Shown here: piece by piece, positions 1 to 64,000 of the stretch
How the letters are laid out: each line of letters starts with the position of its first letter
Position numbering within the stretch: position 1 is the stretch's first letter
Origin: Thermoanaerobaculia bacterium
Lineage (GTDB): Bacteria; Acidobacteriota; Thermoanaerobaculia; Multivoradales; JAHEKO01
Length of the DNA: 64,000 nt
NCBI GenBank assembly: GCA_945787575.1
Contig: CALZKB010000003.1
Location: forward strand, 1 to 64,000
Direction of reading: 5' to 3'
Notes under the pieces: generated by a model
Told to the model about the DNA's origin: nothing
The model's input: only the letters and a program-made list of their open reading frames with translations
The model's database searches: none
Translations under genes and position numbers: made by a program

Positions 1-2
1 TG

Positions 3-449
3 GTGCTGGGCGCGCCGGACTGGATCAACGTCATCCCGCTGCTCGACGACGGTCGCGTCGTGCTGATCCGCCAGTGGCGCTTCGGCATCGAGGCGCCCAC
101 TCTCGAGATCCCCGGCGGCATGGTGGATCCGGGGGAAGATCCGGAGACGGCCGCCCGCCGGGAGCTCGAAGAGGAGACCGGCTACCACGCCGGAAAGATG
201 TCGAGACTGGGCGTGACCCACCCCAACCCGGCCTTTCTCGACAACGAGCTCTCCACCTGGCTCGCCACCGATCTCACGCCGCCGGCAACTGAGCGAGAGC
301 TGTTAGGGATAGAGGGTGAGGAGATCCGGGTCGAGAGGGCGCCGTTGGCCGACATCCCGAAGCTGATCGCTCGCGGCGAGATCACCCACTCATTGGTGGT
401 GGCGGCGTTCTATCTCCTCGCGGCCCATCCGGGCGTCGAGACCCCCTGA
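3..449 (+). CDS. Nudix hydrolase (ADP-ribose pyrophosphatase-like), possibly truncated by window start
   Basis: Nudix box GGMVDPGEDPETAARRELEEETGY. Confidence 0.85.
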   Translation: MLGAPDWINVIPLLDDGRVVLIRQWRFGIEAPTLEIPGGMVDPGEDPETAARRELEEETGYHAGKMSRLGVTHPNPAFLDNELSTWLATDLTPPATERELLGIEGEEIRVERAPLADIPKLIARGEITHSLVVAAFYLLAAHPGVETP

Positions 450-456
450 GCGGCGC

Positions 457-1014
457 TCAGTTGCTCGTTGGGGGCCGCTGCTCTCTCCGGTGCTGGGTGC
501 CCCAGAAGTCTTCTCCGCCGTCATCTTCCGGGTTGCGCCTTACCCGGAAGCCGGCTCGCAGCCTGCTGCTCAGAAGCCCGAGGAAGCGGTTGAGGGGGTT
601 GCCCCTCTCCAGGAAGCGGATGGGTGGCTTGCGCCTCAGGCCGAGAGTGCGGCCCACCTCCAACAGTCGCGTGTGGTCAGGGTCGAGGTGCAGCCCTTTA
701 TTGAGCGCCCGGAGCGCGCCCCGCCGGTTGCGCAGTAACAGGTAGACCTCAGCCAGATTGAGGTAGTTCTCGGGCTGGAACGGCTCCTGTTCGACCGCGT
801 GGAGGCACAGATCGAGACCTTCGCGCCGGCGCCCTTCACACCGGGCCATGGCCTGACCGAGATAGGAGTAGAACAACCCCGGCAGCTTGTGGTGGCGCTC
901 CTCCTGCTGCGCCAAGCGGGTGAGCTCGGTGTGTCCCTCCCGCCAGTTGCCTTCACGGCATGCGCGAATACCGCGCCGGAAGGTGTTGGCAGGATTGATC
1001 CGAATAGTGGCCAT
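457..1014 (-). CDS. TPR-repeat protein
   Basis: TPR-like helices (PENYLNLAEVYLLLRNRRGALRALNKGLHLDPDH). Confidence 0.65.
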   Translation of the reverse strand: MATIRINPANTFRRGIRACREGNWREGHTELTRLAQQEERHHKLPGLFYSYLGQAMARCEGRRREGLDLCLHAVEQEPFQPENYLNLAEVYLLLRNRRGALRALNKGLHLDPDHTRLLEVGRTLGLRRKPPIRFLERGNPLNRFLGLLSSRLRAGFRVRRNPEDDGGEDFWGTQHRREQRPPTSN

Positions 1015-1253
1015 GCGGTGGGTGATTCCAGAAAACGGGAGCTAGGGCAGCATAACGACCCGGCGCGTCGCGTCTCCGTGAAGCGCATCACATCGCGACA
1101 ATCCGGTGACAAAGAAGCCGAATCGGCATTCCAACACATTCCGGCTGGAACGTCATCCTCGGTCACGTCATCCTTGGTCACCCTGCGAGGGAGACCCTGA
1201 GAAGAGGATCTTTGCGAGAGGCGCAATCTCAGTCGAGCGGGCGAGGTTGCCGA

Positions 1254-2297
1254 TCATGGCGCGACCCTCGAGCGTCCGTCGAGGCGGTGAAGACCCTCTT
1301 CGCGGGTGATTCGCAGCGCCCTCCTGAGCTCGGCGCGGCCGGGGCGGGTGTTCACGTCCGCGTACATCTGCGACCGCTCGAGGACCTGTCCGGCCGGTGC
1401 GTATTGGTCCATGACGTTGACGTAGGTATCGATCGAGATCTCTCGGGCCAGGAATCGCATGATTCCCCGGGTGCCGGCGAGGCCGTTGGGCATGACGAGA
1501 TGCCGAACCAGCACCCCGCGTAGCGCCAACCCCTGCTCGTCGACCACCAGCTCCCCCACTTGGCGGTGCATCGCTTGGATCGCTTCCCGGGCGCGCTCGG
1601 GATAGTCGGGCGCCAGGACCAGGCGCTTCGCCGTGGCGGCATCCCAGAACTTGAAATCGGGCATGTAGATATCGACGACGCCGTCGAGCAGCTCGAGCGA
1701 ATGGAGCGAGTCGTAGGCGCCGGTGTTGTAGACGATCGGCACCCGCATCCCCAGAGGAACCGCCGCTAGAACCGCCTCGAGCACCTGCGGCACGACGTGC
1801 TCCGGGGTGACGAAGTTGATGTTGTGACAGCCGCGCTCCTGCAGGGCCAGCATCAGGCGAGCGATCTCTCGCGCCTCCAGCACCTCCCCGGCACCCTCCC
1901 ACGAAATGTCGAAGTTCTGGCAGAAGACACACCGCAGGTTGCAATTGGAGAAGAAGACCGTCCCCGAGCCTCGCCACCCCCGCAGACAGTCCTCCTCGCC
2001 GAGGTGGGCGAAGGCACTCGACACCCTGGCGTGGCGTCCCGTGCGACACAGAGCTCGCTGATCGCTCAGGCGGTCGACCGCGCAGTCCCGCGGACAGAGG
2101 TGGCACGAGCGCAGGGCCTCCACCGCCTCCTCGACCTTCTCCTGCAGCGCGCCTGACTCGTAGGTCTCGAGATAGGCCGGTACGAACGACCGACGAGGCC
2201 GAACGAAACCGTCATGGGCCCGGGACAGCCTGGCCATGGGCAACAGGGTACACCGTGGCGTGAGCGCGGCAGGGTCGGTCGCGCACGAGAGGAGCAA
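1254..2297 (-). CDS. Radical SAM protein, pyruvate formate-lyase activase-like (PflX-like)
   Basis: CNLRCVFCQN radical SAM motif; N-terminal CHLCPRDCAVDR and LCRTGRHARVSSAFAHLGEE. Confidence 0.85.
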   Translation of the reverse strand: MLLSCATDPAALTPRCTLLPMARLSRAHDGFVRPRRSFVPAYLETYESGALQEKVEEAVEALRSCHLCPRDCAVDRLSDQRALCRTGRHARVSSAFAHLGEEDCLRGWRGSGTVFFSNCNLRCVFCQNFDISWEGAGEVLEAREIARLMLALQERGCHNINFVTPEHVVPQVLEAVLAAVPLGMRVPIVYNTGAYDSLHSLELLDGVVDIYMPDFKFWDAATAKRLVLAPDYPERAREAIQAMHRQVGELVVDEQGLALRGVLVRHLVMPNGLAGTRGIMRFLAREISIDTYVNVMDQYAPAGQVLERSQMYADVNTRPGRAELRRALRITREEGLHRLDGRSRVAP

Positions 2298-2330
2298 TTC
2301 GAGGGGTCCAGGTGTTACCTAATGAACTAG

Positions 2331-2359
2331 TTGACTAGTACATTCAATTTTTTTAGACT
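2331..2359 (+). promoter_or_regulatory. Sigma70-like promoter overlapping an ACTAGT inverted/direct repeat
   Basis: TTGACT (2331-2336) N17 TAGACT (2354-2359), GTG start at 2366; flanking near-palindrome TGAACTAGTTGACTAGTACA. Confidence 0.55.
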
Positions 2360-2365
2360 CTACCC

Positions 2366-2764
2366 GTGGAGCTCAACGTCACCATCGAGAAAGGCAGCGC
2401 GGTGCCGATCTACGCGCAGCTCAGCGAGCAGATCCGGCTCTTGATCCGCCGCGGAGCTCTCTCTCCCGGGGAGTCGATGCCGACCGTTCGGTCACTGGCG
2501 GTCGAGCTCGGAATCAACGTCAACACCGTCGCCCGCGTCTACCGCGACCTGCAGCGCGAGAGCCTGCTGCGGCTCGAGCGGGGCGTCGGCACGTTCGTCG
2601 CAGAGGGCGGCGAGAGCCGAGCGGTGGAGGAGGGGGACTTCCGGTCGATCGCCGCCAAGGCCTCTGAGCTGATCGACCTCGGCCAAGGGGCCGGCCTGCG
2701 AATCGGCGAGCTGACCCAGTTGGTCGAAACCCTGTGGAAGGAGAACGTCAATGCTGACCGGTAG
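2366..2764 (+). CDS. GntR family transcriptional regulator (YtrA/YhcF-like)
   Basis: wHTH PIYAQLSEQIRLLIRRGALSPGESMPTVRSLAVELGINVNTVARVYRDL...GVGTFVAEG. Confidence 0.88.
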   Translation: MELNVTIEKGSAVPIYAQLSEQIRLLIRRGALSPGESMPTVRSLAVELGINVNTVARVYRDLQRESLLRLERGVGTFVAEGGESRAVEEGDFRSIAAKASELIDLGQGAGLRIGELTQLVETLWKENVNADR

Positions 2765-3150
2765 CGTCAATATCTTGAGTCTCGGAATCCTGGTGGCGAC
2801 CGCCCGGACCCGCGACACCGTGCCAGTCAATGTCGACGCGGTGCGACGTGCGCATTCCCACCGAGCTCGAGGACGCGATGAGCCGTAAGGCCCAAGCCGA
2901 CCGCGAAAAGGAGGCGCGGGTGATCCTGGCGCACTCGGAGGTGCTGGTGGCCGAGCAGATGGAAACGGCATCGGAGGTCTACGTCAAGAACCCCACCGCG
3001 CTCAAGATCAGGGCGATGAACATGACCTACGAGTCGATCAAGAAGCGTGGCGCCCTGATGGTGATCCCCTCGGGTATGGCCGAATCGATCAATCCCGGCG
3101 TCGTCGGCCTGGCCGCGGCCGCCTTCCGACCTCCCGACGCGGATTCCTGA
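2750..3150 (+). pseudogene. Decayed slipin/SPFH (band 7) gene with internal deletion and frameshift
   Basis: MLTGSVNILSLGILVA..RTRDTVPVNVDAV in one frame; DVRIPTELEDAMSRKAQADREKEARVILAHSEV...NPTALKIRAMNMTYESIKKRGALMVIPSGM in another; expected intervening ~70 aa missing. Confidence 0.7.
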
Positions 3151-3578
3151 TGTCCGTCCTGCCGATCACTGCCCGTTCCCTGCACCGGCGGCGAGTGCGG
3201 CTGCGAGACATCGTCCTCGAGGAGGCGAGTCTCTTTCCGTTGTTCGACCGGCAAGGGGCCTGCGAGCCCAGCGTTTCGCAGGCCACTCGGCGGTGCCCGT
3301 CTTGAAGGTTACCAACTGTGCCGGCAGCTTTCTCAAGCCGGTCTATCGGTGCTACCTCACTCGCGATCTGGCGCGTCTTGCAGGTGTCTCGATCAACAGC
3401 GGCACGAGGTCGGGAGTGCCCGCGCTCGATCACATCTTCAACCGCTTCACGCCTGAGCTGCTGCCGGAAAAGGCCGCGCGCGCGCAGCCCGAGTCCGCGG
3501 CGCAGGTCTGGAAGCTCGATCCGTTCTGGCTACGGGGCGATTGGTGCCTCGCAGTTCGTACAAGGAAAAGAGTCTCAG

Positions 3579-3785
3579 ATGTCCTCGAAAACCGTTGATC
3601 TCAAGCCGTTCACTTCCATCGCCATCGCGATCTTCGCGCTCCTGGCGCTCGCCCACTTTCTGCGGGTCGTCTTCGCCTGGGAGGTCGTCATCGACGGGCT
3701 GACCGTGCCGCTCGGGGCGAGCGTTGTCGTGGCCTTCGTCGCGGCTGGATTGGCGTTCATGCTCTGGCGCGAGTCGCGCGGCTGA
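3579..3785 (+). CDS. Small membrane protein (68 aa)
   Basis: ATG at 3579, AAGGAAAAG upstream; two hydrophobic helices. Confidence 0.55.
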   Translation: MSSKTVDLKPFTSIAIAIFALLALAHFLRVVFAWEVVIDGLTVPLGASVVVAFVAAGLAFMLWRESRG

Positions 3786-3799
3786 TCCGAACGGGCGTC

Positions 3800-4006
3800 A
3801 TGCGCAACAGGACCCGCCATCTCCTCCACCTCGCTGCCCTAGCGGTCCTGCTCTATCTATTCGCCCTCACCGCGGAGGCACTCGGCGCCACCCCGGCTTT
3901 CGCCATCTTTCTGCCGCTGGGGATCCTCGTCGAGCTCAAGTTCTGGTGGACGCTGTTCACGCCTGATCGTCGGCCGCCTGCCGAACCGCGGCGGATAGAG
4001 CCTTGA
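3800..4006 (+). CDS. Small membrane protein (68 aa)
   Basis: Two hydrophobic helices; directly downstream of the 3579 ORF. Confidence 0.5.
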   Translation: MRNRTRHLLHLAALAVLLYLFALTAEALGATPAFAIFLPLGILVELKFWWTLFTPDRRPPAEPRRIEP

Positions 4007-4081
4007 GAGCAGAGCCGTCACCGTGGGCTCGCCGTGACGGACCGCTGACGCCCCACCAACGGGCAGAAACGAGATCAGCGA

Positions 4082-5251
4082 TCAGGGCACCGTCGATGAC
4101 CAGGCGCTCGTGTCGCCGGACTCGAATCCGTCGGCGAAGAGGTCGCGCAGCGTGAACGTTCCGGCTACGGTGTTCCAGGAGTCGTTCGAGCCCGTTCCGG
4201 TGAAGATCAGGATGAACTCCCTGCCATCGGCGCTCGACCACTTGTTGGCGAAGTTCCAGAAGAAGGTGCTGGCGGGCACGGCACCATCGCCAAACGGCGG
4301 GTCGTCGAAGTACGCCACGGTCGTCCACGGCCCCCACGGTTCCGGCGCGTCGAAGATCCCCATTCGGCCGTTCAGCGATTCTGTGTGCTCGGTGATGAGT
4401 AGATATCGCCCGAGGCCCTCGTTGTAACCGGCGCTCGAGTTCCAGCCGACGCCGTTCGGATCCTCGAACACCGGCACCCGGGCCGAGGCGTCGGGCGACC
4501 ACAGCGGCCCGCCGCTGCCGTCGATGCCGGCAAAGAACCGCCAGTCCTCGAGGGTCATCATGGAATCGACCGGCGCCCGGGCGAGGTCGATCTTGCCAGT
4601 GGGTGGATCGCCGCCCCGGTGGATCCCCAGCCCCGAGGTGGTGGGCTCGCGGCGAATGAAGTAGTGGTAGACGAAGCCGTCGCGGGCGCCGGCGTAGTCC
4701 TGGCCGAAGTTGAGGATGGTGGGCATGATGAGCTGATCGTCACTTTCGGTCAGATCCCAGTCGGAGAGCGTCCAGGTGGCGCTCTTGTCGAACGAAACGG
4801 CGAGTCGCGTCTGGCCGTAGGAGGTCGTCCCGGAGCCCGGGCCCCACCACATGTAGAGCACTCCCGCCAAGCTGAGGATGCCGTACGACTTGCCTTCGAA
4901 CTGAGCCTTGTTCTCGGGGTCGAGCCCGCCCCATACATTGAACCCCTGATAGGCATCCATCGGACCCTCGATGCGAGCCACGCCGAGGCTCACTCGACCC
5001 TTGCTGTTGGTGCCGCCGAAGCCGCCGCCATCTCCCCAGGCAGCGTACTGGTGACCATCGTCGGACCAGGTAATTGGCCAGTTGTCACTACCGGGGGCGC
5101 GCTCGTCGTGGGTCGAGAAGTCGAAATCGACCGCCGCGATCAGAGAGCTCGGCGGGTAGGGCACTCCGGGCTCGGCGGCGGTGGCGGTCGCCGCGCTGGC
5201 AAGCGCGACGATCGCGCCGACAGGGAGGATCGCTATGGCCTTCTTGAACAT
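4082..5251 (-). CDS. Secreted DUF4185/glycosidase-propeller-like protein with C-terminal DGFESGDTSAWS tag
   Basis: Signal peptide MFKKAIAILPVGAIVALASAATATAA; C-term FADGFESGDTSAWSSTVP*. Confidence 0.7.
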   Translation of the reverse strand: MFKKAIAILPVGAIVALASAATATAAEPGVPYPPSSLIAAVDFDFSTHDERAPGSDNWPITWSDDGHQYAAWGDGGGFGGTNSKGRVSLGVARIEGPMDAYQGFNVWGGLDPENKAQFEGKSYGILSLAGVLYMWWGPGSGTTSYGQTRLAVSFDKSATWTLSDWDLTESDDQLIMPTILNFGQDYAGARDGFVYHYFIRREPTTSGLGIHRGGDPPTGKIDLARAPVDSMMTLEDWRFFAGIDGSGGPLWSPDASARVPVFEDPNGVGWNSSAGYNEGLGRYLLITEHTESLNGRMGIFDAPEPWGPWTTVAYFDDPPFGDGAVPASTFFWNFANKWSSADGREFILIFTGTGSNDSWNTVAGTFTLRDLFADGFESGDTSAWSSTVP

Positions 5252-5274
5252 GCAACGCTCGGGAGCCGAGGGAT

Positions 5275-5532
5275 CCGCTCGAGCTCGGCGGGAAGCCCTT
5301 CCAGCCCGAAGTAGGCAAGCGCCAGAGCAGCGAATCCGTCCTGGGCGAGAAGTGCGCCGAGCGTGTCCTGCCAAGCGATGCCGCCGCCCGAGCCGCCTAC
5401 AAGCAGCAGGGCCGGAAAGGGACCTTCGCCCTCCGGGCGGTGGAGGTTGGCCACTAACCGGCCGTCCTCGACCGCGATCTTGCTCACGGCTTCGCCCGCG
5501 AGCGCCAGTCCGGCGCCGACGATCCACGCCAC
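5275..5532 (-). pseudogene. Truncated N-terminal part of a BAAT/dienelactone-hydrolase-like alpha/beta hydrolase
   Basis: LHRPEGEGPFPALLLVGGSGGGIAWQDTLGALLAQDGFAALALAYFGLEGLPAELERIP then loss of homology. Confidence 0.6.
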
Positions 5533-5715
5533 GCCTGGCGATTGTCAGCCAAAAGCTCCAACGCACGCCCGTCGACCGCACTAGTCCCATGGGTCTCCCA
5601 CTCTAGCTCACGGCCCCGCGTTGGGGATGGTCTTCGTAGACTCACCGCCCGTCTTGACCGCCCTCCTCGATCCGGGCGGTAGGATGCGCGTGCAAAACCG
5701 GTGGAAGGTCCCGAC

Positions 5716-5838
5716 ATGCTTCGTAACTCTCTGACGACCGTCCTTCTCTCTGCCGCGATGTCGGCCGCGACCTGCGACTCGATTCTCCGCGATCACCGCC
5801 TCACCAGGGGCGAGACCATGAGCTCGATGAGCCGGTGA
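5716..5838 (+). CDS. Short 40-aa ORF with signal-peptide-like N-terminus, overlapping the next start codon
   Basis: ATG 5716; MLRNSLTTVLLSAAMSAATCDS...; TGA overlaps GTG start at 5835 (GTGA). Confidence 0.35.
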   Translation: MLRNSLTTVLLSAAMSAATCDSILRDHRLTRGETMSSMSR

Positions 5839-7040
5839 AGACTCTCCTTCTCGTGGCGGGCGACAAGCCGACTCGCGACCATCTCGTCGAAGGCGCTTCC
5901 GCCATGACGGACGAGCTGGTCGTCCTGAGCTCCGGCGATGGGGAGCAGGCCGCCCGGGTCCTGGCAGCTCGTCCCGTGGACATCCTGGTGACCGATCTCG
6001 TCATGCCGGTGATGGATGGGTTCGAGCTGTTGAGCCACGTTCTCGAGGAGTACGCCGGCATCGAGATCGTGATCATGGGGGAGACGGAGTTGGGTCGGAC
6101 GAGTCAGGCTCTCAGCTCGGGCGGAGAGTTCCGGTTCCTGAGCAAGCCGGTGGCCGTCGACGACTTCGTCGACGTCGTGCGCAGTATCCTCGCTCGGCCG
6201 GCCAAGGGACGGCTGACTGGATTGAGCCTGCCGGGCTTTTTGCAGCTCCTCAGCGCCGAGGGGCGCAACTGCTCCTTGCGCGTCAAGGCGGAAGGACGCC
6301 AGGGGCGGGTGGACGTGCACGAAGGCCGCCCGATCAATGCGTCGTGCGAAGGGATCGAAAGCAAGGAGGCGCTGTTCGAGGTGCTGAGTTGGAACAGCCC
6401 CGAGATCGAGGTGGAGGAGCCGGTGACGAGCGCAGCGAGGCTGATCCACGATGGGCTGCCGTCGTTGCTTCTCGAAGCGGCCCTCCGAAAGGACAGCGGC
6501 GAGCCGGTCGTGGTCACCCTCTCCGGCGACGAGTCCATCGAGCGACAGGAAGCGGCGAGCGATTCGCGTGGCGTCGACGAGAGACTCGCCGATCCGGACC
6601 GGAAGGCCGATTCGGGTTCGATGGTCGGTTCTTTCAGCGCCCTCGCGGGGGTTCCGCTGCAGGTCGAGGTCGCCGCTGCCGCGCAAGGTCTCCGCGCCTT
6701 CATGAGACTCGAAGGCACTCTCGGAGCGGGCATCATCGAGCTCGAGACGGGTCGCAGCCTGGCCCACGTCTGCCGGGGGGACGAGAGGAACTTCGCCACG
6801 TTGGCGTCCGAAGCGGCGCGCGCCGTCCGTCGGGGGATGCACGAGATCCAGGACCCGCTGCTGCGCAAGTCGGTTCGCCAGCTCCACCTGCCCGGCCCCA
6901 ATCATTTCCAGCTCGTACGGATGGTGCGTGGCGAGCCGCGGCTGATGCTCGTCTTCGCCGGTCTGGCGGAGCGGACCGACGTCGAAGCGGCGAGTCGTCT
7001 GCTGGCCGACTTCGAGACCACGATCCTCCAGTCTCCATAG
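5835..7040 (+). CDS. Response regulator with REC and DUF4388/PATAN-like domains
   Basis: REC domain with ILVTDLVMPVMDGFELL and K in FLSKPV; downstream LTGLSLPGFLQLLSAEGRNCSLRV typical of DUF4388. Confidence 0.8.
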   Translation: MKTLLLVAGDKPTRDHLVEGASAMTDELVVLSSGDGEQAARVLAARPVDILVTDLVMPVMDGFELLSHVLEEYAGIEIVIMGETELGRTSQALSSGGEFRFLSKPVAVDDFVDVVRSILARPAKGRLTGLSLPGFLQLLSAEGRNCSLRVKAEGRQGRVDVHEGRPINASCEGIESKEALFEVLSWNSPEIEVEEPVTSAARLIHDGLPSLLLEAALRKDSGEPVVVTLSGDESIERQEAASDSRGVDERLADPDRKADSGSMVGSFSALAGVPLQVEVAAAAQGLRAFMRLEGTLGAGIIELETGRSLAHVCRGDERNFATLASEAARAVRRGMHEIQDPLLRKSVRQLHLPGPNHFQLVRMVRGEPRLMLVFAGLAERTDVEAASRLLADFETTILQSP

Positions 7041-7049
7041 AGCTGGCTG

Positions 7050-8723
7050 CTAGCTGGTCGCGAGGACGATCCGGTTGCGTCCTTGGATTCGTGCCGCCGT
7101 GAGCATCGTTCGGGCCGCCTGATGGAGACTCTCGGCGGTGCCGGACTCGTCGAGCGTCACCAAGCCGCAACTGAAAGTGGGCGAGAACTCCTCCTCCGCC
7201 GAACGATGTTGGATTCCGGCAAACATCTCGCGGACGTGCTCGAGGACGCGAAGCGCATCCGAACCCCTCGTTTCGGGCATCAGCACGGCCAGCTCGTCGC
7301 CGCCCCAGCGGCCCACGATGTCGGCCCCCCTCAGGCGCCGCTCGAGAAGCCGTGCGAGATTGGTCAACACCGAGTCGCCGCTCAGATGGCCGAACGTCTC
7401 GTTGATCGAGTTGAGGTGGTCGACGTCGAGGACGGCGTACGACAGATCGGTCGAGGTCCTCAAGGCGCGTTCGATCTCGATCTCGATTCGAGCCACGAAG
7501 GCCGAATGAGTGAGGAGGCCGGTCAGGCTGTCGGTACCGACGAACCCCTTCAGCGTGCGCGCCCGTTCCACGTGATGGCTGAGCGTCGAGACCAGGTACT
7601 GCTCGTCGACCGGCTCGACCAGGAGGTCGTCCGCGTCGGCGCTGAGGGCCTTGAAATGAGCCTCGAGGCTCGCTTCGGTCGAGAGGAAGATGACCGGGAT
7701 GTCGACGTAGGCGTCCTGTTGGCGGATCACCGCGCCCAGCAGATCGCCGCCGACCTCCTTGAGGGCGAGGTCCATGAGGATCGCCTCTGGTCTGAACTCG
7801 ACGAGCTGGCGCCAGACCTCGAGCGCTCTCTCGACCATGATGATCGACATGCCGGCCCGCTGCAGGGTCAGAGCGTGACCGAGGCCGCGGCCGTAGTCTG
7901 CGGGAACGATCAGGATCCGATAGGGGTCGGCTCCCGAGTGCCGAACCGAGAGGTCCAGTCGCTCGATGAGCTTTCTGGTGTCGATCGGATGGACGTAATA
8001 GCCGTCGCCTCCGGCGCGCACCGCCGCGAGCCTCGAGTCCAGATCGCTGCGACAAGAGAGGAAGAAGAGCGCCGTGGAGAGCCGTTCCCGCCGTCGCAGC
8101 TCGTCGATCGACCGTGCTTCTTCGAGTCCCCAGGCGAACGGCTGGGCATCGATCATCACGGCGGCGGGCAAGGTCTGTTCGAGAGCCTGGCGCAGCTTCG
8201 CCGGCTCGCGGAACCGGCGCAGTCCGAAACCGAAGCAGCCCAGCTCGAAACTCAGGTCTCGGGCAACCGCATCGTCGGTGCTGATGAAGTAGAGAACCCG
8301 GCTCGTCCGTTCGGGCCCCAGGCCGTCCCCCCCTTTGTTGTCGATCAGCCCCGCCAGCTCGCGGCGCTTGACGTCCGAGCATGCTTTCTTCAGCGCCCGG
8401 AGATGGACCTCGAGCCGCCTCTCGACCTCGTTGGACTCGATGTCCAGATCGGAAACGTGGGCATCCAGATAGAGCTCGAAACCACGCGCGACGTCGGTGA
8501 ACCCCAGCAGCCCCATCGCCTGGCTCGATCCCGCGAGGCTGCGAACCGCCATCTTGAGCGCCCGCAACGATCGCTCTGTGGCCCGATCACGCACCACCTC
8601 CTGCGCCAGCCCGCTGATCTGCCGGACCCGGAAGGGCAGCTGCTCCGCGTAGGCTTCGAGCAACGCCCGCTGTCGGCTGGTGGTCGGAGGCTCGAGTTCG
8701 TCGCTCACGAGGGCTGAGATCAT
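7050..8723 (-). CDS. Diguanylate cyclase: degenerate Hpt-like, REC-like and GGDEF domains
   Basis: [13 protein letters not shown] active site with RGAD (RxxD) I-site five residues upstream; REC-like segment [10 protein letters not shown]...[14 protein letters not shown]. Confidence 0.85.
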
Positions 8724-8777
8724 AGCCTGCCCGCGCTTGTCGATCGCCGCGAGCGCAGAGGCCCGGCACCTCCCGGC

Positions 8778-11066
8778 TCAGCCCAGCTTCAGCACCACTG
8801 CCGTCAGGTCGTCCTCCGGCCGTCGGCCAGAGCGGTGGGCTTCGACGTCCGCCAACAGGCGTTCGAGAATGCCGGCGGCCGACTCACCGCGCTTGGCGAG
8901 CTCGGCCAGTCTCGAGCCCCAGCGGTCGTAGCCGAAGGTCTCTCCGGTGGGGCCGATCGCCTCGGGAGCGCCATCGGTATAGGCCACGACCACCGCTCCC
9001 CGGCCGAGCTCGACGACCTCCTCTTCGGTGTCGTCGCTCTCGAGGGCCGTGCCCAGAGGACTCGACGATCGTCCGACCTCCCGGATGCCGTGGTCATGCA
9101 CGAGGAGCGGCGGATGACCGGAGCTGGCGACGCTCAGCCGGCGGCTGGCCGGATCCCACATCGCCATCAGAAGGGTGACCATCGAGCGCCGGGTGCGCAG
9201 GCGGCCGAAGAGGCTCCGGATCCTGGCGAGTGCCTCGGCGGGACCGACCTCGGCGCCGACGTGCTCGGTCACCGCCGCCTTGGTGAAGGCGGTGAGCACC
9301 GAGCAGGAGATGCCGTGCCCGGCAGCATCGGCGATGGCGAGCCAGATGCGGCCGGCGTCGTCTTCGAGCAGGTCTAGGAAGTCGCCGCCCACGGTGTCTG
9401 CCGGGATCATCTTCCAGGCGACCTCGGCGCCCCCCAGCTCCGCGGCCGCGCTCGTCGCCGGCAGCAGCGACAGCTGGAACTCGCGCAGCAGCTCGACCTC
9501 GCCCGCCAGACGCGCGTCGCGCTCGAGCTCCGACACATAGGCGGGCTTCACCGACTCGAGGCTGCCGTGCCGTGGCGCTCGCCGCTGCAGCACGAGACCG
9601 AGAAGAATCACGGCGACCGGCAGGCTGGCGTCGAGGAACGATCCCCAGCGCAACGGCAGCCATCTGAGGAGGATCACCGCGGTCGGCATAGAGACGGCGG
9701 TCACGCAGGCCGTCGTCAGGGCGAGCAGCCCGTGACGCGTCATCAGCCATCCGGCAGCCAGGGACACCACTATGCCCAATCCGACGCACCACCAGTGAGG
9801 CGCCGCGGGGATGGCGAAGGACCAGGCGAGGCCGCCGAGCGCCGCGCCGGCGATGGCGCCCGGCCGCCGCGCCAGCCGGCGTCCGAAGCTGATCAAAAAG
9901 GCGGTACCCGCGGCTAGCGCCAGTCCCCAGCTCAGGGGGGTCGGCAACAGCCAATACTCCGGCAAGATCAGCAGCAGACCAGCGTAGCCGCCGCCGAAGA
10001 CCTCGGCCAACCGACCGCCGCCGGCGACGATCCCCGACAGGCCCGTCCCGAAGAGAACGCCGACGACCAACGTCCGGCCGGTACTCGCGAGCGGCTTGCG
10101 GCGCACGACCCGGTCCCAGTGCTCGATCGATTCCGGCCGCGTCTCGCGCAGCTCGGCCTCGGCGACCGTCCACAGGAGGAGGATGAGCGCGCTGGTCAGC
10201 ATGTAGCTCAGGGCGAGGTTGACGTGCGAAGGCCCGGTGGGCAGGTTGCCGAAAAGGGGCAGCAGGCCGAGCAGGAGCAGCAATCCCAGAAAGCGGGTGT
10301 GGCCGAAGCCGGCGCGCCGGCGACTGAGTCGCCAAAGGAGGGTGCCGACGAGCACGACGAACACCGCGACGATCAAGTAGTAGAGAGCCTGGACGGCGAC
10401 GTTGTTCTGGACGAAGGTGAGCTGGCGCGTGAGCAAGGGGTAGGACGAAGGTTGCAGCGCGCCGATCCAGCGCGCGCTGCCGCCGAGGTAGACGTAGACG
10501 CCGGGTCGGCCCGGTCTCGCTGACGGGTAGACGTACTCCACTCCCCCACCCATACGCACAATCTCGGGCTCGGAGGCCGGCTCGCCGAGCAGCCGAGTGG
10601 CGATACCGTCGGCGAACGCGGGCCCGGCGAACGGCTGGAGACCGGCCTGGACGACCCCGTCCCAGCCGAAGGAGGCGGCCACCAAGGCGGCGTCGGAGCC
10701 GTATTCGAGCAACAGCGCACCGGGCGAGCCGTCCGGCCCCACCGCATCCCAGAATCTCACCCCGATTCGCAGCGGTGGCGCGGCGGCCAGCAGACGCAGC
10801 CGCTCCTCGTGATCCGCCACCCGTTCGTGCAGTACCCGAACGTCGGTCGCCGCCGGATAGAAGCGCGGCCCCAACGTCAACTGCGGCTCGTCCGGCTTCC
10901 CGACCCGGTAGCCGAAGCTCTCGGCGTCGGCCACGGCCCGACGGGCGACCGCCTCGGGGTCGGCCAGCACCGTCGTGGCCTCGGGCGCCCACCAAAAGCC
11001 GGCGGCCGCCGTCAGCCCGAGGCCGAAGGCGGCGACGCCGACGAAGAATCCGATTCGAGTCAGCAT
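8778..11066 (-). CDS. Membrane-anchored SpoIIE/PP2C-type serine phosphatase (RsbU-like)
   Basis: TVGGDFLDLLEDDAGRIWLAIADAAGHGISCSVLTAFTKAAV; multiple TM helices; DDLTAVVLKL end. Confidence 0.88.
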   Translation of the reverse strand: MLTRIGFFVGVAAFGLGLTAAAGFWWAPEATTVLADPEAVARRAVADAESFGYRVGKPDEPQLTLGPRFYPAATDVRVLHERVADHEERLRLLAAAPPLRIGVRFWDAVGPDGSPGALLLEYGSDAALVAASFGWDGVVQAGLQPFAGPAFADGIATRLLGEPASEPEIVRMGGGVEYVYPSARPGRPGVYVYLGGSARWIGALQPSSYPLLTRQLTFVQNNVAVQALYYLIVAVFVVLVGTLLWRLSRRRAGFGHTRFLGLLLLLGLLPLFGNLPTGPSHVNLALSYMLTSALILLLWTVAEAELRETRPESIEHWDRVVRRKPLASTGRTLVVGVLFGTGLSGIVAGGGRLAEVFGGGYAGLLLILPEYWLLPTPLSWGLALAAGTAFLISFGRRLARRPGAIAGAALGGLAWSFAIPAAPHWWCVGLGIVVSLAAGWLMTRHGLLALTTACVTAVSMPTAVILLRWLPLRWGSFLDASLPVAVILLGLVLQRRAPRHGSLESVKPAYVSELERDARLAGEVELLREFQLSLLPATSAAAELGGAEVAWKMIPADTVGGDFLDLLEDDAGRIWLAIADAAGHGISCSVLTAFTKAAVTEHVGAEVGPAEALARIRSLFGRLRTRRSMVTLLMAMWDPASRRLSVASSGHPPLLVHDHGIREVGRSSSPLGTALESDDTEEEVVELGRGAVVVAYTDGAPEAIGPTGETFGYDRWGSRLAELAKRGESAAGILERLLADVEAHRSGRRPEDDLTAVVLKLG

Positions 11067-11143
11067 GGCTAGGGGTTCTACGGTGAGGGGTGCCTATTGT
11101 TACGCAGCGTCGAGTTGGCGCCGCATTGTCCTACACTTGGCCG

Positions 11144-11905
11144 ATGCTAGAGATCGAAGACAAGGACGGCATCGAGCTTCTCCGGATCCGACATGGCAAG
11201 GCCAATACCGTGGACGCCGAGCTGCTGGAGGGAATCGAAGACGCACTCCGCGAAACCGCGGCGAGCGACGCGCGAGCGGTGGTCATGACCGGGAGCGGCA
11301 CGATCTTCTCCGCCGGTGTCGATCTTTTCAAGGTGCTCGAGGGCGGGGTCGATTACCTTCAGGCCTTTGTGCCGCTTCTCTCGAACGTCTTGCGGGAGGT
11401 GGTCGAGTTTCCCAAGCCCCTCGTCGCGGCGGTGAACGGCCACGCCATCGCCGGCGGCTGCATTCTGGCCTGCGCCTGCGACTACAAGGTGATGGCCGAG
11501 GGGACGGGTCGAGTCGGGGTGCCGGAGCTGCGGGTCGGCGTGCCGTTCCCGTCGGTGCCGCTCGAGATCGTCCGGATGGTCGTGCCGCGCCGGTACCTGC
11601 AGGAGGTGCTGCTGCTCGGTCGCACTTACGAGGGGGAAGAGGCTCGCGAGCGCGGCCTGATCGACGAGATCGTGCCCCACGACCAGCTCGAGGAGCGAGC
11701 GCTCGAGATCGCATTCGAAATGGCTACCGTCGGAGCCGAGTCCTTCAGCTTGACCAAGCGCCAACTGCGTCAGCCTCACCTGGACGCCATGGATCTGACC
11801 GGACAACTCTTCGCCGGGGAGGTCGAGACGCTCTGGAAGGCGCCCGCTTCCCATGAGGCGATCCGCGCCTACCTCGAGAAGACGGTCGGCAAGAAGCGAA
11901 GCTAG
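11144..11905 (+). CDS. Enoyl-CoA hydratase/isomerase family protein
   Basis: Crotonase fold FSAGVDLFKVL...KPLVAAVNGHAIAGGCILACACDYKVMAEG...GVPELRVGVPFP. Confidence 0.9.
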   Translation: MLEIEDKDGIELLRIRHGKANTVDAELLEGIEDALRETAASDARAVVMTGSGTIFSAGVDLFKVLEGGVDYLQAFVPLLSNVLREVVEFPKPLVAAVNGHAIAGGCILACACDYKVMAEGTGRVGVPELRVGVPFPSVPLEIVRMVVPRRYLQEVLLLGRTYEGEEARERGLIDEIVPHDQLEERALEIAFEMATVGAESFSLTKRQLRQPHLDAMDLTGQLFAGEVETLWKAPASHEAIRAYLEKTVGKKRS

Positions 11906-11931
11906 CTGACGAGATCATCGAGACCCCGTGT

Positions 11932-14587
11932 CTACGGCACGGTCACCGACCAGTCCGAAGTGTCGCCCGACTCGAAGCCGTCGGAGAAGATATCCGGCCC
12001 CCGCACGACGCTCAACCAGAACTCTCCCTGCGCCTCCGGCTGGCGTTGCCCCACTCGGATCCACAACTCTTGACCTGCTTGAACCTCGACGGTCACGGCG
12101 CCGTCGGCCGGCACGCCGGTGTCGTACAGGACGCAGGCCGTGGGATCGCTCCCCGTCATCCAGTTGTCGCTGCATCCGGCCGGCAGCTCGTTGCCCGGCG
12201 TCCCGGGGCACCCCGTATGGACCGACACGACGGTGTCGATGCCGGCGTCGATTACGCCGACGTCGTGCGAGCCGCAAGTGTTGACGCGGAGCGTGCCGCC
12301 AGCTGTCGCCGTGTGGCGGTACCAGAGGTCATCACCCGGCGGCGAGGCGCAGCTGGCCGCGCCGTCGGTTCCGGCGTGGGAGAACTGCTCGGCGTACGTG
12401 CCCTCGCCGATCTCGACTGCTCCGTCACACGTGTCGTTGCCGGCCGGTTCCTCCCCAGGTTCGCCGAGCCTCCAGACCGCAGCACCCTTCACGCCCGCGT
12501 AGAGCACGGACCCGTCCTGAGAGAGCGCGAGGGTCCTCGCGGCCTTGTGCTCCAGACCGTCGTTGATAGCCTGCCATGTCGCACCGGCGTCGACCGAAGC
12601 GTAAACCCCACTCGCGTCGTCGGCCGCGTAGACCACCTGCGTATCGTTGGGATCGACGACCACAGCGTGGGCGATGGCGTTGGGCTCCAACCCAACGCTC
12701 GAGTGGACGAACGTCTCACCGCCGTCGACGCTCTTGTAGACCGCTCCTCCTTGGGTCCCGGCGAACACGAGGGCGGGGTCCTGGGGATGGATGGCGAGGT
12801 CGAGCACCGGAAGGGAAGGCAGATCATCTCCCACCTGGCTCCAGGATGCCCCACGATCTTGCGATCTATGGAGGCCCGAGGAGTGGGTGCCAGCCAGAAC
12901 GCTGCTCGGGTCCGTCGGGTGGGCCTCTACCGTGAGCACGGCCTTGCCGTCGAGGTCGGATCCCCCCGGCCGCAGCCAGTTCTCCCCGCCGTCCTCGGAA
13001 ATGAAGACCCCCGCCCCCGGCTCGTCGCATTCGAGGGAGCTGACGCCGACCTCGTCGCGGCACAGGTCCCTGGCCGAACCCGCGTACACGACTGCCGAGT
13101 CCGCCGGCGAAAAGGCGATGCTCAAAGGGACCTTCACGCCGGTCGGGAACGACGCGAGACGCCAGCTACGGCCCTCGTCGTCGGAGATCAGAGCGGTGCC
13201 GGTCTCCCCCACGGCGGCGATGACGTGACTCGGATCAGACGGGTCGATGGCCACCGCGTTGACCTCGGTCAGTTTGACCGGTGCGCCGGGGATGAACACC
13301 TCCGCGGGTGGGTACTGCGTCCCGACCCAGTGTTCACCACCGTCCTCGCTTCCGGGACAGGAAGTTACCGCCGAGGTAGTTGTTGACGGCCACCCGCATG
13401 AGATCGTCGGGATCGCACTGGACGTCGATGGGGAACCCGGCGACGAGTCCCGGAGAGCCCCAGGTTCCGTCTTTGCGGTTGAAGCGCTGCCAGTTGAGGC
13501 CAGCGTCGTCGCTGCGGTACATGGCTTGGTAACTGCCGGCGTACACGACGTCGGGATCCGAGGTGCAGAACTCGACCACGGAGAATGCCTCCGCCTCGAG
13601 CACCCGAGTCCAGGAGGCACCACCGTCGCTGGTCCGGAACACCCCTCCGGTGTGCTCCGGACCGCGGTTGGACCAGGCGTCGCTGGAAGCCGCGGCGAGA
13701 AGAACCTGAGGATCGGTCGGACTCATGTAGAGGCTGCTGACATAAAGATCGGTCAGGCCGTTGTCGTGGTCGATCACCTGCCACGACTGGCCGCCGTCGA
13801 CCGATTTGAGGATGCCGACACCCCCTGCGATCTCCTGGTCGACGTCGGTGTTGGCAGCTTCGCGGTCGAAGATGCCGGTCGATACGTAGAGCACGTCGGG
13901 ATCTCCCGGATTGATCCAGCAGTAACGCGCCAAGTTGTCACCTCTCCAAATCTCTATCCAATTCAGCCCACCGTCGTGCGTCCGGTAGACGATGCCCATC
14001 GTCATGTCGAACAACAGTCCGAGGCGAGGGTTGCCGTCCGGAGTCCAGGCCGGGCTGCCGATCTCGCCCATGGCGTAGACCGTGTCGGATTCGATGGGAT
14101 CGACGGTGAAGCCGCGGAAGCTGAGATAGGGAACCAGAGCCGGATCGATCCCTTGACTCCTCTCGGTCCAGCTGGCACCGCCGTCGACCGACTTGAAGAT
14201 CTGGCCCGTGTTCTGAGTCCCGGCCCAGACGATGTTCGGGTCGTGCGGATCCACGGTGACGGAGAAGACCGGGATGCTGTCGCCCGCCGGACCCCATGGG
14301 ACAGACATTCCCGCGTTGCTCGGACTCCAGTTGATTCCCCGGTTCGTGCTGCGGTGCACGCCGCTCCAGGCGTCGGTCACGTACCACGTGCTCGGATCAC
14401 CGAAGTTGTATCGAACGTCGTATCCCAACCCCCCGATCGGTCCCCTGGTCAGGACCCAGGGGAGGAGGTTGAGAGCCGGCTGGCCCGCGGCGGGCGGCGA
14501 AGCGACTGCGAGCGCCGCCAAGATCGCGGCCACCGGAGCCACGAGGCGGAACCTATGTCTGGTAGGGGAATTGTCTGTGCGAAGCAT
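11932..14587 (-). CDS. Secreted BNR-repeat beta-propeller (sialidase/VPS10-like) with C-terminal tag; split by a frameshift near 13350
   Basis: ORFs 14587-13334 and 13623-11932 join as one protein; repeated DGGxSW BNR motifs; C-term FSDGFESGDTSDWSVTVP*. Confidence 0.75.
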
Positions 14588-14591
14588 GGCT

Positions 14592-16328
14592 TCATCCTCC
14601 GTGAGGCTCGAGTGTCAGACCCTGACGGGCCATGACGATGTCCGGGGTGTTCCAACCCTTCTGCTCTGCCAGCTCGATGAACGTCCGACGAAACAAGAGC
14701 GTCACCTCGACGTGGCACGGTCCGCTGCCCGCGGCGAACCTGTACTCGCTCTTATCCGTCGCAAAGGCGGCGATCCGGTTGTCGTGGACGATGCGCGTGG
14801 GGTTCCAGTAGGCCGCCGTGGGAGTAACCCTCGTCCACACGTCTTGCAGAATCTTGGCAAAGCCCTTGCCCGGCTGGCCGCCGTAGTGAGCCGGCCGAGC
14901 GCGGCGGGTACCGGCCCAGCCGGGAATTCTCGGTCCAGCGATCAGGCTCAGCGGGACTCGACGATCGTCGGTCGCCCGGACCAGCAGGATCAGCTGGCGC
15001 AAGGGACTGTCCGTCGGAACGTGGTGACCGGTCTTGTCATTGGTGATCGCCACCTTGACGGTCACGTCGTCACCCTTTCGAACGGCGTCCACCCGCAGGG
15101 TCACGGCCTCGCGCAGCAGCGCCTCGGCGTCGGCACCGGGGAAAGCATGCGTCGGGATGGTCGCCGGATCGCGATCGATCCCTCCGCGCCCTGGCGCGAA
15201 ATTGTGCGTCTTTCCATCGGGCCGCATGTGGCAGTCCTGGCAGGTCTGACCGCGGGCCGCGTAGGGACTCGCCAGCCACTCGGCGAACGACTCGTAGATC
15301 GGAACGCCCCAGAAACTGGCGTCGTGACACGGCGCGCAGATCTCGCTCTGTCTCATCAGCGGAAGGTAGACGTCGGGACCGACGTCGACGTCGTCGTACG
15401 GACCGAAGAAGAGCGGTCGGTCGGGAGCGGGCCGGATCAGCTTCAAGGACAACACCCCGGGCCTGTTGGGCGGGGGCCGTCCGGTGGTCGGATCCAGGAC
15501 GACGGCCGCGATCTTGTGGCAGAAATCGCAATGGCTGCCCCGCGCGTCCACGCCCCGCACGGTGTTGGGATCGATGCCGTAGGGATCTTGCAGCGCGGCG
15601 CTGGGAACGTGGCACGTGGCGCAGTTGCCGGCAGTCTCGGGGAAATCGAGTTTGTATCCGGGCCCGTAGTAGGGAGCACCTTTGGGGGGCTTCAAAGGAA
15701 TGGAGCCGTAGTCGCGACTGTGCCATCGGCGCGTCGGCGGGCCGCGGTTGCCCGACAAGTCGGTCCCGTTGTACATGGTGAGGAAGATCGGATTTCGGGC
15801 GCCGAGGGCGTGCGCACCCGAATCCCATTGCTCGTGAACCGCGCCGTGGCAGTCGCGGCATCCCAGGACGAGCCGCTTGGCCAATGGGAAGAAAGCTTCC
15901 GACAGCGATGCTCGCGCCGCCTCGTCCAGTGCGGCTCGGAGCTTTCCTTCGTCGGGCGGCGAGCGCACGACTTCGGGAAGGATCCATTCGTAGTCGGGAT
16001 GGTCGGATACGGAGTACGGCTGCAGGGTCAGACGAAGGTCCACCTCTCCGGGTCGCGCCTCCGTTCCGGTCACGTAGTAGCCCTCCTTCCAGGCCGTTAC
16101 GCGAAGAACGGATCGCGAGCCAACGCCCTCGAGGCGGAAGCGACCGTCCGCCCCGGTCGTCTGTTCGTTGAACGTGGCTTGAACGCGGACAGTGGCTCCC
16201 CCTATCGAGCGCCCACCTGGCTCGACGACGACTCCTTCGACGAAATCATTCGCGGAGAGTGCGGGCACGACGACCGAGATCGAGAGTGCAACCGCCATCC
16301 CCACTGCAGCGCTAGGCATGGGAGCCAC
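14592..16328 (-). CDS. Secreted multiheme c-type cytochrome with N-terminal carboxypeptidase-regulatory-like domain
   Basis: CXXCH: CRDCH, CATCH, CDFCH, CAPCH, CQDCH; signal peptide; GGATVRVQATFNEQTTGADGRFRLEGV. Confidence 0.82.
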   Translation of the reverse strand: MAPMPSAAVGMAVALSISVVVPALSANDFVEGVVVEPGGRSIGGATVRVQATFNEQTTGADGRFRLEGVGSRSVLRVTAWKEGYYVTGTEARPGEVDLRLTLQPYSVSDHPDYEWILPEVVRSPPDEGKLRAALDEAARASLSEAFFPLAKRLVLGCRDCHGAVHEQWDSGAHALGARNPIFLTMYNGTDLSGNRGPPTRRWHSRDYGSIPLKPPKGAPYYGPGYKLDFPETAGNCATCHVPSAALQDPYGIDPNTVRGVDARGSHCDFCHKIAAVVLDPTTGRPPPNRPGVLSLKLIRPAPDRPLFFGPYDDVDVGPDVYLPLMRQSEICAPCHDASFWGVPIYESFAEWLASPYAARGQTCQDCHMRPDGKTHNFAPGRGGIDRDPATIPTHAFPGADAEALLREAVTLRVDAVRKGDDVTVKVAITNDKTGHHVPTDSPLRQLILLVRATDDRRVPLSLIAGPRIPGWAGTRRARPAHYGGQPGKGFAKILQDVWTRVTPTAAYWNPTRIVHDNRIAAFATDKSEYRFAAGSGPCHVEVTLLFRRTFIELAEQKGWNTPDIVMARQGLTLEPHGG

Positions 16329-16427
16329 CTCACTTAGGTGTCAGGGGGTCTTTCCCGGGAAAGCCTTCTGTCGGAGCGTCTCCTAGACATTCATAATCGA
16401 ATGCTAGCCGCCAGACCCAAAGAGGGG

Positions 16428-16460
16428 GCAACGCCGCCCACCCGAAATAGTGGGCGGGGG
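16428..16460 (-). terminator. GC-rich hairpin, candidate transcription terminator
   Basis: CCGCCCACtatttcgGGTGGGCGG-type inverted repeat just downstream of the 16477 stop codon; no strong U tract. Confidence 0.4.
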
Positions 16461-16476
16461 TGCCGTCACCTGCATC

Positions 16477-16947
16477 TCAGCGGCCTGCCGCCGCGGCCGA
16501 CCCGCGCGCGACGAAGGTAGCGCTCCCGGAACCGAACATCACCCTGCACTCGACCACGTTCTGTCCCGATCGTGGGCCCAGAGTCAGCACGAGGGACCCG
16601 ATGCCTTGGGCGTCGGTCTTGGTCTCGTGAAAGAGCTTTCTGGGTCCCTTGGGGGCGGCCGGGAAGTCTCCATCACCCTCGACGACGTCCCACAAGACCA
16701 CGGCCCCGGAGACGGGCTTACCCTGCTCATCGACCACTCGGACCACGAACGGAGCGGCCAGCGGCTGCCCGACCGTCCCGGACTGGTTGTCGCCCGAGAC
16801 CATCGAGAGCTGCGTCCGACCCGGGACCCACGGATCGATCCTTATCTCGGTGGGTCCTTCGCAGGCGACGGTCGCGAAAGCCGCCGCCAGCAGGGCGATC
16901 GGCCAGAGGCCGAGCTTGAATGCGTGTCTTCGTGGTGGTTGCAGCAT
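16477..16947 (-). CDS. Lipoprotein with bacterial Ig-like (Big_1) domain
   Basis: ATG 16947 with GGAGG upstream; ATVACEG lipobox-like; GKPVSGAVVLWDVVEGDGDF..TDAQGIGSLVLTLGPRSGQN. Confidence 0.65.
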   Translation of the reverse strand: MLQPPRRHAFKLGLWPIALLAAAFATVACEGPTEIRIDPWVPGRTQLSMVSGDNQSGTVGQPLAAPFVVRVVDEQGKPVSGAVVLWDVVEGDGDFPAAPKGPRKLFHETKTDAQGIGSLVLTLGPRSGQNVVECRVMFGSGSATFVARGSAAAAGR

Positions 16948-17548
16948 TTCATCCTCCTTCGTGGCGGATCCGCCACCGGTTTGTCCTTGTACTCGTGATA
17001 GCGAGATCGGCGTTCGACGTCCGCACCTGGGTCTTTGTTCAGATCGCCCGCGGCAACCTCGACGCCGCCGACCTGCTCTGCAACAAGACCCAGACCGCGG
17101 ACGGCAACAGCCGCAAGGTGATCTGGATCCGTCGCCTCGACACGGTCTCGATGGAGAACGCGCTTCAGGGGATCCTGGGTGCCGCCCCGTTTCCCTCGGC
17201 GGCATGTGGCCGGAAAAGGGGGGCAGCCCGGTGCTGCCCTAGACTGCCACCCGCCGTGGCTGCAGCCGGGCTGCGGGAGACTCCCGGCGGTGATGACAAC
17301 GGCGACGGCCCTGTCGGTACCACCCCGGCGAGTGGCGGTCGAACCCCCACTTTTGACCTGGGAGTTCTTACTCGGTCAGGGTTACGAACGGTCTTCGAGC
17401 TCATTGTTCCACCGTCCGTAGCGGCACGGCTCTTGGGCTCCAGCCCAATCAGGCAGGAGGGTCTTTGCGGTCGTCGGCACCGTCCGGCATCCCTTTTGCG
17501 AGAGAACCCGGGGTGAGCAGCATAAGGAGACGGTGAGAGGAGACGGCA

Positions 17549-20500
17549 ATGTACATTCCGAGGCACCTATCGAGATCCCGCAACCCCGGTGTAACCCTCG
17601 TCGGAAAGCGGGCACTGCCCCGCGCGTTCGCCGCCGTCCTCCTCGGTCTGACCGCGCTGTTCGCAGCGGCGCCGACACTGGCTCAAATGAGGGCCGGCTC
17701 CTACACCGGCAACGGCAGCAGTCAGGCGATCGACGGCCTGGGCTTTCGACCGGACGTCGTGTTCGTCAAGGCCGAAGCCAACGATTGGGGCGTGATCCGT
17801 ACGGCGACCATGCCGTTCGCTCGCAGCCAGGACTTTACGGGGACCGGCTTCGAGACCGGTCTCGTGACCTCGTTCGACGTCGACGGCTTCTCGGTAGGCG
17901 GAGACGAACGCGTCAACGGCAGCGCCGTCGTCTACCACTGGGTCGCCTTCGCCGGCTTCAGCGGCGAGCTCGCCGTCGGCAGCTACATGGGCAACGGCAG
18001 CGCCGGGCGAGTGATCGACATCTCCGATACGTCGTTTTCGACCGACTTTCAACCGGACTTCCTCATCGTCATCACCGTCGACCAGGATCCCTGCTTTCGC
18101 CCTTCGAGCCTCGCCGGCGACGGCTGCCTCGAGTTCAGCGGCGGAGGGGTCCTCACCAACACCGTCACCGCCCTGCAGGCCAACGGCTTCGAGGTCGGCG
18201 GCGACGTGCACGTCAACGCCAACCTCTGGCAGTACCACTACGTAGCCTGGAAAGGGATCTCCGGCAGCACCGCAGTCGGTTCCTATCCCGGCAACGCCAC
18301 CGATGACCGCAAGATCATCGACCCGGCACTCGATTTCGAACCCGAGTGGGTCATCGTCAAGCAGGAGTTCACGCAGCCGGCGGTCCAGCACTCCTATTCG
18401 ATGGGCTGGACGATCGACACCACGATGACCTTCGAAGGCGCCGCCTTCGGCGCATTCGCCAACGGCATTCAGAGCCTCAAGCCGGTCGGCTGCTCGAATT
18501 GCTTCGAAGTCGGAGACCACTCGGCGGTGAACGACAGCGGTCCCTACCATTTTGCGGCCTTCCGCAATCGCGCGCCAACCTTGGCGGTCGTCGAGCGTCT
18601 GGAGGCTCATCCCACCGCGCGAGGGGTCGAGGTGGAGTGGCAGACGGCGTCCGAGGTAGGCACCGCGGGCTTCTATCTCTACCGCTGGGATTCCGGCGCC
18701 GACGGCTACGCTCAGGTCAATTCACGGCTGCTGCCGGCGACCCTCGCGGCGCCGCAAGGCGCCGTCTACAGGCTGCTCGACGAGGGCGCTCTCGCGGCCT
18801 CGGGCTACCGGTACGCGCTGGTCGAGGTCGAAGTCGGCGGCGGGGAGCGGGTGCACGGTCCGTTTCGCGTCGACGTCGGCTCCCCACGAACCGCGACCGA
18901 AGACGACGCGGTCGAGCCCGTGGTGGCCCCGGCGCGAGTGCGGCAGCGACTCGCTGCCCGTAGAGCCATCGAAGCGGTCGAGTTGCATTCGAGAGACAGC
19001 GACGGACGCGACCGATCGACGGGTCACTCCGAGCTCGAGATCGGAGTGCGCGAGGGCGGCCTCTTCGAGCTGAATGCGGTGCGGCTGGCGGCGAGCTTCG
19101 AGGAGTCGCCGGCGATCGTGCGGCAGTGGATCGCCCGAGGCCAACTGGCGCTCAAGAACCGCGGCCGACAGATCTCTTGGCAGGCGGCACCAGACGGATC
19201 GGCGCTCTACTTTTACGGCGAGTCGCCTGATGACCAGTACGCGCCCGACAACGTTTACTGGCTGCGCCAGGGTCCCGGTGCACGGATGGGCGGGTGGAGC
19301 ATGCCGCCGAATTGGGGCGATGGTGAGCTCGCGGCTCATCGCGAGCGACTCCACTTCGAACAGGACCTGCTGCCGGCGACCGCCGTCGTCCGTGATCCGG
19401 AATCCGACTACTGGTTCTGGGAGGGAGTGCGCGCCGGCGATGACACGCAAGGCCGCAAGGAGTTCGCCCTCACCACACCCGGCCTCAGCCCGACGGGAGA
19501 CGAGGGTGAGCTGCAGATCGAGCTCTTCGGCGTCAGCGAGACGCCTGCCGCCGAGGACCATCACGCCGTGGTCCGGCTCAACGACATCGAGATCGGCGAG
19601 ACGAGCTGGGACGGGGTCGGCCGTCACGCGGCGACGTTCTCGTTCCCTGTCTCGCGGCTGCAGGAGGGGGAGAACCGCGTCGAGGTCGAGGGAATCCTCG
19701 ACGGCGGCGTTCCCTACAGCCTGTTCTTCGTCGACTCCTTCGACCTTTCCTACCCCCGGCGCTACCAGGCGGAAGGTGACCGCCTGACGTTCAGGCCCGA
19801 CCGCGCGGGCTCGGTGATCATCACCGGTTTCAGCAGCCCCGACGTGCGGGTCTATGACATCACCAGGCCGGAGCGGCCCCGCGTCGTCTCCGTCCAGCCC
19901 GCGGCGCCGCGCTGGACACGGGGCGAGCCGGCGGGCGGCTCCGGCGACTACAGCGTTCGCCTGGCGGCGGTGAGCCCCGAGAGCGACTACCTGGCGATCG
20001 GCGTCCAGGGGATCGCTTCACCGACGATCCGCCACCGGTGGATCGACCCGCGTTCCGACCTGCGCTCCCGCGACAACCGAGCCGAGTACATCGCCATTGC
20101 GCCGGCCGGCCTGCGGGCTGCGGTGGAGACGCTGGTGAGCCATCACCGGCGCCATGGGCTCGACGCTCGCGTCGTCGAGCTCGAGGAGGTCTACCGGCAG
20201 TTCAATCACGGTCTGGCGGCGCCGACCGCGATCCGCGACTTCTTGTCCCACGCCTACCACCAGTGGTCGGGAGCGCCGCGCTACGCCGTGCTCGTCGGCG
20301 CCGGAACCTTCGACTACCTCGATCGGTTGGGCCACGGCGGAAACCTCGTGCCGCCCCTGATGGTGGCGACGCCCTGGGGTCTGTTCGCCTCCGACAACCG
20401 GCTCGCTGACGTGGTGGGCGACGATGGAGTGCCCGATCTGGCGATCGGCCGCATCCCGGTACTCAGCGGCGAGGAGCTCACGAGCTACGTGAGCAAGCTC

Positions 20501-21124
20501 GAGCTGTGGGAATCGTCCGGCGCTGGGCGCCGGGCGCTCCTGCTGGCCGACGACGCCGATGGCGCCGGCGACTTCCCGGCCGCCAGCGATGCCCTCGTCG
20601 AGCTCCTGCCGGCAGCTTGGCCGGTGGAGAGGATCTATCTCTCCGAGTACCCCGTATCGCAAGCTCGCGAGCTGCTCTTCGACCAGCTGGGTAGCGGCGC
20701 TTCGCTGGTCAATTACGTCGGCCACGGCGGAGTGAGCCGCCTTGCCCACGAGGGCCTGCTGACGGCCGCCGATCTTCCCCGGCTCCGCGAGGCCGGCAGG
20801 TCGCCGATCTTCACCACCGTGACTTGCGTCGTCGGTCGCTTCGAGATTCCCGGCTTCGAGTCCCTGGCCGAGGCGCTGGTCGTCGCCCCCGAAGGTGGGG
20901 CGATAGCGGTCTGGGCGCCGACCGGCTTGTCACTCACCGGGCCGGCGTCGGATCTCAACCAAGCCTTCGCCCGGGCGCTGGCGGTCGATGACGTCGTCAC
21001 CCTCGGCGATGCCGTCCGCTCCGCCCTGGCCGATTACGCCGGCGACGGCAGCCTCCCCGCGATTCTCCAGACCTACGGCATCACCGGCGACCCCGCCGTC
21101 CCCGTCCTCGCTGGCGCCGACTGA
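17549..21124 (+). CDS. Secreted C25-family (gingipain/PorU-like) cysteine peptidase with N-terminal triple repeat
   Basis: Catalytic-type motifs LVNYVGHGGVSRLAHEGLL and FTTVTCVVGRFE; three N-terminal GSYxGNG...FxPDxVIV units; C-term YGITGDPAVPVL. Confidence 0.82.
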   Translation: MYIPRHLSRSRNPGVTLVGKRALPRAFAAVLLGLTALFAAAPTLAQMRAGSYTGNGSSQAIDGLGFRPDVVFVKAEANDWGVIRTATMPFARSQDFTGTGFETGLVTSFDVDGFSVGGDERVNGSAVVYHWVAFAGFSGELAVGSYMGNGSAGRVIDISDTSFSTDFQPDFLIVITVDQDPCFRPSSLAGDGCLEFSGGGVLTNTVTALQANGFEVGGDVHVNANLWQYHYVAWKGISGSTAVGSYPGNATDDRKIIDPALDFEPEWVIVKQEFTQPAVQHSYSMGWTIDTTMTFEGAAFGAFANGIQSLKPVGCSNCFEVGDHSAVNDSGPYHFAAFRNRAPTLAVVERLEAHPTARGVEVEWQTASEVGTAGFYLYRWDSGADGYAQVNSRLLPATLAAPQGAVYRLLDEGALAASGYRYALVEVEVGGGERVHGPFRVDVGSPRTATEDDAVEPVVAPARVRQRLAARRAIEAVELHSRDSDGRDRSTGHSELEIGVREGGLFELNAVRLAASFEESPAIVRQWIARGQLALKNRGRQISWQAAPDGSALYFYGESPDDQYAPDNVYWLRQGPGARMGGWSMPPNWGDGELAAHRERLHFEQDLLPATAVVRDPESDYWFWEGVRAGDDTQGRKEFALTTPGLSPTGDEGELQIELFGVSETPAAEDHHAVVRLNDIEIGETSWDGVGRHAATFSFPVSRLQEGENRVEVEGILDGGVPYSLFFVDSFDLSYPRRYQAEGDRLTFRPDRAGSVIITGFSSPDVRVYDITRPERPRVVSVQPAAPRWTRGEPAGGSGDYSVRLAAVSPESDYLAIGVQGIASPTIRHRWIDPRSDLRSRDNRAEYIAIAPAGLRAAVETLVSHHRRHGLDARVVELEEVYRQFNHGLAAPTAIRDFLSHAYHQWSGAPRYAVLVGAGTFDYLDRLGHGGNLVPPLMVATPWGLFASDNRLADVVGDDGVPDLAIGRIPVLSGEELTSYVSKLELWESSGAGRRALLLADDADGAGDFPAASDALVELLPAAWPVERIYLSEYPVSQARELLFDQLGSGASLVNYVGHGGVSRLAHEGLLTAADLPRLREAGRSPIFTTVTCVVGRFEIPGFESLAEALVVAPEGGAIAVWAPTGLSLTGPASDLNQAFARALAVDDVVTLGDAVRSALADYAGDGSLPAILQTYGITGDPAVPVLAGAD

Positions 21125-21454
21125 GTTTGCACTATCGAGCCGGGTCTCGCTCTGGACCCAGAGGAGCGCGCCGGAGCGTTCGGAGCACGGAGTCCTCGAA
21201 ATGGTGGCGGACGGCCTGCCGACCGAGGTGAGCGCGACAACCGGACTCCGGAGAGAGGTGAGGGGCCTTGGTGTCGCGATCGTGGTCGTCATGTCGCCGC
21301 CTCCATTCGAGGCCCGGCCAAGATAGAGCCGGCCGGATTACAAGACCGTGAAGGACGGCGCGGTAACATCGGGCCGAGTTCTCGATCCAGCAGATCACTG
21401 ACCGGGCGCTCCAGCTCCAGTTCGCGGTCTCGCCCGGAGGGTGCAAGAGAGGAC

Positions 21455-22363
21455 GTGCGAAGCGTGTCAACCTCGAACTCAGGGAGTCGACTCAAGGGAG
21501 CCCGGCTCACGCTCTGTCTCTGCTTCGCCCTCTCGGCGGCCCCCGCGCCGGGGCAGCTCCCGGCAAGCCCGAGCCTGGCGTCGTGCGACCGGGTCCTGCC
21601 GCCCGACCTGCAACGGATCTGCGAGCGTGGAGTGCTGCGCTTCGCTCGTTACGGCGGTGAGCGGCCACCGTTCTTCGGCCGCACGACCGGTGGGTGGGTG
21701 GGCTTCGACGTCGATCTGGCGCGCGACATGGCGGCCCGCATGGGAGTGCGCTACGAAGAGAGCACCAGCGCCCGGTCTTTCGACGAAGTCGTCGACCAGG
21801 TGGCGAGCGGTGGTGCCGACATCGCGCTCTCCAAGCTCAGCGCTACCCTCGAGCGCGCTCTCCGGGTTCGCTTCTCGCGGCCCTATCTGACGGTCTATCA
21901 GGCGTTGCTCGTCAACCGACTGGCGGCGCCGCGCGCGACCGATCCATTCCGCGATCTCAACGCGCCGAAGTACTCGATCGGCGCCCTCGCCGGCAGTGCT
22001 TACGTCGGTTACGTGCGGACCAATCTGCCGCGCGCCGAGGTCCGGCCCTACACCGACTTCGATCTCATGATGGCCGACGTGGTCAAGGGGAATCTCTACG
22101 CCGTCCTCATGGACAGCGCCCGTGCCGACACCTGGCGCCGCGCCAACGCCGAGCAGCTCATTCAGGTTCGCACGACGATCGACAAGACGCGCAAGGATCC
22201 GCTGGCGATCGCCGTCGCCTGGGAGCACACTCACCTGCTCGCCTGGATCGATCTCTACCTCGAGACGATACGGGCCGACGGCACCGCCGAACGCCTCTAC
22301 GAGAAGTGGTTCATCAACCGCCGGCGCGACGCCAGCGGTCCGTCGGAGGAGAGCTCGCAATGA
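21455..22363 (+). CDS. Periplasmic solute-binding protein, SBP_bac_3 family
   Basis: Signal peptide; GFDVDLARDMAARMGVRYEE...ADIALSKLSATLERALRVRFSRPYL. Confidence 0.85.
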   Translation: MRSVSTSNSGSRLKGARLTLCLCFALSAAPAPGQLPASPSLASCDRVLPPDLQRICERGVLRFARYGGERPPFFGRTTGGWVGFDVDLARDMAARMGVRYEESTSARSFDEVVDQVASGGADIALSKLSATLERALRVRFSRPYLTVYQALLVNRLAAPRATDPFRDLNAPKYSIGALAGSAYVGYVRTNLPRAEVRPYTDFDLMMADVVKGNLYAVLMDSARADTWRRANAEQLIQVRTTIDKTRKDPLAIAVAWEHTHLLAWIDLYLETIRADGTAERLYEKWFINRRRDASGPSEESSQ

Positions 22364-23727
22364 GCGCCGCTCCGACCAAGAGCAGCTGGGAGAGCCTGCG
22401 ACGGCTGCTGCCGATCGTCGTCGCCATCGTCGCCGGCGCCACCATCGGCAACGTCAGCGAGACCACGGGCAACTTCTTGGCTCCCTTCGGCGCGCTCTAC
22501 CTGTCGCTCCTGCTCATGTGCGTGATCCCGATCATCGGTGCCGCCGTCGTCTCGAGCCTCGGCCGCCTCGTGGCCAACCACAAGTTGGGCAAGAACCTCG
22601 TGGTCATCATCCTCGTCTTCTGGGTCGGCATGCTGCTCGCCGCGGCCATCGGCACCGGCGTGGGCTGGGTGACCGGGGTCGGCAGCGACCTGCGGGCGTC
22701 GCCGGTGCTCGGCAGGCTGCTGCTCGACATGGAGTCCATCTCCAAGACCGACGCCGGCACCACGGGCCGAAAGCTCGCCGGCGACGAGCGCTACGTCGAG
22801 CTCTTCGAAGGGCAGGCGATGCCATCGGCGTCGCCGGCGCCCACCGGCAGCGTCGGAGATCCCGCCGCCGAGAAGCCGCGCCTCGTGACCTACCTGGGCA
22901 ATCTCATCCCCAGCAACCTGGTCGCCGCCTACCTCGACGACAACTACCTCGCCGTGCTCTTCTTCTCGATTCTGCTCGGCGTCGCCGTCGGCTTCGTCCC
23001 GGCCGAGACTCGCGATCTTGCCCTGGGCGTCGTCGAGGCGCTCTTCGACTCGCTGCTGCGGATCATCTCGTGGATCATTTTTCTGCTGCCGGTGGGGCTG
23101 TTGTGCATCGTCGCCGGCCAGGTAGCGGGCGGTGGGCTCGCCTTCGTCAACGTCTTCCGCAAGGTCATCCTGGTCGGCCTCCTGACCACGACGACGACCA
23201 TGGCGCTGTTCACTCTCACCATCTCTCGAGTGCGCAGGATTAGCCCGCTCGCCGTGCTCCGGGAGCTGCGCGAGCCACTGATGGTCGCTTTCGCGACCTC
23301 GAGCAGCTTCGCCTCGATTCCGGCAGCCATGGTGGCGCTCAAGGAAGGCCTCGGCCTCAAGCGCGAGAACGTCAATCTCTTCCTGCCGCTCGGCATGACC
23401 ATGAATCCGATCGGTAGCGCTCTCTTCTTCAGCCTGTCGGCGATCTTCGTCGTCCAGCTGCACGCAGCGCCGGAGTCCGCCTTGGGCGCCACCAACTACC
23501 TGCTCCTCGTCTTCGGCTCGGTCCTCGCCAGCCTCGCCGCCATGGGTCTACCGGGGGTGAGCGCTCTGTGGATGCTCGGGCTAATTCTCGACCCGGTCGG
23601 CGTGCCGCCCGAGGTCGGCATCGTCGCCCTGCTCGCGGTCGCGCCCATCCTCGACCCGCTCTTCACCATGGTCAACGTGTACGGCAACTGCACCGCGACC
23701 ACCATCCTCGATCGCTATTTGGGGTAG
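22360..23727 (+). CDS. Dicarboxylate/amino acid:cation symporter (DAACS family)
   Basis: DAACS hallmarks AFATSSSFASIPAAM and FLPLGMTMNPIGSALFFSLSAIFVVQL; ATGA overlap with the SBP gene. Confidence 0.88.
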   Translation: MSAAPTKSSWESLRRLLPIVVAIVAGATIGNVSETTGNFLAPFGALYLSLLLMCVIPIIGAAVVSSLGRLVANHKLGKNLVVIILVFWVGMLLAAAIGTGVGWVTGVGSDLRASPVLGRLLLDMESISKTDAGTTGRKLAGDERYVELFEGQAMPSASPAPTGSVGDPAAEKPRLVTYLGNLIPSNLVAAYLDDNYLAVLFFSILLGVAVGFVPAETRDLALGVVEALFDSLLRIISWIIFLLPVGLLCIVAGQVAGGGLAFVNVFRKVILVGLLTTTTTMALFTLTISRVRRISPLAVLRELREPLMVAFATSSSFASIPAAMVALKEGLGLKRENVNLFLPLGMTMNPIGSALFFSLSAIFVVQLHAAPESALGATNYLLLVFGSVLASLAAMGLPGVSALWMLGLILDPVGVPPEVGIVALLAVAPILDPLFTMVNVYGNCTATTILDRYLG

Positions 23728-23804
23728 GCCGCTCGGAGCTCGCCCGTCTTCCGAGGGCGATCAGGGCGCAGGGAGCCCGCTGGAGAAGCGGTGCGATGAA
23801 CCGC

Positions 23805-24605
23805 CTATTGCGGGAGCTGATTCACGCTGGCGAGGAAGTCGAGCACCGCTTTCGTCGCTTCGAGCCAGGCCGTAGGCTCGCTGTGCGGGCAGTGCCCGGC
23901 CCCCTCGATCAGGTGCACGTCGGCCGCTGGCAGCGCCGCCCGCACCGTCTCGATCTCCCCTGGCTCGGTGCGCGGATCATCCGTCCCATGGAGGATCAGG
24001 ACCGGCGGCGAGAGCTCGCCGAGCCGACCGTCGAAGAGATCCGGATGCGAGTGCGGCGCCGTCTGGATGAGGCGCCACGCGGCGCCTTCCAGACGAAGCA
24101 GCTGCTCCCAGTAATCCTCGCCATGCTCCCTCGCCAGCGTTCGACTCAGCCCCAGACCGAGCGCTCGGGGATCGGTGGCCATGGTCTCGAAGAACTCCCG
24201 GGACCGCGGCTTGGCCCGATCGAAGTGGAGCGCTTCGAGCACGATCGCCGCGCAGCGCGCCGGCGCCTCGAGCCCCATCCACGCCGCAATGCAGGCGCCG
24301 TCGCTATGCCCCCAGAGCACCGCGCTCTCGACCCCGAGTGCATCCATGAGAGCGAACGTCTCGTCGGCCTCCCGGCGGTGGAAGTCGAGCGCAAAGGCCT
24401 CGAGCCGACGCCCCGAGCGGCCGTAGCCGAAGCGATCGGGGATCAGCACCTTGAAATCCGAGCCGAGCGCCTCGACTTGACGATCGAACGGATACACCGA
24501 GTAGCCCCAGCCGCCGTGGAGGTGAATGAGAGGGACATCCCCGTCACCGAGGATGCGGCAGTAGAGCTCGATCTTGCGACCGCTCGAGTCCAGCTCGACC
24601 CACAT
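23805..24605 (-). CDS. Alpha/beta hydrolase
   Basis: LIHLHGGWGYS...WGHSDGACIAAWMGL (GHSDG nucleophile elbow) ...GAGHCPHSE. Confidence 0.88.
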   Translation of the reverse strand: MWVELDSSGRKIELYCRILGDGDVPLIHLHGGWGYSVYPFDRQVEALGSDFKVLIPDRFGYGRSGRRLEAFALDFHRREADETFALMDALGVESAVLWGHSDGACIAAWMGLEAPARCAAIVLEALHFDRAKPRSREFFETMATDPRALGLGLSRTLAREHGEDYWEQLLRLEGAAWRLIQTAPHSHPDLFDGRLGELSPPVLILHGTDDPRTEPGEIETVRAALPAADVHLIEGAGHCPHSEPTAWLEATKAVLDFLASVNQLPQ

Positions 24606-24671
24606 CCGATCGAGTCTAGCCCGCGGTGGGGCACTCGCGGCGCCACCCGCGGATGCTTCGCCACGGGGCCG

Positions 24672-26873
24672 CTAGGAGGTCTGTTGCCCAGCCTGGAGCG
24701 CTTGCCGGACCTTCTCCAAGTAGGTCCTAGCCTCGGCGAGAAAAGGATCGAGATCGAGGGCGCGCTCGAGCGATGCCTGAGCGTCGGAGAATCTTGCCAG
24801 GGAAAACTCGCTCTTGGCGCGCAGCAGAAGGGTCGTCGCGCTGTCGCCGCTTCTCGCGACCAACTCTTCGGCGAGAACGATGACCGCCTCGTGATTGCCG
24901 GCGTCGTGGTGGGCGGCGATCAGCTCCGCGGCCTGCCGGTCGTTGAGCGGCAGATCTTCCGGCGAGTCGCCACCCAGTAGCGCGAGGGCGCTCTCGACAT
25001 CGCCCTGTTGGCGATAGGCCGACGCGAGGAGGACCTTGGCGGTGACGCTCGGACTGCGCTCGTGGTAGGAGGTCGCCTCCTCGGTCGCCTGGTCGTGCCG
25101 GCCGAGCTGCCAGAGCAGATCGAGATATAGCTCGAAATCGTGATCGCTCGTCCAGCCGGTGGCGAACAGATCGCGGTAGGCGATGGCGCTCTCTCCGAGG
25201 CGATTCAGCCTGGCCAGAAAGTAGGGTTGGTAGGAGCGCGCGGCGGGAGATTCGAGAAGCGCCGCCCCGTTGGCCTCGAAGAACTCCATTCCGCCCGCAT
25301 AGTCCCCGAGCTGGTCTAGCGCCGACAGCAGCTCTAGGCCGGTCTCCTCGGCCTTGGGCTCGAGGGCGAAGCTCTCGCGGAGCAGCGCGATCGACTCGTC
25401 GTGGCTGCCCCTCGAGAAGAGTTCTGCCGCCAGCTGCGTATACAGCCGCGCGTGGGCTGATCTCTCGCGCTCCTCCGCCTCGGCCCAGCCGCGTCTCGGT
25501 TCGTGATCGGGGAACAGAACGACCTCGTCCAACAGCTCTTCGAGCTGGTACGACTCCGACTGGAGGTCACCGTCCCGCCAGGCCGCAAAGAGATAAGCGA
25601 AGTTGGCTGAGCGCCGGAAGCGAACGGAGTTGTCATAGGTCGAGCCGTCCACCGTGTCGGTGAACTCGAGATCGAGGCCAGAGACTCCTTCCTCGGAGAC
25701 CGTCCGCCGGTGGTCCACGGCCACCGTATCGAGATCGACGTTCACTTCCAGCAACAGAGCTTTGACAAGATCGTGATCGGCAATCGGCACGTGAGGCAGG
25801 GCCAGCGGAACAACGGCGAAGGCAGCTCCCTCGGGCGTCAGCCCGCCGAAGTCGGCCGACGGAATCTCGTCGTGCAAGGTCGGCCACTCGAGCCACCGTT
25901 CGGGTGGGGTGAGCTCGTAGCCGTAGGGCGATTCTCTCGCCGCCAGGCGATCGGGAGTAGCGATTCGTTCGAGGTCGATGAGCTCGAAACCATGGAAGGC
26001 TTCGCGCGCCAACGTGGAGAACGGCTCGCGATCGGGGGTCGAAGGGCTCCACGCGACGAGCTGGTAGCTGAAGCCGTTGTGGACGGTCACGAAGTAGAGG
26101 TGATCGAACTCCTGGGCGTCGATGACGGTATCGACCTCGAGCTGCATGCCCCCGAGATCGCCGACCGAGGCGGCCGATCGGTCGATACGCTCCAGCGACT
26201 CCGACGCGGCCGCTACGTTGGCGGCGACGATGTCGGTAAGGGTGTCGAGGCCGACATCGAGCTCTTCGGCGATGATCATGAAGAAGACGGTCGGTCGGGT
26301 TCGCAGGAAGCCCACGGCGGCGTCCGGCGAGATCTCTTCGACGGATGTGAGGCGCTGCCACCCATCGGGAACCGTAATGCTGAAGTTCAACTCTTCGATC
26401 GCCACCTGCTCGGCCCTGCTCGTCGCTATCCGTTCGATCGGACTCGGTTCGGTGTCCGGGAAAAACGCGGCAGCCGAGACGAAGACGTTGCTGGAAATGA
26501 CCGGCAGCCAGAGGCAGGCAAGCGCGATCCCCCACCAGCCTTGCTTCGAGCCTTGTGTCCAACTCGTCCGGTCGCGCCGGATCTCGCGAACACCCCAAAT
26601 GCACATGACGAGAGCCACGAGGTTGACGACCCCTCCGAGATTGGCGAGGCCCAATCTGAGCAGCCTGGCGTCGGCGCCCACTCGGCCGTCGGTGGCGAAG
26701 CCGACGAGAACGGTCGTCTCTAGCCCGAGAATGAAGAGGCCGAGTCCAACCGTGGCCTTCGAGTTGGTCCCGTCGCGCCTGGCGATCGAGAAGCACTTGA
26801 GGGCCAGAAGAACCAGCAGCGCGGCGAAGAGAAACGGGAGGGCAGCTCCGAGCATCGATCCGATCATGACCAA
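24672..26873 (-). CDS. Membrane protein with C-terminal TPR repeats
   Basis: Four N-terminal hydrophobic segments; TPR-like C-terminus. Confidence 0.6.
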   Translation of the reverse strand: MVMIGSMLGAALPFLFAALLVLLALKCFSIARRDGTNSKATVGLGLFILGLETTVLVGFATDGRVGADARLLRLGLANLGGVVNLVALVMCIWGVREIRRDRTSWTQGSKQGWWGIALACLWLPVISSNVFVSAAAFFPDTEPSPIERIATSRAEQVAIEELNFSITVPDGWQRLTSVEEISPDAAVGFLRTRPTVFFMIIAEELDVGLDTLTDIVAANVAAASESLERIDRSAASVGDLGGMQLEVDTVIDAQEFDHLYFVTVHNGFSYQLVAWSPSTPDREPFSTLAREAFHGFELIDLERIATPDRLAARESPYGYELTPPERWLEWPTLHDEIPSADFGGLTPEGAAFAVVPLALPHVPIADHDLVKALLLEVNVDLDTVAVDHRRTVSEEGVSGLDLEFTDTVDGSTYDNSVRFRRSANFAYLFAAWRDGDLQSESYQLEELLDEVVLFPDHEPRRGWAEAEERERSAHARLYTQLAAELFSRGSHDESIALLRESFALEPKAEETGLELLSALDQLGDYAGGMEFFEANGAALLESPAARSYQPYFLARLNRLGESAIAYRDLFATGWTSDHDFELYLDLLWQLGRHDQATEEATSYHERSPSVTAKVLLASAYRQQGDVESALALLGGDSPEDLPLNDRQAAELIAAHHDAGNHEAVIVLAEELVARSGDSATTLLLRAKSEFSLARFSDAQASLERALDLDPFLAEARTYLEKVRQALQAGQQTS

Positions 26874-26932
26874 TCACGAAGCAGGGTGCCAGGCCTGCAA
26901 GATGCAAGTTGGCTCGAATCTGCGGCTGAGCT

Positions 26933-27037
26933 TCAGGCCACGTGCACGCCAAGCGCGAACGCGCCGGCGAGCAGGGCCAGCCAGCTCACGAACAGCAACA
27001 GCACTCCGCCGGGCTCGATGACGATGGGTCGGTTCAC
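26933..27037 (-). CDS. 34-aa single-span small membrane protein
   Basis: GTG start 27037 preceded by GAGGAGG; MNRPIVIEPGGVLLLFVSWLALLAGAFALGVHVA. Confidence 0.45.
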   Translation of the reverse strand: MNRPIVIEPGGVLLLFVSWLALLAGAFALGVHVA

Positions 27038-27156
27038 GGGTTACCTCCTCACCCGAGTAAGCGACATCGGCCACGAATCGCTGCAGCCGACGCTCGCAAA
27101 CCGGGTGCGCCGGCCGCGGGGAATCCCGAGGTCTCAGAGGACTGTTGGAGGAGGGC

Positions 27157-29307
27157 TTACGGCACGGTGTTGGACCAGGCCGAGGTGTCGCCGGACTCGA
27201 AGCCGTCGGTGAAGATGGTGAAGCCGGGGAGGCGCCACACCTCGCCGCCGGTGGGGTTATTTCCTGTCCCCGCATAGAGATTGGTGTGGTAGACGGCCAG
27301 CGTGGAAACGTCTTCGTTGATGCCGTCGCCGAAGCCGTCCAGGTTGGCCTGAATCCACCGTGCGCCGTCGTACCGCCAAATCTCTCCACCGCTATCGGCA
27401 TTGAAGGTTCCCGCATAGAGGTGGCCGTCGTGTGTGATCAACCAGAACGCGTCGTAATTACTGCCATCGCCGAAACCATCGGCGTTGACCTGGGTCCAGG
27501 TTGCGCCGTCGAATACCCACACTTCGGCTCCCGTCACCTCGTTGGTCGTTCCAGCGTAGAGAGAGCCGCCAAAGACCTCGAGGGACCCGATCTCCTCATT
27601 GTTGGCGTCACCGAAACCACTACTGCCGATCTGGCTCCAGGTGCTCCCGTCGTATCGCCACACCTCGGCTCCCGTTGCCGAGTTATGTGTCGGAGCATAG
27701 AGCTGGCCGTCGTACACGGCGAGGTCGAACGCATCGCGATTGTCGACATTGCCGAAGCCGTCCGTGTTGACCTGGCTCCAGATTGCGCCGTCAAGGCGCC
27801 AGATCTCAGCGCCGGTGATCTCGTTGCCGGTGCTCACGTAGAGGAAGCCGGCATACACGTCCATCCCGTAGGCGAAGTAGTTGTTGGCATCACCGAATCC
27901 ATCACTGTTGACCTGGGTCCAGTTCATGCCGTCATAGCTCCACAGTTCGGCCCCCGTGACTTCGTTGTAGGTGCCAGCGAAGAGAAGACCGTCGTAGACG
28001 GCTCGAGGAAAGGCGCCGAGGTTGTCCGCATCGCCTAGGCCGTCGCTGCCGGCCTGCGTCCAGGTCGCGCCATCGTAGCTCCAGACCTCGGCCCCGGTGA
28101 ACTCGTTCCAGGTACCCGCGAAGAGGCGCCCGTCGTAGGAGCTATCAGGGGAAACGGTTTCGTTCTGTGCGTTGCCGAATCCGCCGCTGCCGACCTGAGT
28201 CCATTCGAACCCCAGGAGACACCACACTTCGCCGCCGGTCGCGTTGTTCCGAGTTCCCATGAGAGGGCGGTCGCCGAAGGTGGCTGAAGTCCAGATCTGT
28301 ATGTTGTTGACATCGCCGAAGCCGTCGATGTTGGCTTGGGTCCAAGACGAGCCGTCGAAGCGCCAGACCCCTACCGCGGTCACCGCGTTGTTCGCTCCCA
28401 CATAGAGATAGCCGCCCCAGGCGTTCAACCCCTCGGCATCGGTGTTGTTGCTGTCGCCGAAGCCGTCGCTGTTGACCTGAGTCCAGTTCGAGCCGTCGAA
28501 CGCCCAGACCTCCGCGCCGGTCACTGTGTTGCCCGTCGACGCGTAGAGGGAACCGCCATAGACGGCGAGCGACCACGCCTTGGTGTTGTTCACATCGCCA
28601 AAGCCGGAGGTGTTGACTTGGGCCCAGTTGGCGCCGTCGTAGCTCCACACCTCGGCGCCGGTGACATCATTGCGGACCGCCGCATAGAGCGAGTCGCCGA
28701 AGACGACGAGCGCGGTCACCTCGCGGTTGTTGACGTCGCCGAAGCCGTCGGCGTTGGCTTGATCCCAGTTCACGCCGTCGTAGCTCCACACCTCGACCCC
28801 GGTAACGCCGTTGCTGACACCGGCAAAGAGCTCGCCGTCGTAGACCGCTTCGGGCATGGCGGTGGTGTTGTTCGCATCACCGAAGCCGTCGCTGTTGACC
28901 TGAGTCCAATCCGCCCCGTCGAAGCTCCACACCTCGGCCCCGGTGGTGCCATTGGTCGTGCCCACTAACAGCAGACCGTCATAGACGGTGCCGGGCCAGG
29001 TCACGATGTTCCCCGTGTCCCCGAAGCCACCGCTGGCGACTTGGGTCCAGGTCTGGCCGTCAAAGCTCCACACCTGCGCTCCGGCAGCCCCATTGAAGGT
29101 CCCCGCATAGAGCAGATCGCCATAGACGGCGCCCAGGACGGCGGTCCTGTTGTTCCCATCCCCGAAGCCACCGCCGCTCAACTGCAGCCAGTCTTCGGGA
29201 TCGGCCGCAGGCCGGTGGGCGAGCTCCACCGGGCTCGCGGGCAGCGCCACGGCGAGGGTGAATCCAACTACAGCAAGGATGGAACGAACTCTCGGTTTGA
29301 GTCTCAT
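27157..29307 (-). CDS. Secreted repeat protein: 14 tandem ~43-aa propeller repeats plus C-terminal tag
   Basis: Signal peptide MRLKPRVRSILAVVGFTLAVALPASP; repeats of SDGFGDANN..AVYDGxLFAGTxNxVTGAEVWSYDGxxWTQVN; C-term FTDGFESGDTSAWSNTVP*. Confidence 0.85.
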   Translation of the reverse strand: MRLKPRVRSILAVVGFTLAVALPASPVELAHRPAADPEDWLQLSGGGFGDGNNRTAVLGAVYGDLLYAGTFNGAAGAQVWSFDGQTWTQVASGGFGDTGNIVTWPGTVYDGLLLVGTTNGTTGAEVWSFDGADWTQVNSDGFGDANNTTAMPEAVYDGELFAGVSNGVTGVEVWSYDGVNWDQANADGFGDVNNREVTALVVFGDSLYAAVRNDVTGAEVWSYDGANWAQVNTSGFGDVNNTKAWSLAVYGGSLYASTGNTVTGAEVWAFDGSNWTQVNSDGFGDSNNTDAEGLNAWGGYLYVGANNAVTAVGVWRFDGSSWTQANIDGFGDVNNIQIWTSATFGDRPLMGTRNNATGGEVWCLLGFEWTQVGSGGFGNAQNETVSPDSSYDGRLFAGTWNEFTGAEVWSYDGATWTQAGSDGLGDADNLGAFPRAVYDGLLFAGTYNEVTGAELWSYDGMNWTQVNSDGFGDANNYFAYGMDVYAGFLYVSTGNEITGAEIWRLDGAIWSQVNTDGFGNVDNRDAFDLAVYDGQLYAPTHNSATGAEVWRYDGSTWSQIGSSGFGDANNEEIGSLEVFGGSLYAGTTNEVTGAEVWVFDGATWTQVNADGFGDGSNYDAFWLITHDGHLYAGTFNADSGGEIWRYDGARWIQANLDGFGDGINEDVSTLAVYHTNLYAGTGNNPTGGEVWRLPGFTIFTDGFESGDTSAWSNTVP
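27250..29200 (-). repeat. 14x ~129-bp tandem coding repeat
   Basis: Recurring GFGDxNN / TGAEVWxxDGxxWTQ periodicity. Confidence 0.85.
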
Positions 29308-29343
29308 GGCACAGATCCTCCTCCTTGTCGGTTGCGGAAGGTG

Positions 29344-29455
29344 GGTACCTTCGGCAGCCCGGCTGTCGTGGGATCTGCGGGGCGGCGTCCGCCGCCGCAA
29401 GAAGCGAGGACCCGTGGCTTTGCGGCACCGGCTTTTGCCGGTTGTGCCTTTATCG
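29344..29455 (-). ncRNA. GEMM-I cyclic dinucleotide riboswitch aptamer
   Basis: AAAGGCACAACCGGCAAAAGCCGGTGCCGCAAAGCCACGGGTCC...GGCGGCGGACGCCGCC...ACAGCCGGGCTGCCGAAGGTACC; contains GCAAAGCC and AGCCGGGCTGCCGAAG GEMM hallmarks. Confidence 0.85.
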
Positions 29456-29548
29456 AAGCGTCCTCTAAGTGGACAGCCTCGGAACGATTCGACCAGACCC
29501 GACAGGGTGGGCCGAACCACCACCCCTTTGGATGGGTTGAACGGGTGC

Positions 29549-29731
29549 CTAGTCGCCGCTCGCCAGCGACTCGCGCTTGTCGATCGCCGCTTGGGCCGCG
29601 GTGCCGACGGCGCAGGCGGAGCACGGCGGCTGGTTGCGGTCTCGCCGGGGCACGAGCTGGCGGACGAGCGCCCAGAGTCCCCACGCCGCAGCGACGGTGA
29701 CGAGCCAGAACTGCCAGTCGCGCCAAGGCAT
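29549..29731 (-). CDS. FeoB-associated Cys-containing small membrane protein
   Basis: Overlaps the feoB stop; MPWRDWQFWLVTVAAAWGLWALVRQL...CSACAVG. Confidence 0.6.
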   Translation of the reverse strand: MPWRDWQFWLVTVAAAWGLWALVRQLVPRRDRNQPPCSACAVGTAAQAAIDKRESLASGD

Positions 29732-31764
29732 CAAGCGACTCCCACGAGGTGCAGCCCCTGATAGGTGGCGAAGGCGAAGATCCACGCGAGACCGCTCATC
29801 CACAAGAACTGGAGCACCGCCCAACGCCAGGCGCCGGTCTCGCGGCGAGTGACGACCAAGGTCGGCAGGCACTGCATGGCGAGGACGAAGAAGACCAACA
29901 AGCTGGCCGCGGTCGCCGTCGTGAACAGCGCCGTTCCGTCGTCGCGCCGCGCGTCACGAACCCGCGAGAAGACGCCCTCGTCCGCCGGGTCGTCGACCTC
30001 CTCGCCGGTGATCAGAACGGCCAGGGTCGACACGAAGACCTCGCGCGCGAGAAAGCTGGTGAGCACCCCGACCGTCAACTGCCAGTCGTAACCCAGAGGC
30101 GCGTAGATCGGCTGGATGAGCCGGCCCAGACGGCCGGCGAAGCTCGCCGCCTGCCGATGCGGCGCCTCGAGGCTCGCCGCCTCGGCGGTCAGCTCGAGCG
30201 CCCGGTCGGGATCGCTGGCTTCGATCGCCACCGCTTCGGCGCGCAGCGCCTCCGCTTCCGGAGGCGCCTCGACCTTGGGATAAGCCGACAGCCACCACAT
30301 CACGATGCAGATGGCGAGAATGACGGTGCCCGCCTTCTGCAGGAATGTCTTGCCCTGCTGGTAGGCGGTGAGCACGGCGGTCCGCAACGCCGGCAGCTTG
30401 TACGACGGCAGCTCCAGAACCATCGGTCGCGAGTGACCCTTGAGCAGCGTGCGGCGGGCCACGAGAGCACTCGTCATCGCCGCCAGCGCCCCCAGCAGGT
30501 AACAGCCGGTAAACGCCAGACCCGCCATCAGCGGCCGGTCGCGGAAGAGCAGACTGGTGAGCAAGATGTAGACCGGCAGACGGGCCGAACAGCTCATGAA
30601 GGGTGCGACCAGGATCGTGGCCAGGCGGTCGCGGCGATCGGGAATCAGGCTGGTAGAGAGGATTCCCGGTATCGCGCAGGCGTGGCTCGACAGCAGGGGG
30701 ACGAAGGCGTGACCCGGCAGCCCGAAGCGGCACAGGAGCCGGTCGGTGACGAACGCCGCGCGCGCCAGATAGCCGGTGTCTTCGAGCAGGCTGATGAGGA
30801 AGAACAGCAGGCAGATCTGCGGCAGGAAGACCACGGTCCCGGCGATGCCGGCGATGATCCCGTTGGAGAGCAGGTCGCGCACCGCGCCGGCCGGCAGGGT
30901 CGCTCGCACCCAATCGCCCATCACGTCGAAAGTCAGGTCGATCAGATCCATCGGAATCGTCGCGAGGGCGAAGACCGTCCAGAACAGTCCCGCCATCACC
31001 ACCGCGAAGAGCAGGACACCGAGGACCGAGTGGGTGAATGCCTGGTCGAGCCGCTCGGTGAGCGTGTCGCCGCCGCTGCCGACGGCACCCTCGCCGCCGA
31101 CACTCTCCTCCACGACGCGGTCGGCCCAATCGAGCAGCGCGTCGCCGTCGGCGAGGTCCGGCACCGGCAGCTCGGGGGTAACCGGCGGCGTACCCAACGC
31201 CGAGGCGAGGGTGAGCCGCAGCTCCTCCACTCCCCGGCCGCTGCGGGCGACCACCGGCACTACCGGACAGCCGAGGAGCTGCCCGATGCGGACGGGGTCG
31301 AGCGTCAGTCCGCGCCGTTGCGCGAGGTCGACCATGTTGAGGGCGACGATGGTCGGCACCCCGATGCCGAGCAGTTCGCCGACCAAGCACAGGCTGCGGG
31401 AGAGGTTGGTGGCATCGGCGACCACGATCGCGGCATCCGGCTGACGGTAGACCCCCTCGCCTTCGAGGACGGCGCGGCAGATCCGCGCCTCCGGCAGCTC
31501 GAGGAAGAGGCGGTAGGTTCCGGGCAGGTCGACGATCTCGGCCGCCTCGCCAGACTCGTCGGCCAGCTGGAAGCGGCCAACTCGCGCGTCGGTCGTGGTC
31601 CCGGGAAAATTGGCGGTCTTCGCACGCAGACCGCAAAGCCGGTTGAAGAGCGTCGTCTTGCCGGTGTTCGGCGCGCCGAGGAGGGCGACCCGAATGCGAC
31701 GCGCGCTCGAGGCGGCGACGACCGCCTTCTCCTCCTCTGCCCGCCAAGGGGCAGCCGTGCTCAT
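29731..31764 (-). CDS. feoB: Ferrous iron transport protein B
   Basis: G-domain GAPNTGKTTLFNRLCG, DLPGTYRL, NMVD; C-terminal Gate-type TM region. Confidence 0.95.
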   Translation of the reverse strand: MSTAAPWRAEEEKAVVAASSARRIRVALLGAPNTGKTTLFNRLCGLRAKTANFPGTTTDARVGRFQLADESGEAAEIVDLPGTYRLFLELPEARICRAVLEGEGVYRQPDAAIVVADATNLSRSLCLVGELLGIGVPTIVALNMVDLAQRRGLTLDPVRIGQLLGCPVVPVVARSGRGVEELRLTLASALGTPPVTPELPVPDLADGDALLDWADRVVEESVGGEGAVGSGGDTLTERLDQAFTHSVLGVLLFAVVMAGLFWTVFALATIPMDLIDLTFDVMGDWVRATLPAGAVRDLLSNGIIAGIAGTVVFLPQICLLFFLISLLEDTGYLARAAFVTDRLLCRFGLPGHAFVPLLSSHACAIPGILSTSLIPDRRDRLATILVAPFMSCSARLPVYILLTSLLFRDRPLMAGLAFTGCYLLGALAAMTSALVARRTLLKGHSRPMVLELPSYKLPALRTAVLTAYQQGKTFLQKAGTVILAICIVMWWLSAYPKVEAPPEAEALRAEAVAIEASDPDRALELTAEAASLEAPHRQAASFAGRLGRLIQPIYAPLGYDWQLTVGVLTSFLAREVFVSTLAVLITGEEVDDPADEGVFSRVRDARRDDGTALFTTATAASLLVFFVLAMQCLPTLVVTRRETGAWRWAVLQFLWMSGLAWIFAFATYQGLHLVGVA

Positions 31765-32066
31765 CCTCCGACCGGGAGCTCCGACGAGGAGTCGTCGACG
31801 GGCTCGACCATGAGACGCTCGGCGATCGCCTCGGAGAGGCCGACGCGCATGCCGCGCACCTCGACGATGCACAGCGACCCGGTCTTGCAGACGAAGAGGC
31901 GCCGGTCAGGGGTCAGCCCAAGAGCGGTGAGTAGATCCCGATCGGAGTCGCGAAGATCACTCGCGCGCAGTCGCGCGGTGGTCCCTTCGGGCACTAAGGT
32001 GAGGGGAAGCCAAGCGTCCGGCCGAGGGGAGGGGAATCGCCTGCTAGCGGGCTGAGAGGAGATCAT
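31761..32066 (-). CDS. feoA: Ferrous iron transport protein A
   Basis: Small SH3-like protein overlapping the feoB start (ATGA). Confidence 0.85.
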   Translation of the reverse strand: MISSQPASRRFPSPRPDAWLPLTLVPEGTTARLRASDLRDSDRDLLTALGLTPDRRLFVCKTGSLCIVEVRGMRVGLSEAIAERLMVEPVDDSSSELPVGG

Positions 32067-32078
32067 TGGCTTCCTTAA

Positions 32079-32093
32079 TGAGACTTTATCTCA
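32079..32093. promoter_or_regulatory. Inverted repeat TGAGA-CTTTA-TCTCA upstream of feoA
   Basis: Perfect 5-5-5 palindrome 13 nt upstream of the feoA ATG. Confidence 0.4.
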
Positions 32094-32369
32094 ATAGTCT
32101 CCAGTCTAGGATAGCACGTGCGACGCAACCGCAAACCACCCTTTCCGGTAGTAGAGGGCTCGCCCGCTTGGCCAGCGGCCGAGTCAAGCACGTCGCTGCC
32201 TGGGCGGCGTTCATGGCGAATCCCGAGGCGAGCAAGTTCGCAGGCGGGGTCCAGAGTCGGGGCGGTTGACATCTACGGCCAATCGAGAGCGGACTGGGCT
32301 CGCCGCCCGGTCCTTCTGCGATACTCCGCGGATGCCGTGCCTCTCTCTTGGGCCGAGACCGAGCGCGGG

Positions 32370-33956
32370 ATGACTTCCGCGTCGTCCTACTCGGCAGCCG
32401 GCCGGGCACTGTCGCGGCTCGTGCCCCCGTTGCGGTTGGAACCTTCGCCGACCGACGAGATGGCTCTGCTCAGCCTCGGCCGGGTCCGAGCGGAGAATCG
32501 CTTCCTGTTCCACGCTGCGCTCTGGGCGGGGCTGTTCGGCTACCTGCTGTTTATCAACCTGCTGACCGACCCGCTGCCGCTGTGGAGCCTACGCCCGCTA
32601 TCGATCTGGGGCTCGATCGTCCTGTTCGACGGCTTTCTCGTCTTCGTGCCCGGCCGCCGGAAGTACGAGGCGAGGCACCGGCGCCTGCGGCAGGCCTTGC
32701 AGGAGGCCACCCGAGCGCGGGGTGACGAAGCGGTCGGCGAGCTGGACGTCCTTCGCGGCGAGCTGATCAGCTCGGTCGAGGAGGCGGAGGCGGCGCTGCG
32801 GCAGTCCGACCCCGAAACCGCCGCGGACGTCGCTCGCGGCCGCTCGCACGCGTTGACGGTGATCGCCTGGCTCGACGAGGCCGAGCGCCTGCTGGCCCGA
32901 GGCCGCGACGATCGCGAGCTCCGCCAGGAGGTCGTCGTCGCACTCTCGAGACCGACCGGGACGAGCGAGCGCGACGCCCTTCGGGCGTTGCTCGGCCAGC
33001 TCGATGTGCAGGACCTCAACCTGGCCGCTCTCGAAAGGGAAGTGACCCGCCGCAGATCCCTGCTCGAGTCGTTCTTCCTGGCGATCGAGAGCGCCAGCCT
33101 CGCGGAGGGGAGCGAGCACATACTGGCCGCCGTCGGCGACCCGATTCGCGAACGGGTGACGCTGCTGGCGGAGGTCGCCGCCGCCCGTGACAGCGAAGCG
33201 GCGCCGCTGGCCACCGGGATCCCGGCGGCGCGGATCCGCCGCGAAGTCGATCTCGCCCGCGACCTCCAGCAGTCGATCCTCCCACGTCGAGCCCCGCAAC
33301 TTGCCGGACTCACCGTCGCTCATCGCTACCGCCCGTCGAGCGAGGTCGGCGGCGATTTCTACGACTTCTACGCTACCGGCGAGAACCGGCTGCTGGTGGC
33401 GGTGGGCGACGCCAGCGGTCACGGCCTCGACAGCTCGATGGTCAGCAGCATGGCCAAGAGCGCCCTCTACACCCAGGTCTCCGCGGGCCGACCCCTCGGC
33501 GAGGCGATGGCGGAGCTCAACCGGCTGATGTGCGACACCCTCGGCCGGCGTCGTTTGATGACCCTCCTGCTGATGGAGGTCGACTCGGCCCGCCAGACCG
33601 CCTCGTGGGTGAGCGCCGGCCAGGTCTGGCCGCTGCTGCGGCGCGCGGGAGAAGTCGAGGAGCTCGAGCAGGCCGGCTATCCCCTCGGGGTCCGACGGGA
33701 GACCCGGTACCAGGTCCGCGAAACGCGCTTCGAGCCGGGCGACCTGCTCCTGCTGCTGACCGACGGCTACCCGGAGGCGGCTGATCGGGACGATGAGCCG
33801 TACGGCTGGCAGCAGCTCGCCGAGCGCCTCGTCACGCTGGGCGACTCCGATCCGAAGAGCGTCATCCGGACGCTCGAGGAAGACCTCTCCCGGCACCTGG
33901 CGGGTTCGGCGCCCCAAGATGACGTCACCCTAGTGGCGATCCGCTTCGAACGATGA
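32370..33956 (+). CDS. SpoIIE/PP2C-type phosphatase, membrane-anchored
   Basis: DLQQSILPRRAPQLAGLTVAHRYRPSSEVGGDFYDFY...VGDASGHGLDSSMVSSMAKSALY. Confidence 0.88.
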   Translation: MTSASSYSAAGRALSRLVPPLRLEPSPTDEMALLSLGRVRAENRFLFHAALWAGLFGYLLFINLLTDPLPLWSLRPLSIWGSIVLFDGFLVFVPGRRKYEARHRRLRQALQEATRARGDEAVGELDVLRGELISSVEEAEAALRQSDPETAADVARGRSHALTVIAWLDEAERLLARGRDDRELRQEVVVALSRPTGTSERDALRALLGQLDVQDLNLAALEREVTRRRSLLESFFLAIESASLAEGSEHILAAVGDPIRERVTLLAEVAAARDSEAAPLATGIPAARIRREVDLARDLQQSILPRRAPQLAGLTVAHRYRPSSEVGGDFYDFYATGENRLLVAVGDASGHGLDSSMVSSMAKSALYTQVSAGRPLGEAMAELNRLMCDTLGRRRLMTLLLMEVDSARQTASWVSAGQVWPLLRRAGEVEELEQAGYPLGVRRETRYQVRETRFEPGDLLLLLTDGYPEAADRDDEPYGWQQLAERLVTLGDSDPKSVIRTLEEDLSRHLAGSAPQDDVTLVAIRFER

Positions 33957-34672
33957 GCCGCGACCGTGACATCCGACCCTCGCTCCGCCGCCCGGTGGCG
34001 AGCCTGGAGGAGCTCGAAGCGGTCGGGCGTCGGGTTACAAGAGCTCGGGCCGCGAGCGAGCGCCGGGTGAGGTTCCTCGCGGTGACCGGCCTACTGCTCG
34101 CGGTCATCAACCTCGGCACGAGCGCTTCGGCGTCAGAGCTGCCGCCCGGCGAGCGCTGGTGGTCTCTCTTCCCGATCGCCTCTTTCGCCCTCCTGGGCGC
34201 CCTCGGGACGTTTCGCTCTCGGATCCTGTTGGGGAGGATCCTGGAGGCCGATCGGCGCCTCCTCTTCCACCGCGGCCTGCTCGGACGGGAGCCGGAGATC
34301 GCCGCCCTCGAGCGCAGCCTCGGCGAGCGGCTGGCCGAGCTCGGAGCCGCGGCATCGCCGGCGAGGGAGGCGTTGGAGGCGGCGAGCGCCGAGGCTGGAC
34401 GGCTGCTGCAGGTCCTTCGGGGAGACGCCTCGGACGTTGAAGCGGCAGTAGGGCAGGCACCGCCGACGCGCGTGCTCGCCGCGGTCGACGCCTACCGGAT
34501 CGCGCTGTCCAATCTCGACACCAACCGTTTGCTGCAGCCCGACTTCAACCACCCCCCGGAACTGGCGCAGGCGCTCGTCGCCGCTCGCGATCTGCTCATC
34601 CGCTCGCCGGAAGGCGGCGTCGAGCCGAGCTCCCGCCGACCTCGAAACGAGTATCCGGCTCTTCCGCGGTGA
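33953..34672 (+). CDS. Two-TM membrane protein of unknown function, translationally coupled to the phosphatase
   Basis: ATGA overlap; hydrophobic segments; coiled-coil-like C-terminus. Confidence 0.6.
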   Translation: MSRDRDIRPSLRRPVASLEELEAVGRRVTRARAASERRVRFLAVTGLLLAVINLGTSASASELPPGERWWSLFPIASFALLGALGTFRSRILLGRILEADRRLLFHRGLLGREPEIAALERSLGERLAELGAAASPAREALEAASAEAGRLLQVLRGDASDVEAAVGQAPPTRVLAAVDAYRIALSNLDTNRLLQPDFNHPPELAQALVAARDLLIRSPEGGVEPSSRRPRNEYPALPR

Positions 34673-34822
34673 AGGTGCTCGAGGAGACGCTCGAGCTCGG
34701 CCCGACTTCGCCCCCGCCCAATTCTGGCTCGGTCTGAGCGTCGAGCGGCAGCAACGCTACGACGAAACGCGGGCCGCCTTCGAGCGCCAGTTCTGCTCGG
34801 CTCCCGCTGTACGATCGACGGC

Positions 34823-36148
34823 ATGGCGTCAACGCTGCTGGGCCAGATGTGGAACTCGGTCGCCGACCGCGGGCGCGAGATCCTCGCGCGGCGGCGCGAC
34901 GCTCGCGAGGTGCGGTCGATCGGCAATCTGTGCCGAGATCTCGTGTCCGAGAGGGGCGAAGCCTCCGGAGTCGCCTTGGCGCGGGACCTCATCGAGCATT
35001 ATGAAGCGATGGACGAGGACCAGCGGCTGGCGTTCTTCAAGCTGCTCGAGACCGAGCTTTCGCCTGACTTCGAGCCCATCGCCCGCGCGGCCGCCACCTT
35101 CCTCGAGAGTCCCGGCCCCGCTGCCCTGCTCGATTTGAGCCGGACCGTCGAATCGCCGCGTCAGGAGCTGATTCGACGGGTCAATCTGGCCCCGCACGGC
35201 ACCGCGGCAATCGTCGCGATGCGGAAGGAACTGTTGGGCCTCCTCCCGGACCATCCCGAGCTGGCGAGCGTCGACGTCGACTTCGAGCACGTGCTGCACT
35301 CCTGGTTCAATCGGGGCTTCCTCGAGCTGCGGCGGATCGACTGGAACACCCCGGCCGCGATCCTCGAGAAGCTGATCGAGCACGAGGCGGTCCACGCGAT
35401 CCGAGGCTGGCCGGACATGCGCCGCCGCCTCGAAGAGGATCGACGCTGCTTCGCCTTCTTCCACCCCGCCCTGCCCGACGAGCCGCTGATCTTCGTCGAG
35501 GTCGCGCTGCTCGACGGCCTGGCCGACTCGATCGAGGCCCTCCTCTCCCTCGAGCACGCGGCGGGCGACGCGAGTCGAGCCAGCACCGCGATCTTCTACT
35601 CGATCAACAACTGCCAGGACGGGCTGCGCGGGATCTCCTTCGGGAGCTTCCTCATCAAGCAGGTGGTCTTCGATCTGCTCCGGGAGCAGCCCCGACTCAG
35701 AACCTTCGCCACGCTGTCGCCGATACCCGGATTCCGTGCTTGGCTCGACGACGGCACCGTGGAGGCCGACGAGAGTGGCCTCGACGCTGAGGAGCTCGAG
35801 CGGCTGCAGGCGCTCGAGATCCCCGGCTGGCATCGGGACGCCGAGCTGACCGGTTCTCTCGAGGAGCCGTTGCTTCGCCTGTGCGCGCACTATCTGCTCA
35901 AAGCCAAGAGGGATCGAGAGCCTCGCGATCCGGTAGCGCGTTTTCACCTCGGCAACGGAGCGCGGGTGGAACGGATCAACTGGTTGGCCGATGTCTCGGA
36001 GAAGGGGATCAGGCAGTCGGCGGGGATGATGGTGAACTACGCCTATCGGACGGCCCAGATCGAGAAGAACCACGAGGCGTACGTAGCCCACGGCAGGGTC
36101 GCCGCGTCGGCCGTCGCGACGGCCCTGTTGCGCAAGAAGAAGCCCTGA
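34823..36148 (+). CDS. Malonyl-CoA decarboxylase
   Basis: HPALPDEPLIFVEVALLDGLADSIEALL..AIFYSINNCQDGLRGISFGSFLIKQV...FATLSPIPGFRAWL. Confidence 0.93.
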   Translation: MASTLLGQMWNSVADRGREILARRRDAREVRSIGNLCRDLVSERGEASGVALARDLIEHYEAMDEDQRLAFFKLLETELSPDFEPIARAAATFLESPGPAALLDLSRTVESPRQELIRRVNLAPHGTAAIVAMRKELLGLLPDHPELASVDVDFEHVLHSWFNRGFLELRRIDWNTPAAILEKLIEHEAVHAIRGWPDMRRRLEEDRRCFAFFHPALPDEPLIFVEVALLDGLADSIEALLSLEHAAGDASRASTAIFYSINNCQDGLRGISFGSFLIKQVVFDLLREQPRLRTFATLSPIPGFRAWLDDGTVEADESGLDAEELERLQALEIPGWHRDAELTGSLEEPLLRLCAHYLLKAKRDREPRDPVARFHLGNGARVERINWLADVSEKGIRQSAGMMVNYAYRTAQIEKNHEAYVAHGRVAASAVATALLRKKKP

Positions 36149-36363
36149 CCGGCCGAGCCTTCGACCGCTACTCCTTCAGGTCGGTGAGAATCTCGACGTA
36201 GCGATCGATGGAATGGTCCTTGCGGCCGTCCGGCCCCGGATTCGAGCAGTCGTCGATGCGTCCCTCGACCTGTCCCTCCACTCGCGCCAGGAAGCTCTTC
36301 CAGGGTCTGCTACCGGTCTCGAGGTGGGGCTCGGTGCCGCGGAGGGCTTAGCTACTCTAGGAC

Positions 36364-36391
36364 TTGACTAGTATTAAGTTAGTGGTACACT
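36364..36391 (+). promoter_or_regulatory. Sigma70-like promoter of the PadR regulator
   Basis: TTGACT N16 TACACT; shares TTGACTAGTA with the GntR promoter at 2331. Confidence 0.5.
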
Positions 36392-36439
36392 TAGTTTCGT
36401 GATGGGCCGAGCTACACAATACGTCTCGCCCCCAGGAGA

Positions 36440-36841
36440 GTGGCTGCCATGGAAGAGGAAGCGATCGTCAGGAAGTTCCAGAAGGAGCTCAACTCCGGTA
36501 CCGCCTCCCTGGTGGTCCTGGGGCTGATGGCCCGCTCGGCCGAACCGCTGTACGGGTATCAGATCGCCAAGCTCCTGGAGGAGCTCGCGGACGGGCGGCT
36601 GCCGATGAAGCAAGGCGCCCTCTATCCGGTGCTCCGGTCGATGGAGGCCAACGGTCTCCTCGAGAGCGAAGTGGAGCCATCGACCTCCGCGCCTCCGCGC
36701 CGCTACTACACGGTGACCGCAGCCGGACACCTCATGCTCGAGCGCTGGATCGCCATCTGGGGCAGCACGCGCGAGTTCATCGACCGGGTATTGGCCGTGA
36801 CCGAAACCGGCGGTCACCACGAGGAGAGCACAGATGTCTGA
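36440..36841 (+). CDS. PadR family transcriptional regulator
   Basis: YGYQIAKLLEELADGRLPMKQGALYPVLRSMEANGLLESEVE...PRRYYTVTAAGH. Confidence 0.9.
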   Translation: MAAMEEEAIVRKFQKELNSGTASLVVLGLMARSAEPLYGYQIAKLLEELADGRLPMKQGALYPVLRSMEANGLLESEVEPSTSAPPRRYYTVTAAGHLMLERWIAIWGSTREFIDRVLAVTETGGHHEESTDV

Positions 36842-37742
36842 GAAGATTTCGACCGTCCAGGAGTACTTCGATCGCCTGGCCGCCGCCTTCGCCGGCACCG
36901 ATCCGGCCGTGGCGCAAGACGCGACCTACGACGCGCAGGAGTTTCTGGCCGGGGAGCGGGAGGCGCTCGCGGCCGAGGGAGCCGATCCCGACAGCGAATC
37001 CGATCTGGTCGGACGGCTGCTGCGGCGCTTCGGTGAGCCGGCGGAGATCGTTGAGAGCTATCGCGCCACCGAGGCACAGGTGGCCGCGGCCCTGGCTCAG
37101 CCGCGGTCGCGGCCGGCCGCCAGCCTGGCCGGGCGGATTCTGGGGGTCTTCGCCGAGCCGCGCTCCTACGGCGCGCTCTTCTTCATGCTGCTCTCGCTGC
37201 CTCTCGGGATCCTCTACTTCACCTGGGCGATCACCGGCCTGTCGCTGTCACTGGGTCTCGGGATCCTCATCTTCGGCTTTCTCTTCTTCCTGTTCTTCAT
37301 GTCGACCGTCCGGGCCGTGGCGCTCGTCGAGTGCCGCGTCGTCGAGGCGCTGTTGGGGGAGCGGATGCCGCGCCGTCCGTCGGTCGTTCCGCCACGGGGC
37401 AAATGGACCGAGCGCCTCAAGTTCTGGATCACCGACAGGCGGACCTGGCTGACCATCCTGTACATGATTCTCCGACTGCCGTTGGGCATCATGTACTTCT
37501 TGGTCGCGGTGACGTTCCTGACCTTCGCCCTCGCCTTGACGGTGGCGCCCTTCGCTCAGCTCTTTCTCGACTATCCGATCGTGCATATCTGGGGCAACAA
37601 CTACTACCTGCCGTTGTGGATCATCCCCGTCTTCTGGCTGGCCGGCGCCTTCGATCTGTTGATCCTCATCCACATCGCCCGGGCAGTCGGACGGTGGCAC
37701 GCGCGGATGGCGAAGGCGATGCTGGCGAAACCGGGGATCTAG
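36834..37742 (+). CDS. HAAS/DUF1700-like sensor membrane protein partner of PadR
   Basis: Overlaps padR; RRFGEPAEIVESYRATEAQ then multi-TM domain. Confidence 0.75.
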   Translation: MSEKISTVQEYFDRLAAAFAGTDPAVAQDATYDAQEFLAGEREALAAEGADPDSESDLVGRLLRRFGEPAEIVESYRATEAQVAAALAQPRSRPAASLAGRILGVFAEPRSYGALFFMLLSLPLGILYFTWAITGLSLSLGLGILIFGFLFFLFFMSTVRAVALVECRVVEALLGERMPRRPSVVPPRGKWTERLKFWITDRRTWLTILYMILRLPLGIMYFLVAVTFLTFALALTVAPFAQLFLDYPIVHIWGNNYYLPLWIIPVFWLAGAFDLLILIHIARAVGRWHARMAKAMLAKPGI

Positions 37743-37801
37743 CGGGTGCCCCAATCAGGTGCCCGATGGGCTCGAGCCGAGCTTGCCGCGTTTCGGCTAT
37801 C

Positions 37802-38449
37802 TCATGACCCTCGACGAACGGCGACCAGCCAGAGCTCCCGGCGCGGCCCCAGCCGGGTGCGTAGCGGCCCGCCGATCGCGCGCAGCGGCAAGGCCAGGAG
37901 ATTGCCGACCTGCCAGGGAAGACTCGCGCGCCGCTGCCACAGGTGGGGGTGCACCCGGACGGTACGAAAGCCCTCTTTCCCGAGCAGCCGGATCATGTGT
38001 CTGGCGGCATAGTAGACGTAGTGCTGGGTCCCGCCGTGCGCGAAGAAGTGATGGGTCTCCGGTGACCGTACCGCCAGGTAGAACTCGAGGTTGGGGACGG
38101 CGACGAACAGGCCGCCCCCCTTGGCCTCGAGGCCGAGCTCGGTCGTGGCTTGCAGCGAATAGCCGAGCGAGCAACCGACGTCGAGCAGCGGCCCCGACTC
38201 CACGTGGTTGAGCAGGTCGAGGATCTGCCGGCGCGACTTGGCGACCCGGTGGCGGCGGCGCCTGGCGTAGCGCTCGTTCCACAGGACGTGCGGCCGCTTC
38301 GACGTCGGGGTCTGGTCGCGGCTCTTGTAGACCAGGTCGCAGGAACAGCGGACGAAGGTGAACTCTGCGCGCTCGACGAACGGCTCCCGTTCGTCGGATC
38401 CGCAGACCGGACACTCACTCCAGCGGCTGACAGGCGTGGGCGACGACAT
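37802..38449 (-). pseudogene. SAM-dependent methyltransferase with internal in-frame deletion of the core
   Basis: CPVCGS..ERYA..LLDVGCSLGYSLQATTELGLEAKG directly followed by GGLFVAVPNLEFYLAVRSPETHHFFAHGG; central Rossmann strands missing. Confidence 0.6.
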
Positions 38450-38868
38450 CAGCGCCCTCTTGCGATCGGTTCGGCCGCCTCTCGATTCCGCCGCAGGGCG
38501 GCGACCCGGTCCACCGCCCAGCCGAGGCCACCGTAGACCAGCGACCAGACACCGGCGTTGAGCAGCGCGATGTAGACGTGCTGTACACCGTGAACCACCG
38601 TTCTAGGCTCCCGCAAACCGAGCGCGGTCGCCAGGTCGAACCCTGGTCCGCCATGGAACGTGGCCAAAGGCAGCCCCACCAGGCCCAGCAACGCCGCCAG
38701 CGGTCCGAGAAAGTAGAGCCCGTAGAGTCCCGAAGACGCCGGTGCGATCACCAGGCCAAGAGCGAAGCCCGTCGTTCGCCACAGTCTGCTCGGCGCGTGG
38801 CGCCCGGCCCACCAGAATGCCGCGACCGGGACCAACCACAAAGCGAGCAATGCGACGAGGGTGAGCAT
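38449..38868 (-). CDS. Membrane protein
   Basis: Multiple hydrophobic helices; abuts the downstream ORF. Confidence 0.55.
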   Translation of the reverse strand: MLTLVALLALWLVPVAAFWWAGRHAPSRLWRTTGFALGLVIAPASSGLYGLYFLGPLAALLGLVGLPLATFHGGPGFDLATALGLREPRTVVHGVQHVYIALLNAGVWSLVYGGLGWAVDRVAALRRNREAAEPIARGR

Positions 38869-39051
38869 TCACGATGACTCTACCCTCTCAGGCGGCTCCC
38901 CCGGCATCTCGCGGAGCTTGCCTTCTGGCGCCGGTGATCGGGGGCCTGCCCGGTCCCGACGAGCGCCGGGACAAGCCCTGTGGATCGCTGGGTTATGCTG
39001 TTTCTTTGTGTCCCATGATGAGGATCTCGGATGCGAAAGGACGGCGAGACG

Positions 39052-39501
39052 ATGCGAACGACAATAGCGATCCTGACCCTGCTCTTGGCCTCGGTGGCAA
39101 CAGCGCCGCCGCTTCGAGCGGCCGACGACGGGGCCGACGTCCAAGCTGCAATCGAAGCGGTCATCGAGAAGGCCTACGTGCACGGCATCTGGCTCGACGG
39201 TGACGAAGCGGTGGCGCGCAGCGGTTTCGACCCCTCCTTCGTCATGCAAGTCGCGCAAGAGGACCACGTTCTGTCCGTGTCGCTCGATGATTGGCTCGCA
39301 CGCCTCGGATTGCATGGTGAGCCGTTGGACGAGAACATCACCCATCGCATCGAGGTGCTCGACCACAGCGGCACCGCGGCCGTCGCGCTAGTCGAGGTCC
39401 ATCGAGACGGCCAGCCCCTCTACACCGACTACATGAGCCTCTACAGATCCGGCGACGGTTGGCGGATCGTCGCGAAGATCTTCCACTCGCACCCACAGTG
39501 A
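39052..39501 (+). CDS. Secreted NTF2-like (putative lumazine-binding) protein
   Basis: Signal peptide; YTDYMSLYRSGDGWRIVAKIFHSHPQ. Confidence 0.75.
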   Translation: MRTTIAILTLLLASVATAPPLRAADDGADVQAAIEAVIEKAYVHGIWLDGDEAVARSGFDPSFVMQVAQEDHVLSVSLDDWLARLGLHGEPLDENITHRIEVLDHSGTAAVALVEVHRDGQPLYTDYMSLYRSGDGWRIVAKIFHSHPQ

Positions 39502-39544
39502 GAGTCCAAGACCGACCTCGCCACGGGGCGCTACGGTGCGGGCC

Positions 39545-39847
39545 TTACTCCCCCTCGCCTATGGGCTCGCTCGAGGTTCCGAGAAAAGCATGGCCCGACA
39601 CGAAGTAGTAGTTGATGGGCTTCTCATTTCTCAGAATGTCGATGACGCCAGCGAGCATCTCCGAGGGCAGGTGCATCATGATCTTGCCGCCGGTTTCGGA
39701 GTCGGCGGGGAACGGCATCCCCTTATCGTGAAACCGGACCCAGCCGAGCACGTTCGATTCGTCGGAAAGCTGAATCTGAGCTCGATTGTCGCTGTAGCCG
39801 TCGCCAGAGCCGTAGAACAGGATGTGGTACTGGGTAACGTTCGCCAT
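39545..39847 (-). CDS. Conserved hypothetical 100-aa protein
   Basis: GGAGAC upstream of ATG; MANVTQYHILFYGSGDGYSDNRAQIQLSDE. Confidence 0.55.
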   Translation of the reverse strand: MANVTQYHILFYGSGDGYSDNRAQIQLSDESNVLGWVRFHDKGMPFPADSETGGKIMMHLPSEMLAGVIDILRNEKPINYYFVSGHAFLGTSSEPIGEGE

Positions 39848-40305
39848 CTTTGGTCTCCTTGCGAAGTGGATTGGAGATGATCCGGCGCGGTGGCAATGCC
39901 GCCCCGAAATCTGTCAGCGGGGACCGCGCCATCTGCGGATCGCTTTCGAGCCCGCGGGGCAGCTCCATCCGGCCTGGAGCCGCCCAGGCGCTCGATCAGA
40001 TTCGGCGGTGGGCGTCCCGCTGCCCTGCTTGCTCTCGCTATCTGATAGCACGCAGCACGAGCTCGCAGACACACCCGCTTGGGTAGTGCCTGTCGACCGA
40101 GGACAAGGAAACCAACGGGGAACGGAGTTGGCTCTGAGGCGTAGCTAGACCCGCCAGCCATAGGTAGCCGGGGGACTTGTGCTCCCGGTCCGCGCAAGAG
40201 GAAGGCCGGCCACGGGTGCCGGCCCTACTGCCGAGGGATGACCGAGATAGCGCAACAGGGCCGGGACGGGCGGGAAGGCGGCGAGGACCAGGGAACAGGC
40301 GGGCG

Positions 40306-41592
40306 ATGGAAGTGGTTGTGAAGCTAGAATGGACCGAGCCCCGCGAGGCCGCATTCTTGAGCTCGCACGACCCCCAAGGACTGATCTTCGACTGGGCCGA
40401 GTTCGGCCCGGAGCGCTTCGCGGCGCCCCAACGCGTCGAGGTCAACGACGAGACGCTGCGGGACGGTCTGCAGAGTCCTTCGGTCGTCGACCCCCCGATC
40501 GCGACCAAGATCGACATCCTCCGTCGGATGGACCGGTTGACGATCGAGTGCGCCAGTATGGGCATTCCGGCGGCGGGGCCGCGACAGCGAGAGGACGCCG
40601 CTGCTCTGTGCCGTGAGATTGCCGATTCCGGACTCGCGCTCCGTCCCAATCTCGGAGGGCGTACGGTGATCGGCGACGTCGAAGCGATCGTCGACGTCGC
40701 GCAAGCAAGCGGCTCGGCGGTCGAGGCGTGCCTCTTCATCGGCAGCAGCCCGATCCGCCAGCTCGCCGAGGAATGGGACCTGGAGGGAATGCTGCGCAAC
40801 ACCCGCGAGGCGGTCGGCTTGGCCGCGGCGGAGGAGCTTGCCGTGACCTACATCACCGAGGACACGGTTCGGTCGGCGCCGGAGCATCTCGCGCTGTTGC
40901 TCGAGGCGGCGGTCGATGCCGGAGCCGCGCGGGTTTGTCTTTGCGACACGGCCGGCGCGGCGATTCCGCAGGGGGTGAGCAACCTCGTCGGCTGGGTTCG
41001 CCAGCGGCTCGGTCAAGGAGTGGGGATCGACTGGCACGGTCACCGCGACCGCGGCCTCGGCATGGCCAATACCCTGGCGGCGATCCAGGCGGGCGCGACT
41101 CGGGTCCACGGCACGGTACTCGGGATCGGGGAACGCGTCGGCAACACGGCGACCGAGCAGATCCTCGTCAACCTCGAGCTGCTCGGTCTGGCAAAGCGCG
41201 ACCTCGAGGGGCTGCCCGCCTTGGTCGAGACGGTCGCCGCTGCCCTCGGGGTGGAGATACCTTCGAGCACCGCCGTCGTCGGTCGCGACGCCTTTCGCAC
41301 CGCTACCGGCGTCCACGCCGCCGCCCTCTTCAAAGCGGAGCGGCTCGGCGACCCCGAGCTCGTCGACCAGATCTACTCCGGGGTTCCCGCCCGCCGGCTC
41401 GGGCGCAGGCAGGAGATCGAGATCGGCCCGCTCTCGGGCACCGCCAACGTGATCCACTTCCTACGCGCTCACGATCTGCCCGAGGACCCCCAGCTGATCG
41501 CCGATATTCTGGCAACCGCCAAGGGCTCACCGCGGGTGCTGAGCGAGGACGAGGTGCTCGCTGTCGTCGAGGAGGCGGGGGTCGAGCGATGA
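40306..41592 (+). CDS. HMGL-like / isopropylmalate-homocitrate synthase family protein
   Basis: VNDETLRDGLQSPSVVDPP, IDWHGHRDRGLGMANTLAAIQAGATRVHGTVLGIGERVGNTATEQILVNL. Confidence 0.88.
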   Translation: MEVVVKLEWTEPREAAFLSSHDPQGLIFDWAEFGPERFAAPQRVEVNDETLRDGLQSPSVVDPPIATKIDILRRMDRLTIECASMGIPAAGPRQREDAAALCREIADSGLALRPNLGGRTVIGDVEAIVDVAQASGSAVEACLFIGSSPIRQLAEEWDLEGMLRNTREAVGLAAAEELAVTYITEDTVRSAPEHLALLLEAAVDAGAARVCLCDTAGAAIPQGVSNLVGWVRQRLGQGVGIDWHGHRDRGLGMANTLAAIQAGATRVHGTVLGIGERVGNTATEQILVNLELLGLAKRDLEGLPALVETVAAALGVEIPSSTAVVGRDAFRTATGVHAAALFKAERLGDPELVDQIYSGVPARRLGRRQEIEIGPLSGTANVIHFLRAHDLPEDPQLIADILATAKGSPRVLSEDEVLAVVEEAGVER

Positions 41593-42941
41593 GCGACGAG
41601 GGAGGCGGCTCGGCGTCGCTGCGGGTCTGTAACCCCAATCTCGAGCTGGCCGAACCAGCCGGCGGCAGCTATTTCGTCTCCACCTATCCGCCGTTCTCAG
41701 CCTGGTCCGGGGCCGGCGGCAGGGAGTGGCGCCACCGCCTCGACACGCCTCGTTCCAAGCCGAGCTCCGTGCCGCTGGGACTCTACGTTCACATCCCCTT
41801 CTGCGTCGATCGCTGTCACTACTGTTACTACCTCTCCCACGACGACCGGCTCGACGACCTCGATCGCTATATTCGTGCGCTCGAGAGCGAGCTCGAGCTC
41901 CACGCCCGGACGCCGGCGTTGGGAGGACGGGAGCTCGATTTCGTCTACTTCGGCGGAGGCACGCCCTCCCTGCTCTCCGCGGCGCGCATCGAGCGGCTGA
42001 TGAGCGCGCTGCAGGACGTCTGGTCGTGGCACTCGACCCGCGAGGTGAGCTTCGAATGCGCTCCGCGAAGCACCACCACGAAGAAGCTCGAAGCGCTGCG
42101 CGACTGGGGGGTCACGCGAATCAGCCTCGGCGCTCAGCAGATGAACGACGAGGTTCTGCGTGCCAACGGTCGGGTGCACCTCACGGCCGACGTCGAAGCG
42201 GCCTACCGCGACATTCGCGAGGTCGGCTTCGCCGTCGTCAACGTCGATCTCATCGTCGGCCTCGTCGGCGAGACCGACGAGACCTTCGACTCGAGCCTCG
42301 AGCGAATCGTCGAGCTGGAGCCCGACAGCGTGACGATCTACCAGCTCGAGATCCCGCTCAACACCCCACTGTGGAGCTCGCTCCAGCACGGCGAGGTGCC
42401 GACGATCGCATCCTGGGCCACCAAGAGAGATCGTCTGCGACGCGCATTCGACCGGCTCGAGAGAGCCGGCTACGCACAGGCGAGCGCCTACGCCGCGGTC
42501 CGCGATCCCGAGCGACATCGATTCCTCTATCAGATCGAGCAGTATCACGGTGCCGATCTTCTCGGTATCGGCGCCTCGGCCTTCTCCCACATCGACGGTT
42601 TCAACCAGCAGAACCTGCCCGATCTCGGCGAGTACCTCGAACGGGTGGAGGACCGTGAACCGCCCCTTTTTCGGGTCTACGAGTCCACCCCGGAAGAATG
42701 CATGATTCGCGAGTTCGTCTTGCAGTTGAAGCTCGGTCGCGTCGAGCGCGCCTACTTCGCCGAGAAGTTCGGAATCGACCTCGAGAGGCGGTTCGCGACT
42801 CCCCTCTCCGATCTCGAGGCGCGCGGTTGGCTGGGCGTCGACGACGATCACGTGACCGTGACCCGCGAAGGACTGCTACGAGTCGACCGGATGCTCCAGT
42901 CCTTCTATCTCCCCGAGCACCGGGGGATCCGGTATTCGTGA
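41589..42941 (+). CDS. HemW/coproporphyrinogen-III-oxidase-like radical SAM protein
   Basis: YVHIPFCVDRCHYCYYLS; FVYFGGGTPSLLSAARIERLM; ATGA overlap with upstream gene. Confidence 0.87.
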   Translation: MSDEGGGSASLRVCNPNLELAEPAGGSYFVSTYPPFSAWSGAGGREWRHRLDTPRSKPSSVPLGLYVHIPFCVDRCHYCYYLSHDDRLDDLDRYIRALESELELHARTPALGGRELDFVYFGGGTPSLLSAARIERLMSALQDVWSWHSTREVSFECAPRSTTTKKLEALRDWGVTRISLGAQQMNDEVLRANGRVHLTADVEAAYRDIREVGFAVVNVDLIVGLVGETDETFDSSLERIVELEPDSVTIYQLEIPLNTPLWSSLQHGEVPTIASWATKRDRLRRAFDRLERAGYAQASAYAAVRDPERHRFLYQIEQYHGADLLGIGASAFSHIDGFNQQNLPDLGEYLERVEDREPPLFRVYESTPEECMIREFVLQLKLGRVERAYFAEKFGIDLERRFATPLSDLEARGWLGVDDDHVTVTREGLLRVDRMLQSFYLPEHRGIRYS

Positions 42942-42987
42942 TCGCAGCGCCGCGGCGAGGGTTCACCGCCGGTGCGGACTTCGTGGC

Positions 42988-43149
42988 CTACTCGCGCGGT
43001 GCGAGTTCGTCGGGCTGCTCGGGTTGCTCGCCGTCGGGCGGGATCGCGCCCTCGAGTCGGGCCTTCTTGAGCGCCTTCCGCAGCGCCATCTTCTCCTGCT
43101 TGGCCAAGCGTTTCTCTCTCTTGGCTTGTTCGCGCTGGCGTTTCGCCAT
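42988..43149 (-). CDS. Small basic conserved protein
   Basis: MAKRQREQAKREKRLAKQEKMALRKALKKARLEG; GAGGAAAGG upstream. Confidence 0.5.
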   Translation of the reverse strand: MAKRQREQAKREKRLAKQEKMALRKALKKARLEGAIPPDGEQPEQPDELAPRE

Positions 43150-43348
43150 GGTCTGCGGTCCTGGTCTGCCCATAAACGGGGTCCTTTCCTCGGGGAAGTG
43201 AGCGGCCCTGGGTGCCTGGTAGTCAATGCCGGCACCGCCTGCAGTCAGGGCCAGGCGAACAGTGGCGAGTGCCGACGGGTCTCGACGGATTGTACCCTTT
43301 GCGCTCCGCTGCCCGTCCGGGAGGTGCGCGAGGAGGTCGCCAAGGCGC

Positions 43349-46300
43349 TCAGGGAATCGTCACGTCCCAAGCCGAGGTGTCGCCCGATTCGAAGCCATCG
43401 GCGAACACCAGCTGCTGGCACAGGGTGCATCGATCGCAGCTATCCGCTACCCCGTTGCCGTTCAGATCGGCCTCACAGGAAGCCGCGTAGGCACCGGGCC
43501 TACCGCCGGCGGCCAGACAGGCGTCGGGCAGCATCTCGGCGCAACCTCCCGGAAGACAGCAGGAGACCTCCACGGCGCCGGCCACCGGTGCGGACAGCAC
43601 CCTGAGGACGTCGTCGCGGTCGAACGGAATCACGAACGGGTGGGAGTTCTCCTTCAGCTCCGCTCCTTGCTCGTCCTTGAAGCGATCCATCTGCTGCACG
43701 TCTACGAACGCTCGGCTGGCTCCCGGGGCGGAGAGCGTTGCCCGCAGCTCGGGCACCAGCGGATCGGTCACCTCCACCAGCTGCAGTCCCAGAGCACGGT
43801 TGGCGACCACCGCGTAGTCGTCGACACCGGGCGGTGCGATCTGGCTCGCGACGTCGACGTCCACGACCTCTCCACCGAGGTCGAGCGTGCCGGCGACGGT
43901 CGGGGCGTCGGGGTGGGTGATGTCGAAGACCCGCAGCCCCCCGGCGCCGGCGGCGACGTAGAGGTAGTCGTGCTCGCGCGACGGGACGACATCGTCTGCC
44001 GGCAGGTAGCGGGTGTAGGTGTCGAGCGCTTGCGCGCCATCGAGGGCGATGCCGTCAACCAGCCGTGGGGTGGCGAAATCAGGAAGCAGATCGACGATTC
44101 GAACGCCGTAACCGGGATCGGCAACGTAGGCGCGGACCGCGAACGCCGGACCCATCTGGTAGTGGGCGTAGAGAGCGACGTCAGCGGCGTGGAGGCCGTC
44201 GGCGGCGCCGAGGATTTGCGGAGCCGAGTGGTCGGCGATGTCCACCACCACCAGCCCGTCGTCGCCGGCCGCGACGAAGAGATGAGCGCCCCAGGGCACC
44301 GCGCGCAGGGCTCCCGGTAGGGGTACCGTCGCAACCCAGACGAGGGTCTCGGGCTGCTCGTTGTCGTAGATCTGGACCCCGACCCCGGCGTCGACCACGT
44401 AGAGATAGCGAGCCACGCGCGCGACGTCGACGGCATCGATCCCGGTGACGGTGGCGACCGGCTCGGTGGGCAGCCCGGCACGCAGGTCAAAGACCGACAA
44501 CCCACCAGGCCCGGATGCCACGTAGAGATAGTCGGTCGTCCCGTCCACCAGATCGGGCAGGACCGCGAGGGCGTGGGGCGTCGTCGCCGGAATGGTGCCC
44601 ACCCACTGGGGCAAGTCGGGATCGCTCCACCGATCGAACACCGAGACACCGCCGTCCGCGAGCAGAAAGGCCCAGGTTCTGGCCAGCGAATAGCTTCCGG
44701 TACCCAATCCCAAGGCCGGTGGTGAGCGGTGACACTCGACGCAGGTACGCACCTCGCCCGCCGGTCTCACGCTGTGGGCGTGCACCGGTTGATGGGCCAG
44801 ACCCGACTTGCCGTTGGCGGTCGACGGCATCTTGAAGTCGAGGATCTTCGAGCCGTCCGCCGCCGTCACGTCGGCGATCGGGTGGCAGCCGACGATGTAG
44901 GGAGCGACCCGGCCCTCTTTGTTGGGGCCCATCGAGAAGGCCCGCAGCGCCTCGAAGACCTTGTTGTTGGTCGACACCTTGCCCACCTCGTAGTCGCGCG
45001 TGATCAGGTTCTGCCCCACTTCACGCTCGTCGCGCTCGAAGTGGCAGCCGTAGCAGTTGGGCACCCACGACGTGTGACAGGCGTAGCACTCGAGACCGCC
45101 TTCGTCCTTCACGTGCTCGCTGGTCATCGCGAGCGCGGCTCTCGGGTTGTAGTCACTCGACGCGGGGTCGACGAGATCCTTGATCTGAAGTGGTACGTGA
45201 TGGACTCCGTCGACCTTGGAGATCAGGATCGGCTCGCTGCCGCTGGTGTCGACGTTGGGCAACGGCAGGCCGTCGTTGTCGAGGAAGGTGGCGTAGGCGT
45301 CCGGCGTTCCGTGGCAAGTCCGACACTCGATCCGGGTCGCCTGGTCCATGTGGCCCCAGATGTTGCCGTCACCCATCACCTCGCTCTTGACGTGGCAGTC
45401 GATGCAGTGCAGGCCCCGCTCGTGATGGAAGTCCGGGGGATTGGTCGCGGCGTCGGTGTAGTGGTAGTTGCGGTTGAACCGCTCGTCGGTGGTGCCGGGC
45501 ACCCCCGGCCCGGAGGGCAGCCGCGGAGGCATCTGGGCCCTCCCGGTGAAGGTCAGGCCGATGCGCGCGCCGCGATGATGGCAGTGCAGGCACTGAGAGG
45601 TCGCAATCGCCTTGGTGACCCGGTGGATGATCGGGTGCCCCGGCTCCTCGTGATCGATCGAGGAATCCGCGCTCTGCGAAAGGCCGTCGTCGGCGTAGGG
45701 CATGTGACAGGCGACGCAGCCGTCCGCTCGGTAAGTCCCGTCTTCGCCCTCCGCGCCGCGGTAGCCTCGGCCGCGCGACCACAGATGACAACGGGCGCAG
45801 GCTTGGCCCGGCACGGCGGCATAGTGGGTGGCCACCTTGGACGGGTCGGCACTCGGGTCGTAGGTGATGAGATCGTCGAGACTCTCGACCGCCCCTTCGT
45901 CGATGGGCACCGTGCCGTCTTCGTCGACGACCGCGAACATGCCGTAGATCGGGGTCTTGGTGTCGACCACGCCGTTCTGGTAGAGCCCTCCGCTGACGTG
46001 GCCGGCGTTGTTGGTCATCAGGTTCTTGAGCACGGTCTCGGCCTCGGCCGGGTGGCAGAGGGCGCAAGTGTCGTCCACGACGCGCAGGTTGCTCGGGTTG
46101 ACGAAACGTTGGTACGGCAGGTCTTCCTCGAGCGGCGCGGTCGTCACGTCGTCGATGACCAACCGCGTCGGCTGAACGTGGGCGGCGAGCTTGGTCGTCG
46201 CCTGTCCATCGCCGCCGTGGCAGAACGTGCAGTGGAGCTCGAAGCCCATCTCCTCGGTGGCGTTCTCGATCTCCCCGTGGCAGGTGCGGCAACCGGGATC

Positions 46301-46405
46301 GTCACCTAGGCCGTCGAGACGGCTCGACACCGCCTCGATCCGGGGCTGGGACAGGTCCGCCGGTCGAGAGCGGTGCTGCGCCCGGACGCCCTCGGCCGCC
46401 ACCAC
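43349..46405 (-). CDS. 11-heme cytochrome c fused to LVIVD-type beta-propeller, with C-terminal tag (5' end uncertain)
   Basis: 11 CXXCH motifs; repeated LFVAAGDDGLVVVDIADHSAPQIL-type units; DLNGNGVADSC then VFADGFESGDTSAWDVTIP*. Confidence 0.85.
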   Translation of the reverse strand: MVAAEGVRAQHRSRPADLSQPRIEAVSSRLDGLGDDPGCRTCHGEIENATEEMGFELHCTFCHGGDGQATTKLAAHVQPTRLVIDDVTTAPLEEDLPYQRFVNPSNLRVVDDTCALCHPAEAETVLKNLMTNNAGHVSGGLYQNGVVDTKTPIYGMFAVVDEDGTVPIDEGAVESLDDLITYDPSADPSKVATHYAAVPGQACARCHLWSRGRGYRGAEGEDGTYRADGCVACHMPYADDGLSQSADSSIDHEEPGHPIIHRVTKAIATSQCLHCHHRGARIGLTFTGRAQMPPRLPSGPGVPGTTDERFNRNYHYTDAATNPPDFHHERGLHCIDCHVKSEVMGDGNIWGHMDQATRIECRTCHGTPDAYATFLDNDGLPLPNVDTSGSEPILISKVDGVHHVPLQIKDLVDPASSDYNPRAALAMTSEHVKDEGGLECYACHTSWVPNCYGCHFERDEREVGQNLITRDYEVGKVSTNNKVFEALRAFSMGPNKEGRVAPYIVGCHPIADVTAADGSKILDFKMPSTANGKSGLAHQPVHAHSVRPAGEVRTCVECHRSPPALGLGTGSYSLARTWAFLLADGGVSVFDRWSDPDLPQWVGTIPATTPHALAVLPDLVDGTTDYLYVASGPGGLSVFDLRAGLPTEPVATVTGIDAVDVARVARYLYVVDAGVGVQIYDNEQPETLVWVATVPLPGALRAVPWGAHLFVAAGDDGLVVVDIADHSAPQILGAADGLHAADVALYAHYQMGPAFAVRAYVADPGYGVRIVDLLPDFATPRLVDGIALDGAQALDTYTRYLPADDVVPSREHDYLYVAAGAGGLRVFDITHPDAPTVAGTLDLGGEVVDVDVASQIAPPGVDDYAVVANRALGLQLVEVTDPLVPELRATLSAPGASRAFVDVQQMDRFKDEQGAELKENSHPFVIPFDRDDVLRVLSAPVAGAVEVSCCLPGGCAEMLPDACLAAGGRPGAYAASCEADLNGNGVADSCDRCTLCQQLVFADGFESGDTSAWDVTIP

Positions 46406-46691
46406 GGCGGCAATCAGGACGAACCCGATGACGGGTCCGATGAAGCGCGCGCGAGCTCTCTGCTTGGGGGCCTTTGGAGTCCTCTCCTCCGAGGTCGGCC
46501 GGTCGAGCGTGCCCGGTCATCTCTAGCAGAGAACGCCCCGCCCCACCCCGCCCTCAAGGGTGGGCAGGGCTTCAAGGTGTGGACCTGGGACCTGCCGGGG
46601 CGGGAGCGGGCGAAGAGGTCAGGAGAAGCGTCGAGCCCACCGGCGCCCGGAACTGACTCGGCCCCGGTCGGGTCTCATCTGTCGAGGAGAT

Positions 46692-47227
46692 GTGAAAGTG
46701 GCGGCCCGACTATTCGAGACCACAAACCCGGGATACTGGGCACAATTGGTCCACACTGAGGCCGCAGAGAAGCGTGACGAACGCCGACGACTCCACTTGG
46801 CCGCTCTCGGAGCCCTCCTCTTGCATGGCGTGATCTTCTCCTTGCGCCTGCCCGAGAGCGGCCGTTCGATCACGGTCCCAGAGCCGGAGCGCCCGTTCTT
46901 CGCGATCGTGCCGCTCCCCTCCGAACCGCGGCCGCCCGTTGCTCAACCACCGCGGCGGCCGGAGCGAGCCCGCAGAGCGACGATCGTCGTGCCCGGGCCT
47001 CCGGAGGTCGACTTCGAGCCACTCGAGCCCGCGCCGCTCGCCGTCTCCATCGAAGTCCCGCGCATCGAGCCCGTCGACTTCATTCCGCCGCCACCACCGC
47101 CGGCGGAGCCGACCGGCCCGGTGCGCTACGACTCGACGATCACCCGGCCGGAGCGCCTCCACGCGCCGCTGCCTCGCTACACCGAACAGGCCCGCAGCGT
47201 GCGGCGGCTAGCGAGGAATCGCTCGCT

Positions 47228-47231
<4 letters not shown>
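46692..47231 (+). pseudogene. TonB-like protein lacking the C-terminal TonB domain
   Basis: N-terminal TM, proline-rich linker, then RPERLHAPLPRYTEQARSVRRLARNRSL*, stopping where the TonB CTD should begin. Confidence 0.5.
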
Positions 47232-48133
<902 letters not shown>

Positions 48134-48137
48134 CGAC

Positions 48138-49220
48138 CTAGGACTCGAGTTTGTGAGCGCCGGCCTCGACCAGGCGGCCCAGCAGGGGCGCCAGCAGATC
48201 CGGCGTCAGATTGATGTGGTCGATGCTCTCGAGATGACGAGCGACCTCCTTGGCCGCCAGCGCCCAGGCGATCTCGGCAGGCAGGCTGCCGTAGGCTTCC
48301 ATCCGCCCCTTCTCGGCTTCGACCAGAGCCTCCTCGACCGAGCGGATCTTCGCCGCCTTGGCCTTTCCCGTGAGCCGCGTCGCGTCGGCGGTGGCGCTCG
48401 CCTCGATCCTCCGGCGATCGGCCTGAGCGGTCGCCTCGATCGACTCGCGCCGCGCGGAAGCCTCGGCTCGGATGTTGGCCGCCGTCGCCTCCTCGCGGGC
48501 CTTGCGCTGGTCGTTCAACCCTTCCTGCTCGATGAGATTCTCTTGCCGCCGCGCCAGCTCGATCTCGGTCTGGAGCTCGTTCTCGGCGATGGCGCGCTCC
48601 TTCTCGACGGCTTCGGCCCGCCGCTGGAAGGCGGCCTCGTCGGCCTCCTGCTGAATCCCCTCACGGGCCGGCGCCTCGAGGGCGTTCTCGAGATCCGCCG
48701 TGGGCTTGAGTGCGGCGAGTCGCACCATGACGATCTCGAGCCCGATTCCCGCCAGCGACTCGTCGCCCTTGAGTCCTTCGCTCACCCGGCGATTGATCTC
48801 GGCTTGGCCGGCCTGCAAGATGACCCGGATCGGGTTCTCGGCGATGTAGGCCCAAGCATGCTGTTGGGCGAGCTGGCTCAAGACGAGAGAGAGCTTCTCG
48901 AGAGGCCGCGCCAAGTAGCCGCCGGTCTTGAGATCGAGGCTGAAGTCGAGGCGCCGGGCGAGCGTCGGAGGGTTCTTCACTCGATAGGTGATCACCCCCT
49001 GAGCCATCACGTCCTGAAAGTCCGCGGAGCGAGCGTGAAAGGTGAACTGCAGGTCGCGGTCGTCGACCGGGATTTCGGCGATCGCCGTGGAAAGCGGATG
49101 GAACCAGAAGGCGATCCCCTCTCCGCTGCGCTGCAGCTCGCCCTTGCGAAACTGGAGGATGTGGAAGTTGGGCTCGGCTCGGAGGTGCCTAAGACTGCCG
49201 AATCGTCGAATCTCTGCCAT
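48138..49220 (-). CDS. SPFH/Band 7 domain protein
   Basis: VDDRDLQFTFHARSADFQDVMAQGVITYRVKNP..; long coiled coil with EAxAxxR repeats. Confidence 0.82.
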   Translation of the reverse strand: MAEIRRFGSLRHLRAEPNFHILQFRKGELQRSGEGIAFWFHPLSTAIAEIPVDDRDLQFTFHARSADFQDVMAQGVITYRVKNPPTLARRLDFSLDLKTGGYLARPLEKLSLVLSQLAQQHAWAYIAENPIRVILQAGQAEINRRVSEGLKGDESLAGIGLEIVMVRLAALKPTADLENALEAPAREGIQQEADEAAFQRRAEAVEKERAIAENELQTEIELARRQENLIEQEGLNDQRKAREEATAANIRAEASARRESIEATAQADRRRIEASATADATRLTGKAKAAKIRSVEEALVEAEKGRMEAYGSLPAEIAWALAAKEVARHLESIDHINLTPDLLAPLLGRLVEAGAHKLES

Positions 49221-49256
49221 CTGACTGCCTCCTGTCTGTCGGTGCCTCGAAAGGGT

Positions 49257-49955
49257 CTAAAGAGCAGAACGGCGCGCGAAGCGGTAGAGCTTCGCGGGTC
49301 GGTGCCCCACGTTGCGTTGTCGCGTCCCGGTGGCCTCCAGATCCCCGGAGGCCAGCATCCTGCGCCGGAACGAGTCCTTGTTGACCGGGCGTCCCGAGAT
49401 CGTCTCGTGGACGGTCTGGAGCTGCATGAGCGTGAAGCGCTCGGGGAGCAGCTGAAAACCGATCGGCGAGTAGTTGAGTCGTCCCCGAAGGCGTTTGACC
49501 GCCATGCCGAGAATCTCGTCGTGATCGAAGGCCAAGTCGATCGGCTCTCCCGCCTCCGTGCTCACCGTGACCGGCCCTCCCGTCTCGCCCTCCCAGGGAA
49601 CTTCGACGCGCCCGACCACTCGATCGACCGAGTCGCCGCACGCTTCTCGGAAGCGATCGGCATGGACGAGAGCGAAGTAGGCGATCGTGATGATGCGCTC
49701 ACGCGGATCTCTCTGCGGATCGCCGAACGAATACAGCTGCTCGATGAAGAGATCCGCCAGCCTCGGCTGTTGGCGCAGTACCCGCGCCGCCGCGGCGTCG
49801 AGCGACTCGTCAGGCTGAACGAATCCCCCGGGCAGACACCGCGCGCCCGCGAACGGCTCGTGCGAACGATCGACTAGCAAAGTCCAGAGCAGACCGTCCT
49901 GTGCGGTCAAGAGGGCGATGTCGACGGTGATGGCGAAACGGTCTCGGGTGGCCAT
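49257..49955 (-). CDS. NrtR-like Nudix/wHTH transcriptional regulator
   Basis: Degenerate Nudix LPGGFVQPDESLDAAAARVLRQQ plus C-terminal wHTH FTLMQLQTVHETISGRPVNKDSFRRRML. Confidence 0.82.
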   Translation of the reverse strand: MATRDRFAITVDIALLTAQDGLLWTLLVDRSHEPFAGARCLPGGFVQPDESLDAAAARVLRQQPRLADLFIEQLYSFGDPQRDPRERIITIAYFALVHADRFREACGDSVDRVVGRVEVPWEGETGGPVTVSTEAGEPIDLAFDHDEILGMAVKRLRGRLNYSPIGFQLLPERFTLMQLQTVHETISGRPVNKDSFRRRMLASGDLEATGTRQRNVGHRPAKLYRFARRSAL

Positions 49956-49976
49956 GGGACCTCCTTATCTACGCAC

Positions 49977-50005
49977 AGCATATATGTACTAAGTATAAAA
50001 GTCAA
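49977..50005 (-). promoter_or_regulatory. Promoter with AT-rich operator candidate for the NrtR-SPFH-NADK operon
   Basis: Minus strand TTGACT N17 TATGCT; spacer TTTATACTTAGTACATA partly palindromic. Confidence 0.55.
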
Positions 50006-50060
50006 GCCCCTCCAAGGTCCGGAGCGAGGCCGACAAAACGTCAGGCGCTACGATGACCTG

Positions 50061-50852
50061 GTGAATGGAACTGGTGGCTCGCCAGCCGGCAATGCAAAAG
50101 GAGCCGTCCGCCCCCGCCGGTGGCGCCTCGGCAAGAGCGTCTTGCTCGGTCTCTGGGCAGGCTGGCTGGCCGGCTCGATGGTGATGTTCGTCTACAGCGC
50201 GGTCGCGGGCGCGACCTGGCCGTCGTCGTGGCAAGCACCTTGGTCGGGGGCGACCGATTTCGTCGTGATGGAGGGAGGGCGGCTGGCGGTCTACATCAGC
50301 GACTTCGACCGCGTGCAGCTCTACTCGTCCAAAGGGGTTTTCGAGGGCTCCTTGGTGCGGGCCAAGGGCTACGTCAGCGGAGAGACTCGCCTCTCCTTGG
50401 CAACCGATGGTCGGCTGTTCGTGACGGCGTCGCACGGTCGCCTGCGCAGCTACTCTCCGGAAGGGAGACTGCTCGACGAGAGGAGCGACGGCGTGGGCTT
50501 TAGAGGTTGGCAGCTCGGCGCTGACGGCGAGCCGGTCGCACTGGATCAGCCCTCCGGAGGAGAGCGCACCGAAGCCGTCGAGCCGGGCGAGGTCCTTTTT
50601 GCCGGCTATCCGGCACCCAAGCGGAGCGAGTTCGTGGGAGCCGAAGGCAGACGCGCTACGTCGGCAGGATCGACCATCGTCTTGGGTGGGAACGACGGCA
50701 GCGAGGTGAAGGTGGGAACACCCTGGTACTTGGTCCCGGTGAAGTACCCGTGGCCGGGCTCTGCGCCGTGGATCGTCCTCATCGTCGTCTCGGCCATCGA
50801 CCGGCTGCGGACCAGAATGTGGAGCTCGGCGCCCGGCAAGCGCGAGAGTTAG
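50061..50852 (+). CDS. Membrane-anchored protein with extracytoplasmic beta-propeller-like region
   Basis: Two terminal TM helices around repeat-like beta sequence. Confidence 0.5.
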   Translation: MNGTGGSPAGNAKGAVRPRRWRLGKSVLLGLWAGWLAGSMVMFVYSAVAGATWPSSWQAPWSGATDFVVMEGGRLAVYISDFDRVQLYSSKGVFEGSLVRAKGYVSGETRLSLATDGRLFVTASHGRLRSYSPEGRLLDERSDGVGFRGWQLGADGEPVALDQPSGGERTEAVEPGEVLFAGYPAPKRSEFVGAEGRRATSAGSTIVLGGNDGSEVKVGTPWYLVPVKYPWPGSAPWIVLIVVSAIDRLRTRMWSSAPGKRES

Positions 50853-50903
50853 CCGCGAGCGACTCCTCCTCGGCCGGAGGATAGCGAGCGATATGCTCCC
50901 CGG

Positions 50904-51681
50904 ATGGCGAGCTCTCAGCGGGTCGGTTCGGCGCTCCTCGCCGGCTGCATGCTGTCCCTGCCGGCGGCTACCAAGGAGCTCCTCTCCTGCGCGACGCCGG
51001 AGTCGGCGGCCGCTTTCGAGCCTGTCTACGAAGGGGTAGATCCTTCCGATTGCTCGTTCACGTCCACAACCCCGATCCGGCCTACGATCCGACGACGCCC
51101 CGCGTTATCGAGGTCGTCGTCCACGTGATCATGGATTCCTCCTGCCTCGAGGGCGCCTTCTCCGACGAGATGGTGGCGAGTCAGATCGAGATCCTCAACG
51201 AGGATTTCCTGGCCCTGGCCGGCACTCCCGGCGCGAACGGCACCGACGCCCAGATTCGATTCGATTTCGCCGACGCCGACCCTCAGGCTGAGCCGACGAC
51301 CGGGATCACTCGCGACAACACGATCTGGTTCAACGACGACGGCGACTACTGGGAGACCCTAGCGTGGGATCCGCACCGCTACCTGAATCTCTACACCAAC
51401 ACCGCCTCCGGCGCCCGCGGTAACGTCCCCTTCCTTCCGCTCAGGGCGGGGTCGGCGGTAACGCCGACCGAGTGGTGCTCAACCATCTGGTCTTCGGCCG
51501 CAACGGTGCGTTCTACATGGAGCTCACCGACGACTTGTGCATGGAGGGTTTCACCGCCGAGCAAGCAAAGCGAGTGCGCTGCACGCTCGAGCACTACCGT
51601 CGCGACCTCGCCGATTCTCCGATCTTCGAGTACGGCTTCGAATCAGGCGATACGAGCGCTTGGACGGCCTCGGTCCCGTAG
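50904..51681 (+). pseudogene. M43 (pappalysin-like) metalloprotease remnant with C-terminal tag
   Basis: Three frames needed (50904, 51050, 51472); VIEVVVHVIMD..QIEILNEDF...ADRVVLNHLVFGRNGAFYMELTDDLCMEGFTAEQAKRVRCTL; HExxHxxGxxH absent; FEYGFESGDTSAWTASVP*. Confidence 0.75.
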
Positions 51682-51705
51682 ACCTGCAGACAGCGACACG
51701 CCACC

Positions 51706-52335
51706 GTGATCGAGCAAGCCGACCACCGGTCTCCCGTCGAACGGATCGACGCCTCACGCCTCCCCGAGGCGGTCGCCGTCCACTGCGAGGCTTTCTTCGA
51801 CTACCCGACCATGCGCTTCGTCCTCGAAGGGTCGGCCAGCGACTACGAAGATCGACTGGCAGCTCTCATCGGGCTCTTCTTGGACGTTACCTACCTCAAG
51901 AACGGAGTCGTCTTCGGGATCTCCGAGAACGGCGAGCTCGTCGCCGCGGCGGACGCGGTGCGCTCGGGCTCGCCCGAGCCACCCGAGCTCGGCCGACGGC
52001 GCCAGTTGCTGTGGGAGCGTCTGGGCGAAGGAGCTCGCCTACGCTATGAAGCCTACTCCGCCCTCACCGAGCCGTTTGCGCCCGACGCGCCACACTACTA
52101 CCTCAGCATGCTCGGCGTGCGGCGGCGCTTCGCCGGTCGAGGTCTGGCGCGCCCTCTTCTCGAAGCAGTCCAAGCGCTCTCTCTGGCCGATCCGATTTCG
52201 ACCGGGGTGGCGCTCGAGACCGAGGACCTCGACAACGTCGGCTTCTATCAGCACTTCGGCTATCGAATCGTCGGCCAGGCTCGAGTGGGCGACGGCGTGG
52301 AATCGTGGGGGTTCTTCAGGCAGGACGAGGACTAG
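51706..52335 (+). CDS. GNAT family N-acetyltransferase
   Basis: YLSMLGVRRRFAGRGLARPLLEAV...LETEDLDNVGFYQHFGYRIV. Confidence 0.85.
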   Translation: MIEQADHRSPVERIDASRLPEAVAVHCEAFFDYPTMRFVLEGSASDYEDRLAALIGLFLDVTYLKNGVVFGISENGELVAAADAVRSGSPEPPELGRRRQLLWERLGEGARLRYEAYSALTEPFAPDAPHYYLSMLGVRRRFAGRGLARPLLEAVQALSLADPISTGVALETEDLDNVGFYQHFGYRIVGQARVGDGVESWGFFRQDED

Positions 52336-52362
52336 TTCTCTTTCCGAGCTGTTAAGCTCCAC

Positions 52363-52405
52363 CGCCACTACTTCGCAACAATTCAGCGCCACTACTTCGC
52401 AACAA
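52363..52405 (+). repeat. Two perfect 19-bp direct repeats, CGCCACTACTTCGCAACAA, 5-bp spacer
   Basis: 52363-52381 and 52387-52405. Confidence 0.9.
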
Positions 52406-52445
52406 GGGGTCCAACGAAGAATGATCGGTAGCGAAAGGAGAGTCC

Positions 52446-53030
52446 ATGCGCAATGTGACCGTTGTTTCATGCTGTCTGCTCGCTAGCCTCCTTGGAGCTG
52501 CGAGTGCCGGCGCGCTCGAGTACGCCGGGTATCTGTCGGTCAACGACGACGACTATGGCTACTGGGAAGGGCGACCGATGGTATTCGTCGACGGCGACCG
52601 ACTACCCCTCGACGAGCAACATGGCGCAACCTCGGAGTACGTCTTCGCGCTCTCACACGATCTCGCCCAGGGGCTGGTGAGACAGTTCATTCCGCGAGCG
52701 GAGTCCGAGCGCCAAGGCAACATGCTCGGGGCGGTTGCCGAGGAGGCCACCGGAGTTGCCCGAGGCAGGAAAGAGTCGGAGCCTCCGAGGGGTGACGGCA
52801 CTTGGGTGCCGTTGAGCGAGTTCTACGCCTTCGGCTTCGGCCAGTACGAGGGCTCCGATCCCACCCTCCACGTCTATTGCGACGATGGACCCGAGGTCTG
52901 GGCGTGGCTCTCGGGCCCCCATCCTCCGAGCGCGTCGCCCGACGATGCCGCGGACCGAGTGATCAGGGACGAGCTCGACATGGCCCGCCTCAAGCTCCGA
53001 TGCGACCGACCGATCGAGCCGTCTCCCTAG
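52446..53030 (+). CDS. Secreted hypothetical protein
   Basis: AGGAGA RBS; signal peptide MRNVTVVSCCLLASLLGAASAGA. Confidence 0.65.
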   Translation: MRNVTVVSCCLLASLLGAASAGALEYAGYLSVNDDDYGYWEGRPMVFVDGDRLPLDEQHGATSEYVFALSHDLAQGLVRQFIPRAESERQGNMLGAVAEEATGVARGRKESEPPRGDGTWVPLSEFYAFGFGQYEGSDPTLHVYCDDGPEVWAWLSGPHPPSASPDDAADRVIRDELDMARLKLRCDRPIEPSP

Positions 53031-53324
53031 GAGCTTGCTACGGTTCCTCCTCGAGCGCTTGCGAGGCGGCCACCAGGATCGCGCGCGCCGACGTCGTGGT
53101 GCCGCTGATCCCGTCGACTTCGAGGTGTCCGGCCGACGCCACCTTCTCCAGCACCAGCGTCGCCAGCTCCGGGTAGCGACCGGCGGGCTGCTCGAGGCTG
53201 CCCTCGCCGACGACGAGCAGCGGGGACGTGGCCCCGCTCTCGCGACGGCGAACGCCACCCTACCGGGTGTTTTCGGAAGTTGCCGAGCGTCGTTAGGCTC
53301 TGCGAACGAGGAGGTGAAGAGACG

Positions 53325-53801
53325 ATGAAGACACCCCAGGCGATCGAGGACTTCCTCGAGCAGAAGCGGATCGCGGTCACCGGCGTGTCGCGCGAGGCGA
53401 GCGATGCCGCCGCCAACCTCATCTACCGCAAGCTGCGCAGCAGCGGGTACGAGGTCTACGCCGTCAACCCCAACGCCGAGAGCGTCGAGGGCGATCCGGC
53501 CTACCCGAACCTCGCCTCGATTCCCGGTGCGCCGGTCGATGGGGTGGTGATCGCCAGTCACCCCGATGTGGCGCCCGGCTCCGTGGGCGAGTGCGTCGGG
53601 CTGGGGATCACCCGAGTCTGGATGCACCGCTCCTTCGGCCGGGGCAGCGTCTCGAAGCCCGCCGTCGAGCTCTGCCGCGAGAACGGGATCCGCGTCATCG
53701 ACGGCGGCTGTCCGATGATGTTCTGCCCGCCGGTCGACCTCGGCCACCGCTGTATTCGCTGGGTCCTCGCCCGAACCGGCGGTATCCCGCGGGCCGCTTG
53801 A
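53325..53801 (+). CDS. CoA-binding domain protein (YccU-like)
   Basis: IAVTGVSREASDAAANLIYRKLRSSGYEVYAVNPNAESVEGDPAYPNL. Confidence 0.9.
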   Translation: MKTPQAIEDFLEQKRIAVTGVSREASDAAANLIYRKLRSSGYEVYAVNPNAESVEGDPAYPNLASIPGAPVDGVVIASHPDVAPGSVGECVGLGITRVWMHRSFGRGSVSKPAVELCRENGIRVIDGGCPMMFCPPVDLGHRCIRWVLARTGGIPRAA

Positions 53802-53867
53802 CCTCGCTCGGCTGGTCGACAGCCTTGCCGCGGGCGCGATGGTGGGGCCGCTTCGCGGCAGTCCCGC

Positions 53868-55850
53868 CTAGCCCGTTGAAGAGTCCCCTTCTTCGACCGC
53901 CCGGATGAGATCGGACAGCGCTGCCGGGTTGCGTAGCGTTCCGGGATCGACCGCCTCCTCCACCGGGGTGCCGGCCAGGATTCGCTTGAGTGGCACCTCG
54001 AGCTTCTTGCCGCTGAGCGTCGTCGGGATCTCGCCGACCGCCCTGATAGCGTCCGGTCGGTGGCGGGGTGATAGTTGGCTCGCCAGCTCGTGGCGAATCC
54101 GTTCCTCGAGCTCCCGATCGAGCTCGGCCTCGGCGGTCAGCACGACGAAGAGCCAGAGCTCGCCCTCGCCGCCGGACCTGCTCTCGACGACGACCGCATC
54201 GACGATCTCCTCGAGGCGATCGAGCACTCGATAGAACTCCGCCGTGCCCATCCGGACCCCGCCGCGGTTGAGGGTCGCGTCGGAGCGACCGCAGATGACC
54301 GCCCGGTTCTCACCGTCGAGTCGGATCCAGTCGCCGTGGCGCCAGACTCCCGGGAAGTGCTCGAAGTAGCTCTCTCGGTACCGCCGGTCCCCGTCGTCGT
54401 TCCAGAAGCGCAGCGGCATCGACGGCAAGGGTGTGGTGACGACCAGCTCGCCGACCTCGTCGACGACCGGCTGTCCGTCGGCGTCGAAGGCGGCGACACC
54501 GGTGGCGAGAGCCGGCACCTGCAGCTCTCCGGCCCGCACCGGGGCCAGCGGGCAGGCGGAGAAAAAGCAGCTGCAGATGTCGGTTCCGCCGCTCACCGAG
54601 GCCAACCAGACGTCCGCCTTGACCCGGTCGTAGACCCAGCGGAAGCCCTCGGCGGTCAGCGGGGAGCCGGTCGAGCCGATTCCGCGCAGGTTGGCGAGGT
54701 CGAACCGCGCGCCCGGCGACAGGTCCTGCTTGCGGCACGCCATCAGAAACGGGGCGCTGACTCCGAAGTAGGTGATTCTCTCCTCGGCGGCGAGCGAGAA
54801 CAGAGCGTCGAGGTCCGGGAACGAGGGGCTACCCTCGTAGAGCACGATGGTGGCGCCGACCAGCAGGCCGCCCACGAGGTAGTTCCACATCATCCAGCCG
54901 GTCGTCGTGTACCAGAAAAAACGATCGCCGACGCCGAGATCGGTATGGAGCGCCAGCTGCTTGAGGTGCTCGACGAGGATGCCTCCGTGCCCGTGCACGA
55001 TCGCCTTCGGTAGCCCGGTCGTGCCCGAGGAGTAGAGAATCCAAAGCGGGTGGTCGAAGGCGAGCGGCTCGAAGGCGAGCGGCTCGAATCGGGCGGTGAG
55101 GTCGGTCCACGAGAGCCACCCCGGCATCGGGACTTCGGGGTCGGACGTCAGCACGCTGGCTTCGAGGGTGGGCAGACCCTCCGCGATCGCCGCCACCTCC
55201 TCGCGGCGCTCGAAGGTCTTGCCGCCGTGGCGGTAGCGCTCGGCCGCGAGCAGCACCTTGGGCTCGATCTGCCCGAACCGATCGAGCGCGCTCGAGACCC
55301 CGAACTCGGGCGGACAGCTCGACCAGATGGCTCCGAGGCTGGCGGATGCGAGCAGTCCGACGACCGCCTGTGGATCGTTGGGGACATAGGCCACGACGCG
55401 ATCTCCGGTGCCGACCCCAAGAGCTCGGAGGCCCGCTCGGAGTCGTGCCACCCGGTCGCGAAGCTGGCGCCAGCTCAACTCCAGGCGTCGACCGTCTTCC
55501 CGGCGGTAGATCAGCGCCAGATGGTCGCTCTCCGACGCCAGGGCGTGCTCGGCGTAGTTCAACCGCGAGCCCGGAAAGAAGTTGGCGCCCGGCATGATCG
55601 GCGAGGGCAGCACGCGCTCGGGTGGGCGGCGGAAGTCGACGTCGAAAAAGTCGACCAGCGATTGCCAGAAAGCCTCCAGGTTCTCCACCGACCAACGCCA
55701 CAGGGCGCCGTAGCCGTCGAATCGCAGGTCTCGCTCGGCTTCGAGCCAGGCGAGGTAGGCGGTGAGTCTGCAATTCCGCCGGACCGCCTCCGACGGCTCC
55801 CACAACAGCTCTCCGCCGCCGTCGGTCGTCAGCCTGGCACTCAGTGGTGA
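53868..55850 (-). CDS. Acetoacetate-CoA ligase-like AMP-forming synthetase (exact start uncertain)
   Basis: LWILYSSGTTGLPKAIVHGHGGILVEHLKQLALHTDLG..; GRSDATLNRGGVRMGTAEFYRV. Confidence 0.9.
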   Translation of the reverse strand, partial: SPLSARLTTDGGGELLWEPSEAVRRNCRLTAYLAWLEAERDLRFDGYGALWRWSVENLEAFWQSLVDFFDVDFRRPPERVLPSPIMPGANFFPGSRLNYAEHALASESDHLALIYRREDGRRLELSWRQLRDRVARLRAGLRALGVGTGDRVVAYVPNDPQAVVGLLASASLGAIWSSCPPEFGVSSALDRFGQIEPKVLLAAERYRHGGKTFERREEVAAIAEGLPTLEASVLTSDPEVPMPGWLSWTDLTARFEPLAFEPLAFDHPLWILYSSGTTGLPKAIVHGHGGILVEHLKQLALHTDLGVGDRFFWYTTTGWMMWNYLVGGLLVGATIVLYEGSPSFPDLDALFSLAAEERITYFGVSAPFLMACRKQDLSPGARFDLANLRGIGSTGSPLTAEGFRWVYDRVKADVWLASVSGGTDICSCFFSACPLAPVRAGELQVPALATGVAAFDADGQPVVDEVGELVVTTPLPSMPLRFWNDDGDRRYRESYFEHFPGVWRHGDWIRLDGENRAVICGRSDATLNRGGVRMGTAEFYRVLDRLEEIVDAVVVESRSGGEGELWLFVVLTAEAELDRELEERIRHELASQLSPRHRPDAIRAVGEIPTTLSGKKLEVPLKRILAGTPVEEAVDPGTLRNPAALSDLIRAVEEGDSSTG

Positions 55851-56413
55851 TCCACCTGCAAGATCGGGCTGACGCCGGAGAACACCGGCTCGAGCTCGAC
55901 GCCCAGCGCGTCCCCGAACTTGCTGACGAAGATGTAGACCGAGATGGTGAAGACCGCCTCGACGATCTGCGGCTCGGTGAAGTGCTCGTGGAGACGTGAC
56001 CACAGCTCCTTCGAGACTCGATTGGCGTCGACGCCGATCTGCACCGTGAGGTCGAGTAGCGCCTTCTCCGCGTCGCTGAAATGAGGGCTCGTCTGGTAGC
56101 GATCGTCACCGATGTCGGCGATCTTCTCCTGCGAGATGCCCAGTCGCTGGCTGAGGGTCTCGTGCTGGACGACGCAGTACTGACACTGATTGCGGTGGGT
56201 CGCCTTGAGAATCAGGAGCTCCTTGGTCGTCCAATCGAGCTCGCCGTCCTTGAGGATCGCCATGACGAGCTCGGTGAAGACGCTGCCGAGCTCGGGGGTG
56301 TGCCCGAACACCTTGAAGATGTTGAGGAGCATCTCGAAGCGCTCCTCGGCCTTGTCGTAGAAGGCGTTGGTGGCAGCATCGGCCTGCTCGCGTTCGACGT
56401 AGGAAACGGTCAT
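55841..56413 (-). CDS. Carboxymuconolactone decarboxylase family protein
   Basis: ELLILKATHRNQCQYCVVQHETLSQRLGIS (CxxC.. AhpD-like). Confidence 0.88.
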   Translation of the reverse strand: MTVSYVEREQADAATNAFYDKAEERFEMLLNIFKVFGHTPELGSVFTELVMAILKDGELDWTTKELLILKATHRNQCQYCVVQHETLSQRLGISQEKIADIGDDRYQTSPHFSDAEKALLDLTVQIGVDANRVSKELWSRLHEHFTEPQIVEAVFTISVYIFVSKFGDALGVELEPVFSGVSPILQVDHH

Positions 56414-56610
56414 CGTGGCTCTCCTCTATGCTGCGTCCAGCGGTTGGCGGTCGGCTGTGTAGCCTACCGCGATCGCGTCCGTCGTGGTCGCCTTCGGGCG
56501 ACGGATCAGTGCTCACGACCGTAGGCCCCGGCGAGAGAGGGATGGGAGCCCAGGGGTCTTGAGCCGAGCCCTCTGAATCACCCAGGATCAGAGTGCCGGC
56601 CGAGCAAGAC

Positions 56611-56950
56611 ATGAGCGAAGCCATCAGGGGAATTCACCACGTCACCGCGATCGCCACCGATCCTCAACGCAACGTCGACTTCTACGCTGGAGTGCTGGGT
56701 TTACGCCTGGCCAAGAAGACCGTCAACTTCGACGATCCGGCACCTACCACATCTACTACGGCGACGAGCTGGGGCGTCCCGGCACCATCCTGACGTTCTT
56801 TCCGTGGCCGCTGGCACGGCGCGGAAGCCGCGGCTTCGGCCAGGCCACGGTGACCTCGTTCTCGATTCCCGACGGATCGCTCGGCTTCTGGCAGACCCGC
56901 CTCGGAGAGCACGGCGTCGTCGCCGAGGAGCCGAAGTCTCGCGAGAGATG
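56611..56950 (+). pseudogene. Truncated, frameshifted VOC/ring-cleaving dioxygenase-like gene
   Basis: IRGIHHVTAIATDPQRNVDFYAGVLGLRLAKKTVNFDDP then shifted frame TYHIYYGDELGRPGTILTFFPWPLARRGSRGFGQATVTSFSIPDGSLGFW.., then a stop. Confidence 0.75.
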
Positions 56951-56998
56951 ATCGACTCCCTGTTCGACGGTGGCGATCGATCGACGTCGCAGGAGTAA

Positions 56999-57047
56999 GG
57001 GAGGCAAGGCGAACCGGGGGCTTTTGTCCCCGCCTGTTGAGCCTCCC
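56999..57047 (+). other. Long stable hairpin
   Basis: GGGAGGC...GGGGgcttttgtCCCC...GCCTCCC nested inverted repeats. Confidence 0.5.
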
Positions 57048-57106
57048 ACTGCCGATCGACCTCAACCCTGGCAGGGTGCGGTTGCGGCATCCGCGCTCGG
57101 GAGCCG

Positions 57107-58456
57107 GTGCCGAAGAGGCGCGACTCCGTGAGACATCCATCCGCAATCCTCTGGCTCTTCGGTGTCTTCGTCGCGGCGGCCTCCGTGGCTCAGCCGCCCT
57201 GCGCACCGCTGGCTCCGCCCGAAGAGCCGATCGTCGAGGTCTTCCCCTCCGAGGTGGCCCAGTTGCGAGACATCGTGGCGGCGGCATCGACCGGCACGAC
57301 GATCCTGCTTCACGACGGTCTCTACGACCTGAGCCACGGCGACGGCGCAGATCGGCTGAGCTTCAACACGCCAGGCGTGACTCTGAGATCGGTGAGCGGC
57401 GATCGGGACGCGGTGGTTCTCGACGGCGCCTACGGCACGAACGAGCTGATCTCCATCCTGGCCTCCGATGTCACCATCGCCGACCTCACGGTGAAGCGAG
57501 CCTTCGACCATCCGATCCACATTTCGGGCAACGCCGGCAGTCCGATCACCGGAATCGTCCTTCACAACCTGCGCGTCGTCGACCCCGGCCAGCAAGCCGT
57601 CAAGATCAACCCGATCGACGACGGCTACGTGGACTTCGGGGTGATGCAGTGCAGCCTCATCGAGCTGACCCCGGTCGGCCGGGAGGAGATCCGAGACAAC
57701 TGTTACACCGGCGGGCTGGATGCCCACCAGGCTTGGGGTTGGCTGGTTCGTCGGAATCGGATCGAGGGCTTCTGGTGCGATCAGGGGCTGTCGGAGCACG
57801 GTATCCATTTCTGGCGGGGATCGCGGGACACCCTGGTGGAGGAGAACGTCATCGTCGACTGTGCGCGCGGGATCGGCTTCGGCCTCGGCGCGGACGGATC
57901 GGCGCGGGAGTACCCCGACGACCCCTACCCGGATATCGGCTACATGGGCCACATCGACGGCGTCATTCGGAACAACTTCGTCGCCGCCGATGATCCGGCC
58001 CTCTTCGCCTCCGCGAGCGGGTTCGACACCGGGGTCGGACTCGAACAGGCTCACGGCACCGAGGTGCACCACAACAGTGTGGCGTCGACTCAGACCCCCC
58101 GCTCATCCTCGATCGAATGGCGCTTCCCCAACACGTTGGCGGAGATCGCCAACAACCTGGCGAGCTCCGTGCTCAAGCCCCGCGACGGCGGGGTCGCGAA
58201 CCTGACGACGAACATCGAAGACGCCTCGCTATCCTGGTTCGCCGAGATCGGGGCGGGCGATTTGCACTTGACCGAATCGGCCTCCGCCGCGGTCGACGGC
58301 GGTACGGCTCTCCCGCCCGGCGCCGCCGACTTCGATATCGATCTGGAGATCCGTGACGGCAACCCCGACGTCGGAGCCGATGAGGTGCGAGAGGTGCTGT
58401 TCATGGACGGTTTCGAGTCGGGCGACACCTCGGCGTGGTCGGTGGTCGTGCCGTAG
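57107..58456 (+). CDS. Secreted right-handed beta-helix protein with C-terminal tag
   Basis: Signal-like N-term; IADLTVKRAFDHPIHISGNAGSPITGIVLHNLRVVDPGQQAVKIN; C-term FMDGFESGDTSAWSVVVP*. Confidence 0.8.
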   Translation: MPKRRDSVRHPSAILWLFGVFVAAASVAQPPCAPLAPPEEPIVEVFPSEVAQLRDIVAAASTGTTILLHDGLYDLSHGDGADRLSFNTPGVTLRSVSGDRDAVVLDGAYGTNELISILASDVTIADLTVKRAFDHPIHISGNAGSPITGIVLHNLRVVDPGQQAVKINPIDDGYVDFGVMQCSLIELTPVGREEIRDNCYTGGLDAHQAWGWLVRRNRIEGFWCDQGLSEHGIHFWRGSRDTLVEENVIVDCARGIGFGLGADGSAREYPDDPYPDIGYMGHIDGVIRNNFVAADDPALFASASGFDTGVGLEQAHGTEVHHNSVASTQTPRSSSIEWRFPNTLAEIANNLASSVLKPRDGGVANLTTNIEDASLSWFAEIGAGDLHLTESASAAVDGGTALPPGAADFDIDLEIRDGNPDVGADEVREVLFMDGFESGDTSAWSVVVP

Positions 58457-58482
58457 CACCGGCGGAGTCTTGCCGCGGGCCG

Positions 58483-59733
58483 CTAGGGATGAACCCCCGT
58501 CGCGTGCAATCGAAAGACGATTTCCGGGGTCGCGAGATCGATCTCGGTGCGCACGAAAAGCACTCCGGTCGTCGACGCCGGGTCGTAGGCGCAGAGCCCC
58601 GGCCCGAGCCCGGTGCTGTCGGACGAGCGAAGATCGGCGCGCACGATCGGCTTGCCCGCCGCATCGCGACGTAGCCGGGGTGGATCGAGCGACTCGAGCT
58701 CGAGCACCCGGCAGCCTCGGTGGCGGGGACGTGGCGACAACCGTTTCGGAGTGACGAGAAGCAAGAGGCTCCCATCGCGGGCTCGAGCCACGTCCGGCTG
58801 GGTCAGGACGTGACCCCCGAGGGCTGCGGCATCGCGGCGATCGCTCAGACGTCCCCGCCAAGTCCAGTCGAGACGGGCCCTCGGTCCCTCGCCGTCGGTG
58901 GCGAAGACGCCGAGGAACTCCGCGTTCCGGTTGCGCCTTCCGGTCAACGGATCGATGACCAGACACTGGGCCACCATGTAGAGCGTCTCGTCGAGACCGT
59001 AGAGCGCCGGCTCGGTCCACAGCGCACAGCGGGCGAGTTCGGGATCGAGCGTCGAGAGATCGAGGTCCGGGCGCCAGGCCGGATCGGTGAGAGCACCGCC
59101 GAGCCGAGCCTCACGACCCCGGCCGAGCCCGCGCGGACTCGGGGATCGGGAAAGGCGAAAGTGGACGCTCTGCGGGCGGCGGTCTTCGTCGCCGAACGGC
59201 TCAAAGTAGCGCAAGTGCATGCCGAACCACCGGGTGCCGGATCGTCTCTCGAGCGGCGCCAAGGTCGATACCTCGTGTACCGACACTCCCTTGCCGCCGG
59301 TCGGGCTTGGATCGGTCTCGTGCGCCGAAGTGGCGAGGCTACGCACGAACTGCCAGCTCTCGCCCCCGTCATCGCTCGAGGCGAGATGGATGCTCACTCC
59401 GAACTCGGGACTCGACCGCGGTCTGTGGAGATGGAGATAGGAATAGGAGAGCCACAGGCGGTCACTCGACGGATCCTTGCGGACCGCGGGGTCGCCGTAC
59501 CCGCGGAAGGGGCTGGGCGAGGGGCCGGGCAGGGTGAAGAAGGGATCGCCCTCGATCCGCATCTCGGGACACTGCGGGTTGTCGGCGCGGCAGTCGAAGC
59601 GCACCGGCACCGCCCCGGCCGCGGCTGCGGACACCAGCAGGACGGCACTCAGTGCCAGCACCGCCGCCCGCGCGAACTCGATCCGCGCCCCCTCGTTCCC
59701 GGCCGAGCTCCTCGCGACCCTCGTTGATCTCAT
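58483..59733 (-). CDS. Secreted sialidase/glycosidase-like beta-propeller protein
   Basis: Signal peptide; YGDPAVRKDPSSDRLWLSYSYLH...SIHLASSDDGGESWQFV. Confidence 0.65.
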   Translation of the reverse strand: MRSTRVARSSAGNEGARIEFARAAVLALSAVLLVSAAAAGAVPVRFDCRADNPQCPEMRIEGDPFFTLPGPSPSPFRGYGDPAVRKDPSSDRLWLSYSYLHLHRPRSSPEFGVSIHLASSDDGGESWQFVRSLATSAHETDPSPTGGKGVSVHEVSTLAPLERRSGTRWFGMHLRYFEPFGDEDRRPQSVHFRLSRSPSPRGLGRGREARLGGALTDPAWRPDLDLSTLDPELARCALWTEPALYGLDETLYMVAQCLVIDPLTGRRNRNAEFLGVFATDGEGPRARLDWTWRGRLSDRRDAAALGGHVLTQPDVARARDGSLLLLVTPKRLSPRPRHRGCRVLELESLDPPRLRRDAAGKPIVRADLRSSDSTGLGPGLCAYDPASTTGVLFVRTEIDLATPEIVFRLHATGVHP

Positions 59734-59890
59734 CCAGGCCTCCCTTCTGCCGGCAGGGCACCGGCGTCTTCACCCATTTGGGGTCGCGAGGCCCTCGCTC
59801 GTATGACTCGAAACCCGGGGACGACCGGCGAGACCGCAGTGACGATTCGGTCCGAACGAGCGCTCCACGTGCTAGGTTTTCCGGTACGCC

Positions 59891-60862
59891 ATGTCCGCTT
59901 CGCCCACCGCATCGACCACTACTCCTCTCCTCGACGCCGCCAAGTTCCGCGACCCGCGGCGGACCGCCACCGGCGAGGAGCGCGCCCAAGTCGAGCTCGA
60001 AACCCTCGAGACTCTGTGGTTCAATACCGGAACGCTGTGCAACATCGAGTGTCGGCGCTGCTACATCGAGTCGGGCCCCACCAACGACCGCCTCGTCTAC
60101 ATCGGTGCCGACGAGGTGGAGCGCTACCTCGACGAGATCGCCGAGCTCGGCCTGACGACCCGCACGATCGGCTTCACCGGCGGCGAACCATTCATGAATC
60201 CGGAGTTTCTCGTGATGGTGGAAGAGTGCCTGAACCGCGGTTTCCGGGTGCTGGTGCTGACCAACGCCATGCGGCCTCTGATGCTGCCGGCGACCCGCGC
60301 CCGACTACTGCGGCTGCACGAGAGATTCGGTCAGAGGCTCCACCTGCGGGTCAGCCTCGACCACTACACGAGAGCGCTGCACGAGGTCGAGCGCGGTCCA
60401 CGCTCCTGGGATTCGACGCTGCGCGGCCTCGGCTGGCTGGTGACCCACGGGTTTCACCTGTCGGTCGCGGGACGAACCTGCTGGAACGAGGAGGAGGCCG
60501 CGGCTCGGCTCGGTTACGCGCGCCTTTTTGCCGAGCTCGGGCTGGCGTGCGATGCCGGGGACCCGGCGCAGCTCGTGCTCTTCCCCGAGATGGACCCGAC
60601 TCGCGACGTACCGGAGATCACGAGCGACTGTTGGGGCGCCCTCGGCGTCGAGCCGTCCAGCCTCATGTGCGCCACCAGTCGCATGGTGGTCAAACGCCGG
60701 GCGGCGTCGTCGACTACGGTCGTCAGCTGTACGCTGCTGCCCTACGACGCTCGGTTCGAGCTCGGGTCCACCCTCCGCGAGGCCTGCGGTCCGATGCCGC
60801 TCAACCATCCTCACTGCGCGCGCTTCTGTGTTCTCGGCGGGGGGTCCTGCAGCGCCGGTTGA
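59891..60862 (+). CDS. Radical SAM protein
   Basis: WFNTGTLCNIECRRCYIESGP; GFTGGEPFMNPEF; C-terminal Cys residues. Confidence 0.88.
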   Translation: MSASPTASTTTPLLDAAKFRDPRRTATGEERAQVELETLETLWFNTGTLCNIECRRCYIESGPTNDRLVYIGADEVERYLDEIAELGLTTRTIGFTGGEPFMNPEFLVMVEECLNRGFRVLVLTNAMRPLMLPATRARLLRLHERFGQRLHLRVSLDHYTRALHEVERGPRSWDSTLRGLGWLVTHGFHLSVAGRTCWNEEEAAARLGYARLFAELGLACDAGDPAQLVLFPEMDPTRDVPEITSDCWGALGVEPSSLMCATSRMVVKRRAASSTTVVSCTLLPYDARFELGSTLREACGPMPLNHPHCARFCVLGGGSCSAG

Positions 60863-60869
60863 CGGTTCG

Positions 60870-61140
60870 GGGCACGACCGTCGACCAAGCCGAGGTCTTG
60901 CCCGACTCGCAGCCCGCCACCACCGTGCCGCCGAAGGCGTCGATCGACGTCTCGTTCCGAGTGTGCCCGTCGTCGGGCCCGAGCCGGTGTTCGACAAAAG
61001 GGAGCCGGCCCCCTCCACGCGCTCGAGCAACGACTCTTCGGGGCCGGGTGCGGCGGAGCGCAGTCCGCTTGCCCGAGGGCGCTGGACGTCGAGCGGCAGC
61101 ACCCAGCCGAGATCGTCCGTGTCGCCCGGCATCACCAGAG
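60870..61140 (-). pseudogene. Remnant of a secreted protein with a decayed GFESGDTSAW-type tag
   Basis: Minus strand GCESGKTSAWSTVVP without stop; upstream frame-broken LVMPGDTDDLGWVLPLDV... Confidence 0.55.
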
Positions 61141-61195
61141 TGCCGAGAGGGGTTCTCAGCGCCGCGACGAGCTCCGCCGGCGGCCGAAGTTCGGC

Positions 61196-61672
61196 TCAGG
61201 CCGCTTCGCAGAGCGATTTGAGGTTGGCCAGAGAGCGCTCGAGGCACTGGGCCTGCAACCGCTCGACCGTCGCCGCATCGGCCGGGGAGCGCGCCGGCTC
61301 GGCGCGCTGCCCGGGCTCGAGATCGAGGTCGACCTCGACTTCGGTCTCGTTCCCCTTGGCGGCGTAGGTCCAGTCCTGGTTGCACGCGATCAACAGCTGT
61401 TCGAACGACGAGCCCAGACTGATGCACTCGGTGGGTCCTTGCGCCTTGGCGCGCCAGTGCACGACGCCTTCGACCTGGTCCTCGACAGCGGGCTGGGTCA
61501 GCGGGAAGCGCACCCCGACCGCCAGGTAGGTGCGACGGTGGCCGTTGGAGACGAGCGCCTCGGTGTCGCTCCAGCCCACGAACCAGCGATCCCATCGATG
61601 CGGGTCGCGAGCGAGCGCGCAGACCTCTTCGAGGGCGGCGTCGATTCGAATAGTTCTCTTCACGTGTGCCAT
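61196..61672 (-). CDS. SRPBCC family protein
   Basis: VKRTIRIDAALEEVCALARDPHRWDRWFVGW. Confidence 0.75.
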   Translation of the reverse strand: MAHVKRTIRIDAALEEVCALARDPHRWDRWFVGWSDTEALVSNGHRRTYLAVGVRFPLTQPAVEDQVEGVVHWRAKAQGPTECISLGSSFEQLLIACNQDWTYAAKGNETEVEVDLDLEPGQRAEPARSPADAATVERLQAQCLERSLANLKSLCEAA

Positions 61673-61905
61673 CTCATTCCTCCTCTGTTGGTGGGCGGAA
61701 GGACGAGACGGGCTTCGTGGCGGAAATCTCCAGCAGCAGCTCGCGGACTCGACCCGGCTCCCGCCCTCTCTGTCATCAATGAGATAGGCGTCGGTCGGCG
61801 CCGACTGTTACGGACCGGGATCTCCGCTCTCACTCGAGCTCGCCTTTTCTCTCCACTGCTCCCGCGAGTAGAGTTGAGGCCACCGACTCGCGGAAGGAGG
61901 AGAGG

Positions 61906-62559
61906 ATGCGAATCGCAGTTTTGGGCACCGGAGTCGTCGGGCAGGCGCTGGCGACGAAGCTGGTCGAGCTCGGGCACGAGGTCCGAATGGGCTCGCGCAC
62001 GGCGGACAACGAGCAGGCCTCGGCATGGACCGCCGCGGCCGGCAGCCGCGCGTCGCACGGGACTTTTGCGAAGGCTGCCGCCTTCGGTGCTCTGGTGTTC
62101 AACTGCACCGCCGGCGCCAGCTCCCTCGCGGCTTTGCGCAGCGCCGGGGAAAAGAACTTGAACGGCAAGATCCTCGTCGACGTGGCCAATCCGCTCGATT
62201 TCTCCGAGGGCATGCCGCCCACCTTGACGGTGTGCAACACCGACTCGCTGGGAGAACAGATCCAGCGGGAGTTCCCGGCCGCTCAGGTGGTCAAGGCCTT
62301 CAACACGGTCAACTACCGAGTAATGGTCGACCCCGGTCTGGTCGGCGGAGCACACGACGTCTTCGTCTGTGGCGATGACGAAGACGCCAAGGTCCGGGTC
62401 AAAGAGCTGATCGCGCGATTCGGCTGGGAGTCGATCCTCGACCTCGGCGACATCACGGCGGCCCGCGGCACCGAGATGATGCTGCCGCTCTGGATTCGCC
62501 TCTGGGGCTTCATGGAGACGACCGATTTCAACCTCAAGGTGGTGGGCCCGGCCGACTGA
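61906..62559 (+). CDS. NADPH-dependent F420 reductase-like oxidoreductase
   Basis: MRIAVLGTGVVGQALATKLVELGHEVRMGSR..; VVKAFNTVNYRVMVDP. Confidence 0.9.
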   Translation: MRIAVLGTGVVGQALATKLVELGHEVRMGSRTADNEQASAWTAAAGSRASHGTFAKAAAFGALVFNCTAGASSLAALRSAGEKNLNGKILVDVANPLDFSEGMPPTLTVCNTDSLGEQIQREFPAAQVVKAFNTVNYRVMVDPGLVGGAHDVFVCGDDEDAKVRVKELIARFGWESILDLGDITAARGTEMMLPLWIRLWGFMETTDFNLKVVGPAD

Positions 62560-62786
62560 CGGCGCCCGCAGTCGAAAGCCGCGCGATTCGCGAGGGGAGA
62601 CCCCGGTCCTCGAGTCGGGGTCCGTCGGCTAGAACTTGACCGCGAGGGCTGTCGCGACCGTGGTGTCCTCGAACAGCCGCTCGTCCTCGCTGAAGGTCAG
62701 GGCACGAGCTTGGCGCCGCTGGCCGCTGGACATGTCGTCCTCCCGACGATGACTATGGCAGGCTCACCTGCTGCCTGCTCGAGCCG

Positions 62787-63308
62787 TCAACCCTTGCGGG
62801 CATAGTCGATCGCCATCCCCTTCGCTTCGCCCTCCGGGGTCTCGAAGAACATCTCCATCGAGTGGTGATCGTCGTCGACGAGGGTGATCACCGACCGCTT
62901 GGCGACCGGCTGCCCGTCGCGCGGGTTGGTCATCGAGCCACGCATCGTCCACATCTTGCCGGCGGCGTCGACCTCACCCTGTTCGAACTGCATGATCGTA
63001 GAGGCGGTGTCGATCCAGAACCCCTCCCAGCGGCGATCCACCGTGTTGTAGCCGAAGAACCCCCGTCCTTCGAAGTCGGGAAACGGACCCTCACTGGGGT
63101 CGCCCTGATAGCTCTGGCGCAAGAAGCGCCCCCCCAGCTCCCAGGAGTTGGTCATCGTGCCGGTCGATACCATCGGCTCGCCCGGACCCATCCACATCCG
63201 GACCTCGGCCGAGAACTCCCCGACGAACGGTTCGAGCATCGCGTGCTCGGCCGCGGGCGCCGCCATTGCGGCGAAGTCACTACTGCTGGCATCGGGTGCG
63301 TCACTCAT
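62787..63308 (-). CDS. DUF1579 family protein
   Basis: LEPFVGEFSAEVRMWMGPGEP..TNSWELGGRFLRQSYQGD..FEGRGFFGYNTVDRRWEGFWID. Confidence 0.85.
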   Translation of the reverse strand: MSDAPDASSSDFAAMAAPAAEHAMLEPFVGEFSAEVRMWMGPGEPMVSTGTMTNSWELGGRFLRQSYQGDPSEGPFPDFEGRGFFGYNTVDRRWEGFWIDTASTIMQFEQGEVDAAGKMWTMRGSMTNPRDGQPVAKRSVITLVDDDHHSMEMFFETPEGEAKGMAIDYARKG

Positions 63309-63416
63309 GGCTGTCTCCCCAGATAGTGGTCGGTGAGAGCGAGATCATAACCGGCCGCGGGGATGCAGACTCACTCGGCCGAGGGTCTTCCAGGAAGGCG
63401 AAGCGATGCTGCGAAG

Positions 63417-64000
63417 TCACCGACGCGAGGGGTCCTCGTCGGAGGATGGATAGAGCGCGTCGACGATCTGGTGGAGCGCTTCTTCACGAGCCAGCTCGCC
63501 GTTCAGGAAGCGTGGCCAGATTCCGTTCTCGACGGTCGCGATGGCACCGCTGCGCTCGTAGAGGTCGGTCGCGTCTCCGTAGGCGACGTGTTCCGGGTCG
63601 TAGACCCGGCGCATGGTCGCCGCCGCTTGGACGAACATCAAGGTGTGCGGCACGTCGTGGAACCCGGCGTCGCTCCGAACAAGGCCGCGCTCCAAGAGCC
63701 GCGCCCGCAACTGGTCGAATGCGTTGTCGTCGCCCTTCGACGCGATGTCGAGAGCGTGGGTGGATTCGTGAAGCAGGGTCTCCAGCAGCAGGCCGTCCGC
63801 CTCGCCGCTCCCGACCTCCACCACCGCGACCGGTTGGTCGCCGCGCAGGTAGTAGGTCATCGCCCCCGGCGGGTTGGTCCGCGTGACCAGGAACATCGGC
63901 ACCTGTACGTGCGGGTCGGCGATGCCCAGCGACTCCATCATGAAGGCGAGCGCCTCGCGGTGACGGGGGACAAACGCCGCCTCTAGATAATTCAGACGCG
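63417..64000 (-). CDS. Zinc-metallopeptidase-like protein (HESTH), partial at window end
   Basis: LLHESTHALDIASKG; frame open to the window edge. Confidence 0.6.
   Translation of the reverse strand, partial: RLNYLEAAFVPRHREALAFMMESLGIADPHVQVPMFLVTRTNPPGAMTYYLRGDQPVAVVEVGSGEADGLLLETLLHESTHALDIASKGDDNAFDQLRARLLERGLVRSDAGFHDVPHTLMFVQAAATMRRVYDPEHVAYGDATDLYERSGAIATVENGIWPRFLNGELAREEALHQIVDALYPSSDEDPSRR

Follow-up and report, generated by a model that had tools for sequence, protein, structure and literature searches.

What does the 5′ leader of the repeat-protein gene at 27157..29307 sense, and in which direction does it act on its gene? The gene lies on the minus strand of the window (the whole stretch of DNA analysed, 64 kb). 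In front of it the initial annotation had placed a GEMM-I riboswitch for c-di-GMP or 3′,3′-cGAMP at 29344-29455, with emphasis on the C-terminal tag of the encoded protein. The following features of the locus are referred to below.

29349..29457, minus strand: c-di-GMP-I (GEMM-I) aptamer, whole, above gathering scores with both RF03167 and RF01051
29454..29458, minus strand: P1 5′ strand CUUCG, pairing with CGAAG at 29349-29353 (sequence and pairing checked)
29427..29442, minus strand: P2 hairpin ACCGGC-AAAA-GCCGGU, loop AAAA and not GNRA, with compensatory changes in 72 family copies
29356..29419, minus strand: P3 arm AGCC.A.CGG.GUC / GAC.AG.CCG.GGCU with extended loop, from the Rfam alignment and family copies
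29448, minus strand: G20 equivalent in Vc2 numbering (gapless Vc2 alignment), contacts one ligand guanine, G in 67 of 72 family copies
29421, minus strand: A47 equivalent, stacks between both ligand bases, A in 70 of 72 family copies
29354, minus strand: C92 equivalent, pairs with the other ligand guanine, C in 71 of 72 family copies
29406..29416, minus strand: P3 5′ strand CACGGGUCCUC, predicted anti-Shine-Dalgarno strand of the free fold, 11 contiguous pairs with GAGGAUCUGUG
29310..29326, minus strand: Shine-Dalgarno (SD) sequence AAGGAGGAGG plus the AUCUGUG after it, both hidden by pairing in the predicted free fold
29492..29510, minus strand: promoter-like palindrome CCACCC-TGTC-GGGTCTGGT, upstream of the aptamer at the distance seen in most family copies (53 nt)
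27157..29307, minus strand: target gene for a 716-aa secreted protein with signal peptide, 14 repeats W(T/S)Q...GFGD..N and C-terminal FTDGFESGDTSAWSNTVP

Identity of the aptamer and its ligand subtype

The covariance-model search proposed in the initial annotation bears out the GEMM-I assignment. The complete aptamer runs from 29457 to 29349 on the minus strand and reaches 62.0 bits with RF01051, 27 bits above the gathering cut-off of 35, as well as 66.9 bits (E 1.2e-13) with RF03167, whose cut-off is 59 and which gives the highest score within the clan. It is the sole Rfam match of the 64-kb window that reaches gathering scores. The layout was also found as described, with the P2 hairpin, GCAAAGCCACGGG, the P3 arm and AGCCGGGCUGCCGAAG all in place.

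Conservation was assessed on 72 family aptamers with equal 5′ spacing. Of the six base pairs of P2, the outermost is retained in 63 copies, the innermost in 69 and the other four in 70-72, with two-sided changes, and a slid register of P2 is mostly broken in the same copies. The many compensatory changes lend independent support to the structure. The P2 loop reads AAAA in 21 of the 72 copies, including that of the window, and GAAA in 24. Docking of a GNRA tetraloop in P2 on a receptor in P3 stabilises the fold and is common in c-di-GMP-I aptamers but not obligatory; the window copy, with its AAAA loop, lacks this feature. Judged by its sequence and conserved pairing, the window aptamer is a real c-di-GMP-I riboswitch, i.e. 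a further copy of a known sensor and not a new kind.

In the gapless alignment, which we take to give the correct Vc2 numbering, G20, A47 and C92 form the canonical c-di-GMP contact set, from which we infer c-di-GMP as the ligand. Following its best Rfam label, the aptamer would instead be a c-di-GMP-I-GGC variant with another ligand. This is very unlikely: RF03167 does give the top score of its clan, but position 47 (the defining base, as read from the name and the Rfam consensus) is G in the variant and A in the window copy and in nearly all family copies, and RF01051 is passed as well by the margin given above. The GGC subtype was rejected on the A at 29421, and by this base the top label is a mislabel of the aptamer's subtype. 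Such a label can mislead about the ligand. Two family copies (L147 and L171) carry G47.

An adenine at position 20 is associated with cGAMP-selective GEMM-Ib aptamers. The specificity base singled out in the initial annotation proved to be G, as in most of the family, so that the 3′,3′-cGAMP option is disfavoured for the window copy and the GEMM-Ib subtype was rejected on this contact. The enzymes that would make the signal bear on the same question. The host genome holds 21 GGDEF domain matches, and c-di-GMP is therefore very likely made; the diagnostic Hypr position is readable in 15 GGDEF loci, with Asp in 14, which argues against a cGAMP switch, and Ser in one (contig C29), which together with A20 in three family copies speaks for it. 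In the C29 protein (L263/L269, G000:C29:5300-5821) the GGDEF domain lies behind a GAF-like region; it has a GGDEF motif and Ser at the Hypr position, a combination published as the Hypr signature (PMC6456294), and the protein is a candidate cGAMP synthase. The host may thus make both c-di-GMP and cGAMP. Since position 20 influences selectivity without acting as a hard filter (PMC9262584) and one Hypr-type candidate is encoded, some binding of cGAMP by the window copy is possible, while a riboswitch dedicated to 3′,3′-cGAMP is very unlikely here. Elsewhere, the A20 family copies L125, L145 and L162 are candidate cGAMP-type switches, as is the host aptamer on contig C185 (L184, G000:C185), in which a one-base deletion at the position-20 site can be read as A20.

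Predicted switching mechanism

As annotated initially, an SD sequence and a start codon follow the aptamer, with the ATG (29307) 41 nt past its end. With the alternative, longer reading from a GTG start at 29523 in the ORF list, the aptamer would become coding sequence and the signal peptide would no longer be N-terminal. A Pfam search with the target protein gave no family at E 0.01, an ELWxxDGT repeat matched weakly below its cut-off, and AlphaFold from the single sequence reached a pLDDT of 37, so that the propeller fold is putative. Directly upstream, feoA, feoB and a small ORF are found in the same direction (window 29549-32066, minus strand).

A scan between aptamer and gene returned no terminator-like site. 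Transcription termination was rejected on this ground, in support of the translational control proposed earlier. In the minimum-energy fold of the leader, the 11 consecutive pairs between the P3 5′ strand and the SD region are followed by pairing of CUUCUUG with CAAGGAG, and P1 is replaced by GAAGG/CCUUC. The probability that the SD is unpaired amounts to 0.004 in this free fold and to 0.28 with the aptamer pairs forced. At −33.4 kcal/mol the P3:SD duplex is the best among 65 family copies (the next reaching −25.3), and among SD-preserving shuffles 0.2% attain this energy; the pairing is much weaker in the sister-species copy (−17.6). With the aptamer fold 14.7 kcal/mol less stable than the free fold, any switching would have to be kinetic and take place during transcription.

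Because a P3 strand of the aptamer itself masks the ribosome-binding site in the fold predicted without ligand, the ligand most likely turns translation on. Without ligand, two pairings would hide the start site: that of the P3 5′ strand CACGGGUCCUCGCUUCUUG with CAAGGAGGAGGAUCUGUG of the ribosome-binding site, and that of GAAGG, the P1 3′ strand, with ACCUUC just downstream. Binding of c-di-GMP during transcription would hold P1 and P3 together and leave the ribosome-binding site freer, and the repeat protein would be made at high c-di-GMP. The locus is therefore read, with modest confidence, as a c-di-GMP-I riboswitch at or near the mRNA 5′ end of an exported repeat protein that acts on translation and is ON with ligand. 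The ON direction, the function in vivo and the function of the repeat protein are likewise inferred.

The main rival uses the same c-di-GMP aptamer as an OFF switch, in which ligand-stabilised P1 would free ACCUUCC to pair with GGAGG and so block translation. The elements for this are at hand, namely a perfect 6-bp hairpin of the P1 3′ strand with ACCUUC that competes with P1, and a CCUUC able to pair with GGAGG; moreover, even when the aptamer fold is forced, the SD remains 72% paired. However, exposure of the SD goes up, not down, when the aptamer pairs are forced, and in a tally of 59 family copies only one is OFF-like compared with 18 that are ON-like. An OFF switch is accordingly considered unlikely, and an ON switch remains the preferred reading.

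Across the family, own P3:SD pairs are no better than swapped ones (p 0.175, co-variation not significant), and changes in SD exposure show no difference between own and swapped leaders, so that the switch geometry is not established as selected copy by copy. On the same leaders, SD exposure gains 0.21 upon folding of family aptamers versus 0.10 for other-phylum aptamers, and an anti-SD-like word occurs in the P3 loop of 63% versus 9%, respectively; given that the aptamer-leader pairings are non-independent and the P3 arm is C-rich, these differences are suggestive only. Part of the P3:SD effect may follow from the C-rich P3 arm.

Further copies, their targets and the upstream block

In the host genome (5.59 Mb on 484 contigs) 11 aptamers were detected, an identical set with RF03167 and RF01051. 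Among 59 genomes comprising the host and its relatives, 29 contain matches, which are sparse outside the family; within it 16 of 18 genomes have matches, with up to 21 aptamers in one genome. In most family copies 11-130 nt separate the aptamer from the start of the downstream gene, which usually has a good ribosome-binding site. On contig C22 of the host (L221, G000:C22:7518) a palindrome and then a degenerate aptamer-like GCAAGGCCACGGGTCCTC precede a signal-peptide gene, possibly a decayed twelfth host copy missed by both models. Two gammaproteobacterial MAG contigs (L035 and L057) show the same unusual P3 sequence (CTCGCTTCCTCC...GAAGGACCCAAGAT) as the host family.

By a crude signal-peptide score, 55 of the 66 confident family targets (~83%) look exported, compared with 8 of 43 background ORFs (19%) taken from the 64-kb window. 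The host targets, assigned by eye and not by domain search, comprise the repeat protein of the window, VCBS/FG-GAP-like repeat proteins and one protein each of cytochrome-peroxidase-like, esterase-like, TonB-receptor-like and Calx-beta type. The same aptamer would thus serve about ten other host genes, nearly all of them for exported proteins.

The emphasis laid on the C-terminal tag was not sustained as a rule. Tags of the DGFESGD(T)SAW type occur at 76 sites in the host genome (window 27175-27207 and 75 others), with 0 sites for the reversed pattern, and the DGFESGD...W tag is a candidate sorting signal. It follows four of the 11 host riboswitch loci, on contigs C3, C52 and C118 and, behind a broken frame, on C95, hence three to four tagged targets, and most tagged host genes have no riboswitch. 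On C95 (G000:C95:1-2325) the riboswitch precedes a 177-aa frame that is cut short, with the tagged sequence following in the same direction, as expected of either a broken gene or an assembly error. In a sister species (G001:C284) an aptamer of 77% DNA identity stands directly before a homologue of the repeat protein (48% protein identity); this homologue has no C-terminal tag, and feoA, feoB and the TPR neighbours are absent within the 19.6 kb examined. Control is therefore independent of the tag, and the unit kept by evolution is the aptamer together with the repeat protein. Both species also share a cytochrome-peroxidase-like gene that has the same aptamer. Tag-specific control was rejected on the untagged homologue and the many tagged genes lacking a riboswitch; as far as can be judged from the predicted signal peptides, what the riboswitch targets have in common is export and not the tag.

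Most family aptamers are preceded at ~50-55 nt by a palindrome CC(A/G)CCC-N4-GGGTGG(YGC) and at ~10-15 nt by a TAAnnT-like hexamer. With a pattern drawn from the same sequences that it scored, 61 of 90 upstream regions reach a block score of at least 12 out of 18 in the 110 nt closest to the aptamer, compared with 11 of 89 in the adjoining 110 nt farther out. Since genes lacking an aptamer can have similar blocks in front of them as well, the block resembles a clade-specific type of promoter, or an operator, rather than a part of the riboswitch. The window copy has a degenerate −10-like part, and no promoter of the E. coli type turned up in a scan. Just upstream of the first palindrome lies another of similar sequence, CCCATCC-AAA-GGGGTGG (window 29520-29536, minus strand).

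It is possible, if rather doubtful, that the family has built a secretome-wide c-di-GMP regulon in which a compact cassette, composed of the promoter-like palindromic block and an aptamer whose P3 arm doubles as anti-Shine-Dalgarno, has been placed before 10-20 unrelated exported proteins with translation ON at high c-di-GMP, the few A20 copies being perhaps retuned to cGAMP from a Hypr GGDEF enzyme. Such a family-wide regulon with its shared promoter-like block would be the interesting part of the system. For a group of exported proteins of unassigned function this offers a ligand that can be checked and a prediction of the direction in which they are controlled; if an aptamer strand does serve as anti-Shine-Dalgarno, simple point mutations would suffice to test the switching.

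Comparison with known systems

In the library searched, no published study of c-di-GMP riboswitches was found for acidobacteria, the lineage to which the host is assumed to belong. With Vc2 of Vibrio cholerae (c-di-GMP-I, RF01051) the window aptamer shares the three-way architecture with P1-P3, the contact bases G20, A47 and C92 and the position in a 5′ leader, whereas its P2 loop is AAAA instead of GNRA. Its P3 carries UCCUCGCUUC, while most other-phylum c-di-GMP-I copies possess a receptor-like loop UAAGG...CUAUGA. From c-di-GMP-I-GGC (RF03167), the top-scoring model, it differs at position 47 (A in the window, G in the model). The cGAMP riboswitches of the GEMM-Ib type from Geobacter (PMC6456294, PMC8835794) likewise precede genes for surface and secreted proteins and are present many times per genome. 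Unlike these, the window copy has G20 and no terminator, and the targets of the host family as a set are not c-type cytochrome or pilus operons.
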